From: Minisyncoccota bacterium
GTDB taxonomy: Bacteria; Patescibacteriota; Minisyncoccia; UBA6257; 2-01-FULL-56-20
Length of the DNA stretch: 46,255 nucleotides
NCBI GenBank assembly: GCA_025449695.1
Contig: JANWIW010000018.1
Location: 1-46,255, forward strand
Direction of reading: 5' to 3'
Shown: piece by piece, positions 1 to 46,255 of the stretch
Layout: each line of letters begins with the position of its first letter
How positions within the stretch are numbered: position 1 is the first letter of the stretch
Position numbers and translations under genes: made by a program
The notes under the pieces: model-generated
Databases searched by the model: none
What the model was told of the DNA's origin: nothing
The model's input: the letters and a program-made list of their open reading frames with translations, nothing else

Positions 1-2
1 AG

Positions 3-86
3 CCCGCCTGCGATGGCGACACCCGCACCATCCATTCCGTGGGCAGCGCCGGCGGCGCGTCCCGCGCCTTCGAAGCGACGTTCTAA
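3..86 (+). CDS. C-terminal fragment of an unknown protein (partial)
   Basis: The window opens inside a reading frame that ends at TAA 84-86 and encodes 27 residues ending in GGASRAFEATF. The glycine/serine-rich end followed by an R-x-F-E pattern resembles the tails of pilin-like or secreted proteins of related bacteria, but the fragment is too short for a functional call. Another frame is open to position 273, but it reads through a patterned repeat and overlaps ligA, so I prefer this frame. The gene would lie upstream of ligA on the same strand. Confidence 0.4.
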   Translation, partial: PACDGDTRTIHSVGSAGGASRAFEATF

Positions 87-110
87 CGAGAATCGAGAAC
101 CGAGAATCCA
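86..110. repeat. Patterned short repeat (GAGAAT/CGAGAA type)
   Basis: Three imperfect copies of an 8-9-nt unit around CGAGAATC follow the preceding stop codon. A very similar run lies inside the cca gene near 30621-30650. The rest of 111-230 up to ligA shows no gene. Confidence 0.55.
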
Positions 111-230
111 GCCTTCGCCTCTCCTTCGCGAAACGCTTCGGACGAATGCGGCAAGGCTACGGGCGGCACGCGGGAATCGAGTAGGCGCGACTGGGCCGGA
201 ACCACATGCGATCCGGCTTATTTTTCGTGA

Positions 231-236
231 TAAAAT
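231..236 (+). promoter_or_regulatory. -10 box of ligA (leaderless type)
   Basis: TAAAAT, 6 nt before ATG 243. No Shine-Dalgarno sequence follows it. Confidence 0.5.
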
Positions 237-239
237 TGA

Positions 240-2352
<2,113 letters not shown>

Positions 2353-2354
<2 letters not shown>

Positions 2355-2383
2355 AAAATCGGACGGGCCTCACGAGGAGGCCC
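2353..2383 (-). terminator. Terminator between convergent ligA and the 2370 gene
   Basis: Read on the minus strand, GGGCCTC-5 nt-GAGGCCC is followed by a six-T run. The minus-strand gene's stop codon (2370-2372) lies inside the hairpin and the ligA stop lies in the T tract. Confidence 0.8.
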
Positions 2384-2912
2384 GGTCGAATAGCGGCAGG
2401 ATCTTGTAATACCAGATCCGGCTGAAGGTGCTCGTGCCCGGCGTGCCTTTGAGCGCGAGGTCAGGTTCGTCGGGCACCACGAACACCGGATGGTGGCAGC
2501 CGATGGCGCGGAGGGTTTGCCGGGTGGCTTTCTCCCACCGCGGGTCTTCTTCCTTGAGAAGGGTATCGTTGAGGCACGCGCGAGCCTCCGTCTCGGTGAG
2601 GAAGAGCGCCACGATGCCCCCGGCCCGCGCAAAGCCGGGGACTTGGGGTTTCGGCACTGGCGAGGCCGGGCGGTCGGACCGCGGAGCGCAGTAGAGCAGA
2701 AGACCGGGCGCTCTGCTGATGCCGATATGCGTCGCGTCGGCGCCGTGCGGCACCAGTCTGCCGCCCACGGGGATACTGCTCTCGCCCCGCAGGCCGATCT
2801 TCGTGACGAGAGGATTACCCCGCTCGTCCCGCTCACTCCGCACTTCAAATATCGACGCCCCGTTCCGGCCGAGGGTCACCGCGAAAAACTTTGCAAGGAA
2901 TCGCTGGCTCAA
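2370..2912 (-). CDS. Unknown protein, 180 aa
   Basis: I do not recognise the family. It is a soluble-looking protein without a signal peptide. The first half is beta-rich with several Gly and Arg residues; the second half carries a helical Glu/Thr-rich segment and ends in an aromatic SRIWYYKILPLF stretch. The start is TTG 2912, chosen because a strong AGGAGG Shine-Dalgarno lies at the right distance and a near-consensus promoter (2948-2976) lies upstream. Transcription therefore appears strong and SD-led, unlike most genes here. The stop is embedded in the terminator shared with ligA. It is monocistronic. Confidence 0.8.
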   Translation of the reverse strand: MSQRFLAKFFAVTLGRNGASIFEVRSERDERGNPLVTKIGLRGESSIPVGGRLVPHGADATHIGISRAPGLLLYCAPRSDRPASPVPKPQVPGFARAGGIVALFLTETEARACLNDTLLKEEDPRWEKATRQTLRAIGCHHPVFVVPDEPDLALKGTPGTSTFSRIWYYKILPLFDRASS

Positions 2913-2947
2913 GAGAAACCTCCTTCGTTCAAGTGAATTCTTTTTAA

Positions 2948-2976
2948 ATTATACATTTAAATCAAGAAAAAGTCAA
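2948..2976 (-). promoter_or_regulatory. Near-consensus sigma-70 promoter
   Basis: On the minus strand TTGACT (2971-2976), a 17-nt AT-rich spacer, and a perfect TATAAT (2948-2953). It drives the 2370-2912 gene, whose SD and TTG start follow about 36 nt later. Confidence 0.85.
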
Positions 2977-3057
2977 ATGGCCGTAATGGTTCAATAGCTT
3001 GGCAACACACTCCCCCTTTGCCAGGCCATCTGCACCTGCATGCGCTTCATCCCGGTC

Positions 3058-4314
3058 CTAGAGATTTGGTGTTCCTTGGGGCAGGGCGCAGAACTCGCCC
3101 CACAAGTCCGGAGCGAAGAACCGTTCCGCTACATCCCTCAGATACGAGGTGTCGCGGCAGCGTTCCAGATGGGTGCGGTACTCGGCCTCGCTCCTGATCT
3201 CCCCATAGAGCTCGAGGTCGTACTCCGCGCCGTCGATGATGGATTCAAGGGTCTGGAAGTAGAACGTCTGCGCGCCCAGTTTCCGGCCGACCTCTCGCCC
3301 CACCAGTGCCTCCGAGGAAAGCGCTTGCTCCATTCTTTCCCACAGTTCCTGACGGACCGACTGTACCTGGTCCAGTTCGTGCAGGGGAAAGGACATGGTC
3401 CAGCTGGAGTACCGTTCGAAGACCGTCTTAAAGGACATGCCGTACACCCAGCCCTTCTCGGTGCGGAGCCAGTGATAGAGCGGGCCGTGGTCGGAATTGG
3501 TGAGGAAGTCGCCGATGAACTCGATGGCCACTTTGGTTCCGTAATCCGGCAGGGCGGGGAAGAGCGCGCCTACATAAAGGATGGGCTGGGACACGTCGTT
3601 GAAGGCTTTTTCGTGATAGTCTTTGTGGACCCAGAACGGCGTTTCATAATGAGCGGGGGCCTCGTGCGGCCTCGTTTCGAGCTCCATGAGCCGCCCGGAC
3701 ATCTTTTGGATGTCGAGCGGACCAGCAGTCAGGATCACCGTGCGCGGATCGGAGTAGTAGGAATGAAACTTGGAGAGCATCGCCGCGTCCATGGCCGCCA
3801 AGTCCTCGTTCCAGCCGAAGATCTGCCGCAGATCGGTCACGAGGTCGCTCTGCCATTGCGTCTTCAGGTAATGGCCGAGCTCGGAAGAGCCGGGGAACCA
3901 GCGCTCTTTGCGTTTGCGTTCGGCGGCAATGATGGTGCGCTGGCGGGCGATATCCTCGCCCTGGAAGAGCGGCTCGAACACCTGCGCGCAGAGGCCGTCC
4001 CAGGTCTTCTCAATCGCGTCCGCGGGCGTCTCCGCGAGATAGATGGTGGTGAAGCTGCCGGTCTGGGCGTTCATATAGCCCCCCTGGACCCCCAGCCACT
4101 CCGTGAACTCGTGGGTGCGGGGATACAGGGCGGAGTGGGATGCGCCCATGTGCTCCAGGAAGTGCGCCGTGCCGGGCAGGACGTCGCCCGTGTTCTGGGC
4201 GTGCCCGAAGGGCAGGATGATATGCATGATGGCGAAAGGGAAGTCCGCAGGATAGTGCAGGAACTTTATCCCGTTCGGCAGGATGTAGGTCTCAAAGACC
4301 TGGCGGTCGCGCAT
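3058..4314 (-). CDS. M16-family zinc metallopeptidase (insulinase/processing-peptidase type)
   Basis: The 418-aa protein has the inverted zinc motif HxxEH at residues 51-55 (HFLEH) and a candidate third ligand Glu132 in AAERKRKE, at the spacing typical of M16 (HxxEH-x76-E). It has one catalytic N-terminal half and a C-terminal M16-like half, the usual size for a single-chain bacterial member. No signal peptide is visible, so it is probably cytoplasmic. Substrate unknown. A TAGGAT box (4321-4326 on the minus strand) lies 6 nt before the ATG. A long plus-strand frame over this gene is only an antisense shadow. Confidence 0.88.
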   Translation of the reverse strand: MRDRQVFETYILPNGIKFLHYPADFPFAIMHIILPFGHAQNTGDVLPGTAHFLEHMGASHSALYPRTHEFTEWLGVQGGYMNAQTGSFTTIYLAETPADAIEKTWDGLCAQVFEPLFQGEDIARQRTIIAAERKRKERWFPGSSELGHYLKTQWQSDLVTDLRQIFGWNEDLAAMDAAMLSKFHSYYSDPRTVILTAGPLDIQKMSGRLMELETRPHEAPAHYETPFWVHKDYHEKAFNDVSQPILYVGALFPALPDYGTKVAIEFIGDFLTNSDHGPLYHWLRTEKGWVYGMSFKTVFERYSSWTMSFPLHELDQVQSVRQELWERMEQALSSEALVGREVGRKLGAQTFYFQTLESIIDGAEYDLELYGEIRSEAEYRTHLERCRDTSYLRDVAERFFAPDLWGEFCALPQGTPNL

Positions 4315-4320
4315 AAAGTT

Positions 4321-4326
4321 ATCCTA
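4321..4326 (-). promoter_or_regulatory. -10-like box of the M16 peptidase gene
   Basis: TAGGAT on the minus strand, 6 nt before ATG 4314. It also partly resembles an SD (AGGA), so the assignment is uncertain. Confidence 0.35.
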
Positions 4327-4371
4327 AGGTTATTTTATGTGGATTTTGTGGAGACGGCGTACGCTTATACT

Positions 4372-5058
4372 ATGCCGGTCGCAAGATATTTCCGCAAAGA
4401 CTTCTTTGATACATGGACCCCGGAGATGGCATACATCCTCGGTTTCATGTTCGCGGACGGGGCAGTATGGCGCGGGAAGAGGGGAAATTGGTTTTTCGCT
4501 TTTTACTCCAATGACCTGGAGATCATAAAAACCATAAAATCCGTCCTGGAATCGGAGCATAAAATAGGGGTTAAAAGGCGGTCAAGCGAAGAGCATCCCA
4601 ACTGGCGGACCGGTTATTTGCTTCAGATTGGGAGTAGGATGTTATGCCAAAGATTGGCTACCCTTGGCGTTACGCAGAATAAAAGTCTGACGATGACCTT
4701 TCCGATCGTACCTCTCGAACTAATCGGTGATTTTACCCGGGGGTATTTTGACGGCGATGGCAGTGTGAACTTCGGGAGGTATTGGCGCAAAGACCGTAAC
4801 CAATGGAAATATCAACTTACGGTCAACTTTACTTCAGGTAGCAAAGCGTTCTTGGAAGGATTGTTTCACGCTGTTCGTAGTTACACGAACGGCGGCAGGA
4901 TTGGCATTAAAAAACGAGGATACGAACTCGTATTCGGCCGCCATGATTCGGTTGCATTATATAGGTTAATGTATAATAATGTCCCCGCGGGACTTTTTCT
5001 GAATCGCAAACTTGCGATCTTTCGGAGAGCGTTCCAAAAACTTCATCTGCGGCCGTAG
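4372..5058 (+). CDS. LAGLIDADG homing endonuclease overlapping tRNA-Asp
   Basis: A 228-aa protein with two LAGLIDADG motifs, LGFMFADG at residues 23-30 and RGYFDGDGSV at 123-132. This is the monomeric two-motif arrangement, and both carry the catalytic acidic residue. Such proteins make site-specific DNA breaks that drive intron homing; some act as maturases. It is AT-richer than its neighbours, a sign of mobility. It does not lie inside the group I intron of the following tRNA but directly upstream of that tRNA. Its last codons CGG-CCG-TAG are nucleotides 2-10 of tRNA-Asp. Start ATG 4372 is likely but not certain; in-frame GTG 4339 and 4348 are alternatives. TATACT lies directly before the ATG. 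Confidence 0.9.
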   Translation: MPVARYFRKDFFDTWTPEMAYILGFMFADGAVWRGKRGNWFFAFYSNDLEIIKTIKSVLESEHKIGVKRRSSEEHPNWRTGYLLQIGSRMLCQRLATLGVTQNKSLTMTFPIVPLELIGDFTRGYFDGDGSVNFGRYWRKDRNQWKYQLTVNFTSGSKAFLEGLFHAVRSYTNGGRIGIKKRGYELVFGRHDSVALYRLMYNNVPAGLFLNRKLAIFRRAFQKLHLRP

Positions 5059-5332
5059 CTCAATTTGGTTAGAGCACCGCCCTGTAGATAACCCTGCAGC
5101 TCCGAAAAGAAATTTTCGGATGAACATTCCGGGATAACGGTGAAGGCTAAGTTCGAAAGAATACGCTAATACCGTGGGAACCTCAGGATCGCGCGATCCG
5201 AGGAGCGCCGTAGAGACTAGATACCGGAGCGCCTAAGTTCGCGAGAATAAGGCGAAGATATAGTCCACTCCTTTATGAAAGTAGAGGATAAGTGCACGGC
5301 GGGGGTTGCCGGTTCAAGTCCGGTCGGCCGCG
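5049..5332 (+). tRNA. tRNA-Asp(GTC) interrupted by a group I intron
   Basis: 5' exon 5049-5085 and 3' exon 5295-5332 join to a 75-nt cloverleaf. Acceptor GCGGCCG/CGGCCGC, D stem GCTC/GAGC, anticodon stem CCGCC/GGCGG, loop CTGTCAC with anticodon GTC, T stem GCCGG/CCGGT, discriminator G. CCA is not encoded. The intron lies between positions 35 and 36 in the anticodon. The first 10 nt are also the end of the LAGLIDADG gene. A perfect terminator hairpin follows at 5341. Confidence 0.93.
5086..5294 (+). ncRNA. Group I intron in the tRNA-Asp anticodon loop, 209 nt
   Basis: Core elements are visible. P1: exon CTGT (5082-5085) pairs with GCAG (5096-5099), giving the required U-G pair at the splice site. 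P2: TCCGAAAA/TTTTCGGA. P4: ACGGT/ACCGT. R element GACTAGA (5215-5221) and S element AAGATATAGTCC (5255-5266) form P7 (GACTA/TAGTC). P8: CGCCT/AGGCG. The last intron base is G5294. The intron contains no ORF. Self-splicing is inferred from these motifs. Confidence 0.9.
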
Positions 5333-5340
5333 CTGAGGGG

Positions 5341-5376
5341 AAGATCCCGGAAGCTTTTGCTTCCGGGATCTTCTTT
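5341..5376 (+). terminator. Terminator of the tRNA-Asp unit
   Basis: Perfect 14-bp stem AAGATCCCGGAAGC with a TTTT loop, followed by CTTTG. Confidence 0.75.
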
Positions 5377-5525
5377 GCGCGAGCAGGTTAGGGAGGCAAT
5401 CCGCGCATTTGACTAGTAAAGCCATCATATGCACAATGGAAAAAGTTTTCTTCTAGCCGTAGAAATGCAATATCGTGTTGACCCCTCGGTAACGTGCCTG
5501 ATTCCAAGATGAAGGAGAGGTTCTC

Positions 5526-6062
5526 ATGACCCAGCAATTTCCGGTCTGGATGACCATCACCGTCGGCGCATGGAAGAGGCTCGACGTCTTCCTCGCTGCT
5601 CTTCGCGGCATGGGGCATAAGAACTGCCTCAGCAGCGTCGGATTCGAAGGCGACATGCAATTCATAGTAGGGCAGGTCGCCGCTACGCTGGCTCAGACCG
5701 AGGAGAAAGTTCTCCTCAGCCGCGCAACGGGCAGGCAGCTCACCGGCAAAGCGGATCCGACGCGCGCCGAAATCCTCGCCGCGGTCCAGGACGTCGGTGA
5801 TCTCCTGATCCCCGAAGCCGCCTTTACCCTGCGTGTCGGGTATGGCGACCAGCCGATGCGAGGACAAGAGGAGTGGATGTACGTCGCGACAGAGCCGGTC
5901 ACCGGCTGGGACAACAAGCCTTGCGAGCTGGTTCTCGTAAGCCGTGATCCTCAGTGGTGCAACGCCGGAGGAAGGGCCGAGCTTTGCATCTATGGCTGCT
6001 CGCTCAGCAACGCTTCCGGTTACGCCGACCGCTTCGTCGTTTTCCGTAGCCGGACCCAGTAG
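5526..6062 (+). CDS. Unknown protein, 178 aa
   Basis: I do not recognise the family. The start at ATG 5526 is supported by a GGAGAGG Shine-Dalgarno about 6 nt upstream. The protein is soluble-looking without a signal peptide or membrane segment. It has an N-terminal helix (VGAWKRLDVFLAALRGMG), a central charged helix, and a C-terminal beta-rich part with several Cys (PCELVL, QWCNAGG, LCIYGCSL) that could form a compact or metal-binding fold. It stands alone between the tRNA-Asp terminator and its own terminator at 6122. Confidence 0.75.
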   Translation: MTQQFPVWMTITVGAWKRLDVFLAALRGMGHKNCLSSVGFEGDMQFIVGQVAATLAQTEEKVLLSRATGRQLTGKADPTRAEILAAVQDVGDLLIPEAAFTLRVGYGDQPMRGQEEWMYVATEPVTGWDNKPCELVLVSRDPQWCNAGGRAELCIYGCSLSNASGYADRFVVFRSRTQ

Positions 6063-6349
6063 GATTTTGCCGCCTTCACCCACGCCCGCGCGTGTGATGG
6101 TGCAGGAGGCCATCACATGCGCAGGTGGACGGCTCCGTCCACCTGTTTTTCATTCATTCTGCCCATCAGGGTCTGCAGGGCGAGCATACATGCAGTCCTT
6201 TATAATTGTAGATATAGAGCGGGCCTACTTGTAAATGGGCGCAGGTCCGGAATTATAGACATGTCCGGTTTGTTTCGTGAGAATAGTCCTCACGTCGTCC
6301 ACGAGGCCGGGCGCTTTATCAGAGGCTTTTTGTTTATCTAAAAACCATC
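6063..6349. other. Intergenic region with three hairpins, no gene seen
   Basis: Holds GTGATGG/CCATCAC near 6092-6117, the terminator at 6122-6150, and CGTGAG/CTCACG near 6279-6297. A TATAAT occurs near 6201 without a following gene. Nothing codes convincingly. Confidence 0.5.
6122..6150 (+). terminator. Terminator of the 5526-6062 gene
   Basis: CAGGTGGACGG/CCGTCCACCTG stem followed by TTTTT. Confidence 0.8.
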
Positions 6350-6355
6350 TATAAT
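6350..6355 (+). promoter_or_regulatory. -10 box of the NHL-repeat gene (leaderless type)
   Basis: Perfect TATAAT, 7 nt before ATG 6363. Confidence 0.6.
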
Positions 6356-6362
6356 AAGGAAT

Positions 6363-9300
6363 ATGATAAGAAAAAATTTGCGCATCTTTTATTTTCTTAT
6401 AATCGCCTCACTGCTCGTCGCCCCAACTGCGCAGGGCGCCGGTTTTACAGCGAGCGATACGCTCGGCCATGTGCAGAATGGAGCTGCCTCCTTCATCCTG
6501 AACAGCAGCAACAACGCCCCCAATTCCGGCGGATTTTACCTTCCGGTCGGAGTCGCGGTGGACGAGGAGAATCACCGCCTTTTCGTCGCTGACCAAACGA
6601 ATAACCGGATTTTAGTATTTGCGCTTACGAACGCCAATATAATTCAAAACGCAACCTCATCGTATGTCTTGGGCCAGCCTGATTTCACCGGTTCGGCTGC
6701 GGGTACCAGTTCCTCCACTTTAAGCGCGCCGCATGCTCTTACTTATGATGTCGCCAACGACCGTCTTTTCGTGGGAGACGCGGGCAACAACCGCATTTTG
6801 GCTTTCGACGTTGCGCCGGCGACAATGACGAACGGCAAGCCGGCTTCGTACGTGCTTGGCCAAGCTGATTTTGATTCAAGCGTCGCCAATGTTTCCTCGG
6901 TCCAGATTGATTCCGGCCTTCCCTCCAGCCTCGCGCTTGACGCCGTTGGCCAGCGTCTTTTCGCGGGAGACGGAGCCAACAGCCGCGTCCTCGTCTTCGA
7001 CGTCGCCACTTCGACCCTCGCAAACGGCGCGGCGGCGACGCACGTGCTCGGCCAGCCGGATTTTGACACCAGCGCTCCAGGCACGGCCTCGGCTTCACAG
7101 CTATCTTCTCCCGTCGGTGTCGGCTTAGCATTCGACAACGCGAACCAGCGCCTCTTTGCCGGTGCCCACCGCCGCGTCCTCGTCTTCGACGTCGCCACTT
7201 CGACCCTCGCAAACGGCGCGGCGGCGACGCACGTGCTCGGCCAGCCGGATTTTGACACCACCGCGACCGGCGCGGCTTCATCATCAACGATCGGCAATGC
7301 CGCCTACCTTACTTTTGATAACGCCGGCCAGCGCCTCTTTGTAGGGGACGCCACTACTAACTTTGGCTCCGGCAACAATCGCATCCTCGTCTTCGACGTC
7401 GCCACTTCGACCCTCATAAACGGCCAACCGGCAGTTCATGTGTTAGGCCAGCCTGATTTGACTTCTTTCTCAAGTCCTGTTGCTCCCTCGGCGACACAGA
7501 CTGTTGCCCTGCGCGGTATCGCTTACGAAACAGATTCGGGACGGCTCTTTGTCGCGGATGGCGATTATAACCGGGTCCTTGCCTTCGCCGCGGCCACCAT
7601 CACCGATGGTGAAGCGGCTTCGGAAGTCCTCGGTCAGACGGACGGAAGCGGGAATTTGACGTTTCTCTATGGGGGCGCGAACGACGCTCCCAATTCGACG
7701 AGCTTCGCCTTCCCGGTGGGCATGGCCATAGATACTGCCGGCCACCGTCTTTTTATGGTGGACACTGGCAATGGTCGCGTGGAAATCTTCGATCTTGATG
7801 AGGATAATAACTTTGAAGATTACGTGGCAGATTACGTTCTTGGAGAGCCAAACTTCAGGACAAACGCCGGGGGACTTACCGATTCGACACTCTCTGGGCC
7901 TACGGACGTGGCCTTTGACAACGCGAACCAGCGGCTGTTTGTCGCAGATTTAAACAACAGCCGCGTCCTCGTCTTCGACGTCGCCACTTCGACCATCGCG
8001 AATGGCGCGGCGGCGACGCACGTGCTCGGCCAGCCGGATTTCACGACATCCATTGTAGGTCCAGGCATTATGAGTCCTACCGCCATCGCTCACGATCCCG
8101 AATCAGACCGCCTCTTTGTCTCAGATGCAGCTAATAGTCATATTTTAGTCTTCGACGTCGCCACTTCGACCATCGCGAATGGCGCCGATCCCGTAGCGGA
8201 ATTCGGCGAACCTTTCGTGGTCAATGTTACTTCCTCGACGCTCCGCACGCCGGCGGGTTTGGCCTATGATACCTTGGGTGAGCGCCTGTTCGTGGGCGAT
8301 AGGGATGATAATCGTGTTCTCGTCTACGATGTTCAGACCGGAGGGGATCTAAATGACATTTCTCCTAGCATCGTGATAGGGAAAACGGTATTCACGAATG
8401 GCGATCTTGATCCAACTTCCTCCTCCACGCTCTCGGGTCCGTGGGGACTCGACTATGACGCGGCGACTGGCCGTCTTTTTGTGGCAGATAACAGCAACAA
8501 CCGCGTATTAGGCTTCGAAGCCGCTACCTCTACGCTTGTAAACGGCGCGGCGGCGACTGTTGTACTTGGGCAGCCTAGTTTCGACACCTCGGGAAGCGGT
8601 ACGAGCGCGAGCGCGATGAATTCACCCCAGGGCGTTGCTTTGGATCAATCGAACGGCAGGGTGTATGTGGGAGATACCACCAACAACCGCATTTTACGAT
8701 ACGACCCCATCACTATCCTCACTACGACCCTTCCCGGGGCAACGGTGGGCGAGCTTTATGAGCAGGAAATTGCAACTGCAAATGAGCAGGGAACCGTAAC
8801 ATTTTCTCTTGCCGCCGGTTCATTGCCGCCAGGCATGTCGCTTGGCTCTGTAGACGGCACCCCTATCCAGGCTGGCACCTACACTTTTACTATTCAGGCG
8901 GAAGACACCGTAAGCGGAGCAGGTATTTTATTCGACCAGCAAGAGTATACGCTCACTGTCACTGCGGAAGCGGGATCAATTGTTTATGGTGGAGGATCGA
9001 TCCTAAGTATCGTTCCCTCCCCAGCTCCCACCCCAGCTCCCACCCCAGCACCTTCCCCGGGGCCAGTTCCGGCGCCTAAGCCGTTCAGCCAAATGACGGT
9101 TACGGAGCTCCAAGCTGAACTAGCCAGATTGATGGCTCTTTTACAACAACTCCAGAGCGGGGCCCCGGCAGTATGCGGTCCCTGGAACAAGAACCTGTTC
9201 TTTGGCATGGAAGAGAATGCTGAAGTAAAAGCTCTCCAGGAATTCCTGATCAGCAAAGGCCATCTTGTCGCAGGTTTGAATACCGGCAATTACTTCAGCC

Positions 9301-9410
9301 TGACCGTAAAAGGGGTCAAAGCCTATCAGGCGGCTAAGAGCATCGTCCCTGTTTCCGGTTACTTCGGTCCTTTAACCAGAGCTGCAGCGAACGCGCAGTG
9401 CGCCCTTTGA
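6363..9410 (+). CDS. Secreted NHL-repeat protein with Ig-like and peptidoglycan-binding domains
   Basis: A 1015-aa cell-surface protein. It begins with a signal peptide (about residues 1-25, ending AQG/AG). Residues about 35-780 hold many NHL-type beta-propeller repeats with the recurrent pattern RLFVxDxxNxRVLVFD and the linker VLGQPDF. A putative Ig (He_PIG-like) domain follows, marked LPPGMSL. Then come a Pro/Ala linker (PAPTPAPTPAP), a short helix, and a C-terminal peptidoglycan-binding-1 domain with VKALQEFLISKGHL and GYFGPLTRAA. It probably anchors in the wall through that last domain and displays a propeller for binding or adhesion; the ligand is unknown. Internal repeats are nearly identical at DNA level (6982-7071 and 7171-7260). 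Confidence 0.9.
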   Translation: MIRKNLRIFYFLIIASLLVAPTAQGAGFTASDTLGHVQNGAASFILNSSNNAPNSGGFYLPVGVAVDEENHRLFVADQTNNRILVFALTNANIIQNATSSYVLGQPDFTGSAAGTSSSTLSAPHALTYDVANDRLFVGDAGNNRILAFDVAPATMTNGKPASYVLGQADFDSSVANVSSVQIDSGLPSSLALDAVGQRLFAGDGANSRVLVFDVATSTLANGAAATHVLGQPDFDTSAPGTASASQLSSPVGVGLAFDNANQRLFAGAHRRVLVFDVATSTLANGAAATHVLGQPDFDTTATGAASSSTIGNAAYLTFDNAGQRLFVGDATTNFGSGNNRILVFDVATSTLINGQPAVHVLGQPDLTSFSSPVAPSATQTVALRGIAYETDSGRLFVADGDYNRVLAFAAATITDGEAASEVLGQTDGSGNLTFLYGGANDAPNSTSFAFPVGMAIDTAGHRLFMVDTGNGRVEIFDLDEDNNFEDYVADYVLGEPNFRTNAGGLTDSTLSGPTDVAFDNANQRLFVADLNNSRVLVFDVATSTIANGAAATHVLGQPDFTTSIVGPGIMSPTAIAHDPESDRLFVSDAANSHILVFDVATSTIANGADPVAEFGEPFVVNVTSSTLRTPAGLAYDTLGERLFVGDRDDNRVLVYDVQTGGDLNDISPSIVIGKTVFTNGDLDPTSSSTLSGPWGLDYDAATGRLFVADNSNNRVLGFEAATSTLVNGAAATVVLGQPSFDTSGSGTSASAMNSPQGVALDQSNGRVYVGDTTNNRILRYDPITILTTTLPGATVGELYEQEIATANEQGTVTFSLAAGSLPPGMSLGSVDGTPIQAGTYTFTIQAEDTVSGAGILFDQQEYTLTVTAEAGSIVYGGGSILSIVPSPAPTPAPTPAPSPGPVPAPKPFSQMTVTELQAELARLMALLQQLQSGAPAVCGPWNKNLFFGMEENAEVKALQEFLISKGHLVAGLNTGNYFSLTVKGVKAYQAAKSIVPVSGYFGPLTRAAANAQCAL
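6982..7071 (+). repeat. 90-bp exact repeat, copy 1 (NHL gene)
   Basis: Identical over 90 bp to 7171-7260, an offset of 189 bp or 63 codons. A third, slightly diverged copy begins near 7959. This is recent propeller-blade duplication or gene conversion. Confidence 0.9.
7171..7260 (+). repeat. 90-bp exact repeat, copy 2 (NHL gene)
   Basis: Second exact copy of 6982-7071, in the same reading frame. Confidence 0.9.
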
Positions 9411-9488
9411 CAGGCGCCAAGATTCATCACGGGAGTTTAGGGTTCTTACTGCCATCGAAGATTGAGCGAGGCCTATCGTCCTGCGTGC

Positions 9489-9494
9489 TATATT
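9489..9494 (+). promoter_or_regulatory. -10 box of the nucleotidyltransferase gene (leaderless type)
   Basis: TATATT, 7 nt before ATG 9502. Confidence 0.5.
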
Positions 9495-9501
9495 GAGCAT
9501 T

Positions 9502-10215
9502 ATGAAAGGGCAAGCGAGAAGCGTTCTCAGGGAAGTTTTTCGTAAGTATCAAGGACATGGTCTTGAAGCGATCTATCTCTGGGGTTCCATCCTGACTCCC
9601 GACTTCGACCCGCACACAAGCGACGTTGATTCTATTGGCATAGCCGATGATCGTTGTCCGTTTCATGTAGAGAAGGACATCCAAGATTCTCTCGCAGAGC
9701 AGTATCCTTCGACACCCCGTCTTGGTTTCCGGCTCTTGTATAAAAGCGAACTCGATGGCGGTCCCTCCAAAGGATTTTTGACTTCGGTTCTTCCTCCCGA
9801 AGTTCTTTTGTTTGATATGCCATACTGGGAGCATGTAGATGGAGTGCGGTTTCGTCAGGAGGATTTCTCACTTCCAATTCCCACGCCGGCCGAAGCCTTT
9901 TCTTTGCAGAAGGGGATTTTCGAGAAATTTGCTTGGATGAAAGTAGCGGACATTCCTGAAAAGAGCCGACCTCAATTTCTCAAAGGGCTTGCGAGGATGA
10001 TCGATGCACGACAGAGAATGCGAGGCCGCGGAGGACCTTTTTCATACACGGCAATTATGGAGCATACCGGGGAGAGCGCAGAAAAGGCCGTGGCCCAGGC
10101 CTTGTGGGCGGCGAAAAAGGAGCCCTCATCCGGTCTTTTCGAGAAATACTCACCGCTCTTCCAAGATTACATCGATTCACTTCCTTCTCATGCTGTTCAC
10201 GAGGCCGCGCACTAG
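9502..10215 (+). CDS. Nucleotidyltransferase-fold protein
   Basis: The N-terminal part carries the Pol-beta-type nucleotidyltransferase signature: GS (in LWGSILTPD) followed by SDVDSIGI, the two-metal Asp pair. This fold is shared by aminoglycoside adenylyltransferases, MNT toxins/antitoxins and protein adenylyltransferases. The C-terminal helical half resembles the helical domains attached to antibiotic adenylyltransferases. The 237-aa size fits a complete protein. Substrate cannot be decided from sequence. I chose ATG 9502 over an upstream TTG (9493) because a -10 box ends 7 nt before it. A terminator hairpin follows at 10231. Confidence 0.8.
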   Translation: MKGQARSVLREVFRKYQGHGLEAIYLWGSILTPDFDPHTSDVDSIGIADDRCPFHVEKDIQDSLAEQYPSTPRLGFRLLYKSELDGGPSKGFLTSVLPPEVLLFDMPYWEHVDGVRFRQEDFSLPIPTPAEAFSLQKGIFEKFAWMKVADIPEKSRPQFLKGLARMIDARQRMRGRGGPFSYTAIMEHTGESAEKAVAQALWAAKKEPSSGLFEKYSPLFQDYIDSLPSHAVHEAAH

Positions 10216-10230
10216 AATCTGTTTGTAAAG

Positions 10231-10250
10231 CGCCGCAATCGCGGCGTTTT
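10231..10250 (+). terminator. Terminator of the nucleotidyltransferase gene
   Basis: CGCCGC-AATC-GCGGCG followed by TTTT. Confidence 0.75.
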
Positions 10251-10289
10251 GCAGTAAAGAATCTTGTGGCCCGCCGTAATATGAGCGAA

Positions 10290-10319
10290 GAGAGCCGCCG
10301 GGAACATAGGCGGCCTCTC
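10290..10319 (+). other. Hairpin upstream of the efflux operon
   Basis: GAGAGCCGCC pairs with GGCGGCCTCTC with one bulged C across a 9-nt loop. It lies before the probable -10 box at 10353, so it is more likely DNA-level or a second terminator than part of the leader. Confidence 0.4.
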
Positions 10320-10352
10320 CGACTGGGTCTATACATGTCCATCCTTCTTTTA

Positions 10353-10358
10353 TAGAAT
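10353..10358 (+). promoter_or_regulatory. Possible -10 box of the RND efflux operon
   Basis: TAGAAT inside TATAGAATAG. A GGCAA...TTGCC hairpin around GGCCC/GGGCC (about 10395-10421) would then lie in the leader, directly before the coding start. Confidence 0.4.
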
Positions 10359-10447
10359 AGTACCGACTTGGTTCATGAAGCTTTGCTGAAGACGGCAAGG
10401 CCCCTGAGGGCCCCGTTGCCATGCCTGTCGGATACCCCAATGCGCCA

Positions 10448-12058
10448 ATGAAAAACTTCCTCAAGCGGCATTCTTTCGTCATGGGAACGCTCACGTTCGC
10501 GGTCGTGTTCGTCGCGGTGACCGGTGCCCGGATGGCCTCGCGTCAGGCATCGTCCGATGCCGAGCCACCGCTGCCGCAAGTGGCCGTGGCGTCCGTAGCT
10601 TCCTTCCAAAAAGTGAACGCTCCGGTCCTGGCCGAAGGCACTGTGGAATCCCTGGAACAGGCGGACCTGAGAAGCCAGGTTTCGGCGCCGGTCACCCGCG
10701 TGTACGTGAAGATCGGGGACGCCGTCGCGCCAGGCCAGACGCTGATCGCGTTCCAGAGTTCCGACATCGCGGCCCAGCTCGCCCAGGCCCAGGCGGTAGT
10801 CAAATCCCAGGCCGCGCGCTTGCAGGAGCTTAAAAACGGCGCTCGCTCGCAGGACCTCGAGCTTCAACAAAGCGCCGTGGCCAAGGCCAAGAGCGATCTG
10901 ACCGACGCTTACACGAACGCGGTGACGATGCTGAACGACGCCTACGCCAAGACCGAGGATGTCCTTGAAAATCAGATCACAGCCCTCTTCACCGGCAATG
11001 ACGCCAATCTCGAACTGTCTTTCCAGATCTCCGACCTTCAGCTCAAGAATGACGTGGAGGGCCAGCGCGGCATGCTGATGCGGGAGCTCGATGCCTGGAA
11101 GCGGGAACTGGAAAGCGCGTCCGCCAAGGACACGGCATCCGTGGATGCGGCACTTGCCGGCGGGCAAGTTCACCTAGCCTCCGTCCGCGATTTTCTGAGC
11201 AGCCTGATGTCGGCCGTTCTGGAAGAGATAAACCTCCCGTCGGCAACGGTGGATGCGTACAAGGGCAGCGTAGCCGGAGCGAGAACTATCATTGCCGGCC
11301 AGCTGCTCGCGGTCAAAGGACAGGAACAGGCCATCACCTCCGGCAAGACGGCCGTCAGCCAACAGGAGACGCGCCTGCAGCTGGTCCAGGCCGGCGCGAC
11401 CACGGAGACGGTTGTGGCCCAGGAGGCCGTGGTTGAGCAGGCCGAGGCCAGCGTGCAAAGCATCCAGGCCCAGCTCGCGAAGACCTCTATCAGAGCGCCC
11501 ATCGCCGGCATCGTGGCCGCGTTGCCGGTCAGGATCGGCGAACTGGTCACCCCGGGGGCGCCCGTAGTATCCATCGTCAATAAGAAGGGGTTGCAGGTGA
11601 AGGCCTTCGTGAGCGACGAGGACCTGGGCAGGGTAGAGGAGGATGCGGAAGTGACTGTGGGAGCGAACGCCAAAGGCAAAGTGTCCCGCATCGCGCCTTC
11701 CATAGATTCAGCCAGCCGCAAGGTGGCGGTGGATGTCCTGGTCACCTATCCGGGCGATCCGGAGCTTGTGGTTGGACAGAGCGTCACTATAGCCGTCGCG
11801 CCGCCGGCACGGAGCGCCGCTTCGCCCGCCGCCCTGCTCCTGCCGGTGCAGGCCGTGAAGATAACGGCCTCGGGCGCGTTCGTGTTCACCGTGGACCCCG
11901 ATCTCCGCCTCAAAGAGCGGCCGGTCACACTCGGCAGCGTACAAGGAGAATACGTGCGCGTGCTCCAGGGCCTGACCGCGGACATGGAGATAGTATCTCC
12001 CGTCTACGAGCTGAAGGACGGTCAAAAAGTAACGGTCAGCCCCGGCGATGGACGATAA
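10448..12058 (+). CDS. RND efflux periplasmic adaptor (membrane fusion protein, HlyD/AcrA type)
   Basis: Couples an RND pump to the outside. After a short basic N-terminus it has one membrane anchor (about residues 12-30). The two biotin-lipoyl half-motifs are split by a long helical hairpin (AQLAQAQAVVKSQ... to ...EQAEASVQSIQAQL). The second half-motif is SIRAPIAGIVAALPVRIGE, followed by a beta-barrel and membrane-proximal domain. About 536 aa, longer than AcrA (about 400) because the helical hairpin carries an extra segment. The start could be ATG 10421; 10448 gives a cleaner signal anchor. It overlaps the pump gene by 11 nt, so the two are translated together. Confidence 0.9.
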   Translation: MKNFLKRHSFVMGTLTFAVVFVAVTGARMASRQASSDAEPPLPQVAVASVASFQKVNAPVLAEGTVESLEQADLRSQVSAPVTRVYVKIGDAVAPGQTLIAFQSSDIAAQLAQAQAVVKSQAARLQELKNGARSQDLELQQSAVAKAKSDLTDAYTNAVTMLNDAYAKTEDVLENQITALFTGNDANLELSFQISDLQLKNDVEGQRGMLMRELDAWKRELESASAKDTASVDAALAGGQVHLASVRDFLSSLMSAVLEEINLPSATVDAYKGSVAGARTIIAGQLLAVKGQEQAITSGKTAVSQQETRLQLVQAGATTETVVAQEAVVEQAEASVQSIQAQLAKTSIRAPIAGIVAALPVRIGELVTPGAPVVSIVNKKGLQVKAFVSDEDLGRVEEDAEVTVGANAKGKVSRIAPSIDSASRKVAVDVLVTYPGDPELVVGQSVTIAVAPPARSAASPAALLLPVQAVKITASGAFVFTVDPDLRLKERPVTLGSVQGEYVRVLQGLTADMEIVSPVYELKDGQKVTVSPGDGR

Positions 12059-15000
12059 CGGCGGGTCCCGCGACCATCTCTCCTCCGACCATCGCTACTT
12101 GGAGAGCCTGGAGTTCGATCCCGCCCTGCGCAAGAGCTGGTTGAACTTCTTCGTGTCCAATTTCAGGGTCATCTTCCTTCTCATCGTCCTCGTGTCGGCC
12201 TGGGGGCTTTACGCGTTCTTCACCCTGCCCCGCGAATCCAATCCCGAGGTCAAGATCCCCATCGCCGTCGTCACCACCGTCTATCCCGGGGCATCGCCTT
12301 CCGACGTGGAGGAGCTCGTGACCAAGAAGCTCGAGACCGCGGTCGCAGGCCTCAAGGGTCTCGACAAGGTGACCTCCAATTCCGCTAACTCGCTCTCCGC
12401 CATCACCGTCGAGTTCGATCCCAAAGAGGATCTGGAAGGATCCATCCGCAGCCTGCGCGACAAGGTCTCCGCGGTCCGTTTTACCCTGCCTTCCGAGGCG
12501 AGAGAGCCGCAGGTCACGGAGATATCCCTGAACGACCAGCCGATCTACACGGCCGTAGTCACCGGTCCCTACGACGGTTTCGCGATGCGGAACTACGGCG
12601 AGGATATCCAGGCCGACATAGAGAAGGTCCCCGGCGTGCGCACGGTGCACATCTCCGGGGGCGACATCCGCGAGTTCGAGGTCGCTTACGATCCCCAGAA
12701 GCTCATTTTCTACGGCGTGTCCGCGGACCAGGCCAACCAGGCCATCGCGGCCACCAACCTGGCCATTCCCGGCGGCAACTTTGAGGGCCAGAAATTCGTG
12801 TATCCCATCCGCTCCGACTCCCGTCTGCGCACCGTGCAGGACCTGGGCGGCATCGCCGTGGGCCGTTCCGCGGCGGGCGGCGTAATCCTGCTCCGGGACG
12901 TTGCCGCCGTGGCCGAGAAAGCCATCGAGCGTACGGTATACTCCCGCATCTCGATCGGCGGATCGGAGCCGAAAGACTCCATGACCTTGTCGGTCGTGAA
13001 GCGCACCGGCAGTTCAATCCTGGACACGGTGGACCAGGCGGAACGAGCCATCGATGCCAGGATCGCGGCCTTGCCCCCGGGTATCCGCTACGAGACTACC
13101 CTCGACATGGCCAAGTTCGTGCGGGACGACTTTGATCAGCTGACCCATGACTTCCTGCTGACCCTGATTCTCGTCTTCGGCATACTTTTCTTGATCGTCG
13201 GCCTGAAGGAGGCCTTCGTGGCAGGCCTCGCGATCCCTCTGGTATTCTTCGTGACCTTCGGCGTTCTCCAGCTTCTGGGCATATCCCTGAACTTCCTCTC
13301 GGTCTTCTCGCTCATCCTGGCATTGGGCCTCCTCGTGGACGACGCAATCGTGGTGGTCTCCGCGACCAAGCAGGACCTGAACACCGGCAAGTTTACCCCG
13401 GAGGAGGCGGTGCTTCTCGTACTGAACGATTTCAAGGTGGTCCTGACCACGACCACCCTGACCACCGTGTGGGCGTTCCTTCCGCTTCTTTTTTCGAGCG
13501 GCATCATGGGCGAGTACATCAAGTCCATACCGGTCACCGTATCCATCACCCTGCTCGCGTCCCTGGCCATCGCGCTCATGATCAACCATCCCCTGGCCGC
13601 GGTCCTGGAACGGATCCGCCTTACCCGCCGCACCTTCTTCGGCCTGGAGTTGCTCCTCGCCCTCACCGCCGCGGCCTTCTTTTATGCCGGAGGGTGGCTT
13701 GGCTACGCCCTCGGCGTGATCACACTCCTGGCCGAGATCTGGATGATCGTATGGTACGAGCGCGGAGGGCGTGCCCGCCTGGAAGGGAACGCGGCTTTGG
13801 TGGAGGCGGAATGGGCGGACGAGAGATTGATCAAAAGAAAGCTTAAGGAACAGGGGAACCGGGAAGAGTCTTCATTTCTCGGACGCTTGGTCCATGGCAT
13901 CATCCATTTCAACAGGATACTGCCGCTTTACGAAGCCTACCTCCAGCGCGTGATCGCGACGAGGCGCCGCCGCATCGCGACCCTTGCGGTCACCGGAGCG
14001 CTTTTCGTGTTCGCCCTGGCCCTTCCGGCTGTTGGCATAGTGCAGAGCGAGTTCTTCCCGCCTTCCGACCAGGGATATATCTACGTGGAGGTGCGCACGC
14101 CGGTCGGCACCCGTATCGAAGAGACGGACAAGGCGGTCCAAAGCGTGGAACAGAAGCTCCTTGCCTATCCGGAGATCGGCAATTTCTCGACCATCGTGGG
14201 CCGTCCCGGCCCGGAAACCCAGAGCTTCCAGGATTCTTCCAATCTTGCGTCCATCACTATATCCCTCAAGGACAAATCCGAGCGCGATAGCGCTTCCTAT
14301 GCCCTGGCCGACCGGATGCGGGAAGATATTGGCGCCGTGGAAGGCGCGAAGGTGACTGTCAAAACGCCGTCCAGCGGCCCCCCGTCCGGCGCCGCTTTCG
14401 AGGCGCGGATAAAAGGAGACGATCTCGGTACGCTGAACAGGATCGCGCGCGACCTTGAGCCCCGACTGGCCTCCATTGCCGGGGTCATCAACACGGACGT
14501 ATCCCTCAAGGATTCCGCCCCGGAATACACATTCGTACTGGATTCCGTGAAACTGCAGCAGAACGGGCTGAACGCGGCTTATGTCGGCTCCATGCTGCGC
14601 ATGGCTATCTCCGGCACGGAGGTGAGTACTGTCCTCGAAGAAGGCAAAGAGACGAAGATTATCGCCCGCTTCGCCAAGGACAAGATACCCAGCCTGGATT
14701 CCGTGCAGAATCTGCAGATCCTGAATATGATGAAGCAACCGGTTTTCCTGAAAGATGTGTCCCGCATCGAGCTGAGGCCGGCGGTTGATTCCATAACCCG
14801 CATCGACCAGAAACGCACCGTGCTTCTCTCGGCGGGCGCGGATTCAACCACGAATTCCACTGCCGTGCTGCAGCAATTCCAGGAGAAGACCAAGGACTAC
14901 CAGCTTCCCGCGGATTATTCGATAACCTACGGCGGCGAGAACGAGCAGAACAACGATTCGGTGCTTTCCATCCTGCGGGCCATGCTCATCGCGATGGTTC

Positions 15001-15449
15001 TCATCGTGGCTACGCTGGTGGTGCAGTTCAACTCGGTACGCAAGGCGGTCATCGTGCTGGTGACCATCCCGCTCGCCCTCATAGGCGTGTTCATCGGCAT
15101 GGCCCTCTTCGACGTGAAGTTGTCCTTCCCCGGGCTCATCGGCATTCTGGCGCTATTCGGAATTGTCGTGAAGAACGCGATTATCCTGGTGGACAAGATG
15201 AACCTCAACATCAAAAGCGGCATACCGTTCATGGAAGCGGTGAGGGACGCCGGCAAATCCCGGCTGGAGGCGATCTTCATCACCTCCATCTGCACCATTC
15301 TGGGCATCCTGCCGGTCACGCTCTCGAACGAGCTGTGGCGGTCCCTGGGCGGCGCCGTCATCTTCGGGCTCACCCTGTCGTCTTTTCTGACCCTCTTTAT
15401 CGTTCCCACCCTCTTCATTACGCTGATCGGGGAAAAGGAGAGGTTCTGA
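12048..15449 (+). CDS. RND-family efflux transporter (AcrB/HAE type)
   Basis: Proton-driven inner-membrane pump. The 1133 aa show the usual duplicated plan: TM1 (FRVIFLLIVLVSAWGLYAF), first large extracytoplasmic loop (VYPGASPSDVEELV), TM2-6 with the proton-relay Asp pair in LGLLVDDAIVVV, second large loop, and a C-terminal TM bundle (FPGLIGILALFGIVVKNAII). It is about 80 aa longer than E. coli AcrB. Most of the excess lies between TM6 and TM7, where an added hydrophobic pair (about residues 528-568, ending WMIVWYERGG) and a charged stretch are inserted. No outer-membrane TolC partner is in the window. The substrate is unknown. Confidence 0.95.
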   Translation: MDDNGGSRDHLSSDHRYLESLEFDPALRKSWLNFFVSNFRVIFLLIVLVSAWGLYAFFTLPRESNPEVKIPIAVVTTVYPGASPSDVEELVTKKLETAVAGLKGLDKVTSNSANSLSAITVEFDPKEDLEGSIRSLRDKVSAVRFTLPSEAREPQVTEISLNDQPIYTAVVTGPYDGFAMRNYGEDIQADIEKVPGVRTVHISGGDIREFEVAYDPQKLIFYGVSADQANQAIAATNLAIPGGNFEGQKFVYPIRSDSRLRTVQDLGGIAVGRSAAGGVILLRDVAAVAEKAIERTVYSRISIGGSEPKDSMTLSVVKRTGSSILDTVDQAERAIDARIAALPPGIRYETTLDMAKFVRDDFDQLTHDFLLTLILVFGILFLIVGLKEAFVAGLAIPLVFFVTFGVLQLLGISLNFLSVFSLILALGLLVDDAIVVVSATKQDLNTGKFTPEEAVLLVLNDFKVVLTTTTLTTVWAFLPLLFSSGIMGEYIKSIPVTVSITLLASLAIALMINHPLAAVLERIRLTRRTFFGLELLLALTAAAFFYAGGWLGYALGVITLLAEIWMIVWYERGGRARLEGNAALVEAEWADERLIKRKLKEQGNREESSFLGRLVHGIIHFNRILPLYEAYLQRVIATRRRRIATLAVTGALFVFALALPAVGIVQSEFFPPSDQGYIYVEVRTPVGTRIEETDKAVQSVEQKLLAYPEIGNFSTIVGRPGPETQSFQDSSNLASITISLKDKSERDSASYALADRMREDIGAVEGAKVTVKTPSSGPPSGAAFEARIKGDDLGTLNRIARDLEPRLASIAGVINTDVSLKDSAPEYTFVLDSVKLQQNGLNAAYVGSMLRMAISGTEVSTVLEEGKETKIIARFAKDKIPSLDSVQNLQILNMMKQPVFLKDVSRIELRPAVDSITRIDQKRTVLLSAGADSTTNSTAVLQQFQEKTKDYQLPADYSITYGGENEQNNDSVLSILRAMLIAMVLIVATLVVQFNSVRKAVIVLVTIPLALIGVFIGMALFDVKLSFPGLIGILALFGIVVKNAIILVDKMNLNIKSGIPFMEAVRDAGKSRLEAIFITSICTILGILPVTLSNELWRSLGGAVIFGLTLSSFLTLFIVPTLFITLIGEKERF

Positions 15450-15513
15450 TATCTGGAAAACAGGAAAGAACATGGTAATATCGTGGTGATGGCGGGTTCC
15501 ACCTGCTTTTTCC

Positions 15514-16215
15514 ATGCCCAAACTACCGGTTATCTTATGCATTCCGGGACTGGGCGGTCATGCCAGCGCTTTTGGCCTTTCCCCCCGGTTTCTGCCGGAG
15601 TACGAGCTTCGCTTTATCGAACTTACGAACCGCGAGAAGGCGTTTCGGGACGCGCTCGAAATAATAGACGAGAAGGGCAAGATGCCCTTGCTCTGCAACT
15701 CCTACGGCGTGCAGATGGGACTGAAGCTCATCGAGGCGAGGCCCGGCAAGATCACCCACCTCGTGCTTATCGAACCGTTCTTCGCGCAGTTTTCCTGGTG
15801 GCGAGGGCCCGCGCTGGCCGTGAACAAAGTCCTGCTCTGGCTCTGCCGGGTGACGGATGCGATCGGCCTTCGCCGCCGGCATTTCACCTATCAGCCGGAT
15901 TACGTCGCGCTGGCCAGATATCCCATATACGTCCAGCCTCTTTTCGATATGTGGTGGCAGAACCTGACCGACTATTTCGATAAGATCGAGGATATTTTGA
16001 CCTTCCGTCTGCCTGCGAAGGTGGAAGCGCGCACGCTGATCCTCCTATCGCCCTACGGGTTCACGCGGGATAAGGCGGTCCGGGCGAAGATACGGGAGGT
16101 GTTCTATCCGGCGGATGTCGTGGAGCTTGCGGACGGCACTCATAACGTAACTACTATACTGAAAGAGCCTGCGGTCCGGGCGATCCATGCATGGCTCCAA
16201 AAGGGGTCGTCTTGA
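15514..16215 (+). CDS. Alpha/beta hydrolase
   Basis: The 233-aa protein starts with the typical strand-loop CIPGLGGHASAFG (oxyanion-hole region). It carries the nucleophile elbow CNSYG, a variant of GxSxG with Ser as nucleophile, and ends with DGTHNVTT, whose His is the likely catalytic base. No signal peptide. Substrate unknown. Its position just upstream of glycosyltransferase and DedA genes suggests a lipid- or envelope-related job, but that is inference. No clear SD is seen. The upstream ATG 15489 is in another frame. Confidence 0.8.
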   Translation: MPKLPVILCIPGLGGHASAFGLSPRFLPEYELRFIELTNREKAFRDALEIIDEKGKMPLLCNSYGVQMGLKLIEARPGKITHLVLIEPFFAQFSWWRGPALAVNKVLLWLCRVTDAIGLRRRHFTYQPDYVALARYPIYVQPLFDMWWQNLTDYFDKIEDILTFRLPAKVEARTLILLSPYGFTRDKAVRAKIREVFYPADVVELADGTHNVTTILKEPAVRAIHAWLQKGSS

Positions 16216-16235
16216 AGGATCATCGCTACGGGCTT

Positions 16236-16265
16236 GCTACTCACTACGCACTACCAACGACAAAC
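16236..16265 (+). repeat. Patterned CTAC/ACAAAC leader repeat
   Basis: G-poor run with repeated CTAC and ACTACGCACTACCAAC units, ending 9 nt before the ATG of the tandem glycosyltransferase. Same type as 18350-18379. Confidence 0.6.
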
Positions 16266-16274
16266 TTTCTCCCG

Positions 16275-17708
16275 ATGATATCCGTCATCATCCCCGCCTA
16301 TAACGAAGAAGCGTACATCGGTACGCTGCTCGGTGGTCTCGCGGAACAGGAGCTCGACGAGGAGATTGAGGTCATCGTCGCGGATGCGGCGTCCACCGAT
16401 CGTACCGGGGAAGTGGTCCAAGGGTTCGGCAAACGGCTCGCCAGCCTGCGCATCGTTCCCGGCGGCCATCCCGCCGTTGGCAGGAACAACGGCGCGCGTG
16501 CGGCGAACGGCGATCTCTTTTTCTTCATGGATGCCGATGTCATCCTGACAGACCGGGAGTTCCTGCGGAAATCCGCCGCCTACGTCCGCAAGAAAAGGCT
16601 CGCCGTGGCGGCGGCCCACATGCGTCCGGACAACGGGAAAATGACGGACCGCCTGCTCACCGGCTTCTACAACGCCGCCCTGCACGCCGCCCGATGGGTG
16701 CGCCCGCTTGCCGCCGGTTCCTGCATGGTCGTGTCGCGGGACGCGTTCCGGAAAGTGGGAGGGTTCCCGGAGGACGTGATCATGTCGGAGGACCACGACT
16801 TCGCCCTGGCCTGTTCCAAGGTCGGCCGTTACGGCATCCTGCCCTTTACGGTGACCACATCCATGCGCCGTCTCGACAAGGAAGGCCGGGGTACCCTGAT
16901 TTGGAAGTACGCGCACGCCACCCTGTACCGGACGTTCGTGGGGCCGATCCGCAAACAGCTCTTCGAGTACGAATACACCCATGTCCACGAGGTGTTGCCG
17001 CGCATGAGCTTCGTCATTCCCGCCTACAATGAAGAGGCCTACGTCGGCGCGTGCATCGAGTCTATCCTGAACGCGACAGGCAAGCACGGCATGCCGGAGA
17101 TCATCGTGGTCAACAATGGGTCCACGGATCACACGCGGGAGGTAGCGGCGTCCTATCCCGGGGTGAAGGTGGTGGACGAGCCCCGCAAGGGGACCGGCTG
17201 GGCCCGCCAGCGCGGCTTCAGAGAGGCGACCGGGGAACTGCTCGCCTATCTCGACGCCGATTGCAGGATCTCTGCCGGCTGGATGGAGCGGGTCCTCGCC
17301 GAGTTCCGGGATCGTCCGGATATGTCTGCCCTGAGCGGCCCTTACCGTTATTACGATCTTCCGCCGTTCCGGAAGTTCATGGCGGAGGCTCTTTGGTGGA
17401 TGCTCCCGCCGGCGTCCTGGGTCACCGGCCGGGTGCTCATCGGCGGGAACTTCGTTGCCCGCCGCGGCGCCCTGCAGGCGACGGACGGATTCAATACGGA
17501 CATCGTCTTTTATGGCGACGACACCGACACCGCTTGCCGCCTCGCTGCCGCGGGATCCGTGGTGTTCACGATGGATTTCGAGGTCGCAAGCTCCGGCCGC
17601 CGCCTCGCCAAGGAGGGCATTTGGCACATCTACCTCGTGTACACCCTGCACCATTTCCGCGTCCTGTTCCGGCGGCGATCCTTCGCTCCCCAAAACCACC
17701 GCAACTGA
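16275..17708 (+). CDS. Tandem family 2 glycosyltransferase (two GT2 domains)
   Basis: Two complete GT-A domains in one 477-aa chain. Domain 1 (about 1-240) opens with MISVIIPAYNEEAYIG and has FFMDADV (DXD) and SEDHDFALA. Domain 2 (about 244-477) opens with MSFVIPAYNEEAYVG and has AYLDADC and FYGDDTDTACRL. Such enzymes transfer sugars to lipid carriers or glycans on the cytoplasmic face. Family members are normally single-domain, so this looks like fusion of adjacent genes; an internal ATG-Ser-Phe start is still recognisable. The frame runs further 5', but that part translates the patterned repeat, so ATG 16275 is chosen. A DedA gene follows by 1 nt. Confidence 0.93.
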   Translation: MISVIIPAYNEEAYIGTLLGGLAEQELDEEIEVIVADAASTDRTGEVVQGFGKRLASLRIVPGGHPAVGRNNGARAANGDLFFFMDADVILTDREFLRKSAAYVRKKRLAVAAAHMRPDNGKMTDRLLTGFYNAALHAARWVRPLAAGSCMVVSRDAFRKVGGFPEDVIMSEDHDFALACSKVGRYGILPFTVTTSMRRLDKEGRGTLIWKYAHATLYRTFVGPIRKQLFEYEYTHVHEVLPRMSFVIPAYNEEAYVGACIESILNATGKHGMPEIIVVNNGSTDHTREVAASYPGVKVVDEPRKGTGWARQRGFREATGELLAYLDADCRISAGWMERVLAEFRDRPDMSALSGPYRYYDLPPFRKFMAEALWWMLPPASWVTGRVLIGGNFVARRGALQATDGFNTDIVFYGDDTDTACRLAAAGSVVFTMDFEVASSGRRLAKEGIWHIYLVYTLHHFRVLFRRRSFAPQNHRN

Positions 17709-17709
17709 C

Positions 17710-18327
17710 ATGGACCCGGTAATAACCCAAACAGTGCCATGGCTCGCCCGCGCGTTGGGCGCGGCGGGGATATTCAAATACCCGCTCCTCTTTGCCGGGA
17801 CCGTGGTGGAGGGGCCCCTCATCACCATCGCCTGCGGGTTCCTTTATCATACGGGGGTGTTTTCCCTCTTGCCGCTTTTTCTCGCGCTCTCGCTCGGCGA
17901 TCTGGGCGGCGACGCGATCTGGTACTGGGTCGGCCGGCGGTTCGCCGGCCCCGCGCTTTCCCGCCACGGCACCTTCTTAGGGCTCACTCCGGAGCGCTTT
18001 GAGCGCCTTCGCGGCTATTTCCGCAGGCATCATTCGCCGATACTCTTCGTGTCCAAGCTGACCATGGGCCTTGGCGTTGCCCAGGGTACGCTCATGGCCG
18101 CGGGAGCCTCCCATGTGCCGTTTCGCGCGTACCTTCTCTGGAACGCCATCGGTGAAGCGATCTATGTGGCCATCCTTCTGGCCATCGGATATTCTTTCGG
18201 CCAGGCCTTCGTGGCCATCGAGCAGGGCCTGCGGACGGGATTCCTTATCTCCGGGGCGGTGGTGATCCTCGCCGTCCTGTATCTGGCCTCCCGGTTCGTG
18301 AAGGCCTATTTCGAAAAGAAGATATGA
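17710..18327 (+). CDS. DedA-family membrane protein (VTT domain)
   Basis: The 205-aa protein has the DedA/VTT pattern: a re-entrant start (GIFKYPLLFAGTVVEGP), the GDLGGDAIWYWVGRR box, helix FLGLTPERFERLRGYFRRHH, the FVSKLTMGLG box, and C-terminal membrane helices. DedA proteins are linked to flipping of undecaprenyl phosphate or phospholipids, which fits its place between GT2 genes that need lipid-carried sugars. The start ATG 17710 is 1 nt after the preceding stop, so it is probably coupled. No truncation. Confidence 0.92.
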   Translation: MDPVITQTVPWLARALGAAGIFKYPLLFAGTVVEGPLITIACGFLYHTGVFSLLPLFLALSLGDLGGDAIWYWVGRRFAGPALSRHGTFLGLTPERFERLRGYFRRHHSPILFVSKLTMGLGVAQGTLMAAGASHVPFRAYLLWNAIGEAIYVAILLAIGYSFGQAFVAIEQGLRTGFLISGAVVILAVLYLASRFVKAYFEKKI

Positions 18328-18349
18328 TATCTGATCGCTTGCTTTGCAC

Positions 18350-18379
18350 CACTACCTACCAACTACAAACTACAAACTT
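18350..18379 (+). repeat. Patterned CTAC/ACAAACT leader repeat
   Basis: CACTACCTACCAACTACAAA followed by a second ACTACAAACTT unit, 8 nt before the ATG of the next glycosyltransferase. Confidence 0.65.
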
Positions 18380-18386
18380 TTCCCTA

Positions 18387-19103
18387 ATGATCTCTTTCAT
18401 CATCCCCACGTTCAACGAAGAGAAGGCGCTTCCGCGGACTCTGGACAGCCTGGAGCGTTACCACGGTCCCCGGGAGATCATCGTGGCCGATAACCGCAGC
18501 ACGGATAGCACGCTCCAGATCGCCCGTGCCCGGGCGGACAAGGTCGTGGAACGGCAGGGCGACGTGCCGTTCACCATCGCCGGAGGACGGAACGCGGGCG
18601 CACGGGAAGCGAAAGGGGAATATCTGGCCTTTTTTGACTCGGACGCTTACGTGCGCGACACGGATGCTTTCTTCGCGGAGGCGCTCGCCATGTTCGAGCG
18701 CGATCCGCGCCTCGTCGCCCTGAGCTTCTTCAACCGCTTCACGCCGGCGATCGAGACCCGGACGGACAAGATGTTCCTTGCGTATTTCAACTTCGCGACT
18801 TGGACCCTGAACCTCATCGGTTTCGGCGGGTCCTTCGGCAAGGCGTTCATGATGCGCGCCGACGCCTTCAGGAGGATCGGCGGCTGGAACGACGCGATCG
18901 TGGCCGGCGAGGATTCGGATATCTACATGCGCTTAGCGAAGATGGGCCGCACGCGCTCGTCGTGCCGCCTCGTGGTCTACCACTCCGGCCGGCGGCAGCA
19001 CGCGCTCGGCTGGCTTCCCCTCATTTGGCGGTGGGTGGGCAACACCTGGCATCTTTTCTTTTTCGGCAAGGCCAAAGACAAGGAATGGACGCCGGTGCGG
19101 TAG
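18387..19103 (+). CDS. Family 2 glycosyltransferase
   Basis: A 238-aa GT-A enzyme. It has the nucleotide-binding start MISFIIPTFNEEKALP, ADNRSTDST, a DXD-like FFDSDAY, the acceptor-site motif GGSFGKAFMM, and AGEDSDIYMRLA. A short hydrophobic C-terminal segment (LPLIWRWVGNTWHLFFFG) may associate with the membrane. It is complete and likely acts on lipid-linked substrates with its DedA and GT2 neighbours. An upstream ATG (18324) overlaps the DedA stop but would translate the patterned repeat; ATG 18387 aligns with normal GT2 starts. Confidence 0.92.
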   Translation: MISFIIPTFNEEKALPRTLDSLERYHGPREIIVADNRSTDSTLQIARARADKVVERQGDVPFTIAGGRNAGAREAKGEYLAFFDSDAYVRDTDAFFAEALAMFERDPRLVALSFFNRFTPAIETRTDKMFLAYFNFATWTLNLIGFGGSFGKAFMMRADAFRRIGGWNDAIVAGEDSDIYMRLAKMGRTRSSCRLVVYHSGRRQHALGWLPLIWRWVGNTWHLFFFGKAKDKEWTPVR

Positions 19104-19133
19104 GCTGTCCCGGTTGGTATACTGTAAAACGAT

Positions 19134-19784
19134 ATGTTCAGACAACTGAAGGACAAGACTTTGCTGGTTCCCTTGTGCGGGAGCCTCGTCCTCCTCGCGT
19201 TCGCCTTGTGGATCAACTACCAGGCGGCGGAGTACGCTTTCCAGCAGGCTTCCAATCCGGTGACCGACCTCATTTTGAGCAACACCCGGGTCTACGACGT
19301 GGATCTCGTGTTCGTCTTCGGTTCCGTCGCGTTTTGGACGGGGGTCATCATCATGCTCCTCACGGACCTGCGGCTCGTGCCGTTCACCCTGAAGAGCATC
19401 TCTCTTTTCATCGTCATCCGCGCTTTCTTTATCTCGCTCACCCATATCGCTCCCTTCCCCGAGCGCCTTCCCCCGCCGAGCACTAACTTTATACTGAACA
19501 AGCTCACCTTCGGGAGCGATCTCTTTTTTTCCGGTCACACGGGATTGCCGTTCCTTCTCGCCCTCATTTACTGGAACAACAAAACCCTGCGGCACATCTT
19601 CCTGGCCGGTTCGGCCACCTTCGGAGCGAGCGCCATCCTTGGCCACTACCACTACTCCATAGACGTGTTCGCGGCCTATTTCATCACCTATGCCATCTTC
19701 CGTCTTGCCGAGAAATGGTTCGCTTCCGACCAGCGCATATTTTGGACCGCCCCCCTGGGCGGCAAGCGTCCGGAAGCGCGTTGA
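19134..19784 (+). CDS. PAP2-like membrane phosphatase/transferase (sphingomyelin-synthase-like C-terminus)
   Basis: The 216-aa integral membrane protein has about six hydrophobic segments. It carries motifs of the lipid-phosphatase superfamily: FSGHTGLPF (His of motif C2) and GHYHYSIDVFAAYFI (His and Asp of motif C3). This spacing matches the PAP2_C/sphingomyelin-synthase-like branch, which moves or removes phospho-head groups on membrane lipids. The exact substrate is unknown; carrier-lipid phosphate recycling would suit the glycosyltransferase neighbourhood. A TATACT (19118-19123) lies 10 nt before the ATG, so it may have its own promoter. Confidence 0.85.
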   Translation: MFRQLKDKTLLVPLCGSLVLLAFALWINYQAAEYAFQQASNPVTDLILSNTRVYDVDLVFVFGSVAFWTGVIIMLLTDLRLVPFTLKSISLFIVIRAFFISLTHIAPFPERLPPPSTNFILNKLTFGSDLFFSGHTGLPFLLALIYWNNKTLRHIFLAGSATFGASAILGHYHYSIDVFAAYFITYAIFRLAEKWFASDQRIFWTAPLGGKRPEAR

Positions 19785-19870
19785 TCATGAAAATTTCGGA
19801 CGGTGAGCACTATGCATGAATAAGATCAAAGAGAGCGGACACTGTCTTGCCTACGCCGGAGCTTCGGCGG

Positions 19871-19876
19871 TATAGT
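19871..19876 (+). promoter_or_regulatory. -10 box of the slipin gene (leaderless type)
   Basis: TATAGT, 7 nt before ATG 19884. Confidence 0.5.
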
Positions 19877-19883
19877 GAGGCCC

Positions 19884-20645
19884 ATGGGAATTCTCGGCTG
19901 GGGCATCACCATCGCCGTCATCGTCATCCTCGCGAGCCTCAAGGTCGTGAAGGAATACGAGCGCGGCGTGATCTTCTTTTTGGGACGCCTGACCGGCATG
20001 CGCGGCCCGGGCCTCATTATGGTCATTCCGGTTCTGGAGCGGATGGTACGGGTGCAGCTCCGGACGGTCACTATGAATATACCTTCCCAGAAGATCATCA
20101 CCCGGGACAACGTGTCCATAGACATCGCGGCCGTCGCGTACTACCACGTGGTGGATGCGGCCAAATCGGTCGTATCCATAGAGATCGTGCACGACGCGGT
20201 GAATCAGATCAGCCAGACCACGGTGCGGAACGTAGTGGGCCAGTTCACCCTCGACCAGCTCCTCTCCCAGACATCGGACATCAACGCGCAGATCCGGAAC
20301 GTGAGCGACCAGCACACCGAACCGGGGGGGGTGCAGGTGACGGCGGTGGAGATCAAGGACATATTTCTGCCGGAGAACATGCAGCGGGCCATGGCCAAAG
20401 AGGCCGAGGCGGAACGCGAGCGGCGCGCGAAGATCGTGGCGGCGGAGGGGGAGCTTCAGGCCTCGGAGAAGCTTGGCCAGGCGGCCGACGTCATCGCCGC
20501 CCATCCGGTGGCCCTGCAGCTCAGGACCCTGCAGACCATGGCAGAGATCTCCGTCGAGAAGAACTCCACCATCATCTTCCCGGCGCAGTTCATGACCAGC
20601 CTGAAAGAAGTGATAGATACGGTGAAGGCGGACATGCAAAAGTAG
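19884..20645 (+). CDS. Slipin/stomatin-type SPFH protein
   Basis: Membrane-organising scaffold of the SPFH family. The 253 aa have an N-terminal hydrophobic anchor (about 5-20), the start of the SPFH domain (EYERGVIFFLGRL), the slipin box RGPGLIMVIPVLERMVRV, and a C-terminal coiled coil (EAEAERERRAKIVAAEGE) followed by LQTMAEISVEKNSTIIFPA. Bacterial slipins are usually paired with an NfeD protein or a protease; none is adjacent. An in-frame GTG 19875 lies inside the -10 box, so ATG 19884 is preferred. A terminator follows at 20683. Confidence 0.93.
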   Translation: MGILGWGITIAVIVILASLKVVKEYERGVIFFLGRLTGMRGPGLIMVIPVLERMVRVQLRTVTMNIPSQKIITRDNVSIDIAAVAYYHVVDAAKSVVSIEIVHDAVNQISQTTVRNVVGQFTLDQLLSQTSDINAQIRNVSDQHTEPGGVQVTAVEIKDIFLPENMQRAMAKEAEAERERRAKIVAAEGELQASEKLGQAADVIAAHPVALQLRTLQTMAEISVEKNSTIIFPAQFMTSLKEVIDTVKADMQK

Positions 20646-20682
20646 GCCGCCCGCTCCGGACGCGGAGCTGCGGACGCAAGCG

Positions 20683-20703
20683 CCGCCTGAAAAGGCGGAT
20701 TTT
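20683..20703 (+). terminator. Terminator of the slipin gene
   Basis: CCGCC-TGAAAA-GGCGG followed by ATTTT. Confidence 0.7.
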
Positions 20704-20762
20704 AACGCCGCGCGGACCCTTTGGTTTCACGCCGTTTCACGCAAGCCTCATCCAAGGCCTCC

Positions 20763-20768
20763 TATAAT
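20763..20768 (+). promoter_or_regulatory. -10 box of the Ig-repeat/sortase operon
   Basis: Perfect TATAAT about 160 nt before the coding start. A -35 is not obvious. Confidence 0.5.
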
Positions 20769-20774
20769 TTAAGG

Positions 20775-20929
20775 GCATATCCAGAGAGCACCGCAGGATG
20801 TGCGGGCCGCGAGACAGGCTACGACCGGTCCTGAACGGTGCGTTCTTCATCCCATTTTTCGGTTTGCACCGGACAATGGAAGTGCAATAAAGGTCGAAGC
20901 TAGATCACAAACAACTTAAAAAAATACCC
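20775..20929 (+). other. Long, possibly structured 5' leader
   Basis: About 155 nt of leader, unusual here where most leaders are short or absent. Possible stems: CCGCA-GGATG-TGCGG, CAGG/CCTG, and CGGTGC/GCACCG enclosing a pyrimidine-rich loop. The end before the ATG is A-rich and without an SD. It matches no riboswitch that I can recognise. Confidence 0.4.
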
Positions 20930-21994
20930 ATGAAAAAGAAATTCAGCAAAGTCGGCGTCGCCATCTCTCTGATGGTCGCAGTGAGCACTATGTTCGCCTC
21001 GCCAGTGATCGGCCAGACGGCGCTCACCTGTACCCCGGCAATGTCGGTCATCGCCCCTACTCAGGGCGTCAACTTCCTGGTCTCGGGCGGCAACGGTACC
21101 TACGCCTTCAGCGGCGGCGGCATCACCGCGACCACTACCACCTCCACCGCCTTCAGCGCCAGCTTCCCGAACGCGGGAGCCAACACCTTCAACGTGACCT
21201 CGGGCGGCATCACCGTTCCCTGTAGCGTGAGCGTGGTGGCCGCGAACGCAGGCGCGACGATGTGTAGCGGTCCTACCGGTCCGGTGAACGCCGGCCAGTC
21301 GGTCGTCTTCACTCCGTCCGGCGGCAACGGCACCTTCACTTGGACTTCGCCGGACCTGAACATCACTACCCCGGTAGGCAGCAGTTTCACCGCTAACTTT
21401 ATGAGCCCCGGCATCCGCACGGTCACCGTCACGTCCGGCGGCACCGCCGCGACTTGCGCGGTGAGCGTCCTCCCTGCTGGCTCTCCCGGCGGCTCGGTGC
21501 TCTGCAGCCCCTCCAGCCAGACAGGCGTAGTTGGCCAGCAGGTCTCCTTCTCGGCTTCCGGCGGCAACGGCAGCTACGTATGGAGCGCGTCTGATCTCAC
21601 GATCACCAATCCGAACGGCGCGACCTTCAACGCGACTTATACCGCTGCAGGAGCGCACATCGTGACGGTGTCGTCCGGCGGCTTGAGTTCGAGCTGTACG
21701 GTGAACGTCCTGCCGGCGGGATCTCCCAGCGCCCTGCTCTGCAGCCCGGCTACGCAGACTGCGTTGGTAGGCCAGCAGATCTCGGTCTCGGCTTCCGGCG
21801 GCAACGGCAGCTACGTATGGAGCGCGTCTGATCTCACGATCACCAATCCGAACGGCGCGACCTTCAACGCGACTTACAACGCCGCGGGCCTGCACACTCT
21901 CACGGTCGCTTCCGGAGGCGCAACCTCCAGTTGCAGCGTGAACGTGCTCTCGACCCCGGGCCTGCCGGACACCGGCTTCGCCCCTGTTGAGTAG
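20930..21994 (+). CDS. Secreted Ig/PKD-like repeat protein with terminal LPDTG
   Basis: The 354-aa protein has a basic start and signal peptide (about 1-29, ending VIG/QT). Four beta-sandwich-like repeats follow, each with GGNGxYxWS or a variant, and Cys pairs in each (LTCTP..., LCSPS...CTVNV). The C-terminus is GLPDTGFAPVE. LPDTG is a sortase recognition motif, and a sortase gene begins 17 nt after the stop. The usual hydrophobic segment and basic tail after LPxTG are missing; only five residues follow. The protein is Thr/Ser/Gly-rich. It is likely exported and processed or cross-linked by that sortase; the role is unknown. Confidence 0.85.
   Translation: MKKKFSKVGVAISLMVAVSTMFASPVIGQTALTCTPAMSVIAPTQGVNFLVSGGNGTYAFSGGGITATTTTSTAFSASFPNAGANTFNVTSGGITVPCSVSVVAANAGATMCSGPTGPVNAGQSVVFTPSGGNGTFTWTSPDLNITTPVGSSFTANFMSPGIRTVTVTSGGTAATCAVSVLPAGSPGGSVLCSPSSQTGVVGQQVSFSASGGNGSYVWSASDLTITNPNGATFNATYTAAGAHIVTVSSGGLSSSCTVNVLPAGSPSALLCSPATQTALVGQQISVSASGGNGSYVWSASDLTITNPNGATFNATYNAAGLHTLTVASGGATSSCSVNVLSTPGLPDTGFAPVE
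21549..21639 (+). repeat. 91-bp exact repeat, copy 1 (Ig-repeat gene)
   Basis: Identical to 21786-21876 (offset 237 bp, 79 codons). Recent duplication or conversion of one Ig-like repeat. Confidence 0.88.
21786..21876 (+). repeat. 91-bp exact repeat, copy 2 (Ig-repeat gene)
   Basis: Second copy of 21549-21639, in frame. Confidence 0.88.
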
Positions 21995-22010
21995 GCAGCG
22001 TTAGTCCATC

Positions 22011-22736
22011 ATGGAAAACCTTCCCGCCAGAAAGCGCAGTTCCCTGACTCCCGTTCAGATCTTTCTGGCGGGGGTTTTCCTGATGGGCGCCATAGTTCTC
22101 GCCTTGCTCTTCAGTCCCGGAACGTCCGAGCCGCTGGTGAGACCTGCAGCGGCTCCTGTCCTTCCGGTGGTAACTTATGGTACGGGCGGGGGAGCAGGGG
22201 TAGCTTCCGCGGCGGCGTCTCCGGCAGGAACAGTTCAGTCCCCGGATGCGTCCTGGCCGGGCAGGCCGGCGGATAGCGTACCGGTCCCGCCGAGCGGCCA
22301 TCTGCCCGTTCGCCTGAAGATTCCCGCGCTCGGAGTGGATACGGGCATCCAATACGTGGGCCTCACTAAGGACGGCAACATGGACACGCCGAAGAGCGCG
22401 GTTGACGTCGCCTGGTACAAGCTGGGACCCGCGCCCGGCTCGCCGGGCAGCGCAGTGATCGCAGGCCATATCAATACGCGCTATTCCGCCCACGGCGTGT
22501 TCGAGCATTTGGACGATCTGAATGCGGGCGACACGGTCCAAGTGGTGGCTGCCGGGGGCAAGATATTGAACTTCAAGGTCACTGGCAAGGAGTACCTCGG
22601 GGACGCCGACCCGGCGATATCCGTGTTCGCGAGGACGGACGGGACCCGCTTGAACCTTGTGACCTGCGCCGGCACCTGGAATGCGGAGCGGAAATCTTTC
22701 GATAAGAGGCTCGTAGTGTATACGGAGCTTGAGTAG
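22011..22736 (+). CDS. Sortase (class E/F-like)
   Basis: Membrane-anchored transpeptidase that cleaves a sorting motif and joins the protein to an amine acceptor. The 241 aa have a cytoplasmic basic start, one membrane anchor (about 14-34), a Ser/Pro/Ala linker, and a beta-barrel starting at RLKIPALGVDTGIQYVG. The catalytic triad is visible: His153 (AGHINT), Cys219 (LVTCAG) and Arg233 (DKRLVVYTE). The short barrel without an N-terminal helical lobe resembles class E/F (housekeeping actinobacterial type). It directly follows the LPDTG protein, its probable substrate, in one operon. Confidence 0.93.
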   Translation: MENLPARKRSSLTPVQIFLAGVFLMGAIVLALLFSPGTSEPLVRPAAAPVLPVVTYGTGGGAGVASAAASPAGTVQSPDASWPGRPADSVPVPPSGHLPVRLKIPALGVDTGIQYVGLTKDGNMDTPKSAVDVAWYKLGPAPGSPGSAVIAGHINTRYSAHGVFEHLDDLNAGDTVQVVAAGGKILNFKVTGKEYLGDADPAISVFARTDGTRLNLVTCAGTWNAERKSFDKRLVVYTELE

Positions 22737-22738
22737 GC

Positions 22739-22802
22739 CGTAGGTAGTAAGTAGTTGTTCGTAGGGAATCCCGACCTGCTACCTACGACTTACCACTTAC
22801 TT
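22739..22802. repeat. Patterned GTAGGTAG/CTACCTAC inverted repeat
   Basis: GTAGGTAGTAAGTAG units followed by CTACCTACGACTTACCAC. CGTAGGTAG and CTACCTACG can pair. It lies directly after the sortase stop and may act as a terminator-like hairpin without a T tract. Confidence 0.55.
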
Positions 22803-22846
22803 TGCATATTGTGGATAAGTCCGCGTTCTGGGGGCTCTTGAAGTGT

Positions 22847-22852
22847 TAGAAT
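22847..22852 (+). promoter_or_regulatory. -10 box of the 22859 gene (leaderless type)
   Basis: TAGAAT, 6 nt before ATG 22859. Confidence 0.5.
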
Positions 22853-22858
22853 GAGAGC

Positions 22859-23728
22859 ATGCAAAACCAGCAGCTCGTCGATTATATCAAGCAACAGCTT
22901 CAGGGGGGCGTGCAGAAGGATGCGGTAAAAAAGGCGCTCTTGGATGCCGGCTGGCCTCAGGCCGACGTGGACGACTCGGTGAAAGCGGCCGAGCCTGCGG
23001 GCGCGGCGGCAGCGGCCACCACTTCTCCGGCAGTGGCCTCCCCCGGGTTCAATCTTGCGGCCAGCATGACCGCGGGCGGCCAGGGCGCGCAAAAAGGCGC
23101 GGCTGACGTGAAGTCGTTCGCACCGAAGGAGACCGCGATCAAATCATTCGGAACCCCTGACGGGCAGGATGACGACGGGGAGAAGCCCCGCCATAGCTGG
23201 ACGCGCATCGCGATGAGCGTGATGGGGGCGGTGATCGTGATTCTTCTCGGCGCCATGGGCTACGTCTATTACAGCCTGAACGGCAAGATATCCGCGGCAA
23301 GCGGCGAGAGCGCGAGCGCGGCGGGCCAAGCCCAGACCCTCCAGCAGCAGTTGCTGAAGTTCACTGACGACAACGCCGCGCTCTCTTCGCAGATCGCGAC
23401 GCTCCGGCAGGAGAACCAGGGAGTGATGGATGAGCTCCTTTTCTTCTCTCCGGATAAAGACCCTGCGGCTGACTACTCCCTCACCGGCGCGATCGGCGGT
23501 ACCACCGGCGCGTACACGCTGACCACCGCCCACCACATCCTGATCTCGGTCAAGAATTCCAAGGACGCCAAGGTGATCGCAGCCCTGGGGCCCCTGGTCG
23601 GCCAGAACGCCATGCTGACCGGCAAGCGGACGCCGGGCATCCCGGAGATCACGATAAGCGCGGTGAACGGCGCGGCCCTTGTCGCGGCCACCACTACGCC
23701 TCCGGCAGCGACCAGCAGTACTCCATAG
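22859..23728 (+). CDS. Membrane protein with UBA-like N-terminus and coiled coil
   Basis: Function unknown. The 289 aa begin with a three-helix, UBA/CUE-like segment (residues about 1-40: LVDYIKQQLQGG...KKALLDAGW) that I associate with membrane proteins of Parcubacteria. An Ala/Pro/Gly-rich linker follows, then one transmembrane helix (about 118-140, IAMSVMGAVIVILLGAMGYV) and a coiled coil (QQQLLKFTDDNAALSSQIAT). The outer domain, about residues 200-275, is beta-rich with AHHILISVKNSKDAKVI. The topology suggests a cytoplasmic N-terminus and an extracytoplasmic C-terminal domain. It appears to be transcribed from its own promoter. Confidence 0.82.
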   Translation: MQNQQLVDYIKQQLQGGVQKDAVKKALLDAGWPQADVDDSVKAAEPAGAAAAATTSPAVASPGFNLAASMTAGGQGAQKGAADVKSFAPKETAIKSFGTPDGQDDDGEKPRHSWTRIAMSVMGAVIVILLGAMGYVYYSLNGKISAASGESASAAGQAQTLQQQLLKFTDDNAALSSQIATLRQENQGVMDELLFFSPDKDPAADYSLTGAIGGTTGAYTLTTAHHILISVKNSKDAKVIAALGPLVGQNAMLTGKRTPGIPEITISAVNGAALVAATTTPPAATSSTP

Positions 23729-23794
23729 GAGTGATCAGTTACTGGTGATCAGGAACTCCATTGCTGGTTTTTCTCGACATTTTACGCGTCCCTG

Positions 23795-23978
23795 GTCTGT
23801 CATCCCGAGTTAAGACGAGGGACCTCTCTGCTACCGTAAGCTTCAGACAAGGAACTCGTTACTGGGGTTATCAGTCTTTGCATATGCTTCGCATCATGGA
23901 ATATGGAGCGTCGTTATTGCCGGGGCTCCCGCGCCGGAATTTACCCCGTGTATCCCCGCGGGGCTCGGGATGACAGAC
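23795..23978. mobile_element. MITE-like element with 15-bp terminal inverted repeats
   Basis: GTCTGTCATCCCGAG at 23795-23809 is repeated exactly in inverse at 23964-23978, enclosing a 184-bp non-coding element. TCATCCCGAG-type ends resemble widely dispersed palindromic intergenic repeats of bacteria. No clear target duplication is visible. The rest of 23729-24029 holds patterned GTGATCAG/TTACTGG repeats and no gene. Confidence 0.55.
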
Positions 23979-24029
23979 TGTTCTGCAGCAGTGGCGCGCG
24001 CGATAACAAACGTCAACGTCTGACGCTGA

Positions 24030-25454
24030 TCACTTCTGCGCTTCCTCGTATATCCGTCCTATGCCGAGAATGTCCGCTTCACGGAAGTGGCGGCCGATCA
24101 GTTGGAAGCCGACCGGCAGGCCCGTCCGGCCTCTGACCGGTATGCTCACGGCGGGGATGCCGGCCAAGTTCACGGGAATCGTGAATGCGTCCTCCAGGTA
24201 CAGCTTGAGGGGATCGTCCGATTTCTCCCCGATCTTGAAGGCCGATGACGGGGCGGTGGGAGCGAAGATCACGTCCACCTCCTTGAAGGCCTGGACGAAA
24301 TCGTCCTTGACCAGTGTCCGTACCTCCTGCGCCTTCTTGTAGTATGCGTCGTAATAGCCGGCGGAGAGCACGAACGTGCCGAGGATGATGCGGCGGGTAG
24401 GCTCCGGGCCGAAGCCCGCGCCGCGCGGCGCGGTGAAGTTGTTCGGCAGCTCCGGCCTGCCCGCGTAGCGGATGCCGTCGAAGCGGGCGAGGGTCGCGCT
24501 GGCCTCCGCGGGCAGGATGACGTAATAGACGGAGATGGCGTACTTTGTGTGCGGAAGCGATATCTCCTTGAACTTGAAGCCGAGATCCTTAAGCTGCCGC
24601 ATGGCGGTGTCCATCCCTTCCCGGACATCGGGCGCTATGCCGTCGATGAAATACTCCTTCGGCACGCCGATGGTCAGTCCCCGCATGCTCTTTATATCCG
24701 GTTCGATAAGGTCTTTGTCGTAGCGCACGGCCACACTGGTCGCATCCATGGGGTCGTGGCCGGCGATCGCCCGGAACAGCATCGCCACGTCTTCAGTAGT
24801 TTTGGCCAGAATGCCGACCTGATCCAGGCTGGAACCGAGAGCGATAATGCCGGAGCGGGAAACGGCGCCATACGTCGGCTTGAACCCTACCACCCCGCAA
24901 AGCGCCGCCGGCTGGCGGCCGGAGCCGCCAGTATCGGTGCCCAGGGCGGCCAGGGCGAGATTGCCGGCCACCGCCGCAGCCGAGCCTCCCGAGCTTCCGC
25001 CGGGCACGCGCTCCAGATCATGCGGGTTCTTGGTGGGGCCGAACGCGGAATTCTCGGTTGAAGTCCCCATGGCGAACTCGTCCAGGTTGGTCTTGCCGAG
25101 GAAGACCGCGCGCTCGGACTTGAGCTTCTCGATGACATGGGCGTCGTAGCTTGCGGTGTAGCCCTCCAATATCTTCGAGCCGGCGGTAGCCTGATGGCCT
25201 TTGATCAGGAAGTTGTCCTTGATAGCGAGCGGCGCGCCGGCGAGGGGCGCAAGCTGGTCGCCTTTGGCGAGGCTCTCGTCCACCTGCCCGGCGATCCCAG
25301 TGGCATCTTCTTCGAGAAGCGTGAGGTACGCATGGATGCCGGGGTCCTTGGCGCGGATAGCCTTGAAGTGCTCCTGTACGGCCTCCAGGGCGGAAAACTT
25401 CTTGCCGCGGAGGCCGTCGTGGAACGAGCGGAGCGTGAGATCGGAGAGGTTCAT
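24030..25454 (-). CDS. gatA: Glutamyl-tRNA(Gln)/aspartyl-tRNA(Asn) amidotransferase subunit A
   Basis: Glutaminase subunit of GatCAB, which supplies ammonia to convert misacylated Glu-tRNA(Gln) or Asp-tRNA(Asn). The 474 aa carry the amidase signature with the Ser-cisSer-Lys triad at K79 (AIKDNF), S154 (PGGSSGGS) and S178 (TDTGGSG), the same positions as in well-studied GatA enzymes. It is full length. It overlaps gatC by 4 nt (ATGA), so the two are translationally coupled. GatB is not in the window and must be elsewhere. Confidence 0.97.
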   Translation of the reverse strand: MNLSDLTLRSFHDGLRGKKFSALEAVQEHFKAIRAKDPGIHAYLTLLEEDATGIAGQVDESLAKGDQLAPLAGAPLAIKDNFLIKGHQATAGSKILEGYTASYDAHVIEKLKSERAVFLGKTNLDEFAMGTSTENSAFGPTKNPHDLERVPGGSSGGSAAAVAGNLALAALGTDTGGSGRQPAALCGVVGFKPTYGAVSRSGIIALGSSLDQVGILAKTTEDVAMLFRAIAGHDPMDATSVAVRYDKDLIEPDIKSMRGLTIGVPKEYFIDGIAPDVREGMDTAMRQLKDLGFKFKEISLPHTKYAISVYYVILPAEASATLARFDGIRYAGRPELPNNFTAPRGAGFGPEPTRRIILGTFVLSAGYYDAYYKKAQEVRTLVKDDFVQAFKEVDVIFAPTAPSSAFKIGEKSDDPLKLYLEDAFTIPVNLAGIPAVSIPVRGRTGLPVGFQLIGRHFREADILGIGRIYEEAQK

Positions 25455-25747
25455 TTGAACACGGGGGGTATCTTTAGGAATCCCTTTTCCGTTGCCGGGA
25501 ACTGCTCCTTGCCGTGGCCGCGATTCGTGTTGGCGGACGCGGCGTCCTCGCGGAACACGTTCAGAAGCTCCGTGCCGCCGTTCATCGGCTGGACGCCGGA
25601 CGTGTCCACCGCCTGCAGCTCGGAGACATAGGCCAGGATGTTCTGCAGGTCCTTCAAGAGGCGGGCCTCCATCTCGGGATGGAGCTCGATGCTCGCGAGC
25701 TTCGCGAGATATTCCAGAGTCTCCTTGGTGATAGGGGAATCGGGCAT
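25451..25747 (-). CDS. gatC: Glu/Asp-tRNA amidotransferase subunit C
   Basis: A 98-aa small subunit that wraps around and stabilises GatA and GatB. The N-terminal helical segment ITKETLEYLAKLASIEL and the middle ILAYVSELQAVDTSGVQPM are typical, as is the C-terminal VFREDAAS...FLKIPPVF. It is first gene of the gatCA unit. The start ATG 25747 lies 6 nt after TACAAT, so the message is probably leaderless. The frame extends further 5' but runs through the promoter. Confidence 0.93.
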   Translation of the reverse strand: MPDSPITKETLEYLAKLASIELHPEMEARLLKDLQNILAYVSELQAVDTSGVQPMNGGTELLNVFREDAASANTNRGHGKEQFPATEKGFLKIPPVFK

Positions 25748-25753
25748 GAGAAT

Positions 25754-25759
25754 ATTGTA
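25754..25759 (-). promoter_or_regulatory. -10 box of gatCA (leaderless type)
   Basis: TACAAT on the minus strand, 6 nt before the gatC ATG. Confidence 0.55.
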
Positions 25760-25806
25760 CCGGCCGTTCGCAGATTCACAAATAGCACGCCATGGGGAGG
25801 TTGAGG

Positions 25807-25885
25807 GTCCCACGCCGCTCCTTCGGAGCTTCGCGGGACTCAAGAAAACCTAATCCCGGCACAATGCCGGGAAAAGGTTTTCTAA
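25807..25885 (-). repeat. tRNA 3' two-hairpin module A (after the CAU tRNA)
   Basis: Read on the minus strand, TAGAAAACCT pairs with AGGTTTTCTT around an inner CCCGGCA/TGCCGGG hairpin (25841-25885). A GC palindrome bounded by GTCCC/GGGAC with GCTCC-GAA-GGAGC inside follows (25807-25839). It starts 4 nt after the discriminator base. Confidence 0.75.
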
Positions 25886-25888
25886 TCG

Positions 25889-25961
25889 TGCCGGCGGCAG
25901 GAATCGAACCTGCGACCTAGGGCTTATGAGTCCCTCGCTACTACCACTGAGCTACGCCGGC
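25889..25961 (-). tRNA. tRNA with CAT anticodon (elongator Met or Ile2)
   Basis: 73-nt cloverleaf with perfect acceptor GCCGGCG/CGCCGGC, T arm GCAGG-TTCGATT-CCTGC, loop CTCATAA and discriminator A. Two stem mismatches are seen (13-22 C-T, 31-39 A-G). G1-C72 rules out the initiator class; Met or lysidine-modified Ile cannot be separated by eye. CCA is not encoded. Its first 10 nt are the end of the overlapping 25952-26647 gene. Confidence 0.88.
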
Positions 25962-26647
25962 ATTTGGACGGATAGATTGTATACCAGGCCATGCGTTAAG
26001 CCAAGTATGCGTCGCTGTAAATCCGAACATTTGCGGACACGCAAGGCCAGTGTTCCTAAATGCACATCATAGTTTTCATACACCTTTTTATTTTTTGTTT
26101 TTATGAAAATGGTCTTACGAAACTGTTCTAATGGAATGTGTAGCAATTCTGACCAACGCAGACTTACTGCAATAGTACGTGGCTGATGTATATCGTTTAT
26201 TAATATACGGCAGTACATATCGGAGCGTGACACTCCGAAACAAAGTTCCAGCCACCGTATAATGAACATCACGAAATCGGGGTTTGAATTCGTAAACTGA
26301 AACGTATCATCGCTCTTCCTTCCCTCTCCCATGTACAAGCCCAATCCTACAAGCAGAAGATTGTTAATCGTTATATGTCCGATTTGGGAAATTCCTTTTT
26401 GCTTCAACTCTTCGATTCTGTGCAACTTGCGCTCTCTCTGAGAGCGCGCCCCTATCAATCTTCCCCTATATCCGTGGGTTAATTTGCGCATATCTAGGGC
26501 GGCAACCTGCTCTGGCGACAAAATTATTTCTTCGCACCAGTGGCTGACAGAACTTTTCGAGACACCCAATTGCTTCGCGATCACTTTAATGCTTTCTCCT
26601 GCCCTGCGCATCGCCCGTGCTTTGACTCGTTCCTCGGATTTGGCCAT
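25952..26647 (-). CDS. HTH plus LAGLIDADG-like protein overlapping a tRNA gene
   Basis: A 231-aa protein. Residues about 14-40 form a helix-turn-helix (AGESIKVIAKQLGVSKSSVS). After a basic linker, GLGLYMGEG (101-109) and FTNSNPDFVMFIIRWL resemble a single LAGLIDADG-type homing-endonuclease domain. It may be a DNA-binding endonuclease or a derived regulator; catalysis is not proven. It is AT-richer than its neighbours. Its stop TAG is nucleotides 8-10 of the CAU tRNA, and its last 18 or so codons contain that tRNA's promoter. ATG 26647 is chosen because MAKSEERVKA starts a normal HTH domain; GGAGG is nearby but only 1 nt from the ATG. A TTG start at 26719 is possible. Confidence 0.8.
   Translation of the reverse strand: MAKSEERVKARAMRRAGESIKVIAKQLGVSKSSVSHWCEEIILSPEQVAALDMRKLTHGYRGRLIGARSQRERKLHRIEELKQKGISQIGHITINNLLLVGLGLYMGEGRKSDDTFQFTNSNPDFVMFIIRWLELCFGVSRSDMYCRILINDIHQPRTIAVSLRWSELLHIPLEQFRKTIFIKTKNKKVYENYDVHLGTLALRVRKCSDLQRRILGLTHGLVYNLSVQMPA
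25976..26004 (-). promoter_or_regulatory. CAU-tRNA promoter embedded in the overlapping ORF
   Basis: On the minus strand TTGGCT (25999-26004), 17-nt spacer, TACAAT (25976-25981), ending 15 nt before tRNA position 1. It falls inside the last codons of the HTH/LAGLIDADG-like gene. Confidence 0.6.
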
Positions 26648-26762
26648 ACCTCCATTTTCCGTTGTCCCGGCAATTCCGCAAATTTTGACCTTGGGGATTG
26701 CGCGAGGTACAATAAGCAACGCTTGCCTCGCGGCAAGCTCTTCTTATGGAAGGAGGGCTTAC

Positions 26763-26835
26763 CGCGGGGGGCTGGGAATGGTTTCCCGGGGAGCCCCATA
26801 AGCTTTCGAAGCCGGTTCGATTCCGGCCCCCGCAA
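26763..26835 (+). tRNA. Degenerate or divergent initiator-like tRNA (CAT)
   Basis: T arm GCCGG-TTCGATT-CCGGC and acceptor CGCGGGG/CCCCGCA give a C1-A72 mismatch, the hallmark of bacterial initiator tRNA. D stem TGGG/CCCG and anticodon stem GGAGC/GCTTT around CCCATAA give a CAT anticodon. Unusual: C33 instead of U33, no three G-C pairs in the anticodon stem, no U8, and three bases between acceptor and D stem. An alternative fold uses GCGGGGG/CCCCCGC with a 4-bp T stem. It is followed by the same 3' module as other tRNAs here, which supports a real tRNA locus; it could also be decaying. GCTTGCC-TCGC-GGCAAGC lies upstream (26721-26738). Confidence 0.5.
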
Positions 26836-26839
26836 CTGC

Positions 26840-26940
26840 TAGAAGTCCGTTTGTGAAATCCACCCGTACGGGTGGATTTCACATTACGGATTCTTGCGCC
26901 CCGGCCCCGCATCGAAGTACGGGGTAAACTCCGGCCGGGG
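26840..26940 (+). repeat. tRNA 3' two-hairpin module D (after the initiator-like tRNA)
   Basis: TAGAAGTCCGT pairs with ACGGATTCTT around a perfect 32-nt palindrome (26852-26883, stem GTGAAATCCACCC). A nested GC palindrome follows: CCCCGGCC/GGCCGGGG enclosing CCCCG/CGGGG (26899-26940). From 26941 to pheS no gene is seen. Confidence 0.78.
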
Positions 26941-27068
26941 TCTAAATCGCGTTGCGAGGATTTCTTTTAATCTAGATGGCAGGACCTGACTCCCCATACA
27001 GGAGGCAGCAGTTTTGTGGCGCAGGAATAACCTTTGTATTCCAGGCTTTTCTTGCTACCATCCGGATG

Positions 27069-27074
27069 TAGAAT
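27069..27074 (+). promoter_or_regulatory. -10 box of pheST (leaderless type)
   Basis: TAGAAT, 7 nt before ATG 27082. Confidence 0.5.
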
Positions 27075-27081
27075 ATATTTC

Positions 27082-27777
27082 ATGCCGCAAGGACACCTCC
27101 ACCCCATTTCCCGCGCGATCTTGGAGATCCACGATATCTTCGCGGAAATGGGATTTGAAGTCGCCGTGGGACCGGAGATAGAGACCGAATGGTACAACTT
27201 CGACGCATTGAATGTGCCGAAGGATCATCCCGCGCGGGATATGCAGGACACTTTCTGGCTTGAGCCCCTTTCCGAGCGGAGGCTTCTGCGCACCCATGCC
27301 ACCTCCCTTTCCGCCCGTACGCTTGCGGAGCGCAAAGATGCCTTCCCGCTCCGGAAGATCTTCCCCGGCAAGGTGTTCCGGAACGAGGCGACGGACGCAA
27401 CGCATGAAGCGCAATTCTTCCAGCTGGACGGCATTTACGTGGACAAGGGCGTTTCCCTCGCGATGCTGAAGGGCACGCTCGCGAATTTCTACAAGAAGTT
27501 CCTTGGGGAAGGGGTAGAGCTCCGTTTCCGGCCGAGCTTCTTCGGTTTCACCGAGCCCTCGGTGGAGATAGATATCAGATTCAAAGGAAAGTGGCTCGAG
27601 ATGCTGGGCGGAGGGATGTTTCATCCGAACGTCCTCAAGGCGGCGGGCGTGGACCCGGAACAATGGGGAGGGTTCATCTTTGGCGGCGGGATAGACAGGG
27701 TAATCATGGTGAAGTACGGCATAGACGATATCCGGCTGCTTTACGGCGGCGATCTGAGGCTGGTCAATCAATTCTGA
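27082..27777 (+). CDS. pheS: Phenylalanyl-tRNA synthetase alpha subunit, short form
   Basis: Catalytic subunit that charges tRNA(Phe). The 231 aa contain the whole class II core: HPISRAILEIHDIFAEMGF, motif 2 (GKVFRNEATDATHEAQFFQ) and motif 3 (FGGGIDRVIMVKYGIDDIR). The N-terminal coiled coil of about 85-100 residues that contacts tRNA in ordinary bacterial PheS (about 330-350 aa) is absent. The sequence starts directly at the core, and no upstream in-frame coding sequence is seen. pheT follows by 5 nt. Confidence 0.95.
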   Translation: MPQGHLHPISRAILEIHDIFAEMGFEVAVGPEIETEWYNFDALNVPKDHPARDMQDTFWLEPLSERRLLRTHATSLSARTLAERKDAFPLRKIFPGKVFRNEATDATHEAQFFQLDGIYVDKGVSLAMLKGTLANFYKKFLGEGVELRFRPSFFGFTEPSVEIDIRFKGKWLEMLGGGMFHPNVLKAAGVDPEQWGGFIFGGGIDRVIMVKYGIDDIRLLYGGDLRLVNQF

Positions 27778-27782
27778 ACGGC

Positions 27783-29669
27783 ATGAAAGTTCCCTACGAG
27801 TGGCTTCAGTCCTACTTCAAAGAAAAGCTTCCCGCGCCGGAGAAGCTTACGGAGCTTCTCACGTTCCATCTCGCCGAGGTCGAGACCGTGGAGCATACCG
27901 GCGAGGACACGGTCTATGACATCAAGATCCTTCCCGATCGCGCGTGCTATGCGTTGTCGGTGCGGGGAGTGGCGCGCGAGCTCGCCGCGATCCTCGACAT
28001 GACATTCTTGGAAGAGCCGGTCGCCGGGATCAAGGTATCAGACATCCCCGACCCAGCGATCGCGATCGTTGAACCCGGGCTGTGTTCGAAGTTCGTGAGC
28101 AGGAGGATGACGGATCTGCAAGTGGGGGATTCTCCCGAGTGGCTCGCGCGGCGGCTGAAGGCCGTCGGCCAGAGGCCGATCAACAATCTCGTGGACGCCA
28201 CCAACTATATGATGTTCGGCCTGGGCCGGCCCATGCACGTTTTTGACGCCGATAAGGTCAGAGGGACGCTTACCGTGCGGCGGGCGCAAAAAGGGGAAAC
28301 GCTCGTGACCTTGGACAACAAGCATCTGGACCTGGAAAACGGAGAGCTCATCGTGGCTGACGAAGAGGGTCCCCTCGGCCTCGCCGGCATCAAGGGCGGA
28401 AAGAGGGCGGAGGCGGGCCTCGATACCAGGAACGTCATTCTGGAGGCGGCGAACTGGGATCCCGTGAACATCCGCCGTACCGCCGCCTCGACCGGCATCC
28501 GCACCGAGGCCTCCAAGCGCTTCGAGAACAGGCTGTCGCCTTTCCTCGCCGAAGAAGGTATCGAGCGCATCACCGCGCTCCTCATGGATACCGCCTCGAC
28601 AGGCGCCACGCAGGCCGGCAGGCCGTTCGCCGTTTCATTCGAGGATGTGAAGGAAAGGAGGCTCATGGTGGACCCGGCCAAGATTGCCCGGAAGCTCGGC
28701 ATCGCGATCGAGGGGCGGGCGGTGGAAGACATCCTCCGGCGGCTGGCCATCTCTTGTGAAAGGCAAGGGGACGAGCTCATGCTTCGCGTTCCTTTTGACC
28801 GTTTGGACCTGGAGATAGCGGACGACATCGTGGAAGAAGTGGGCCGGATCATAGGATATGACAAGATACCCCTGGTCCTGCCGCCGAAGCCGCCGGCCGC
28901 CCTGCGTACGCCGAAATCGTTTTATTGGGAGTGGAAGGCGCGCGAGATTCTCGTGAGTGAGGGGTTCTCGGAGATCATGACCTCTTCCTTCTCGGAGAAA
29001 GGCGAGATCGCCATTGCGAAGCCCCTCGCCAAAGACAAGAAGTTCTGCCGGCCGGACCTGCGCGGTTCGTTCGCGCCGGCGCTTGCCGCGAACGCGCTGA
29101 ACGCGCCGCTCTTCGGCTCGGATGAGGTGCGCATCTTCGAGATCGGCAAGGTCTTCCCGAAAGAAGGGGAGCGGACGGCGCTCGCCATCGGGTACGCCGG
29201 TCCGAAGCAAAAGGTTGCGAAGGTCCTCGGCACGGCGGTGGAGAAGCTTTCCGCCGGGTTCGCGACCCCGCTCCGGGGAGAGGTGAAAGAGGGAGTGTTC
29301 GAATGCGATCTGGATGCGCTCATCGAGGCGTTGCCCGATCCTGAGAAGTGGGATATCCATGTTCCCGCCGCCGCCTCGGATAGGTTCGCGCCGTTCTCCC
29401 GCTATCCCTTTGTCGCGCGCGACATCGCGCTTTTCGTGCCGGCGGGGACCGATGGGGAAGCAATCCTCGCTTTGACCCGCGCCGAGGGCGGGCAGCTCGC
29501 ATCCCGCGCCTGGAAGTTCGACGAGTTCGAGAAGGATGGCAAGCGGTCTCTCGCGTTCCGGGTGGTCTTTCAATCTCCCGAGCGGACGCTGACTGACGGC
29601 GAAGTGAACGCGGTAATGGAGAAGATCTACGCCGCCCTCAAAACAAAGTTCGGCGCGGAGATACGGTAA
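27783..29669 (+). CDS. pheT: Phenylalanyl-tRNA synthetase beta subunit, short form
   Basis: Structural and editing subunit of PheRS. The 628 aa are about 170 shorter than E. coli PheT. The start MKVPYEWLQSYF is normal, but after LAEVETVEHTGEDTV the sequence jumps straight to IKILPDRACYALSVRGVARE. The whole EMAP-II-like tRNA-binding OB domain has therefore been removed cleanly. The B3/B4 editing region, B5 domain (RLMVDPAKIARKLG), catalytic-like core and the C-terminal FDX-ACB anticodon-binding domain (FSRYPFVARDIALFVP) are present. ATG 27783 is chosen because the longer frame runs back into pheS. Co-transcribed with pheS. Confidence 0.95.
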   Translation: MKVPYEWLQSYFKEKLPAPEKLTELLTFHLAEVETVEHTGEDTVYDIKILPDRACYALSVRGVARELAAILDMTFLEEPVAGIKVSDIPDPAIAIVEPGLCSKFVSRRMTDLQVGDSPEWLARRLKAVGQRPINNLVDATNYMMFGLGRPMHVFDADKVRGTLTVRRAQKGETLVTLDNKHLDLENGELIVADEEGPLGLAGIKGGKRAEAGLDTRNVILEAANWDPVNIRRTAASTGIRTEASKRFENRLSPFLAEEGIERITALLMDTASTGATQAGRPFAVSFEDVKERRLMVDPAKIARKLGIAIEGRAVEDILRRLAISCERQGDELMLRVPFDRLDLEIADDIVEEVGRIIGYDKIPLVLPPKPPAALRTPKSFYWEWKAREILVSEGFSEIMTSSFSEKGEIAIAKPLAKDKKFCRPDLRGSFAPALAANALNAPLFGSDEVRIFEIGKVFPKEGERTALAIGYAGPKQKVAKVLGTAVEKLSAGFATPLRGEVKEGVFECDLDALIEALPDPEKWDIHVPAAASDRFAPFSRYPFVARDIALFVPAGTDGEAILALTRAEGGQLASRAWKFDEFEKDGKRSLAFRVVFQSPERTLTDGEVNAVMEKIYAALKTKFGAEIR

Positions 29670-29678
29670 AAAATGAAC

Positions 29679-29700
29679 TTGCCGTGCGGTTGCACGGCAA
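29679..29700. terminator. Bidirectional terminator between pheT and the 29722 gene
   Basis: TTGCCGTGC-GGTT-GCACGGCAA. Read on the minus strand it is followed by TTCATTTTTT, so it terminates the minus-strand gene best. Confidence 0.75.
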
Positions 29701-29721
29701 GAACTGTTGAGCGGCCGCCTG

Positions 29722-30135
29722 TCAGCGGGCGAGCATGGCGTCGGTCTCGATCTCGTATGGCGTCGCCAGAGAAGTGCGATTTTCACCCTCGTCCGGGACG
29801 TGCTGGCGTTCCAGGAGCTCGGCCATCCGCTGAAACCGGACGCGCAGATCCTTATCGGCCGGAGTTGCCGAAAGGATGTTGCCGATCGCGGCGCCGAGGT
29901 CGCGCATGAGCTCGGCCTGGATCCGGTTACCGCCTCCTTCGAGCGGTCCGTGTTCCTTTTCGAACTTATCGACCAGGTCTTCCAACTCTTCCAGCTGGTC
30001 GGCGACCTTCGCATGCTCCTCCAGCAGGGCTTCGACGGCGGCGAGAAGCTCCTTCTCTGCCTTCTCGGCCACTTCGCTCAAACGTGAGACTTTCTCAACC
30101 ACAGTCTCTGTGTCGGTCTTCTCTTGCTCTGCCAT
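29722..30135 (-). CDS. Unknown coiled-coil protein, 137 aa
   Basis: Not recognised. Almost wholly helical and strongly acidic. Residues about 10-60 form a coiled coil rich in Glu, Ala, Leu and Lys (VEALLEEHAKVADQLEELED). A second helical part (about 70-115) ends in an ETDAMLAR tail. No signal peptide or membrane segment, so cytoplasmic. The start is well fixed by AAGGAGG 6-7 nt before ATG 30135. It stands alone between pheT and cca with its own terminator. Confidence 0.8.
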   Translation of the reverse strand: MAEQEKTDTETVVEKVSRLSEVAEKAEKELLAAVEALLEEHAKVADQLEELEDLVDKFEKEHGPLEGGGNRIQAELMRDLGAAIGNILSATPADKDLRVRFQRMAELLERQHVPDEGENRTSLATPYEIETDAMLAR

Positions 30136-30228
30136 CGAATTCCTCCTTCTGATCTCAAACTACAACTTTTACAAAAAATGTCAATATGCTCTTTTTCCCG
30201 GAAGGTTCCGGAAACCCTCTCTTTTTCG

Positions 30229-30234
30229 TACAAT
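30229..30234 (+). promoter_or_regulatory. -10 box of cca (leaderless type)
   Basis: TACAAT, 6 nt before ATG 30241. Confidence 0.55.
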
Positions 30235-30240
30235 GAGCGC

Positions 30241-31716
30241 ATGCATGACAAGGTGCCCCCGGAAGTGAAGGACATCAGCGTGGCCCTCACCGAGGCAAGT
30301 TTCGAGGCGTACCTTGTGGGCGGCTGCGTGCGCGATATCATGCTCGGCCGGGAGCCCAGGGACTGGGATGTCGCGACCGATGCCACGCCTCATGAGATAC
30401 AGGAGGTCTTTCCGGAAAGCGTCTATGAGAATGAGTTTGGCACGGTGGGCGTGAAGACGGGCAGCGACGATCCGAAGCTTGCCATCGTGGAAGTGACCAC
30501 CTTCCGCAATGAGGGCCGCTACACGGACAGGCGGCACCCGGACGAGGTGCGCTTCGCGAAGACGATCCAGGAAGACCTCTCCCGCCGCGACTTCACCGTC
30601 AACGCCGTGGCGATGAAACTGGAGAATTTAGAATCGAGAATCGAGAATCGGGTAGTTGATCCATTCGAGGGTGAAGCGGACCTCCGGAGAAAAACCATCC
30701 GCACGGTGGGTGATCCGGATGCCCGCTTCACTGAGGACGCCTTGCGCCTCATGCGCGCGGTCCGCTTCGCGGTGGAGCTTGATTTCACGATCGATGAGAA
30801 GGCCGCCGCCGCCATCAAGCGGCACGCCGGACTCCTCGAAGCCATCGCCATGGAACGCATCCGGGACGAGCTCGTGAAGATCATCATGACCCCGCGCGCG
30901 GCGCGCGGCATCGAGCTTTTGGAAGAGATGGGGCTCCTGAAGTTCATCCTGCCGGAACTGCGGCAGGGGATCGGTGTCGGGCAGAACCTGCACCATGTTT
31001 ATACGGTGTGGGAACACAACCTGCGCTCGCTGGAGTACGCCGCCGCGCAGGACTATTCGCTCCTCGTGCGCATGGCCGCGCTGCTCCACGACGTCGGCAA
31101 GCCGAAGACGAAGCGCGGGGAGGGATACAATTCCACGTTCTACGGTCACGAGGTGGCGGGCGCGCGCATAGCAGTCACGATGCTCGACCGGCTTAAGTTT
31201 CCGAGAGACCTCATCGAGAAGGCCGCGCATCTGGTGCGGCGGCACATGTTCTATTACAACGTCGGCGACGTTTCGCCTGCGGGAGTGCGCCGTCTCCTGG
31301 TCAGGGTCGGCCCGGAGAACGTGGACGATCTTCTCAAGGTGCGCGAGGCGGACCGGATCGGTTCCGGAGTGAAGAAGGCCGTCCCCTACAAGCTGCGCCA
31401 CCTTCTCTTTATGATGGACAAGGTGAAGCACGACCCGGTCTCCGTGAAGATGCTGAAAGTGGACGGGGAGGATGTGATGCGCATCGCGGACATCCGGCCA
31501 TCCCGCAAGGTGGGGGACATCCTGGCCGCGCTGCTTGACGAGGTGCTGGACGAACCGGACAAGAACGAGCGGGCCTATCTGGAGGACAAGGTGCGGGAAC
31601 TGGCCCGGCTGAGCGATGCGGGCCTGACCGGGCTCCGCGCGAGCGCGGAGGCGAAGCAGGACGCACTGGAGCAACAGGCAGAGACCGAATTGAAAAAGAA
31701 GCACCGGGTGAGCTGA
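30241..31716 (+). CDS. cca: CCA tRNA nucleotidyltransferase with HD domain
   Basis: Adds CCA to tRNA 3' ends. The 491 aa show the class II signature LVGGCVRDIMLG followed by DWD (D41/D43 bind metal), the RRDFTVNAVAMK box, the helical neck (RFTEDALRLMRAVRFA), and an HD phosphohydrolase domain (ALLHDVGKPKT). None of the five tRNA genes in this window encodes CCA, so the enzyme is required. An oddity is a patterned GAGAATC repeat inside the gene, encoding ENLESRIENR just before VDPFEG. The C-terminal 40 residues are charged and low-complexity. It has its own promoter and a terminator that includes the stop codon. Confidence 0.95.
   Translation: MHDKVPPEVKDISVALTEASFEAYLVGGCVRDIMLGREPRDWDVATDATPHEIQEVFPESVYENEFGTVGVKTGSDDPKLAIVEVTTFRNEGRYTDRRHPDEVRFAKTIQEDLSRRDFTVNAVAMKLENLESRIENRVVDPFEGEADLRRKTIRTVGDPDARFTEDALRLMRAVRFAVELDFTIDEKAAAAIKRHAGLLEAIAMERIRDELVKIIMTPRAARGIELLEEMGLLKFILPELRQGIGVGQNLHHVYTVWEHNLRSLEYAAAQDYSLLVRMAALLHDVGKPKTKRGEGYNSTFYGHEVAGARIAVTMLDRLKFPRDLIEKAAHLVRRHMFYYNVGDVSPAGVRRLLVRVGPENVDDLLKVREADRIGSGVKKAVPYKLRHLLFMMDKVKHDPVSVKMLKVDGEDVMRIADIRPSRKVGDILAALLDEVLDEPDKNERAYLEDKVRELARLSDAGLTGLRASAEAKQDALEQQAETELKKKHRVS
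30621..30650 (+). repeat. Patterned GAGAATC repeat inside cca
   Basis: GGAGAATTTAGAATCGAGAA followed by TCGAGAATC: repeated AGAATCG units in frame in the loop before the VDPFEG motif. Same type as 86-110. Confidence 0.7.
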
Positions 31717-31743
31717 CAAAAACGCCCATGGGGCGTTTTTGTC
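31715..31743 (+). terminator. Terminator of cca
   Basis: GACAAAAACGCCC-ATG-GGGCGTTTTTGTC, a perfect 13-bp stem with a U-rich 3' side. The cca stop codon TGA is part of the stem. Confidence 0.85.
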
Positions 31744-31862
31744 ACCCCGGGCCTGCCGCCCTTTGGCACGACTTAGCCAAGGGCGGGCCTCGCCTTCGGC
31801 GGGACCCGGGGTCCAGCATGTATAACAGTTTGTTATCTCCGCCCCGCATCAAGTGCGGAGTA
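31741..31862. repeat. Dispersed palindromic intergenic repeats
   Basis: GTCACCCCGGG ... GACCCGGGGTCCAG flank an inserted second palindrome (GCCGCCCTTTGG/CCAAGGGCGGG). A further CCCCGCATCAAGTGCGG copy lies at 31841-31858. These match the general type of short palindromic repeats scattered between bacterial genes. The rest of 31863-31946 shows no gene. Confidence 0.6.
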
Positions 31863-31946
31863 AGTTCCATTCGGAATCCAGAAGGATCCGTTCAGTACTG
31901 ACCAGGCCCAAACGGCAAATCCCTTCTCTTGGGTAAATGTCTGGGA

Positions 31947-31952
31947 TAAAAT
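31947..31952 (+). promoter_or_regulatory. -10 box of the 31959 gene (leaderless type)
   Basis: TAAAAT, 6 nt before ATG 31959. The intervening GGAGGC could also serve as a very close SD. Confidence 0.45.
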
Positions 31953-31958
31953 GGAGGC

Positions 31959-32399
31959 ATGCTGAAATTCTTCGACCGCGTCGAGGACAAAGTCCGCGGC
32001 TGGCTGCTCCGCCATCCTTTCATCTACGCCACTTACGGCGGCATAGGCCTCGTGCTCTTCTGGCGCGGGGTCTGGCATACGACGGACTTTTTCGCCCACT
32101 ACATCTATACCGGCGAAGCGGAGAATACGATCGACCTGTTCGGATTGCCCATTTGGGACGGGGTTATCTCTTTCATCCTGGGAGCGGGGATACTGCTCTC
32201 CTGCGGGTTGTTCATCTCCGAACTCATGGGCAAGGAAATCATCATCTCCGGGTTGCGTGGCGAGAAGAAGCTGGCCCAGCGCACGGAGGGGGAGGTGCGC
32301 ACCGAGGCCGGCGCGCTGGCCGAGGTCCTGGAACGGCTGGACGCCATCACCGCGCGCATAGAAGAGATCGAGGCCGGACATCACCAGAATAAGCGGTAA
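31959..32399 (+). CDS. Two-helix membrane protein with cytoplasmic coiled coil
   Basis: Function unknown, 146 aa. An N-terminal amphipathic stretch precedes two transmembrane helices (about 22-45, YATYGGIGLVLFWRGVW; and about 66-90, VISFILGAGILLSCGLFISE). A soluble C-terminal tail follows with a short coiled coil (EVLERLDAITARIEEIE). The helix-loop-helix plan puts the coiled-coil tail on the inside if the basic N-terminus is inside. Next gene starts 56 nt later with its own -10 box. Confidence 0.78.
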   Translation: MLKFFDRVEDKVRGWLLRHPFIYATYGGIGLVLFWRGVWHTTDFFAHYIYTGEAENTIDLFGLPIWDGVISFILGAGILLSCGLFISELMGKEIIISGLRGEKKLAQRTEGEVRTEAGALAEVLERLDAITARIEEIEAGHHQNKR

Positions 32400-32442
32400 G
32401 AAGCAGTAAGGGCGGCCATCACGGAGACTGCCTCCGTCGTGG

Positions 32443-32448
32443 TATTAT
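32443..32448 (+). promoter_or_regulatory. -10 box of the 32456 gene (leaderless type)
   Basis: TATTAT, 7 nt before ATG 32456. Confidence 0.5.
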
Positions 32449-32455
32449 CGGTGCT

Positions 32456-32662
32456 ATGGAGAAGAGGCCGGTTCCCCGAATCTTCTATTACCTGGATGGG
32501 CTCGGCCTGCTGTGCCTTTTCGCGGGCAGGTTCCTGCTCGACGAGCCCTGGCGGAGCATCCTGCAATGGCTTGGAATCTTCGGAGTCCTCGCCGCGATCG
32601 TCGTGTTCATCGGTGCTCTGCGCAAGAAACCGCGGGACCAAGCGCCAAAAGACCAGTCTTAA
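32456..32662 (+). CDS. Small two-helix membrane protein, 68 aa
   Basis: Function unknown. Two hydrophobic helices, about residues 10-28 (FYYLDGLGLLCLFAGRFLL) and 35-55 (ILQWLGIFGVLAAIVVFIGA), are separated by a short acidic turn. The tail is basic (RKKPRDQAPK). The pattern of charges predicts both ends in the cytoplasm. Support for being real: own -10 box at leaderless spacing, and a terminator hairpin whose loop contains the stop codon. Confidence 0.7.
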   Translation: MEKRPVPRIFYYLDGLGLLCLFAGRFLLDEPWRSILQWLGIFGVLAAIVVFIGALRKKPRDQAPKDQS

Positions 32663-32676
32663 GACCGGTCTTTTGG
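32645..32676 (+). terminator. Terminator containing the 32456 gene's stop
   Basis: CCAAAAGACC and GGTCTTTTGG form a long stem with one mismatch; the stop TAA (32660-32662) is at its centre. Confidence 0.7.
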
Positions 32677-32700
32677 GGGTTGGGGCATTACGCCAATGGA

Positions 32701-32797
32701 GTCCCCCTTCGCTCCGTTTCGCGGAGCTACGGAAGGACACAAGAAGCCGTAATGCAAAATCCTGCTTATAAGCAGGATTTTGCAAACGGACTTCTAG
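32701..32797 (-). repeat. tRNA 3' two-hairpin module B (after tRNA-Pro)
   Basis: Read on the minus strand, TAGAAGTCCGT pairs with ACGGCTTCTT around a perfect palindrome centred on CTTATAAG (stem TGCAAAATCCTGC). A GC palindrome GTCC...GGAC with GCTCCG-CGAAA-CGGAGC inside follows (32701-32738). Module I starts 4 nt after the discriminator base. Confidence 0.78.
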
Positions 32798-32799
32798 TG

Positions 32800-32870
32800 T
32801 CGGGCCGCCGGGAATCGGACCCGGTCTTTACGCACCCGAAGCGCACGTACTACCGGTATACTACGGCCCG
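32800..32870 (-). tRNA. tRNA-Pro(CGG)
   Basis: 71-nt cloverleaf: acceptor CGGGCCG/CGGCCCG beginning with C1, D stem GTAT/GTAC, anticodon stem TGCGC/GCGTA, loop TTCGGGT (anticodon CGG), T arm CCGGG-TCCGATT-CCCGG, discriminator A. CCA is not encoded. No intron. Confidence 0.9.
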
Positions 32871-32999
32871 CCGTCGCCCGCCGAAGCGGGCTATGGCGGG
32901 TAAGGCCCGCTAAAGACCGCGAAGGAGGGGTTCGCTAAAGCTTCGGCGGGCAAGCCCGCCATAGCGACGCCGTATAGGTTACCGCAGAATCCGTAATGC
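32871..32999. repeat. Palindromic repeats upstream of tRNA-Pro
   Basis: CTATGGCGGGTAAGGCCCGC and GCGGGCAAGCCCGCCATAGC face each other with GAAGC/GCTTC arms. GAATCCGTAATG (about 32987-32998) matches exactly part of the tRNA 3' module at 26840-26896 and looks like a detached remnant. No gene is seen. Confidence 0.55.
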
Positions 33000-33005
33000 T
33001 ACAAT
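33000..33005 (+). promoter_or_regulatory. -10 box of the 33013 gene (leaderless type)
   Basis: TACAAT, 7 nt before ATG 33013. Confidence 0.5.
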
Positions 33006-33012
33006 ACGACGC

Positions 33013-33438
33013 ATGAGCGGCATGAAGAAAAAAGCACTACTCGTCTTCGCCGCCGCTTTCCTCCTGAATCTCGTGTGGGAGAACCTGCACGCCCGCCTCT
33101 ACCTAGGGTACAAAGGTGATCGCATCACGGAGTGGATCCTGGTCCGCGCGACGTTCTGGGATGCGGTCATAGTGACGGCCATCATCTTCGCCGCGCTCCG
33201 CCTGTCCCGCCGCGCACGTCCCTGGTTCATGGCCGTGGTCGGCATCGCCGTCGGGGTCGGCATCGAGAAGTGGGCCCTCTCGACCGCGCGCTGGGAATAC
33301 GGTCCCGCGATGTTTGTACTGCCCTTCCTTCATACTGGCCTTACGCCGACCATCCAGCTCGCGTCCACCGCCCTTCTGGTTTTCCTTCTCTTCGGGCAGA
33401 CCGGGAATTTCCGTCCCCCGGACCGTCCTGGAACATAA
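33013..33438 (+). CDS. Multi-pass membrane protein, 141 aa
   Basis: Function unknown. Four hydrophobic segments: about 6-22, 45-62 (FWDAVIVTAIIFAALRLS), 70-88 (FMAVVGIAVGVGIEKWAL) and 100-128. Conserved-looking polar residues in membrane context include the NLVWENLHARLY box after the first helix. I have seen this kind of small membrane protein without assigned function in CPR-like genomes but cannot name it. Next gene is the ECF sigma factor with its own promoter. Confidence 0.78.
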   Translation: MSGMKKKALLVFAAAFLLNLVWENLHARLYLGYKGDRITEWILVRATFWDAVIVTAIIFAALRLSRRARPWFMAVVGIAVGVGIEKWALSTARWEYGPAMFVLPFLHTGLTPTIQLASTALLVFLLFGQTGNFRPPDRPGT

Positions 33439-33475
33439 GGAAAGCATGAAGCCGCCGCGCCGGCCCCGGCGAATT

Positions 33476-33504
33476 TTGACTCAAGCCGCGGGCGAATGTA
33501 TTGT
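33476..33504 (+). promoter_or_regulatory. Promoter of the ECF sigma operon
   Basis: TTGACT (33476-33481), 17-nt spacer, TATTGT (33499-33504). It leaves a leader of about 50 nt before ATG 33561, without a clear SD. Confidence 0.6.
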
Positions 33505-33560
33505 AGGGGAGAGTTTCTGCCGCGCGAGCGGTAATTTTTAACCCTGCCCACCGTCTCAAT

Positions 33561-34079
33561 ATGCGGAAAGACTTAAGAAAACAGTTCCTCGAGGCTTACG
33601 ACCTCTACGCCGACGCCATCTATCGCCACTGCTTCTTCCGGGTGTACTCCAAGCCGTTGGCGGAAGAGCTCGCCCAAGAGGCGTTCCTGAAAACCTGGCA
33701 GTATCTGGCGAATGGGCACGAGGTGGAGAACCTGCGCGCGTTCCTTTACCGGGTTGCCAATAACCTGATCATCGATCACTCCCGGAAGAAGAAGGAAGAG
33801 CGGCTGGACAACCTGCTCGAGACCTCGCCGGACATCGAGCCTACAGAGGACGCGCGCGGCGAACTGGAGGCCGCGGAGCTCGCCGAGGAGGCGAAAGCGG
33901 CGATGGCCGGCCTCCGGCCGGAAGAGCGCGAGATCCTGACCCTGCGATACATAGACGAGCTTGATCTGAAGGAGATCGCAGAAGTGCTGGACATCACCGT
34001 GAACAACGTATCCGTCCGCCTGAATCGCGCCATGAAGGCCCTGCGCAAGGAACTGGAAGAGTCATCCCCCGAACAATGA
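33561..34079 (+). CDS. ECF-type RNA polymerase sigma factor
   Basis: The 172-aa protein has sigma region 2 (DLYADAIYRHCFFRV...AEELAQEAFLKTWQYL) and region 4 (LRPEEREILTLRYIDELDL, then EIAEVLDITVNNVSVRLNRA), joined by an acidic linker. Regions 1 and 3 are missing, as in the ECF class. It would redirect RNA polymerase to a special promoter set. It overlaps the next gene by 4 nt (ATGA). That gene encodes a membrane protein of the kind that acts as anti-sigma factor, so the pair likely forms an envelope-signal switch. Confidence 0.93.
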   Translation: MRKDLRKQFLEAYDLYADAIYRHCFFRVYSKPLAEELAQEAFLKTWQYLANGHEVENLRAFLYRVANNLIIDHSRKKKEERLDNLLETSPDIEPTEDARGELEAAELAEEAKAAMAGLRPEEREILTLRYIDELDLKEIAEVLDITVNNVSVRLNRAMKALRKELEESSPEQ

Positions 34080-35311
34080 ACGACCCGCTGCAACAACTGA
34101 AGGAACGCTCCAAGGGACTCCGCCTGGATCCCGGACGGAAGGCCGCCATGCGGTCGCTTTTGGTGCGGTTCATGGACGCGCACGAGGCGGTGGCCATACG
34201 CCCCGCGAGCGTGCCCTTTTCAATGCTTTTGAAGCGCTTCGCCCCGGCGGGCGTAGCCCTGCTCATCATCCTCGCGGGCGGCGGTACGTCGCTCGCGGCC
34301 GATTCGGCTCTGCCCGGCGATCCCCTTTATACGATCAAGCTGAAGGTGAATGAGCCCATCCTCGCCGCCTTCCAAGCCTCTCCTGCCGCCAAAGCGGAGT
34401 GGCATGCCCATGTCGCGGTGCGCCGCTTGGAGGAGGCTGACCAGCTTGCCATCGAGGGCAGGTTGGATGCGGCGGCCAAAGCGGAGCTGGAGACGCATTT
34501 CGAGGGTTCTGCTTCGAAAGCCGCTGCGGCTGTCGCCGAGCTGAACGCGAAGGGAGACGCGGAGGCCGCGTCGAACGTGGCCGTGAACCTGGAATCGGAC
34601 CTGAATGCCCACGCTAGGATTCTGGCGGACCTGGACGCCAAGGATGAGCCCGCCATCGCCGCCATAGAAACCCTGCGCGCGACGGTTGTCGCCGAACCCC
34701 GGCCGGAGAGCTCGCTTATCCGCAAGATCCGTTCCGCGCTCGTTGAAGTGAAGAAGGCCCGCGGCGAGGCCGAAGTGAAGGTTGCCGCCAATGCCTCCGC
34801 CCCCGACGTATCCCGCGCGGCATCGAACAAGATCGACGCTGCGGGACGAGCCATTGAGAACGTGATGGTGTTCGTGGGCAAAAACTCCGGCAAGCTGGCT
34901 GCCGAGGCGTCCGCGGACGCGCTCGCGAGGCTCGGCCAGGCGGACGTTCTGTACGCCGAGGCCAAGGCTAGCCTCGAGGCAGGGGAGTACGGCGAAGCCT
35001 TCAGGCTTGCCAACCGCGCCGAACGAGCCGCACAAGAGACCAGGGTACTGGCCGGGGCACAGCTCCAGGCCGACACTCAGGCCGGCTTGTCCGGCCGGGA
35101 TGCAGCCACGGCTGCCCCCGCCGCGCTGAACTTCCTGACCGTGCAAAATCCCCAGGCCGATGACGATGACAGTGTTATAATGGGAAGTGCCGGGGATGGA
35201 GCGGCCGCCGGAGCATCCGGCACCGCCACCTCGACCCTCTCTCCGGGCGGAGGCATGAGCGGCCCGAACCCCAATTTGAATGTGGACGGTACGTCGGAAT
35301 TAAACCGCTGA
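34076..35311 (+). CDS. DUF5667-type membrane protein, probable anti-sigma factor
   Basis: The 411 aa begin with a cytoplasmic part of about 55 residues (ERSKGLRLDPGRKAAMRSLL) that could bind the sigma factor. One transmembrane helix follows (about 57-72), then the box SALPGDPLYTIKLKVNEPI, which marks DUF5667-type extracytoplasmic domains. Long Ala/Glu-rich helices (about 100-340) come next, then a Gly/Ser/Pro-rich tail ending LNVDGTSELNR. Gene order (sigma then anti-sigma, ATGA overlap) supports the role; binding is inferred. It is full length with a terminator at 35334. Confidence 0.85.
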   Translation: MNDPLQQLKERSKGLRLDPGRKAAMRSLLVRFMDAHEAVAIRPASVPFSMLLKRFAPAGVALLIILAGGGTSLAADSALPGDPLYTIKLKVNEPILAAFQASPAAKAEWHAHVAVRRLEEADQLAIEGRLDAAAKAELETHFEGSASKAAAAVAELNAKGDAEAASNVAVNLESDLNAHARILADLDAKDEPAIAAIETLRATVVAEPRPESSLIRKIRSALVEVKKARGEAEVKVAANASAPDVSRAASNKIDAAGRAIENVMVFVGKNSGKLAAEASADALARLGQADVLYAEAKASLEAGEYGEAFRLANRAERAAQETRVLAGAQLQADTQAGLSGRDAATAAPAALNFLTVQNPQADDDDSVIMGSAGDGAAAGASGTATSTLSPGGGMSGPNPNLNVDGTSELNR

Positions 35312-35333
35312 CGCGCCGGCTGCAGGAGGGAAG

Positions 35334-35362
35334 TCCCGTGTGTGAGGCACGGGATTTTCTTT
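35334..35362 (+). terminator. Terminator of the sigma/anti-sigma operon
   Basis: TCCCGTG-7 nt-CACGGGA followed by TTTTCTTTT. Confidence 0.8.
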
Positions 35363-35390
35363 TGTCCGAAAGCGTTGGAGGTAAATATTG

Positions 35391-35471
35391 ATGAGGAACA
35401 GCGAGTCTCTCTTGGCCTCTGAGCTGCGAACCTTTTTCACAAAAGGCAGGATGTCGATTCCTAAGTTTTGA
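35391..35471 (+). CDS. Possible 26-aa ORF or gene remnant
   Basis: ATG 35391 is preceded by TTGGAGG at good SD spacing, which is rare here. The frame encodes MRNSESLLASELRTFFTKGR plus six residues and stops at 35469-35471, just inside the 3' end of the convergent AT-rich EamA gene. It may be a true small gene, or the beginning of a gene truncated when the transporter segment arrived. I cannot assign a function. Confidence 0.3.
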   Translation: MRNSESLLASELRTFFTKGRMSIPKF

Positions 35472-36363
35472 GCCTGTAGTTGTTGAGTTGCTTGCGTTTT
35501 GTCAGATTCGAGATATGCGGCAATGCAGCGGCTGAAATAATGAGGATCGCACCCAGGATAACTCTCGCTGTGAATGCCTCGCGAAAGATCAAGATGCCGA
35601 AAGAGATACTGAACACTATCTCGAGCAATCCCAGTAAGCCACCGACACTTGCCTCAATATACTTAAGGCCCTCAATGATAGCCCAAAAGCCCAAGATGCC
35701 TGCAACGACATATCCGATTTGATACCCCCACGCTATATCCCAACCAGGTAAATGTTGTTCTTCTCTCAATATCAAAGAAAGGATCCCATTGGTAGGTATG
35801 ATAATGAGCCAACTGAGCCATGTTAAATACAAAGCAGAATAAGTGCTCGATAGCTTTTTCGAGGACGAAACTTCTCCGCCGCTCGCAAGCCCGTTCAGCA
35901 TAGCCATGCAAGCTGCAAGAACAGCGAATGCAGTTACGGAAAATGAGAAAATCACATAGAGTCCTGCGCAGGCAGTAATGAAAGAGAGCGCTTTCACCAG
36001 AGTTAATCTTTCTTTCAGGAAGAGAAAGCCAAAGGCGTACATCGTAAGAAGCATAGTAACGAAAAAGAGCAGGGTAGCGGTGCCAATATCCATGTTATTG
36101 AAGGCGTAGAATATAGGGGCCTGAGTCGCGGAGGTGAATAGCAAATAGATAAACAACCATCTCCAATCCTTCCTTTGCAAAGGAATTATCTGCTTTTTAT
36201 AGTACAAAATAGGAAACAGCACGATGGTAATAATCAATGCCCTTGTCCACCCTTGATAGAAAATGCCGAAAGATGATCCCATCAGCCGGGACCATATACC
36301 GTAACTGCCGAACATCAGCGCCGAGAGAAGTATTAACAAAAATCCCTTACGTGAAGATTGCAT
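35461..36363 (-). CDS. EamA/DMT-superfamily transporter
   Basis: A 300-aa membrane protein with ten predicted helices in two EamA halves: N-terminal GFLLILLSALMFGSYGIWSR and C-terminal GGLLGLLEIVFSISFGILIF with the typical closing helix (VILGAILIISAAALPHI). Members export or import small metabolites; substrate unknown. The gene is distinctly AT-richer than the flanking genes and stands alone, convergent with the sigma operon, so horizontal acquisition is likely. A TAATAAT lies 8-9 nt before the ATG. Downstream lies the SD-led 26-codon ORF. Confidence 0.9.
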   Translation of the reverse strand: MQSSRKGFLLILLSALMFGSYGIWSRLMGSSFGIFYQGWTRALIITIVLFPILYYKKQIIPLQRKDWRWLFIYLLFTSATQAPIFYAFNNMDIGTATLLFFVTMLLTMYAFGFLFLKERLTLVKALSFITACAGLYVIFSFSVTAFAVLAACMAMLNGLASGGEVSSSKKLSSTYSALYLTWLSWLIIIPTNGILSLILREEQHLPGWDIAWGYQIGYVVAGILGFWAIIEGLKYIEASVGGLLGLLEIVFSISFGILIFREAFTARVILGAILIISAAALPHISNLTKRKQLNNYRLKT

Positions 36364-36430
36364 ATGCGTTCATTATTACGCTCTACCTTCCTGGTGACAA
36401 GAAATCCCAAGAACCGGCAAGTGCTCTCCA

Positions 36431-36554
36431 CCCCGTACTCGATGCGGGGATGATGACTAGCACTGTCCTCCTTCGCCAAGGCTTTCCCACTCCGCTAAAG
36501 CTTCGCGGGACACTTGAAAATCTAAGGCTCGATTACGCGCCTAAGATTTTCTAA
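36431..36554 (-). repeat. tRNA 3' hairpin module C plus GC palindromes (after tRNA-Ala)
   Basis: On the minus strand, TAGAAAATCTTAGGC pairs with GCCTTAGATTTTC (one T-T mismatch; 36515-36554). GTCCCGCGAAGCTTTAGCGG...GGAC follows (36465-36512), then CCCCGCATCGAGTACGGGG (36431-36449), which nearly matches the palindrome in module D. Confidence 0.75.
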
Positions 36555-36555
36555 G

Positions 36556-36626
36556 TGGACCCAGGGAGAATCGGACTCCCACCTCGGCAATGCGAATGCC
36601 GCGTAATACCATTTTACTATGGGCCC
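36556..36626 (-). tRNA. tRNA-Ala(CGC)
   Basis: 71-nt cloverleaf: acceptor GGGCCCA/TGGGTCC with the G3-U70 wobble that defines alanine identity, D stem GTAA/TTAC, anticodon stem CGGCA/TGCCG, loop TTCGCAT (anticodon CGC), T arm GGGAG-TCCGATT-CTCCC, discriminator A. CCA is not encoded. Confidence 0.92.
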
Positions 36627-36638
36627 AAAACGGAGATT

Positions 36639-36669
36639 AGTATACCTGACTTTCTTCCCAAATTCCAAG
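36639..36669 (-). promoter_or_regulatory. Promoter of tRNA-Ala
   Basis: On the minus strand TATACT (36639-36644) with TTGGAA about 18 nt further upstream. The -10 ends 12 nt before tRNA position 1. The rest of 36670-36790 shows no gene. Confidence 0.5.
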
Positions 36670-36794
36670 TGATAAACAGGGCAAATAGCGCAGATCCGAG
36701 GTCATGAAACTCCGATTTACCTGCCGGCTTACGACCTGCGCACCACGACCTACCGCCCCTTGCGTTATCCACTTACGGGAAGGCGCAATTATCG

Positions 36795-36800
36795 TATAAT
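36795..36800 (+). promoter_or_regulatory. -10 box of the 36842 gene
   Basis: Perfect TATAAT giving a leader of about 35 nt; the -35 is weak. Confidence 0.5.
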
Positions 36801-36841
36801 CAATCCATAAAGGTCGAGTTTTCCTTCTATTCCAAATCCAA

Positions 36842-37519
36842 ATGAATACTTGGACAGGAGTGGTGGTGGGATCGCTCGTCAACCTCTGGGACTCGGTAGT
36901 CGCCTATATACCGAACCTCCTGGGGGCGATCATCATCTTCATCATCGGCCTCATTGTTGCGGCCGTGATCGGGAAGGTCATCGAGCGTATTTTCGAGGCC
37001 ATCAAGCTCGACACCGCTCTCACTAAAGCCGGTCTTGCGCCTCATTTCGAGCGGGCAGGCATGCGCCTTCGCGCGGCTATGTTCCTCGGACGCCTGGTTT
37101 ACTGGTTCATCGTCATCGGCTTCCTCTTGGCGGCGGTGAACGCGCTCCAGCTTACGACCTTCGCGGTCTTCCTCGGACAGGCCCTCGGCTTCCTCGGCAA
37201 CGTGGTGGTCGCGGTCCTCATCATGCTCGCGGCGATCGTGATCGGGAACGTGGTCAGAAGCATCGTGCAGGGTTCCGTGATGAGCGCCCGCCTCGGCGGC
37301 GCGTCTTTCCTCGGCGCCCTGGCCTGGTGGGCGATCACTATCTTCGGCCTTCTGGCCGCGCTCACCCAGCTGAACATTGCGGAGAGCGTGATCAACGCCC
37401 TCGTGTACGGAGTGATCGCGATGCTCGCGATCGCCGGCGGCCTGGCCTTCGGGCTGGGCGGCCGCGATGCGGCGGCGGATCTTATCCGTCGCGCGCGCGA
37501 GAACATGCATCACAAGTAG
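36842..37519 (+). CDS. Membrane protein with conserved TM-helix (MscS-related) repeats
   Basis: The 225-aa protein has five hydrophobic segments with two copies of the conserved transmembrane-helix motif seen next to mechanosensitive channels: IPNLLGAIIIFIIGLIVAAV followed by GKVIERIF, and FLGNVVVAVLIMLAAIVIGN followed by VVRSIV. The end GGLAFGLGGRDAAADLIRR is typical of this TM_helix family. There is no soluble MscS beta domain, so it is a channel-like protein of uncertain activity. Strong terminator follows. Confidence 0.85.
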   Translation: MNTWTGVVVGSLVNLWDSVVAYIPNLLGAIIIFIIGLIVAAVIGKVIERIFEAIKLDTALTKAGLAPHFERAGMRLRAAMFLGRLVYWFIVIGFLLAAVNALQLTTFAVFLGQALGFLGNVVVAVLIMLAAIVIGNVVRSIVQGSVMSARLGGASFLGALAWWAITIFGLLAALTQLNIAESVINALVYGVIAMLAIAGGLAFGLGGRDAAADLIRRARENMHHK

Positions 37520-37538
37520 GTTCGTCCTTTGCACGCGC

Positions 37539-37571
37539 AAACGGCCCCGTACCGTCTGTACGGGGCCGTTT
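37539..37571 (+). terminator. Strong terminator of the 36842 gene
   Basis: AAACGGCCCCGTAC-5 nt-GTACGGGGCCGTTT, a perfect 14-bp stem, followed by GGTTTCG. Confidence 0.8.
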
Positions 37572-37592
37572 GGTTTCGTGGCGCGCGGGATT

Positions 37593-37598
37593 TATAAT
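37593..37598 (+). promoter_or_regulatory. -10 box of the 37605-41144 cluster (leaderless type)
   Basis: Perfect TATAAT, 6 nt before ATG 37605. Confidence 0.6.
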
Positions 37599-37604
37599 GG
37601 ATAT

Positions 37605-37883
37605 ATGGCGCGCAGGCAAAGCCCCGACCGGTACTACGACACGCTGCTGGAACGGGACCAGCAGAGGTCCTGGTGGCGGATTGCCTTGCGTTACCTCGCG
37701 ACCGTCATTACCTTCATCGCCATCATGCTCCTCGTGCTCTCTATGTATTGGGTCTGGGAGGATTATTCAGCGGACGGGTACAGGGGGCTGACCTGGGAAA
37801 GCTTCTCGGAGCGGGCGGAGTTCCGCTGGAACGAGTTCCTGCAGGGCCGCATCGGCCTTGAGCAGTGCGACAATATCTGCTGA
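37605..37883 (+). CDS. Small single-pass membrane protein, 92 aa
   Basis: Function unknown. A charged cytoplasmic start (RRQSPDRYYDTLLERDQQ) precedes one transmembrane helix (about 27-49, YLATVITFIAIMLLVLSMYW) and a short acidic/aromatic outer tail (YSADGYRGLTWESFSERAEF). A conserved-looking Cys pair ends it (EQCDNIC). It is the first gene of a tight cluster with the next three genes (3-nt gap, 11-nt overlap, 5-nt gap), so it probably works with them. Confidence 0.75.
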   Translation: MARRQSPDRYYDTLLERDQQRSWWRIALRYLATVITFIAIMLLVLSMYWVWEDYSADGYRGLTWESFSERAEFRWNEFLQGRIGLEQCDNIC

Positions 37884-37886
37884 GCC

Positions 37887-38057
37887 ATGACTGACGCCGA
37901 AAAGATAAGAACAATAGAGGAGGTCCTGCGCCGCTACCGCGGGCGCATGCGCTCCCTGGAGCTGGACACGGACGCGAAGATGAGGCAGATTTTCAGGAAG
38001 ATCAAGGAGAGGCGGCTCGAGGAAATACGCGCTAAAATAAAAGCACATGCCAAATAG
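37887..38057 (+). CDS. Small charged helical protein, 56 aa
   Basis: Not recognised. It starts 3 nt after the preceding stop and overlaps the next gene by 11 nt (ATG 38047 lies inside its last codons). The sequence is almost one long basic/acidic helix: MTDAEKIRTIEEVLRRYRGR ... IKERRLEEIRAKIKAHAK. The regular heptad of Ile/Leu/Met suggests a coiled coil that may bind a partner or nucleic acid. Coupled position argues that it is real despite its size. Confidence 0.65.
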   Translation: MTDAEKIRTIEEVLRRYRGRMRSLELDTDAKMRQIFRKIKERRLEEIRAKIKAHAK

Positions 38058-40812
38058 CCCTGCGGGCGAAGCTATTCCAGAGAACGCGGAGATGCACGAA
38101 GCGGACCCCGCCTTCTTCGAGACGCAGGGAGAGGTCCTTCCGGCGGAAGCGGCAGAGCGGCTGGAAACGGAGGTCGCCGGGACGGAGCGCCAGGTCCAGC
38201 TCGTGGCGCACGGATTCGAAGCGCAGCTGAAGAGCCATCATGTGGACGCGATCACGGCCGCGGAGGGCCATGCAGTAGTCGAGGATTTCACTTCCCAGGC
38301 GGTGGCGATCGGCAAAGAGACCCGCACGGAGGTCAGCGCGGTGTTGCACCCCAAGGCCGAAACTTCCAATTTGAACACTTATGGCGACACGCCCGAGGCC
38401 GAGCGGCAGGCGGACAGCGTGGTGAAGGCGCTGCACGATATCATGGGCGAGCGGATGCACGAGAGTCGCTTCTCCATCAAGGGCGGCGCGGAGAAGGACA
38501 ATCTGAGCCACCGCCTGGCGAAGCCAGGCGAGCAGGGGGACGAGTTCGTGATCGAGATCGGCAGGGACACGGATCCTCTCGAGGCCGCCACCCGCATCGC
38601 CGACTACCTGGATGCCAGGTCTCAGAAAGCGGAGGCGCGGCCGGCGGACGCGAAGCCAGAGCAGGCGCCTTCGGTGGAGGACGCGGAGAAGACCAGGGTC
38701 TACCCCGATCATCTCGAAGATCCTGCGATGAAGAACGCCATCGAGGGTATACTGGCCGCCACGAACAAGTACATGGGGGAGGTCATGCAGGGGAAATGGG
38801 GCAAGATACAACAGGAGGAGGCGAAAAGCGATTGGGGCAAGGCATGGGATAAGATCTTCCACCTTCACCAAGCCAGGGAGCTCGGCGCGTTCGCCCGCAT
38901 GTATCCGGAAAAGGCAACGGCGTACGCGGCGGCGTTCGAGCCGCTGCGGCGGGCTCAGGAACAGAACCAAAAAGAGGATGAAGCCCTCGCAAAGGCAGAA
39001 GAGGCGAAGGCTGCCAGCGGACATGCCGCGGAGGAAAGATCCGCCCCCGAACCCCGCCTTTATAAGAATCCGGCGGAAGATCCCCTGGTCAGGGAGGTCT
39101 TGCGTTCCGTCCGCGTGCGGACCGAAGCAGGGACGCAGGACGTTCGCCGCAGCGAATGGAGGTCTCGGAAAGGACCCGTTCGACAGGAGGATGAGGCGCG
39201 CCGCATCCAGATGACGGAATGGACCAAGTTTTTGCACGATCATCCCGAACAGGCGGCTGCGTATCGGAGCTTGTTAGAACCTTTGCGCAAGGCTTTTGAG
39301 GGAGAGGAGGCCATCAGTGGAACTCTGGAGAAGGCGGCGCGCACAGCCGACGAAATGGCTGCTGGCGGGAGTGACCGCAACGCGATCTACGCTGACCTGC
39401 AGCGGGAGGCATGGAAGGGCTTGTTGAAGGCCCATCCGGAAGCGGTGGCTGCATACCGCGCCCGGTTGATGAGCGCGTTCAGTGAACGACGGGCGGAATC
39501 TGCCAAGGCGCGGATAGAGACATTCGCCGATTCACTTGAAGAAAAAGCGCAGGCCGGCCAGGTAGTAGATGCGCTCCATAACCTCATGGGCGAGAAGTTG
39601 AACGATCACCGCTTTTACATAAAGACCGGCGCGCTTGCGGACCATATGAGTTACCGCTTGCCGAAACCCGGCGAAAAGGAAGACGAGCTCGTGATCGAGA
39701 TCGGCCGGGATACCGATCCGGGCCAGGCGGCCGCCTACATCGCGAACATCCTTGCCTCCAGGGAACCGAAGGTCGAGAGTCCCCCTCTGGACCTGCGCCG
39801 CCCGGAGCATAAGTACGGGGAGGAACTCGCCAAAGCGGTCGCGGAGATGATGCCGGATGCCCGCCGGGCCGTCCTCGAGAAGGCCGAACGCATCACCGGT
39901 ATCATCCGGGAGCAGATAGGGGACGACGCGTACCAGGAACTCGGCATCCAGTTCAGGCTGGGTGGCCCGATCGCGTCGCTCGATAAAGACGGCAAGATAC
40001 TCGTCAACCTGAATGTGCTTCACATCCCTCTCTTGGAAGCGGTCGCGCGAATCGCAAATCTCGGGACTCTGGTAGAAGCTGCCGCCCCGCAGGAGGGTGC
40101 CGCCCCCGAAGAAGACGCCGCTCCCGGCAAAGAGGAGAGCGTGCCGGCAAGCAGGGGCCGTGTCCTGCAGTTCGACCAGCGCAACATGTCTCCCGGGGAG
40201 CGGGTACCCCACGCGCGCACGGAGTATTTCGATGCCCGTCAAAGACTTGCAATAGGCTTGGCCGACGGCATGACGCCTTTGGAGGCGGAACGCCTTATCC
40301 GCGACGTGGAGCAGATGGCCCGGGGAGCGCATAGCGAGGAGGAAGCGCGAGGCGTTGCGGCAGAGTTCGCCGAAAACGCCGAGCTGTCTCCCGGCGAGAC
40401 CACCCTCCTCACCGATGCCCTTTTGGCGCGCCACGCTTATCTTGAGAGCGTCCGCGCCCTGCGCAACGGGCTCATGGCGACGAGGCGCAAAGAGGTGGAG
40501 GCTTTCGCATTGCAGGAGTGGGGCTATGGCCCCTACGCGCCCGATGACGAGGAGGGCATACGCAATTACATTGAGGGACGGATGGACCACTACGAACGGA
40601 GCGAGCTTCTGGAAAAGATGGTGCTGGAGGAGCGGGAACTGGTCCACCAGGAGCGCCTGGCGTGCATGCCGCTCACCTTGCGTGAAATCTTCCATAGGAC
40701 ACTGGCCAGGACCAGGCAAAGGGCGGAAAGGGAAACGGCCGGCGCGGAGCGGGTCGCCGCGCCGCCGGACGACCTGGCAGTGGCGGAGACTCTTCCCCCG
40801 ATCGCCGCATAA
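38047..40812 (+). CDS. Large cytoplasmic repeat protein of unknown function, 921 aa
   Basis: Not recognised. No signal peptide or membrane segment. Two copies of a domain of about 70 residues are visible: ALHDIMGERMHESRFSIKGG...EFVIEIGRDTDPLEAA near 125-195, and ALHNLMGEKLNDHRFYIKTG...ELVIEIGRDTDPGQAA near 510-575. A weaker third lies near 620-675 (IQFRLGGPIASLDKDGKILV). A second repeat class, W(K/D)xxxxxHPExAxAYRxxLxxL, occurs three times (about 260-300, 395-425, 455-480). The rest is Glu/Ala/Arg-rich helix with probable coiled coils. It follows two small genes and precedes a fourth by 5 nt. Confidence 0.8.
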   Translation: MPNSPAGEAIPENAEMHEADPAFFETQGEVLPAEAAERLETEVAGTERQVQLVAHGFEAQLKSHHVDAITAAEGHAVVEDFTSQAVAIGKETRTEVSAVLHPKAETSNLNTYGDTPEAERQADSVVKALHDIMGERMHESRFSIKGGAEKDNLSHRLAKPGEQGDEFVIEIGRDTDPLEAATRIADYLDARSQKAEARPADAKPEQAPSVEDAEKTRVYPDHLEDPAMKNAIEGILAATNKYMGEVMQGKWGKIQQEEAKSDWGKAWDKIFHLHQARELGAFARMYPEKATAYAAAFEPLRRAQEQNQKEDEALAKAEEAKAASGHAAEERSAPEPRLYKNPAEDPLVREVLRSVRVRTEAGTQDVRRSEWRSRKGPVRQEDEARRIQMTEWTKFLHDHPEQAAAYRSLLEPLRKAFEGEEAISGTLEKAARTADEMAAGGSDRNAIYADLQREAWKGLLKAHPEAVAAYRARLMSAFSERRAESAKARIETFADSLEEKAQAGQVVDALHNLMGEKLNDHRFYIKTGALADHMSYRLPKPGEKEDELVIEIGRDTDPGQAAAYIANILASREPKVESPPLDLRRPEHKYGEELAKAVAEMMPDARRAVLEKAERITGIIREQIGDDAYQELGIQFRLGGPIASLDKDGKILVNLNVLHIPLLEAVARIANLGTLVEAAAPQEGAAPEEDAAPGKEESVPASRGRVLQFDQRNMSPGERVPHARTEYFDARQRLAIGLADGMTPLEAERLIRDVEQMARGAHSEEEARGVAAEFAENAELSPGETTLLTDALLARHAYLESVRALRNGLMATRRKEVEAFALQEWGYGPYAPDDEEGIRNYIEGRMDHYERSELLEKMVLEERELVHQERLACMPLTLREIFHRTLARTRQRAERETAGAERVAAPPDDLAVAETLPPIAA

Positions 40813-40817
40813 CTTCC

Positions 40818-41144
40818 ATGCGTGACATCGCCATTGATCTTACCGGACCTCCGCTGAACGACTTCGTCGCGGAACTCGGATTGGACCGCTTGCCCTTTCC
40901 GGAGCGGGAAAAGGTTCTGACCTCCATCGCCGGCAGCATCTTCGAAGGCGCGCTGGTCCGGATCCTGGAAGAGATGGGAGAGGTGAAAGGCGCCGCGCTC
41001 GATGCCGCATTGGACGCAGCGCCTTCCGGCGACCCCGAGGCGCTTGTCCGGACGCTGCGCGAACACGTCCCCGGCCTGGACCAGGCGCTCGCGGAGGAAG
41101 CGTCGGCGTTCCGCTTAGACGCAGTCGCGACGATGAGAGAATAG
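40818..41144 (+). CDS. Small helical protein, DUF5663-like
   Basis: The 108-aa acidic helical protein resembles small CPR proteins with a pattern of a buried helix, a KVL(T/S)xIxxxIxExxLxRILEEM stretch and a variable end (here REKVLTSIAGSIFEGALVRI). Function unknown. It starts 5 nt after the 921-aa gene's stop without an SD, so it is translated by coupling. It is the last gene of the 37605 cluster. Confidence 0.7.
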   Translation: MRDIAIDLTGPPLNDFVAELGLDRLPFPEREKVLTSIAGSIFEGALVRILEEMGEVKGAALDAALDAAPSGDPEALVRTLREHVPGLDQALAEEASAFRLDAVATMRE

Positions 41145-41149
41145 TTCCG

Positions 41150-41204
41150 AGTTGCTAGTTCCTAGAGAACTCAAAACTAGAAACTAAGAACCAAGAACTA
41201 GGAA
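41150..41204 (+). repeat. Patterned CTAG/AACTAGAA leader repeat
   Basis: AGTTGCTAGTTCCTAGAGAA continues as repeated AACTAGAAACTAAGAACC units ending 2 nt before ATG 41207 of the methyltransferase gene. Confidence 0.65.
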
Positions 41205-41206
41205 CT

Positions 41207-41710
41207 ATGCTTGTCGCCGTCCTCCATAATATCCGTTCTGTGTACAACGTCGGTTCCATTTTCCGCACGGCTGACGGCGCGGGGTTTTCCAGAGTGTACT
41301 GCTGCGGGGTGACGCCCACCCCCTTCGACCGCTTCGGGCACATCCGGCCGGATTTCGCGAAGGTAGCCCTGGGCGCGGAGCGGTCGGTAGCGCCGGAACG
41401 CCGGGCGGCTACCCTGCCTCTCCTCAAAAAGCTGAAGCGGGAAGGGTACGCCGTGCTTGCCGTGGAACAGGAGGAGAGGTCTGTACCTTTTTATAAGGTG
41501 GCGGGGAGCCGGCTTGCCCGGCCAGGGCAGCGGGGACCAGACAGGCGGAAGATCGCGCTTGTCGTGGGTAATGAGGTCAGAGGCTTGCCGCCGTCCATCC
41601 TCAAAATAGCGGATGTGATCCTCGAGATCCCCATGCATGGGGCAAAGGAGTCGCTGAATGTGGCCGTTGCCTTCGGGATCGCCGCCTACGAGCTGGCTTC
41701 GCGCAGGTAA
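41207..41710 (+). CDS. TrmH/SpoU-family RNA 2'-O-methyltransferase
   Basis: SAM-dependent methyltransferase of the SPOUT (trefoil-knot) class that methylates ribose in tRNA or rRNA. The 167 aa contain the three SpoU motifs: NIRSVYNVGSIFRTADGAG (motif 1), ALVVGNEVRGLP (motif 2) and IPMHGAKESLNVAVAFGIA (motif 3). It is a minimal catalytic domain without an N-terminal RNA-binding extension. The exact target is not deducible. No SD; the patterned repeat directly precedes the start. Confidence 0.93.
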   Translation: MLVAVLHNIRSVYNVGSIFRTADGAGFSRVYCCGVTPTPFDRFGHIRPDFAKVALGAERSVAPERRAATLPLLKKLKREGYAVLAVEQEERSVPFYKVAGSRLARPGQRGPDRRKIALVVGNEVRGLPPSILKIADVILEIPMHGAKESLNVAVAFGIAAYELASRR

Positions 41711-41795
41711 ACCCGGGGCTATACTATCATTATAGATGTGATATGGGTGCCCGGCCTTCATCACGAAATTACCGTTTACTAATTACTTTTTCTCC

Positions 41796-42386
41796 ATGCG
41801 CATGACAGCCCTCATAGTATCGGCAGTGGCAGGGATAGGATTGGTGGGCTGGGGCATCTACCTTCTGGCCTATCGCCATCCCGCGGACTACACCGAAGGC
41901 AATATCTCGATCGTGAAAGGCCAGGACTCGCCGTCCGGCCAGGCGACCTCGACTGCGCCGGCGCAAGGAGCGCCCGCGATCAAGCCGCCCGCGGACGCCG
42001 GCGCGAATGACGGCACGGTGACCCTGGAGGGGCGCGTGTTCCATGTGGACCTCGCCGACACCATGGCCAAGCGCATGCGGGGGCTCTCTGGAAGGGTATC
42101 ACTCACGGATGACCAGGGCATGCTCTTTATATTTCCCTCTCCGGACCGCTACAGCTTCTGGATGAAAGATATGAAATTCGCGATCGACATCGTCTGGATC
42201 AGCGGGACGACCGTGGTAGATGTAACAGAGAACGTGCCGCCACCCGCGCCTGGGCAGAGCACGCTCTCGCTCCCCATGTACTCGCCGGCCGTGCCGGCCG
42301 ACAAAGTACTCGAGATCAACGCCGGTCTTGCGGACAAATTGGGCATCGGGGCGGGGGACCGTGCCGCCATCATAATTGATCAATAA
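41796..42386 (+). CDS. DUF192 protein with N-terminal membrane anchor
   Basis: The 196-aa protein has a membrane anchor (about 3-25), a Ser/Thr/Pro/Ala linker, and a DUF192 domain (about 80-193) with RMRGLSGR, GMLFIFPSPDRYSFWMKDM, IDIVWI and VLEINAGLADKLGI. DUF192 domains are small beta-barrel proteins usually secreted or anchored; biochemical role unknown. It converges with the gene at 42403, sharing a hairpin. The leader before ATG is pyrimidine-rich (TTACTTTTTCTCC) and lacks an SD. Confidence 0.9.
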   Translation: MRMTALIVSAVAGIGLVGWGIYLLAYRHPADYTEGNISIVKGQDSPSGQATSTAPAQGAPAIKPPADAGANDGTVTLEGRVFHVDLADTMAKRMRGLSGRVSLTDDQGMLFIFPSPDRYSFWMKDMKFAIDIVWISGTTVVDVTENVPPPAPGQSTLSLPMYSPAVPADKVLEINAGLADKLGIGAGDRAAIIIDQ

Positions 42387-42393
42387 AGGAAGT

Positions 42394-42413
42394 GCCCAGG
42401 CGTTAGCCTGGGC
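42394..42413. terminator. Shared hairpin between convergent genes
   Basis: GCCCAGGC-GTTA-GCCTGGGC. The TTA in the loop (42403-42405) is the minus-strand gene's stop codon. On the minus strand CTTCCTTTATTG follows. Confidence 0.65.
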
Positions 42414-42777
42414 TTCCATGTGGTTCGGCGCTTGAGGTCTTGTCGTGAGGTTGGCCCGAGTGCTGCTTCGCGATGAAGCAGAACATTCCCAGGCTGAACC
42501 ACGCGAGCGCCATTACGCCGCCGGGCTCGGTCCCCAGCATCGAGGTCCGGACCACGATCGCCCCGCCCATCACGAGCACGGGCACGAACGTATCGATCCG
42601 GAACACGAACCGGAACAGCACGCCGCCGCCGAACATGACCGCCGAGAGAAACACGAGGTTTCCCCGGATGGGCAATGCCTCCGTGTTCAGGAATTCGAAC
42701 AGCGGGGACAGGAACCAGCCTGCGGCGAACAGCAATGCGATGCCGAGCAAATCTTCGAAAGAAAATCGGTTGTCCAT
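42403..42777 (-). CDS. Membrane protein, 124 aa
   Basis: Function unknown. Four hydrophobic segments: about 8-26 (DLLGIALLFAAGWFLSPLF), 38-58 (GNLVFLSAVMFGGGVLFRFV), 61-78 (TFVPVLVMGGAIVV) and 88-105 (GGVMALAWFSLGMFCFIA). A His/Ser-rich soluble tail follows (KQHSGQPHDKTSS). ATG 42777 is preferred to GTG 42789 because GGAGGG lies at SD distance. One of the few SD-led genes here. Confidence 0.75.
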   Translation of the reverse strand: MDNRFSFEDLLGIALLFAAGWFLSPLFEFLNTEALPIRGNLVFLSAVMFGGGVLFRFVFRIDTFVPVLVMGGAIVVRTSMLGTEPGGVMALAWFSLGMFCFIAKQHSGQPHDKTSSAEPHGSPG

Positions 42778-42911
42778 CACGCCCTCCACTCACGGTTAAC
42801 GCGTCCACTGCAACACACCCCGGCACCCTCATGGACAGGTGACTAGCTCACATTATATCAATTTAGATATATAATGTCAATACATGGGGATACATTTGTC
42901 AAGAGTGGCGC

Positions 42912-42917
42912 TATAAT
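42912..42917 (+). promoter_or_regulatory. -10 box of gap (leaderless type)
   Basis: Perfect TATAAT, 6 nt before ATG 42924. A second TATAAT lies at 42870-42875 in an AT-rich tract. Confidence 0.6.
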
Positions 42918-42923
42918 GTCTTT

Positions 42924-43940
42924 ATGAAAAAAATCGCCATCAACGGCTTCGGCCGCGTCGGCCGCCTCTTCTTTCGTCAGGCGTTCAAGCATCCGGAACT
43001 CGAGATCGTAGCGATAAACGATCTGGGCGATCCGGAGAATCTGGCCTATCTCCTGAAGTACGATACGACCTACGGCCGCTACGACCGCTCGGTCAAAGTT
43101 GAGGACGGCAACCTGGTGGTGGAGGGGAGGGTCATCAAGGTATTACAGGTGAAGGACCCGGCGCAGTTGCCGTGGAAGGATTTGGGAGTGGACGTTGCCG
43201 TGGAATCCACGGGCCTCTTCGAATACTTCGAGAAGGCCAAGGCCCACATCGACGCAGGCGCGAGACGGGTCGTGATCACCGCTCCTGCCAGGGATGACGA
43301 AGGGGTCGAAAGTGGCAGGACGGTCATCATGGGCGTGAACGACGGCGAACTTTCTTCGACGGTTATCAGCTCGAACGGCTCTTGCACGACGAACGGCACC
43401 GCGGCGGTGGTCCAGGTGCTCTCGGAGAATCCCGGCATCGTGAAAGCTCACTTGAACACCGTGCATGCCTACACCACCACGCAGAATCTGCAGGATGGCC
43501 CGACCAAGGGTGCCGATTTCCGGAAGGGCAGGGCGGCGGCGGAGAACATTGTGCCTTCGGCCACAGGCGCGGCGATCTCCGTCGTCCGGGCCATCCCCGC
43601 GCTTGAAGGGAAGTTCGACGGCATGGCCATGCGCGTGCCGGTACGGACAGGGTCCATCGCCGAGATCGTATTCCTCGCGCCGCGCAAAGTGACCGCGGAG
43701 GAAGTGAACGCCATCTTCGAGGCGGCTGCGGCAAGTCCCCGCTGGCAGGGAATTCTGAAGGTTACCCGGGATCAGGTCGTGTCCTCCGACATCGTGGGCG
43801 AGGAGTACGGCGCGATCGTGGACCTGAGTTTCACCAAGGTGGTGGACGGCGATCTGGTGCGCGTCCTTTCCTGGTACGACAACGAAATGGGGTACGTGTC
43901 CACGCTGGTCAGGCACGTTCTCGCGGCGGCGAGCCTCTAA
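42924..43940 (+). CDS. gap: Glyceraldehyde-3-phosphate dehydrogenase, type I
   Basis: Glycolytic enzyme that oxidises glyceraldehyde-3-phosphate to 1,3-bisphosphoglycerate with NAD(P)+. The 338 aa have the Rossmann start INGFGRVGRLFFR, the NAD-site INDLGD, the active-site SNGSCTTNG with catalytic Cys154, general base His181 (NTVHAYTTTQ), and SWYDNEMGY near the end. The second Cys of the usual SCTTNC motif is Gly158 here; it is not essential. N32-D33 in the cofactor loop fits NAD. Monocistronic. Confidence 0.97.
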   Translation: MKKIAINGFGRVGRLFFRQAFKHPELEIVAINDLGDPENLAYLLKYDTTYGRYDRSVKVEDGNLVVEGRVIKVLQVKDPAQLPWKDLGVDVAVESTGLFEYFEKAKAHIDAGARRVVITAPARDDEGVESGRTVIMGVNDGELSSTVISSNGSCTTNGTAAVVQVLSENPGIVKAHLNTVHAYTTTQNLQDGPTKGADFRKGRAAAENIVPSATGAAISVVRAIPALEGKFDGMAMRVPVRTGSIAEIVFLAPRKVTAEEVNAIFEAAAASPRWQGILKVTRDQVVSSDIVGEEYGAIVDLSFTKVVDGDLVRVLSWYDNEMGYVSTLVRHVLAAASL

Positions 43941-44016
43941 TCTCAATTCGAACCACGGACCCTGTCCCGCGAGGGAGGAAGCGCCTTCTCCACAAGCAGA
44001 GACGGATAACGGGCAG

Positions 44017-44022
44017 TATAAT
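44017..44022 (+). promoter_or_regulatory. -10 box of the 44029 gene (leaderless type)
   Basis: Perfect TATAAT, 6 nt before ATG 44029. Confidence 0.6.
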
Positions 44023-44028
44023 GAAGCC

Positions 44029-46255
44029 ATGAGATACATTCGCTCTGCCGCTCTGGGTATCCTTCTCGTCGCGATCATGTCCCTGGCGCACGCAGGGAGA
44101 TCGGCGGCGCAGGCTGCGGAAGGCATCCTTGCGTTTAGTCCGGCGACGGTCAAGAACGGCCAAGCCTTTTCCATTAGTCTTGCCGGCGCTCCTCCGAACG
44201 CCGATACCAAGCTATGGGTGGATAACGGCGCCGGTTTCAAGGATTTCGGCGGCTGGATCAGAACGGACGGCGGCGGCGCCATTGCGGTGAGCAGGACCAT
44301 GAACTGCGACAGCTACCTGACGCTCGAACCCGGCAAGAGCCTGGCGGTGGGTGACCGGGTCCTGACCCAGAAGGTCTACCTGGAATACGCCGGTTTGAAC
44401 AAAGTGTCCGCGATCGCGACGCATATCAAGGATTGCACCAAATCCCAGACGACCGCTCCGCCTTCCTCCGGAGCGCCCACTCCCGCGAACGTGAGCTTCC
44501 CCGGCGAGACTGCCTACAGCGTGAACACTTCGAAAGGGACCTCGACCGCCGCCTATAAGTTCACCCCGCCGATCAAAAACATTACCTTTAATCAGACCAA
44601 TCTGAGCATCTTTCTTGGTACGCATCTTCGGAGCATGTTCTGGATAGGCACGCGTTATGGGGGCGGGCCCATGGGCCGGTGGGATATTTCCGATCCCTGG
44701 CATCCGCAGGGGCCCGAGGTCATGGGGATGATCTTTCAGGGGTCTGCCCTGGCCTTCGGCAGGCCTCAGCCCGTGGAACATCGCGGTCCTTTCTCGAGCG
44801 GCGCCTGGCCGCATCCGCCGAGCCTTGGTTACGGCGGAGGCATCTTCGGCGAACTACGGGGAGGGGAAGGGCGTTTCATCTTCGCCTCGGGTGAGGAAGG
44901 TTCGGGCAAGGACCGTCCGGAATCACGCCTCATCACTCCCATCGTGACGATGGCCTCCGGCCAGGGCATGGCCTTCGGGCAGATCCTCGACGATCGATGG
45001 CAGTCCCTCTTCGAAGGCGCCTACGCCATGGACGCGACGGAGGGAGGCAAGTTTGTCTTCTTCGGTGCAGGCGGCAGGACCGCAACGGGCGCGTTCAATC
45101 CGCTCACCATCTTTGACCTCACCGACCTTTCCGGATCGGTTGCGTATGGAAGCCCGATGCTGAACTCCATTTCCTCGCAGGCCTGGCAGGACATAGTGGA
45201 GCTCCAGGTGGTGGAAACGCCCGGCATCCGCAACCACTTCCTTATCGGGCGTTCCCGCGCAGCCAGCCGGACGGATAAGCCTAGGTTCTACATGGGAGAG
45301 ATAGATGCCGACACCGGCAAGATAAAGCGGCAGAACTCTTTTATCCTCGACCTGCAGGGGACCTCAGACGCCCAACTTTTCCCCGGCTCGAATATCAAGT
45401 TCGCGTCGGTGAGCGGCAAAACCTACATATTCATGGCCGAGAATTTCACTCGCAACAGCCCGCAGGATCAGCGTTGGGGTACGCTGAAGATCGCGGTATA
45501 TCAGTTTGACCCCCAGCAGCTCGCGCTTGTCCGCAAAGGCGACCTCTCCTTTCAGGACTTCCCCGCGTCCTATTCCGCGAGCGACAACGCATGGGACCTG
45601 GCTAAGTCGGAGAACGGTTCCGTCTACCCGTTGTTCATGATCGCGCAAGCGGGCAAAAAGTATGATCCCAGCTTGAACTACGGCGAACCCCAAACATTCG
45701 ATACGCGGTTTTACGAGGTGAAGCAGATGCTGGATTCGAACACGGTCTTGTCCATGACCCCGGCCGTCCCGGCCGTGGCCATTCCGGGAGAGACCGTCAT
45801 CAGGCCTTTGGTCCCGGGCCAGGTGGTGCTGAAGAACCTGGAAGCGGTGAACGGTGATCGAGGCGGCGTATACAATGTGTTCTTGAAGACGGAGCAGGGC
45901 AAGACCAACCTCTATATGTATCGCCAGGCATTCCTCTTCGACGGGCGCCAAGCGCGCGATCCAGTCATGCCCTACGACGAGGCCGCAAGCACGGGCGCGG
46001 AGACGCACTGGCAAGGGGTTACCAACAACCTGGGTTCCTCCTTCCGCGGCCAGGCGGCGATGCGTGTGGATCGCGTGGACGTAACCTCCTTCACGGGCGC
46101 AGCGGCGGGCCCCAATCCCAATCCACCCTCCCTTCCGCCCCCGGGGACCTCGCCGTTCCCGCCCACGGTGCCCCTGCCCCCGGCCCCAAGCAGCACGAAT
46201 GCCTGTTTCAACACCTACCGCAATCTCTGCGACCCTGCGAACGAACTGCGCAAGG
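44029..46255 (+). CDS. Large secreted protein of unknown function (3' end missing)
   Basis: An open frame of 742 codons continues past the window end. It starts with a signal peptide (about 1-28, ALGILLVAIMSLAHAG). An N-terminal beta domain (about 33-140) contains a Cys pair (TMNCDSYL, KDCTKS). A long middle part (about 165-650) has repeated Gly/Ser-rich beta stretches with Trp and Phe, somewhat like a beta-propeller (FFGAGGRTATG, FLIGRSRAAS, YIFMAENF). A Pro-rich linker (NPNPPSLPPPGTSPFPP) precedes CFNTYRNLCD, where a further domain seems to begin. Function not recognised; surface exposure is inferred. Confidence 0.8.
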   Translation, partial: MRYIRSAALGILLVAIMSLAHAGRSAAQAAEGILAFSPATVKNGQAFSISLAGAPPNADTKLWVDNGAGFKDFGGWIRTDGGGAIAVSRTMNCDSYLTLEPGKSLAVGDRVLTQKVYLEYAGLNKVSAIATHIKDCTKSQTTAPPSSGAPTPANVSFPGETAYSVNTSKGTSTAAYKFTPPIKNITFNQTNLSIFLGTHLRSMFWIGTRYGGGPMGRWDISDPWHPQGPEVMGMIFQGSALAFGRPQPVEHRGPFSSGAWPHPPSLGYGGGIFGELRGGEGRFIFASGEEGSGKDRPESRLITPIVTMASGQGMAFGQILDDRWQSLFEGAYAMDATEGGKFVFFGAGGRTATGAFNPLTIFDLTDLSGSVAYGSPMLNSISSQAWQDIVELQVVETPGIRNHFLIGRSRAASRTDKPRFYMGEIDADTGKIKRQNSFILDLQGTSDAQLFPGSNIKFASVSGKTYIFMAENFTRNSPQDQRWGTLKIAVYQFDPQQLALVRKGDLSFQDFPASYSASDNAWDLAKSENGSVYPLFMIAQAGKKYDPSLNYGEPQTFDTRFYEVKQMLDSNTVLSMTPAVPAVAIPGETVIRPLVPGQVVLKNLEAVNGDRGGVYNVFLKTEQGKTNLYMYRQAFLFDGRQARDPVMPYDEAASTGAETHWQGVTNNLGSSFRGQAAMRVDRVDVTSFTGAAAGPNPNPPSLPPPGTSPFPPTVPLPPAPSSTNACFNTYRNLCDPANELRK

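Follow-up and report, generated by a model that had tools for sequence, protein, structure and literature searches.

A tRNA-Asp(GUC) gene in the window (the whole stretch of 46,255 nucleotides analysed, contig JANWIW010000018.1 of a Minisyncoccota bacterium) was found to be interrupted within its anticodon by a group I intron, which is almost certainly self-splicing. A LAGLIDADG homing-endonuclease gene stands outside the intron, directly 5' of the tRNA gene, and its stop codon lies inside the tRNA. Our analysis of relatives makes it quite likely that the self-splicing intron and the external endonuclease work in a manner resembling collaborative homing. The features of the locus are as follows:

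243-2354, + strand: ligA (NAD-dependent DNA ligase), whose place upstream of the tRNA-Asp locus is conserved in the family (Pfam; synteny in relatives)
4372-5058, + strand: LAGLIDADG homing-endonuclease gene, 228 aa, with two LAGLIDADG motifs (PF14528, 2DCH profile match, intact relatives)
5049-5085, + strand: 5' exon of tRNA-Asp(GUC), ending CCGCC CUGU at the splice site, last base U35 (ARAGORN -i, spliced exons, intronless relatives)
5082-5099, + strand: P1, exon CUGU (5082-5085) paired with the IGS GCAG (5096-5099), the splice-site pair being U35-G (sequence; no change in GCAG among 16 aligned introns)
5086-5294, + strand: group I intron, 209 nt, between tRNA positions 35 and 36 (ARAGORN -i, RF00028, covariation)
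5101-5120, + strand: P2 hairpin (5101-5108 with 5113-5120; compensatory changes in 7 of 8 pairs)
5127-5132, + strand: 5' strand of P3, partner 5224-5229 (compensatory changes in 4 of 6 pairs; 100% of cells paired)
5137-5175, + strand: P4 (5137-5141 with 5171-5175; invariant), with P5 inside (compensatory changes in 2 of 3 pairs)
5215-5219, + strand: 5' strand of P7, GACUA, partner UAGUC at 5261-5265, the guanosine-binding helix (invariant in 16 introns)
5230-5254, + strand: P8 (5230-5233 with 5251-5254; compensatory changes in 3 of 4 pairs; 100% paired)
5270-5287, + strand: P9 hairpin (5270-5276 with 5281-5287; compensatory changes in 6 of 7 pairs), with P9.0 alongside; omega-G at 5294
5295-5332, + strand: 3' exon of tRNA-Asp, from C36 to G73 (G73 = 5332), CCA not encoded (ARAGORN -i, sequence)

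ARAGORN -i called a tRNA-Asp(gtc) at [5049,5333], its intron 209 nt long; once spliced, the exons gave a normal tRNA-Asp fold with C38 and G73. Default ARAGORN and RF00005 both missed the gene at 5049-5332. The group I model RF00028 matched 5076-5287 when an E-value threshold was used (45.1 bits, E 2.7e-10); this score falls under the Rfam gathering score of 50, so that the default scan was silent. Default tRNA and Rfam scans are thus blind to the interrupted gene, and such genomes appear to be without a tRNA-Asp. A sequence-only reading of the same DNA had proposed a group I intron at 5086-5294 in a tRNA-Asp, between anticodon bases 35 and 36, with a U-G splice pair in P1 and a terminal G, and had suggested a search with group I covariance models. 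That search returned the RF00028 match under the gathering score, and together with ARAGORN -i and the covariation it bears out the intron. The host was confirmed by ARAGORN -i and by the spliced exons, the position proved exact, and the splice pair and the terminal G both hold, GCAG and the final G being present in 16/16 aligned introns.

P1, P2, P3, P4, P6, P7, P8, P9 and P9.0 were all found in the intron, and the group I core (P3-P9), with its interleaved P3 and P7, is conserved. For covariation, 16 same-site introns from other genomes were aligned and a fixed group I structure was scored. Standard pairs made up 93.2% of the pair cells, double compensatory changes appeared in 27 of 47 pairs, and the covariation score was 0.491, against 0.183 when shuffled and at most 0.160 with the partners slid. 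The score was 0.541 against 0.188 when shuffled for 45 introns, whose alignment was fitted to the model. Covariation was found in P2, P3, P5, P6a, P8 and P9; P4, P6 and P7 were invariant in the 16 introns, which is consistent with the fold and lends it no covariation support. The fold also stood apart from dinucleotide shuffles (z -3.7). Other origins of the signal were considered as well: another intron type was ruled out because the group I core covaries, a chance fold by the shuffles and the covariation, and an assembly artefact by the recurrence of intron and endonuclease in many independent assemblies. The size of the intron and its type of host would fit subgroup IC3 of tRNA group I introns.

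The same intron ends, CUGU before the intron and G as its last base, were seen in 22 spliced Asp loci and in Asp, Asn and Tyr hosts within the order. Structure and conservation make it nearly certain that the intron splices by the group I mechanism. A bound guanosine would attack after U35, at the U-G pair of P1. The 3'-OH of the exon would then attack after the omega-G, and U35 would be joined to C36, restoring the anticodon.

The 244 genomes of the order were searched with a covariance model built for the window intron (R1). All 27 of the classified strong matches were in tRNAs with GUN anticodons and were inserted after U35; their hosts were 7 Asp, 18 Asn and 2 Tyr, one of the Tyr hosts being ambiguous with Asn. 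ARAGORN labelled several of the hosts tRNA-Thr, Ser, His or Tyr, and these labels were set aside, since explicit splicing at CUGU gives Asn, Tyr or Asp. In a named genome collection, tRNA-Asp genes with the same intron occurred in Liptonbacteria, Kaiserbacteria, Zambryskibacteria, Yanofskybacteria, Nomurabacteria, Harrisonbacteria, Vogelbacteria and others, and every tRNA-Asp host there that was spliceable in silico showed the same insertion (exon CUGU, an intron ending in G, exon CAC). Three further loci (L184, L194, L201) hold introns at or near the same site, with ends outside the resolved set. The classic bacterial tRNA hosts are Leu(UAA), Arg(CCU), Ile(CAU) and fMet. The sequence-only reading had called tRNA-Asp an unusual host; this stands against the classic list but not within Patescibacteria, where Asp introns are common (about 25 of the 76 tRNA-Asp genes behind the endonuclease, among the best loci of the named collection).

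Contiguous exons nearly identical to those of the window were present at at least 10 intron-free loci, several of them in genomes of the same family, where the intron-free tRNA-Asp exons differ from the window's by one to a few bases. The empty site is therefore clear. On the intron tree the Asp introns clustered together, with two Asn introns and one Tyr intron among them, so that host switching between tRNAs looks rare.

Several other introns were observed along the way. An HNH-like ORF, its motif read by eye, lies inside at least three of the sibling Asn/Tyr introns, and L047, L048 and L062 are tRNA-Asn introns of the same family, about 520 nt long, with an HNH-like ORF between P1 and P2. 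A group I intron also interrupts a second tRNA of the window genome itself (G000:C36, L036: 688-962, - strand; RF00028 68.6 bits). Spliced after U33, this host reads as a tRNA-Phe(GAA), and an ORF of about 233 aa with no Pfam match is directly upstream of it, the same layout as at the tRNA-Asp locus. Two weak RF00028 matches (31.6 and 26.6 bits) with ORF-sized inserts were seen in G000:C13 (L037), where the host, by eye, is apparently a 23S rRNA gene.

The endonuclease gene beside the intron was absent from the sequence-only reading. Its product matched Pfam PF14528 (E 7.3e-10) and, by profile, the putative homing endonuclease 2DCH (E 9.9e-6), and its motifs GFMFADG and RGYFDGDG contain D29 and D129, which are invariant across five orthologues. 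Selection on the gene is purifying (pN 0.15 and pS 0.59 in the closest pair). LAGLIDADG_3 domains have been reported in rRNA insertions of CPR bacteria (PMC11270868). The window gene shares its last 10 nt with the tRNA, and its stop codon (TAG, 5056-5058) is made of tRNA nucleotides 8-10; four orthologues stop further in, at tRNA nucleotides 13-15, and 46 of 77 loci in the named collection stop at exactly one of these two offsets. Both TAGs fall on conserved tRNA bases, which indicates that the tRNA supplies the endonuclease stop. Cutting by RNase P at the 5' end of the tRNA would also take off that stop codon, and translation of the enzyme may then compete with maturation of the tRNA on one transcript, if RNase P cuts there.

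The gap between ligA and tRNA-Asp is 32-205 nt in relatives without the endonuclease and 688-753 nt in two relatives with it. As judged from this synteny, the endonuclease gene is an insertion between ligA and tRNA-Asp in the window's family. The window also carries, between ligA and the endonuclease, a pitrilysin/M16-like peptidase fragment (3058-4314, - strand; NCBIfam E 1.9e-14), unlike the relatives, in which ligA adjoins tRNA-Asp. Directly 3' of the tRNA, a perfect hairpin followed by a T-rich stretch (5341-5376) resembles a terminator, although it was not among the elements listed by the consensus scan. The consensus promoter scan of the window gave nothing convincing.

Searching for relatives with the single endonuclease sequence gave no match, whereas searching with an endonuclease alignment (A1) gave 406. 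About 100 matches were found in 72 of the 244 genomes of the order. Among 90 loci, a few of which are duplicate or second copies, 77 lay directly 5' of a same-strand tRNA (Asp, Cys, Leu-UAA, -GAG, -UAG, -CAG or Phe), eight lay directly 3' of tRNA-Leu(CAA), and the remaining five were without an assigned tRNA, two of them at contig edges. For example, a LAGLIDADG_3 endonuclease of the same family in the window genome (G000:C4:16968-17694, L072) ends beside an intronless tRNA-Leu(GAG). In the best 80 loci of the named collection, 78 abutted a tRNA (76 of them tRNA-Asp) and two were at contig ends; this set was ranked by likeness to the Asp-type enzymes, so that its mix of tRNAs is biased. The clades of the endonuclease tree track tRNA identity, with 15 label changes against 50.3 when shuffled. 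The open-access literature searched gave no description of a LAGLIDADG family tied to tRNA 5' ends. A wider interpretation, which we offer tentatively and with more doubt than belief, is that Patescibacteria harbour a large LAGLIDADG family fused to the 5' ends of essential tRNAs (Asp, Cys, several Leu, Phe), its stops often taken from conserved tRNA bases and each clade targeting its own tRNA. At tRNA-Asp, either the intron or a changed tRNA sequence would give the donor immunity; such a family would be a natural cut-and-replace drive acting on an essential RNA gene, with the intron as one antidote.

The sequence-only reading had held that splicing would be essential if this were the only tRNA-Asp gene, and had proposed to search the genome for another. 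The window genome (G000; 983 kb, 37 contigs, 92.7% complete) gave 42 RF00005 matches, none of them an ordinary tRNA-Asp. The one other GUC anticodon among them (C25:18897-18968) belongs to a tRNA in which A73 and A38 take the places of G73 and C38, and whose T loop has G55. G73 and C38 are identity elements of AspRS. An exact match to a canonical Asp pattern (CTGTCAC-N12-14-GGTTCRANTCC) was also sought in the 244 genomes of the order; it was intact in 177 of them and missing from all seven intron-bearing genomes, the window genome included. Since no second ordinary tRNA-Asp was found, the host gene is apparently the genome's only one and splicing is probably essential, as the earlier reading supposed, the main caveat being the missing ~7% of the genome. 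The existence of a second GUC tRNA would also be compatible with a dead tRNA gene at the window locus, the C25 tRNA reading the aspartate codons. However, the exons are intact and near-identical to those in relatives, the intron fold is conserved, and the C25 tRNA, besides the bases it has in place of G73 and C38 and its G55, had no close full-length match across 37 family members; we consider a dead gene hardly credible. A related odd tRNA-like gene (G000:C20:5436-5508, L165; anticodon GCC by eye), outside the RF00005 matches, is 77% like the C25 gene (L163).

With regard to mobility, an intact endonuclease ORF was directly 5' in six of the seven intron-bearing tRNA-Asp genes of the order, and the seventh (L042) had only a C-terminal remnant. 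About 17 of 160-177 intronless tRNA-Asp genes, among those listed, had the endonuclease. The co-occurrence gave a Fisher p of about 2e-5, a value that ignores shared ancestry and takes the intronless genes among those listed. It suggests that intron and endonuclease have spread as partners in the relatives, and we regard a partnership between the two as rather probable. The intron has no endonuclease of its own, and its mobility would most likely come from the upstream LAGLIDADG enzyme (4372-5058). The enzyme would recognise uninterrupted tRNA-Asp genes, repair from the donor would copy the endonuclease, the 5' exon and the intron together, and the intron would shield the donor's own tRNA gene from cutting. 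In the best loci of the named collection, the endonuclease accompanied an intronless tRNA-Asp in 51 of 80. Because such genes are many, the enzyme can do without the intron and the two are separable; those loci would call for some other form of immunity or a different target. By inspection, the anticodon stems of the endonuclease-bearing intronless tRNA-Asp genes showed no single avoided motif. The remnant at L042 shows in turn that the intron persists without the enzyme.

These separable occurrences are also what would be expected if the intron were a resident, vertically inherited element and the endonuclease an independent selfish gene homing to tRNA 5' ends, the shared locus being incidental. 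The endonuclease family is found 5' of intronless tRNA-Asp, -Cys, -Leu and -Phe as well. On the endonuclease tree, intron-bearing loci are spread and mixed with intronless ones and do not form one clade, and the intron was kept at L042 where the enzyme was lost. However, among tRNA-Asp genes the intron is strongly enriched at those with the endonuclease (6/7 plus the remnant, against about 10% of the intronless genes among those listed), and we consider an incidental association unlikely. That the upstream protein is mainly a maturase aiding the splicing of the intron seems very improbable to us. Homing endonucleases may double as maturases (PMC11270868), and one weak profile match was to 2ab5, a PDB entry named mRNA maturase; but about two thirds of the enzyme's relatives are beside intronless tRNAs, and the same-family Asn/Tyr introns manage without the enzyme, which was found upstream of 0/20 of them.

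The collaborative reading that we prefer has a known counterpart in F-CphI and the psbA intron of cyanophage S-PM2, for which cleavage and protection were shown (PMC6083498). In both cases a free-standing endonuclease gene adjoins an intron-containing gene, and the group I intron is without its own enzyme. However, in the window the intron interrupts a bacterial tRNA gene, the enzyme belongs to the LAGLIDADG type and has its stop inside the tRNA, its wider family occurs at many tRNA types without introns, and cleavage and protection are predicted. The window enzyme comes from the same phylum-level group as the LAGLIDADG enzymes of CPR rRNA insertions; those lie inside the insertions, whereas the window enzyme lies outside the intron, 5' of the tRNA (PMC11270868).

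Bacterial tRNA group I introns are about 200 nt long and lie in the anticodon loop, with a short P1 and a terminal G (PMC3984707, PMC8450103), and the window intron is like them in each of these respects. It is unlike the classic ones in its host, Asp, with siblings in Asn and Tyr, in its position at 35/36 of GUN anticodons, and in lacking an internal reading frame and having a LAGLIDADG gene outside it. CPR tRNA genes with insertions have been noted (PMC9698310), and a 2025 preprint by Nakagawa (doi 10.1101/2025.07.03.662931, cited in PMC12641178) has a title that points to a novel tRNA insertion site in Patescibacteria. Going by that title, the preprint shares with our case the phylum-level group, the tRNA hosts and a novel site, and it possibly concerns the same intron class. 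The intron alone is of a kind already known and has perhaps been described before. What looks new here is an endonuclease that lies outside the intron, ends within the tRNA and belongs to a tRNA-tracking family, an arrangement for which the open-access literature searched gave no description. For this bacterium, an apparently unique essential tRNA would have been made dependent on a ribozyme, and the association with an endonuclease may provide a testable account of the spread of small tRNA introns that lack their own enzyme.

Follow-up and report, generated by a model that had tools for sequence, protein, structure and literature searches.

The locus

The window analysed here, a stretch of 46,255 nucleotides, is contig C18 of a 983,527-base Patescibacteria genome (a draft MAG). 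A copy of a short module of two hairpins lies 1-5 nt past the discriminator base of each of four tRNA genes, those for tRNA-Met(cat), an initiator tRNA, tRNA-Pro(cgg) and tRNA-Ala(cgc). All four copies were found at essentially the coordinates assigned in a first-pass annotation of the window, and their arms pair as quoted there. The features are the following:

25889..25961, minus strand: tRNA with CAT anticodon (Met or Ile2), host of copy 1 (ARAGORN, Rfam)
25836..25889, minus strand: copy 1, first hairpin, arms AGAAAACCT (+25843-25851) / AGGTTTTCT (+25875-25883) (sequence, model hits)
25807..25839, minus strand: copy 1, second GC-rich hairpin, GTCCCGCG...CGTGGGAC (sequence and fold)
about 26763..26835, plus strand: initiator-like tRNA (CAT, C1/A72), host of copy 2 (extent by eye; sub-threshold cmscan match at 26764-26833)
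26840..26898, plus strand: copy 2, first hairpin, AGAAGTCCGT/ACGGATTCT, with a long inner GTGAAATCCACCC palindrome (sequence, alignment)
26899..26940, plus strand: copy 2, second GC-rich hairpin, CCCCGGCC...GGCCGGGG (sequence)
32800..32870, minus strand: tRNA-Pro(cgg), host of copy 3 (ARAGORN, Rfam)
32735..32801, minus strand: copy 3, first hairpin, AGAAGTCCGT/ACGGCTTCT, with a long inner TGCAAAATCCTGC palindrome (sequence, model hits)
32701..32739, minus strand: copy 3, second GC-rich hairpin, GTCCTTCCG...GAAGGGGGAC (sequence and fold)
36556..36626, minus strand: tRNA-Ala(cgc), host of copy 4 (ARAGORN, Rfam)
36508..36558, minus strand: copy 4, first hairpin, CACTTAGAAAATCT/AGATTTTCAAGTG (sequence, model hits)
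36485..36510, minus strand: copy 4, second GC-rich hairpin, TCCCGCG...GTGGGA (sequence and fold)

The initiator tRNA was missed by ARAGORN and by Rfam at gathering score; the sequence itself shows a T-arm, the CAT loop and the ends C1/A72, and cmscan gave a sub-threshold match to the tRNA class only. At gathering score the Rfam matches of the window are all tRNAs, and the module matches no Rfam family. In the first hairpin of copy 1 the inner palindrome is CCCGGCA/TGCCGGG, and the TTAG end (+25882-25885) lies towards the tRNA.

The module had been presented as two hairpins common to the four tRNAs. Its first hairpin has proved to be the diagnostic part, since the GC-rich second hairpin varies more and resembles palindromes widespread in these genomes. 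It is also true of the window that tRNA-Asp, which has an intron, lacks the module; this absence is not a rule, because intron-bearing tRNAs in relatives do carry it (L207, L292, L093). ARAGORN places this tRNA-Asp(gtc) at 5049-5333 of the window, with an intron of ~209 nt, and a strong hairpin with a T-rich tail follows it.

Conserved frame and covariation of the first hairpin

The module consists of ~70-100 bp of non-coding DNA. The frame of its first hairpin, as seen in 46 copies from many genera, is XY-T-AGAAnnnCT-T-AG...T-T-AGnnn'TTCT-T-Y'X'-YCC, after which comes the GC-rich second hairpin. Two conserved T.T mismatches are located in the first hairpin about one helical turn apart, the inner one in 105 of 113 copies and the outer one in 78 of 113, and they are always on the same strand of the element, regardless of the transcription direction of the neighbouring gene. 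The base before TAG at the 5' foot is T in 97 of 118 rows, C in 17, A in 3 and G in 1, so that the tag reads TTAG or CTAG.

In the alignment of 11 copies from the module's own genome, on which covariance model R1 was built, 7 of the 12 pairs show two-sided changes, a figure equalled by 0 of 500 shuffles. In the 46 diverse copies such changes affect 11 of 12 pairs (again matched by 0/500 shuffles) and number 67, against 15.8 +/- 3.4 in shuffles. Moreover, pairing is kept in 90.1% of the pair cells, whereas shuffles give 75.0 +/- 0.9% and slid structures no more than 52%; the covariation score is 0.371, compared with 0.111 +/- 0.013 for shuffled alignments and at most 0.129 for slid ones.

The earlier observation that the stems change together while pairing is kept is borne out by these figures. 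The further claim, that such changes are the mark of a selected RNA or DNA structure, holds less well: a selected RNA specific to tRNAs finds no support, whereas the module may be a selected DNA structure. As the copies are related repeats, covariation indicates that the fold is kept while they diverge, and is by itself no proof of a functional RNA, a caution which extends to compensatory changes among paralogous repeats in general.

Palindromes with CTTAG-n-CTTAG arms and T.T mismatches were also noticed in Lachnospiraceae, Saprospiraceae and Ignavibacteria (L375, L319, L365, L382, L367, L343). A DNA pattern scan across genome contigs returned mostly unrelated palindromes of other phyla.

Distribution within the genome

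In the genome to which the window belongs, the first hairpin lies directly 3' of about 13 of 43 tRNAs, counting the initiator tRNA (3' flanks were printed for 42 RF00005 tRNAs). Outside the window, the tRNAs concerned are Ile(tat), Val(gac), Thr(ggt), Tyr, Arg(cct), Glu(ctc), Leu(gag) and Ser(gga); Gln(ttg) has a diverged copy, and at Gly(tcc) and Gly(gcc) the module is found about 63-73 nt downstream, beyond another hairpin. Leu(gag) and Ile(tat), although unlike as tRNAs, have ~120 nt of flank in common. Furthermore, two tandem copies are present in the 23S-5S spacer, just past the 23S 3' end, contig C10 has one copy without an adjacent tRNA, and contig C30 has two after protein genes, with 22 nt of upstream sequence in common and a possible tRNA-3'-like remnant. 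An unknown structured RNA was considered for the C30 copies and rejected, as Rfam gave nothing convincing.

Model R1 gave 15 good matches in this genome, mostly directly 3' of tRNAs; with 12 of the 17 copies located directly 3' of a tRNA, a simple binomial test gives p of about 1e-39, a value which, like the other copy-level statistics, counts related copies as separate. In any one genome, copy number does not exceed about 15 matches.

Other arrangements were observed around tRNA genes. A different two-hairpin unit follows all three tRNA-Gly genes (L014, L026, L041), in tandem after Gly(ccc). Some of the tRNAs without the module (L006, L032, L036, L033) show complementarity between leader and trailer, with z of -8.0 for Lys(ttt), -5.2 for Ser(tga), -4.0 for Asp and -3.2 for Phe; such pairing was rejected as a common principle, because only a few module-free tRNAs show it strongly. 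In genomes G000, G009, G028, G026 and G032, a C directly follows nearly every tRNA, though CCA is mostly unencoded.

Spread across the phylum

R1 matches were obtained in 15 of 60 relatives from the family and order and, elsewhere in the order, in 17 of 243 genomes. A second model, R2, gave matches in 17 of 39 close relatives, in 13 of 382 other members of the class and, over the rest of the phylum, in 7 of 378 genomes. The relatives' genomes are draft MAGs, and tRNA contexts are over-represented among the matches because both models were trained mainly on tRNA-flanking copies.

Even so, the contexts are various. Besides tRNA 3' ends they include tRNA 5' ends (with the unit reversed), 16S rRNA 5' ends and 23S 3' ends, and tandem copies were also found. 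Reversed units stand against the ATG of bL27, bL32, bL33, uL11, gyrB, glmS, mraZ, ssb, PNPase, NusG, pilins and others, names that come from reading translated ORF starts. In more distant classes the copies at protein genes are placed at the 5' edge of the Shine-Dalgarno sequence, and in genus g4 a few occur at stop codons and terminators. The start of bL27 carries the module in 5 of 20 genomes checked (those of f58, f86 and f41), with quite different stems. In the congeners G483 (L415) and G443 (L416), bL27 is 91% identical and the hairpins at its start are quite different.

Confinement to tRNA 3' flanks had been proposed as a check on the module, with hits spread randomly and lacking tRNA association to speak against it. 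Such confinement does not hold, and the refuting outcome is half borne out. The model search places the matches in the own genome mostly 3' of tRNAs and those in relatives also at other edges, so that the association is a real one with gene edges generally, not with tRNAs alone.

Two further repeats were seen near tRNAs in the relatives. In G009 and G028, the 3' half of several tRNAs is repeated within ~30-80 nt downstream of the gene, in many cases behind GTGCGGG (L154, L151, L148, L134, L142). A recurring sequence of ~100-150 nt (GGAATCGAACGGGAAAGGGGTCGGG...) has an inverted T-arm at its start and part of a tRNA 3' region at its end (L193 at about 12200-12345, L145, L180, L150, L086); it had no Rfam match at gathering score (L078/L086).

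Polarity and pairing of the foot with the host

The TTAG end of the module faces the gene. In 69 of 113 distinct copies, a set of hits which partly includes training sequences but whose start-codon and tRNA 5' classes were absent from the training of R1, this end exactly abuts an intact tRNA end or ATG (41 tRNA 3' ends, 8 tRNA 5' ends, 20 ATG). The opposite end is flush with a tRNA end or ATG in 0 of 113, compared with 3% for random points of the same loci; a gene is present within 70 nt on that side in 26 of 113, never flush. Of the other 44 copies, many come after the remnant of a tRNA 3' end, after a tRNA with an intron or after a further copy. Since copies upstream of genes carry the reverse complement in RNA, no single RNA sequence can be the conserved thing. 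The constant feature is the polarity of the DNA strand, with the TTAG end towards the gene and the T.T mismatches on that strand.

Pairing extends beyond the element. Among the 76 TT-form copies the two outermost element positions are paired in 59 and 57, and the next base outward, which belongs to the host, makes a Watson-Crick pair with the element in 56, against 30 expected; the second host base outward shows no excess (17 vs 22.7 expected). The foot pair is C-G at tRNAs, the C being that after the discriminator, and T-A at ATG, with the T of the reversed ATG. The AA form gives the same picture, in 22 of 23 copies. Part of this match could reflect lineage, because genomes differ both in context and in element letters; in the mixed genomes G021, G006, G483 and G572 both versions of the foot occur inside one genome.

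Descent or dispersal

Between congeners (G009/G028 and G026/G032), the tRNAs that have the module differ. An obligatory tRNA trailer was therefore rejected, the module being patchy both among tRNAs and between congeners. With related copies counted as separate, identity over the variable columns is 0.585 within genomes vs 0.515 between them (permutation p<0.0005). When copies from different genomes are compared, those sharing an isotype (0.506) are no closer than those at different isotypes (0.530).

Two loci allow sites with and without the module to be compared. At tRNA-Thr(ggt), the flank which in G028 lies directly after the tRNA (C, then AAAAATTTTGCAAAAT...TATACTTTTTTC) is found in G009 beyond the module, with an alignment score of 52 where shuffles reach at most 33. 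At tRNA-Gly(tcc) the downstream gene aligns between both genomes, and G028 has a module-bearing insert of >100 nt after the tRNA where G009 has a short spacer; the junction is gappy. Both comparisons show insertion directly behind a tRNA, the first with a clean empty site and the second with a weaker one; loss in the other lineage, for instance at tRNA-Thr in G028, could give the same picture. As the module is patchy, clusters by genome and has these two insertion comparisons, its fold may be kept as the form in which the element spreads and not from any need of the tRNA.

Search for a mobiliser

No match to the Y1 (HUH) transposase (PF01797) was obtained in the own genome, and none was detected in the six module-rich carriers G003, G006, G013, G020, G021 and G028. 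The gene is present in 10 of 28 genomes tested, including the carriers G019, G404, G443, G483 and G579. The 10 Y1 loci examined have no flanking module; in G019 alone one lies nearby by chance, next to an IS200 copy whose ends are unrelated to it. A Y1 enzyme (RAYT/IS200) was thus rejected as mobiliser, also on account of its absence from several carriers. One tyrosine recombinase match was found in the own genome.

Interpretation

A patchy, phylum-wide repeat with one fixed end flush with gene edges looks like a mobile DNA hairpin and not like a tRNA-processing signal. On balance, we favour the view that the module is a dispersed, REP-like and strand-specific non-coding DNA hairpin repeat which has spread in Patescibacteria by inserting its TTAG end exactly at gene edges. 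This view draws on the observed dispersal pattern, tandem copies and shared tRNA flanks included, on polarity and covariation, on one clean and one weaker empty site, and on the base pairing of foot and host; transposition itself, through a single-stranded DNA intermediate and an enzyme, would be the process behind them. Against it count the negative Y1 searches in this genome and in several module-rich ones, the Y1 loci without a flanking module, and the repeated occurrence at bL27 starts, which selection for function could also produce.

The element would insert with its TTAG end against a gene edge, most often at the first base beyond the 3' end of a tRNA. Folding as single-stranded DNA is probable for the strand that has the T.T mismatches: that these mismatches stay on one strand, whatever the direction of transcription nearby, speaks for a DNA strand being recognised in its folded form. 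By analogy with REP/IS200-IS605 elements, an enzyme probably acts on that folded strand, and the host-base match at the foot might arise either from guide-target choice or from copying during insertion. It is also possible, with less confidence, that the module is a hairpin mobile element of a new kind which targets gene or RNA ends by means of an enzyme unrelated to Y1 transposases (for example one that works on R-loops, RNA ends or cDNA ends), its foot being adapted afresh to the target base whenever it inserts.

If the repeat does spread in this way, flush insertion at the edges of tRNA and rRNA genes, Shine-Dalgarno sequences and start codons, without breakage, would be an unusual solution for safe insertion into the tightly packed small genomes of Patescibacteria. 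Moreover, the polarity rule and the pairing with the host base lead to a concrete, testable mechanism of target choice.

Selection for a structure at RNA boundaries, by which the hairpin would insulate or protect RNA ends (3' trailers, and 5' leaders near the ribosome-binding site) and would have spread by gene conversion and been maintained by selection, is unlikely. It would account for the strong covariation, for the exact placement at functional edges (tRNA ends, Shine-Dalgarno edge, ATG) and for the frequency of translation genes among the adjacent protein genes, and it draws its weight chiefly from the recurrence at bL27 starts in f58, f86 and f41 genomes despite differing stems. Yet most tRNAs lack the module and congeners differ; polarity is fixed in the DNA, so that 5' and 3' copies give opposite RNA sequences with the same strand-specific T.T mismatches; similarity between copies tracks the genome, not the gene; and insertion at an empty site points the same way.

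We regard as quite unlikely that the module belongs to REP/RAYT or IS200/IS605 single-stranded transposition, its own Y1 transposase having disappeared or being missing from this assembly. Imperfect hairpins outside genes, with mismatches and a polarity of the strand, match descriptions of REPs (PMC8266576, PMC3733652), and some carriers have Y1 genes; however, the GTAG tag is replaced by TTAG or CTAG, several near-complete carriers have no Y1 gene, and the Y1 loci have no module at their flanks. Finally, intrinsic terminators of tRNA genes sharing sequence by chance are highly improbable: many copies have A/T-rich arms and a GC inner stem, and ordinary terminator hairpins follow some tRNAs in relatives, but the consensus has no U-run after either hairpin (3' side CTTRTGYCCC), several stems are not T-rich (e.g. 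AGAACCGC/GCGGTTCT), and copies also lie upstream of genes or beyond existing terminators.

Comparison with known systems

A literature search, with most subscription journals outside its reach, found no description of this element. The attC sites of integrons have a conserved outer frame and a variable paired centre, and are recombined as a folded strand. The module has such a frame and centre too; unlike attC, its consensus on inspection has no RYYYAAC/GTTRRRY (R''/R') boxes, no array accompanied by an integron integrase was seen, and the own genome has the single tyrosine recombinase match mentioned above.

Palindromic families without a dedicated transposase are known among the CGTC-tagged repeats (e.g. 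Rickettsia RPE; PMC3733652). The module is like them in both respects and differs in tag, frame and placement.

The REPs are short, non-coding, strand-specific extragenic imperfect palindromes, with conserved mismatches and stem subfamilies that have alternative paired letters (PMC3733652, PMC8266576). Like the REPs served by TnpA_REP/RAYT, the module is a short imperfect extragenic palindrome with stem covariation. A GT[AG]G foot, a flanked Y1 gene and high copy number were not found: in contrast to GTAG REPs, the module has TTAG or CTAG with the AG inside the stem, a foot paired with a host base and a flush position at gene edges, its copies do not exceed about 15 per genome, and the own genome is without RAYT.

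In REP and IS200/IS605 hairpins, the unpaired bases and the strand matter (PMC8266576, PMC6006769). The ends of IS200/IS605 are hairpins acted on as single strands, with base pairing between the element and the target flank (PMC6006769). Two hairpins and pairing with the host base were observed in the module as well, but its geometry differs from that of a non-autonomous element of this group: the tetranucleotide guide lies 5' of the hairpin in IS200/IS605, whereas the flank complement of the module lies on the 3' side of its first hairpin.

Follow-up and report, generated by a model that had tools for sequence, protein, structure and literature searches.

tRNA genes are usually seen as landing sites of integrases at their 3' ends. 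A free-standing endonuclease gene among tRNA genes is known from phage T4, where segB, of the Seg/Mob intronless homing genes, is inserted between tRNA-Arg and tRNA-Ile and encodes a GIY-YIG enzyme whose target is the tRNA intergenic region (PMC2988022). SegB is the nearest analogue of the gene analysed here, but it is phage-borne and lies in a tRNA cluster, whereas we describe a large family of helix-turn-helix (HTH)-LAGLIDADG genes of cellular chromosomes, placed at tRNA 5' ends and divided into isoacceptor clades, with open reading frames (ORFs) ending inside the tRNA. The concept of collaborative (trans) homing, of free-standing endonucleases together with introns, is also described (PMC2988022, PMC3984707). 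It resembles our case in that at some loci an endonuclease gene stands next to a tRNA carrying a group I intron; it differs in that most family members have no intron partner, and the target here is presumed.

At the protein level the closest enzyme is I-DmoI, which matches the LAGLIDADG domain best in both profile and fold, the Glu at the catalytic position included. I-DmoI is intron-encoded and has two LAGLIDADG motifs, whereas the gene here is free-standing and encodes a single motif with an HTH at the N-terminus. Another intron-encoded endonuclease reportedly targets a tRNA gene, the same kind of target, but is encoded by the intron itself. WhiA, a LAGLIDADG-derived regulator, has LAGLIDADG and HTH modules in common with our protein; in WhiA the LAGLIDADG part comes first, the HTH is C-terminal and the catalytic acid is lost, whereas here the order is reversed and the catalytic Glu is kept. 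Neither an integrase nor the att duplication of a tRNA 3' end that marks integrase-type tRNA elements accompanies the gene: the insertion consists of one gene of ~0.7 kb and nothing else. A search of an open-access literature library yielded no account of endonuclease genes that are isoacceptor-specific and abut tRNA 5' ends in cellular genomes, and the family, its tRNA niche and the nuclease convergence described below appear undescribed.

The gene at tRNA-Met and its predicted protein

The window (the whole 46,255-nt stretch of DNA analysed, from a Minisyncoccota bacterium) carries a minus-strand gene that, according to a sequence-only reading, stops at U8-A9-G10 of a tRNA(CAU) and contains a promoter-like TTGGCT-17-TACAAT in its last codons. 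The stop coordinates proved exact and the promoter-like element is present as described (Table 1), and its promoter score of 12.0 ranks near the top of those listed for members. The open frame reaches TTG 26719 (ORF 25952-26719, 255 aa), but the family profile begins at ATG 26647, which is therefore the likelier start. Rather than lying inside an intron, as a group I intron-encoded ORF does, this ORF precedes an intact, intronless tRNA-Met. The divergent CAU tRNA gene on its other side is missed by ARAGORN at default settings and has an atypical D arm and no U8; a close homologue at another locus (L133) is called tRNA-Met by ARAGORN, and the gene is possibly an initiator tRNA.

A companion case in the window, an ORF whose TAG coincides with nt 8-10 of tRNA-Asp, was confirmed as well. 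The intron of that tRNA (5076-5287) matches the Rfam model Intron_gpI with 45.1 bits (E=2e-10), just below the gathering score. The two genes are of different LAGLIDADG families, with a LAGLIDADG_3 protein encoded at tRNA-Asp and one that has no LAGLIDADG match in Pfam at tRNA-Met.

Table 1. Positions of the genes, protein domains and tRNAs in the window
Feature	Position	Strand	Basis and remarks
HTH-LAGLIDADG gene	25952..26647	-	231 aa from ATG 26647; translation, family profile start, AF2 model (pLDDT 95.7)
N-terminal HTH, residues 4-37	26537..26638	-	Pfam HTH_38, 2e-6; AF2 helices 4-15, 20-27, 31-37
Single LAGLIDADG domain, residues 91-228	25964..26377	-	I-DmoI by profile and fold; motif LGLYMGEG
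E108 in LGLYMGEG	26326-26324	-	invariant in 54/54 relatives
Promoter-like TTGGCT-17-TACAAT in the gene's last codons	25976..26004	-	sequence; TTGGCT 26004-25999, TACAAT 25981-25976, 17-nt spacing; 14 nt 5' of tRNA-Met
Gene/tRNA overlap, 10 nt	25952..25961	-	sequence; TAG stop 25954-25952 = tRNA-Met nt 8-10
tRNA-Met(CAU), intact, intronless	25888..25961	-	ARAGORN; Rfam tRNA, 63.6 bits
Second CAU tRNA gene, divergent	26764..26833	+	116 nt 5' of the gene's ATG; 36.8 bits with the Rfam tRNA-Sec model (under the gathering score)
LAGLIDADG_3 gene	4372..5058	+	sequence; TAG end = nt 8-10 of tRNA-Asp; Pfam LAGLIDADG_3, 7e-10
tRNA-Asp(GTC), anticodon loop split by group I intron 5076-5287	5049..5333	+	ARAGORN with introns

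Pfam and NCBIfam recognised the HTH and no family in the C-terminal domain of the tRNA-Met gene product. The AF2 model comprises the HTH at the N-terminus, a helix of 44 residues and one alpha-beta-beta-alpha-beta-beta-alpha domain. No PDB match was significant in Foldseek by itself, I-DmoI emerging after realignment and by profile; thus, the LAGLIDADG assignment is based on motif, profile and fold combined. All top 15 realigned Foldseek candidates were LAGLIDADG enzymes (14 I-DmoI entries and the PhoVMA intein endonuclease domain), with Z of 7.0-7.6 and 2.4-4.0 Å over 78-89 residues, values of Z below 8 that taken alone are middling; the best was I-DmoI (Z 7.6, 2.7 Å over 86 residues). An independent sequence profile matched I-DmoI (E=8e-4) over the motif with its catalytic Glu. 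The acidic residue that closes the motif was invariant in the 54 relatives and was replaced by D or Q in 2/16 of a diverse set. The protein thus has both marks of the LAGLIDADG superfamily, the fold and the acidic residue at the motif end, and from its sequence and model we infer a site-specific nuclease.

Placement of the family beside tRNA genes

The genome of the window (983 kb, 37 contigs) holds four copies of the gene, all of them beside tRNAs (Met, Lys, Ala and Arg/Pro), and in 20 relatives 17 of 20 members adjoin a tRNA. Within the class, the family is carried by 62 of 142 genomes in up to nine copies per genome; 111 distinct ORFs were read, 107 of them full-length. Adjacency was defined as an ORF end lying -20 to +60 nt from the 5' end of a same-strand tRNA, and control ORFs were taken from 400 kb of arbitrarily chosen other sequence of the same class. 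By this measure 85/107 full-length members were adjacent, against 1/282 control ORFs (Fisher p ~1e-63), so that the enrichment of such ORFs at tRNA 5' ends, for which the sequence-only reading had suggested looking, is very large. At least six further class members (L004, L014, L016, L025, L026, L039) precede tRNAs interrupted in the anticodon loop, by a matched group I intron in five of them and by an ARAGORN-fitted intron in L014.

Beyond the class, a phylum-wide sample contained the family in 52/192 genomes; 23 of its 27 loci were adjacent to a tRNA and the remaining four precede interrupted tRNAs. An independent search by protein similarity alone returned 80 named loci, mostly Patescibacteria of many groups. 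In named genomes, 57/89 fell within the -20 to +60 interval and about nine more overlap the tRNA deeper. All eight Streptomyces and Streptacidiphilus loci lie 7-27 nt upstream of tRNA-Gln(TTG). Of five relatives from viral contigs, three are directly followed by a tRNA on the same strand, and an annotated phage collection queried with this one protein held no relatives. Most of the sequences are metagenome assemblies, and the Streptomyces members include isolates.

Some placements count against a tRNA-homing reading. In a few members (e.g. L090, L095, L098, L101) no tRNA follows the 3' end, and in five mirrored members (L019, L073, L074, L054, L060) a tRNA-Val(TAC) or tRNA-Glu(TTC) lies immediately upstream. 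In two of the mirrored members, L054 and L060, the gene is followed by a fragment from the 3' part of a tRNA. In one genus, four relatives from the Gln clade (L164, L166, L160, L171) have no tRNA at all and are kept at one orthologous place; these are possibly tamed proteins.

Where the ORFs stop

Among the 85 adjacent class members, 25 end at -10/-11, 17 at -15/-16 and 43 between 0 and +57; overlaps of -21 and of -38 to -42 occur elsewhere. The stops correspond to tRNA nt 8-10 (UAG), 13-15, 19-21 or 36-38 (CAU-AA of tRNA-Met), or lie a few nt before the tRNA, and nt 13-15 serve where UAG is absent from nt 8-10 or where the frame is a different one. The gene body extends to the mature tRNA 5' end and then to the first in-frame stop, for which U8-A9-G10 is the commonest. 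The overlap of 10 nt shared by the two genes of the window, which the sequence-only reading had taken as meaningful, is therefore uninformative, being merely the first in-frame stop in most tRNAs, and its idea that the conserved UAG is specially borrowed does not hold for a family in which many members end just before the tRNA or deeper inside.

Its further suggestion, a tRNA promoter embedded in the gene, held in part. Capture of the promoter function by the gene's 3' end is clear in the window gene and suggested by deletions in Streptomyces (below), but enrichment is weak family-wide. A general embedded promoter was accordingly rejected: the mean score was 4.27 versus 3.61 for synonymous shuffles (z 3.6), with 25% versus 20% above threshold.

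Fidelity of protein clades to tRNA isoacceptors

A tree of the 107 proteins, with 85 tips labelled by 18 anticodon states, required 18 changes of anticodon, one above the minimum possible of 17. Shuffled labels required 62 +/- 2 changes, with a minimum of 54 in 1000 shuffles. Members grouped by their tRNA for Met, Lys(CTT), Gln(TTG), Ala(GGC), Val(GAC), Ile(TAT), Gly(TCC), Trp and Arg(GCG), as did most Gly(GCC) members. This fidelity of one isoacceptor per clade had not been predicted from the window. On its simplest reading, each protein would recognise the tRNA gene beside which its own gene lives.

Filled and empty sites

Alleles with and without the gene, the comparison by which the sequence-only reading had proposed to check its claim, were found at the same site in relatives, as expected of a homing gene that stands outside introns and inteins. 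The spacer between a divergent tRNA-Arg(CCT) and tRNA-Ala(GGC) measures 73 bp in genome G123 (L177) and 56 bp in G080, while in G026 (L174) it measures 776 bp with an Ala-type gene inside, and in G143 (L175), a congener of G026, it holds an Arg-type gene on the opposite strand. Likewise, the tRNA-Gln regions of the congeners G099 and G023 differ by one gene of ~0.7 kb, inserted in front of the tRNA and behind an upstream gene that both have in common.

In Streptomyces, the syntenic tRNA-Gln locus was present in 41/41 sampled genomes and the gene in 19 of 30 read. Gene-less alleles keep approximately the last 20 codons of the gene (CGTCGCATCGAAGG, TACGGCATAGTG) before the tRNA, and we read this as gene loss that was probably halted by a tRNA promoter overlapping the gene's 3' end. 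The tRNA at this locus is less conserved than the neighbouring gene (median identity 74% versus 81%), and in five of six sister pairs flanks of 84-93% identity enclose tRNA-Gln alleles of 62-75%. The tRNA allele type required 11 changes on the flank tree versus seven on the gene tree, so the gene and the tRNA allele seem to be replaced together, one pair for another, between species and against a vertically inherited background. Such replacement would fit co-conversion.

Unrelated nucleases at tRNA 5' ends

A search of all tRNA 5' flanks in the collected sequences turned up further endonuclease families. An HNH family, unrelated to the LAGLIDADG one, sits at tRNA-Thr(CGT/TGT) or tRNA-Leu(TAA) in nearly all loci examined (L420-L437), where its genes overlap the tRNA by 7-47 nt or end at most 41 nt short of it; one copy (L420) is in the window's own genome, on contig C25. 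Small GIY-YIG genes of ~80-95 aa precede tRNA-Gln at nine loci (L217, L211, L226, L249, L229, L222, L240, L207, L236). Most of these are themselves preceded by a duplicate of tRNA-Gln nt 1-18/21 and a GC-rich hairpin, as if the gene had inserted into the tRNA-Gln D-loop and the tRNA had been regenerated downstream. At a further locus, L212, the tRNA-Gln 5' fragment is present without a GIY-YIG gene.

The convergence of unrelated nucleases argues that the tRNA gene is a shared niche of homing endonucleases. We consider it reasonably probable that tRNA-anchored homing elements form a general class, in which at least three unrelated nuclease families (HTH-LAGLIDADG, HNH and GIY-YIG) have convergently settled at tRNA 5' ends and keep to particular isoacceptors, in Patescibacteria, in Streptomyces and in some viral contigs. 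By ending inside the tRNA or supplying its promoter, such elements would escape clean loss, and they would drag tRNA alleles between lineages and so drive tRNA gene evolution.

Proposed homing to a tRNA gene and other explanations

With a probability of roughly 0.75, the window gene is a free-standing homing endonuclease gene of an HTH and single-LAGLIDADG family whose home, and most probably DNA target, is the gene of one tRNA isoacceptor. The mobile gene class at tRNA 5' ends that the sequence-only reading had proposed is supported by placement, fidelity and the filled and empty sites, while actual mobility and endonuclease activity are what we infer. In the proposed mechanism, a dimeric protein would cut gene-less alleles in the cognate tRNA gene itself or at its 5' border, and repair from the gene-bearing allele would carry over the gene and with it the neighbouring tRNA allele. 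Since RNase P trims off any leader, a gene may end at or inside the mature tRNA 5' end, which would thus be a safe place for it. Sloppy deletion would be punished because the gene's 3' end or transcript would drive the tRNA. The gene-bearing allele might be immune through its interrupted site, through a changed tRNA allele or, at some loci, through a group I intron in the anticodon loop.

A different role for the same protein would be that of a tamed regulator that binds its own tRNA promoter and controls that tRNA, its location reflecting cis-regulation, as one might imagine from WhiA. The N-terminal HTH, a transcript or promoter probably common to gene and tRNA, and the tRNA-less members conserved at an orthologous place in one genus would suit such a role. 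A regulator is, however, unlikely in view of the patchy presence of the family in class and phylum, the invariant Glu at the catalytic position, the replacement of alleles in Streptomyces, the occurrence of broken gene copies and the similar placement of unrelated HNH and GIY-YIG families. Isoacceptor fidelity and the unusual divergence of the linked tRNA in Streptomyces could also be explained if the nuclease attacked the RNA of the cognate tRNA and the tRNA gene next to it were a resistant allele, the two forming an addictive toxin-immunity pair; in six genomes searched, a second tRNA resembling that of L352 was not found, which would agree. But the LAGLIDADG fold and the HTH are DNA-recognition modules, gene-less Streptomyces alleles share their tRNA type with many gene-bearing ones, and introns in tRNA genes would give the mature tRNA no protection, so that we judge this decidedly improbable.

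Two further accounts concern how the genes came to lie where they do. They could be former group I intron endonucleases, once inside tRNA introns and left outside, that now are co-located with introns or help them. Some clades indeed abut tRNAs carrying group I introns, and a tRNA-Met group I intron in one genome (G014) contains an HNH ORF, but most cognate tRNAs are intronless and the genes sit outside the intron, at the tRNA 5' end, which leaves such an origin little credit. Finally, unrelated small genes might reach permissive pre-tRNA spacers by chance, untargeted. Several endonuclease families occur before tRNAs and tRNA flanks are generally known as insertion hotspots; against this, the background rate was 1/282, one HNH family keeps to Thr or Leu tRNAs in nearly all listed loci, and clade-isoacceptor fidelity is hard to reach passively. 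Passive insertion would not produce the isoacceptor tree, which already contradicts it, and we regard chance as extremely improbable.

If homing to tRNA genes is correct, the tRNA 5' end would house selfish endonuclease genes that overlap the tRNA, with a separate clade for each isoacceptor, and this would account for odd ORFs that overlap tRNAs in Patescibacteria. The family would also supply many natural DNA-binding enzymes with a presumed target readable from context. It would offer a concrete route by which tRNA alleles jump between species and tRNA genes gain remnants and foreign leaders.

Other features of the loci

Two candidate patterns were rejected. Immunity through a changed anticodon stem was hinted at by tRNA-Ala, where the stem CTTCC..GGAAG occurred in 8/21 alleles without the gene and 0/9 with it; Gln (in a search biased to its query), Lys, Gly and Met gave no clear pattern. 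The lack of a consistent stem difference between gene-bearing and gene-less tRNAs counts against homing where the gene-bearing allele has no intron. Had insertion been into the D-loop, a tRNA 5' remnant should precede each member, but only L037 has a clear one, such remnants being regular only for the GIY-YIG genes at tRNA-Gln. In L037 the remnant comprises nt 1-22 of tRNA-Arg(TCT) upstream of the gene, and the intact tRNA-Arg downstream has a different acceptor stem.

At three loci (L301, L314, L344), partial fragments resembling a tRNA 5' part lie between the endonuclease gene and an intact tRNA-Met. At L152 (G014, contig C11), a group I intron with an HNH ORF splits tRNA-Met. GGTTCAA lies shortly before the ATG in several members, which look leaderless. 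In L059, an inverted repeat, TGAACCACG..CGTGGTTCA, lies upstream of the ATG around the gene's own promoter and is a possible operator.
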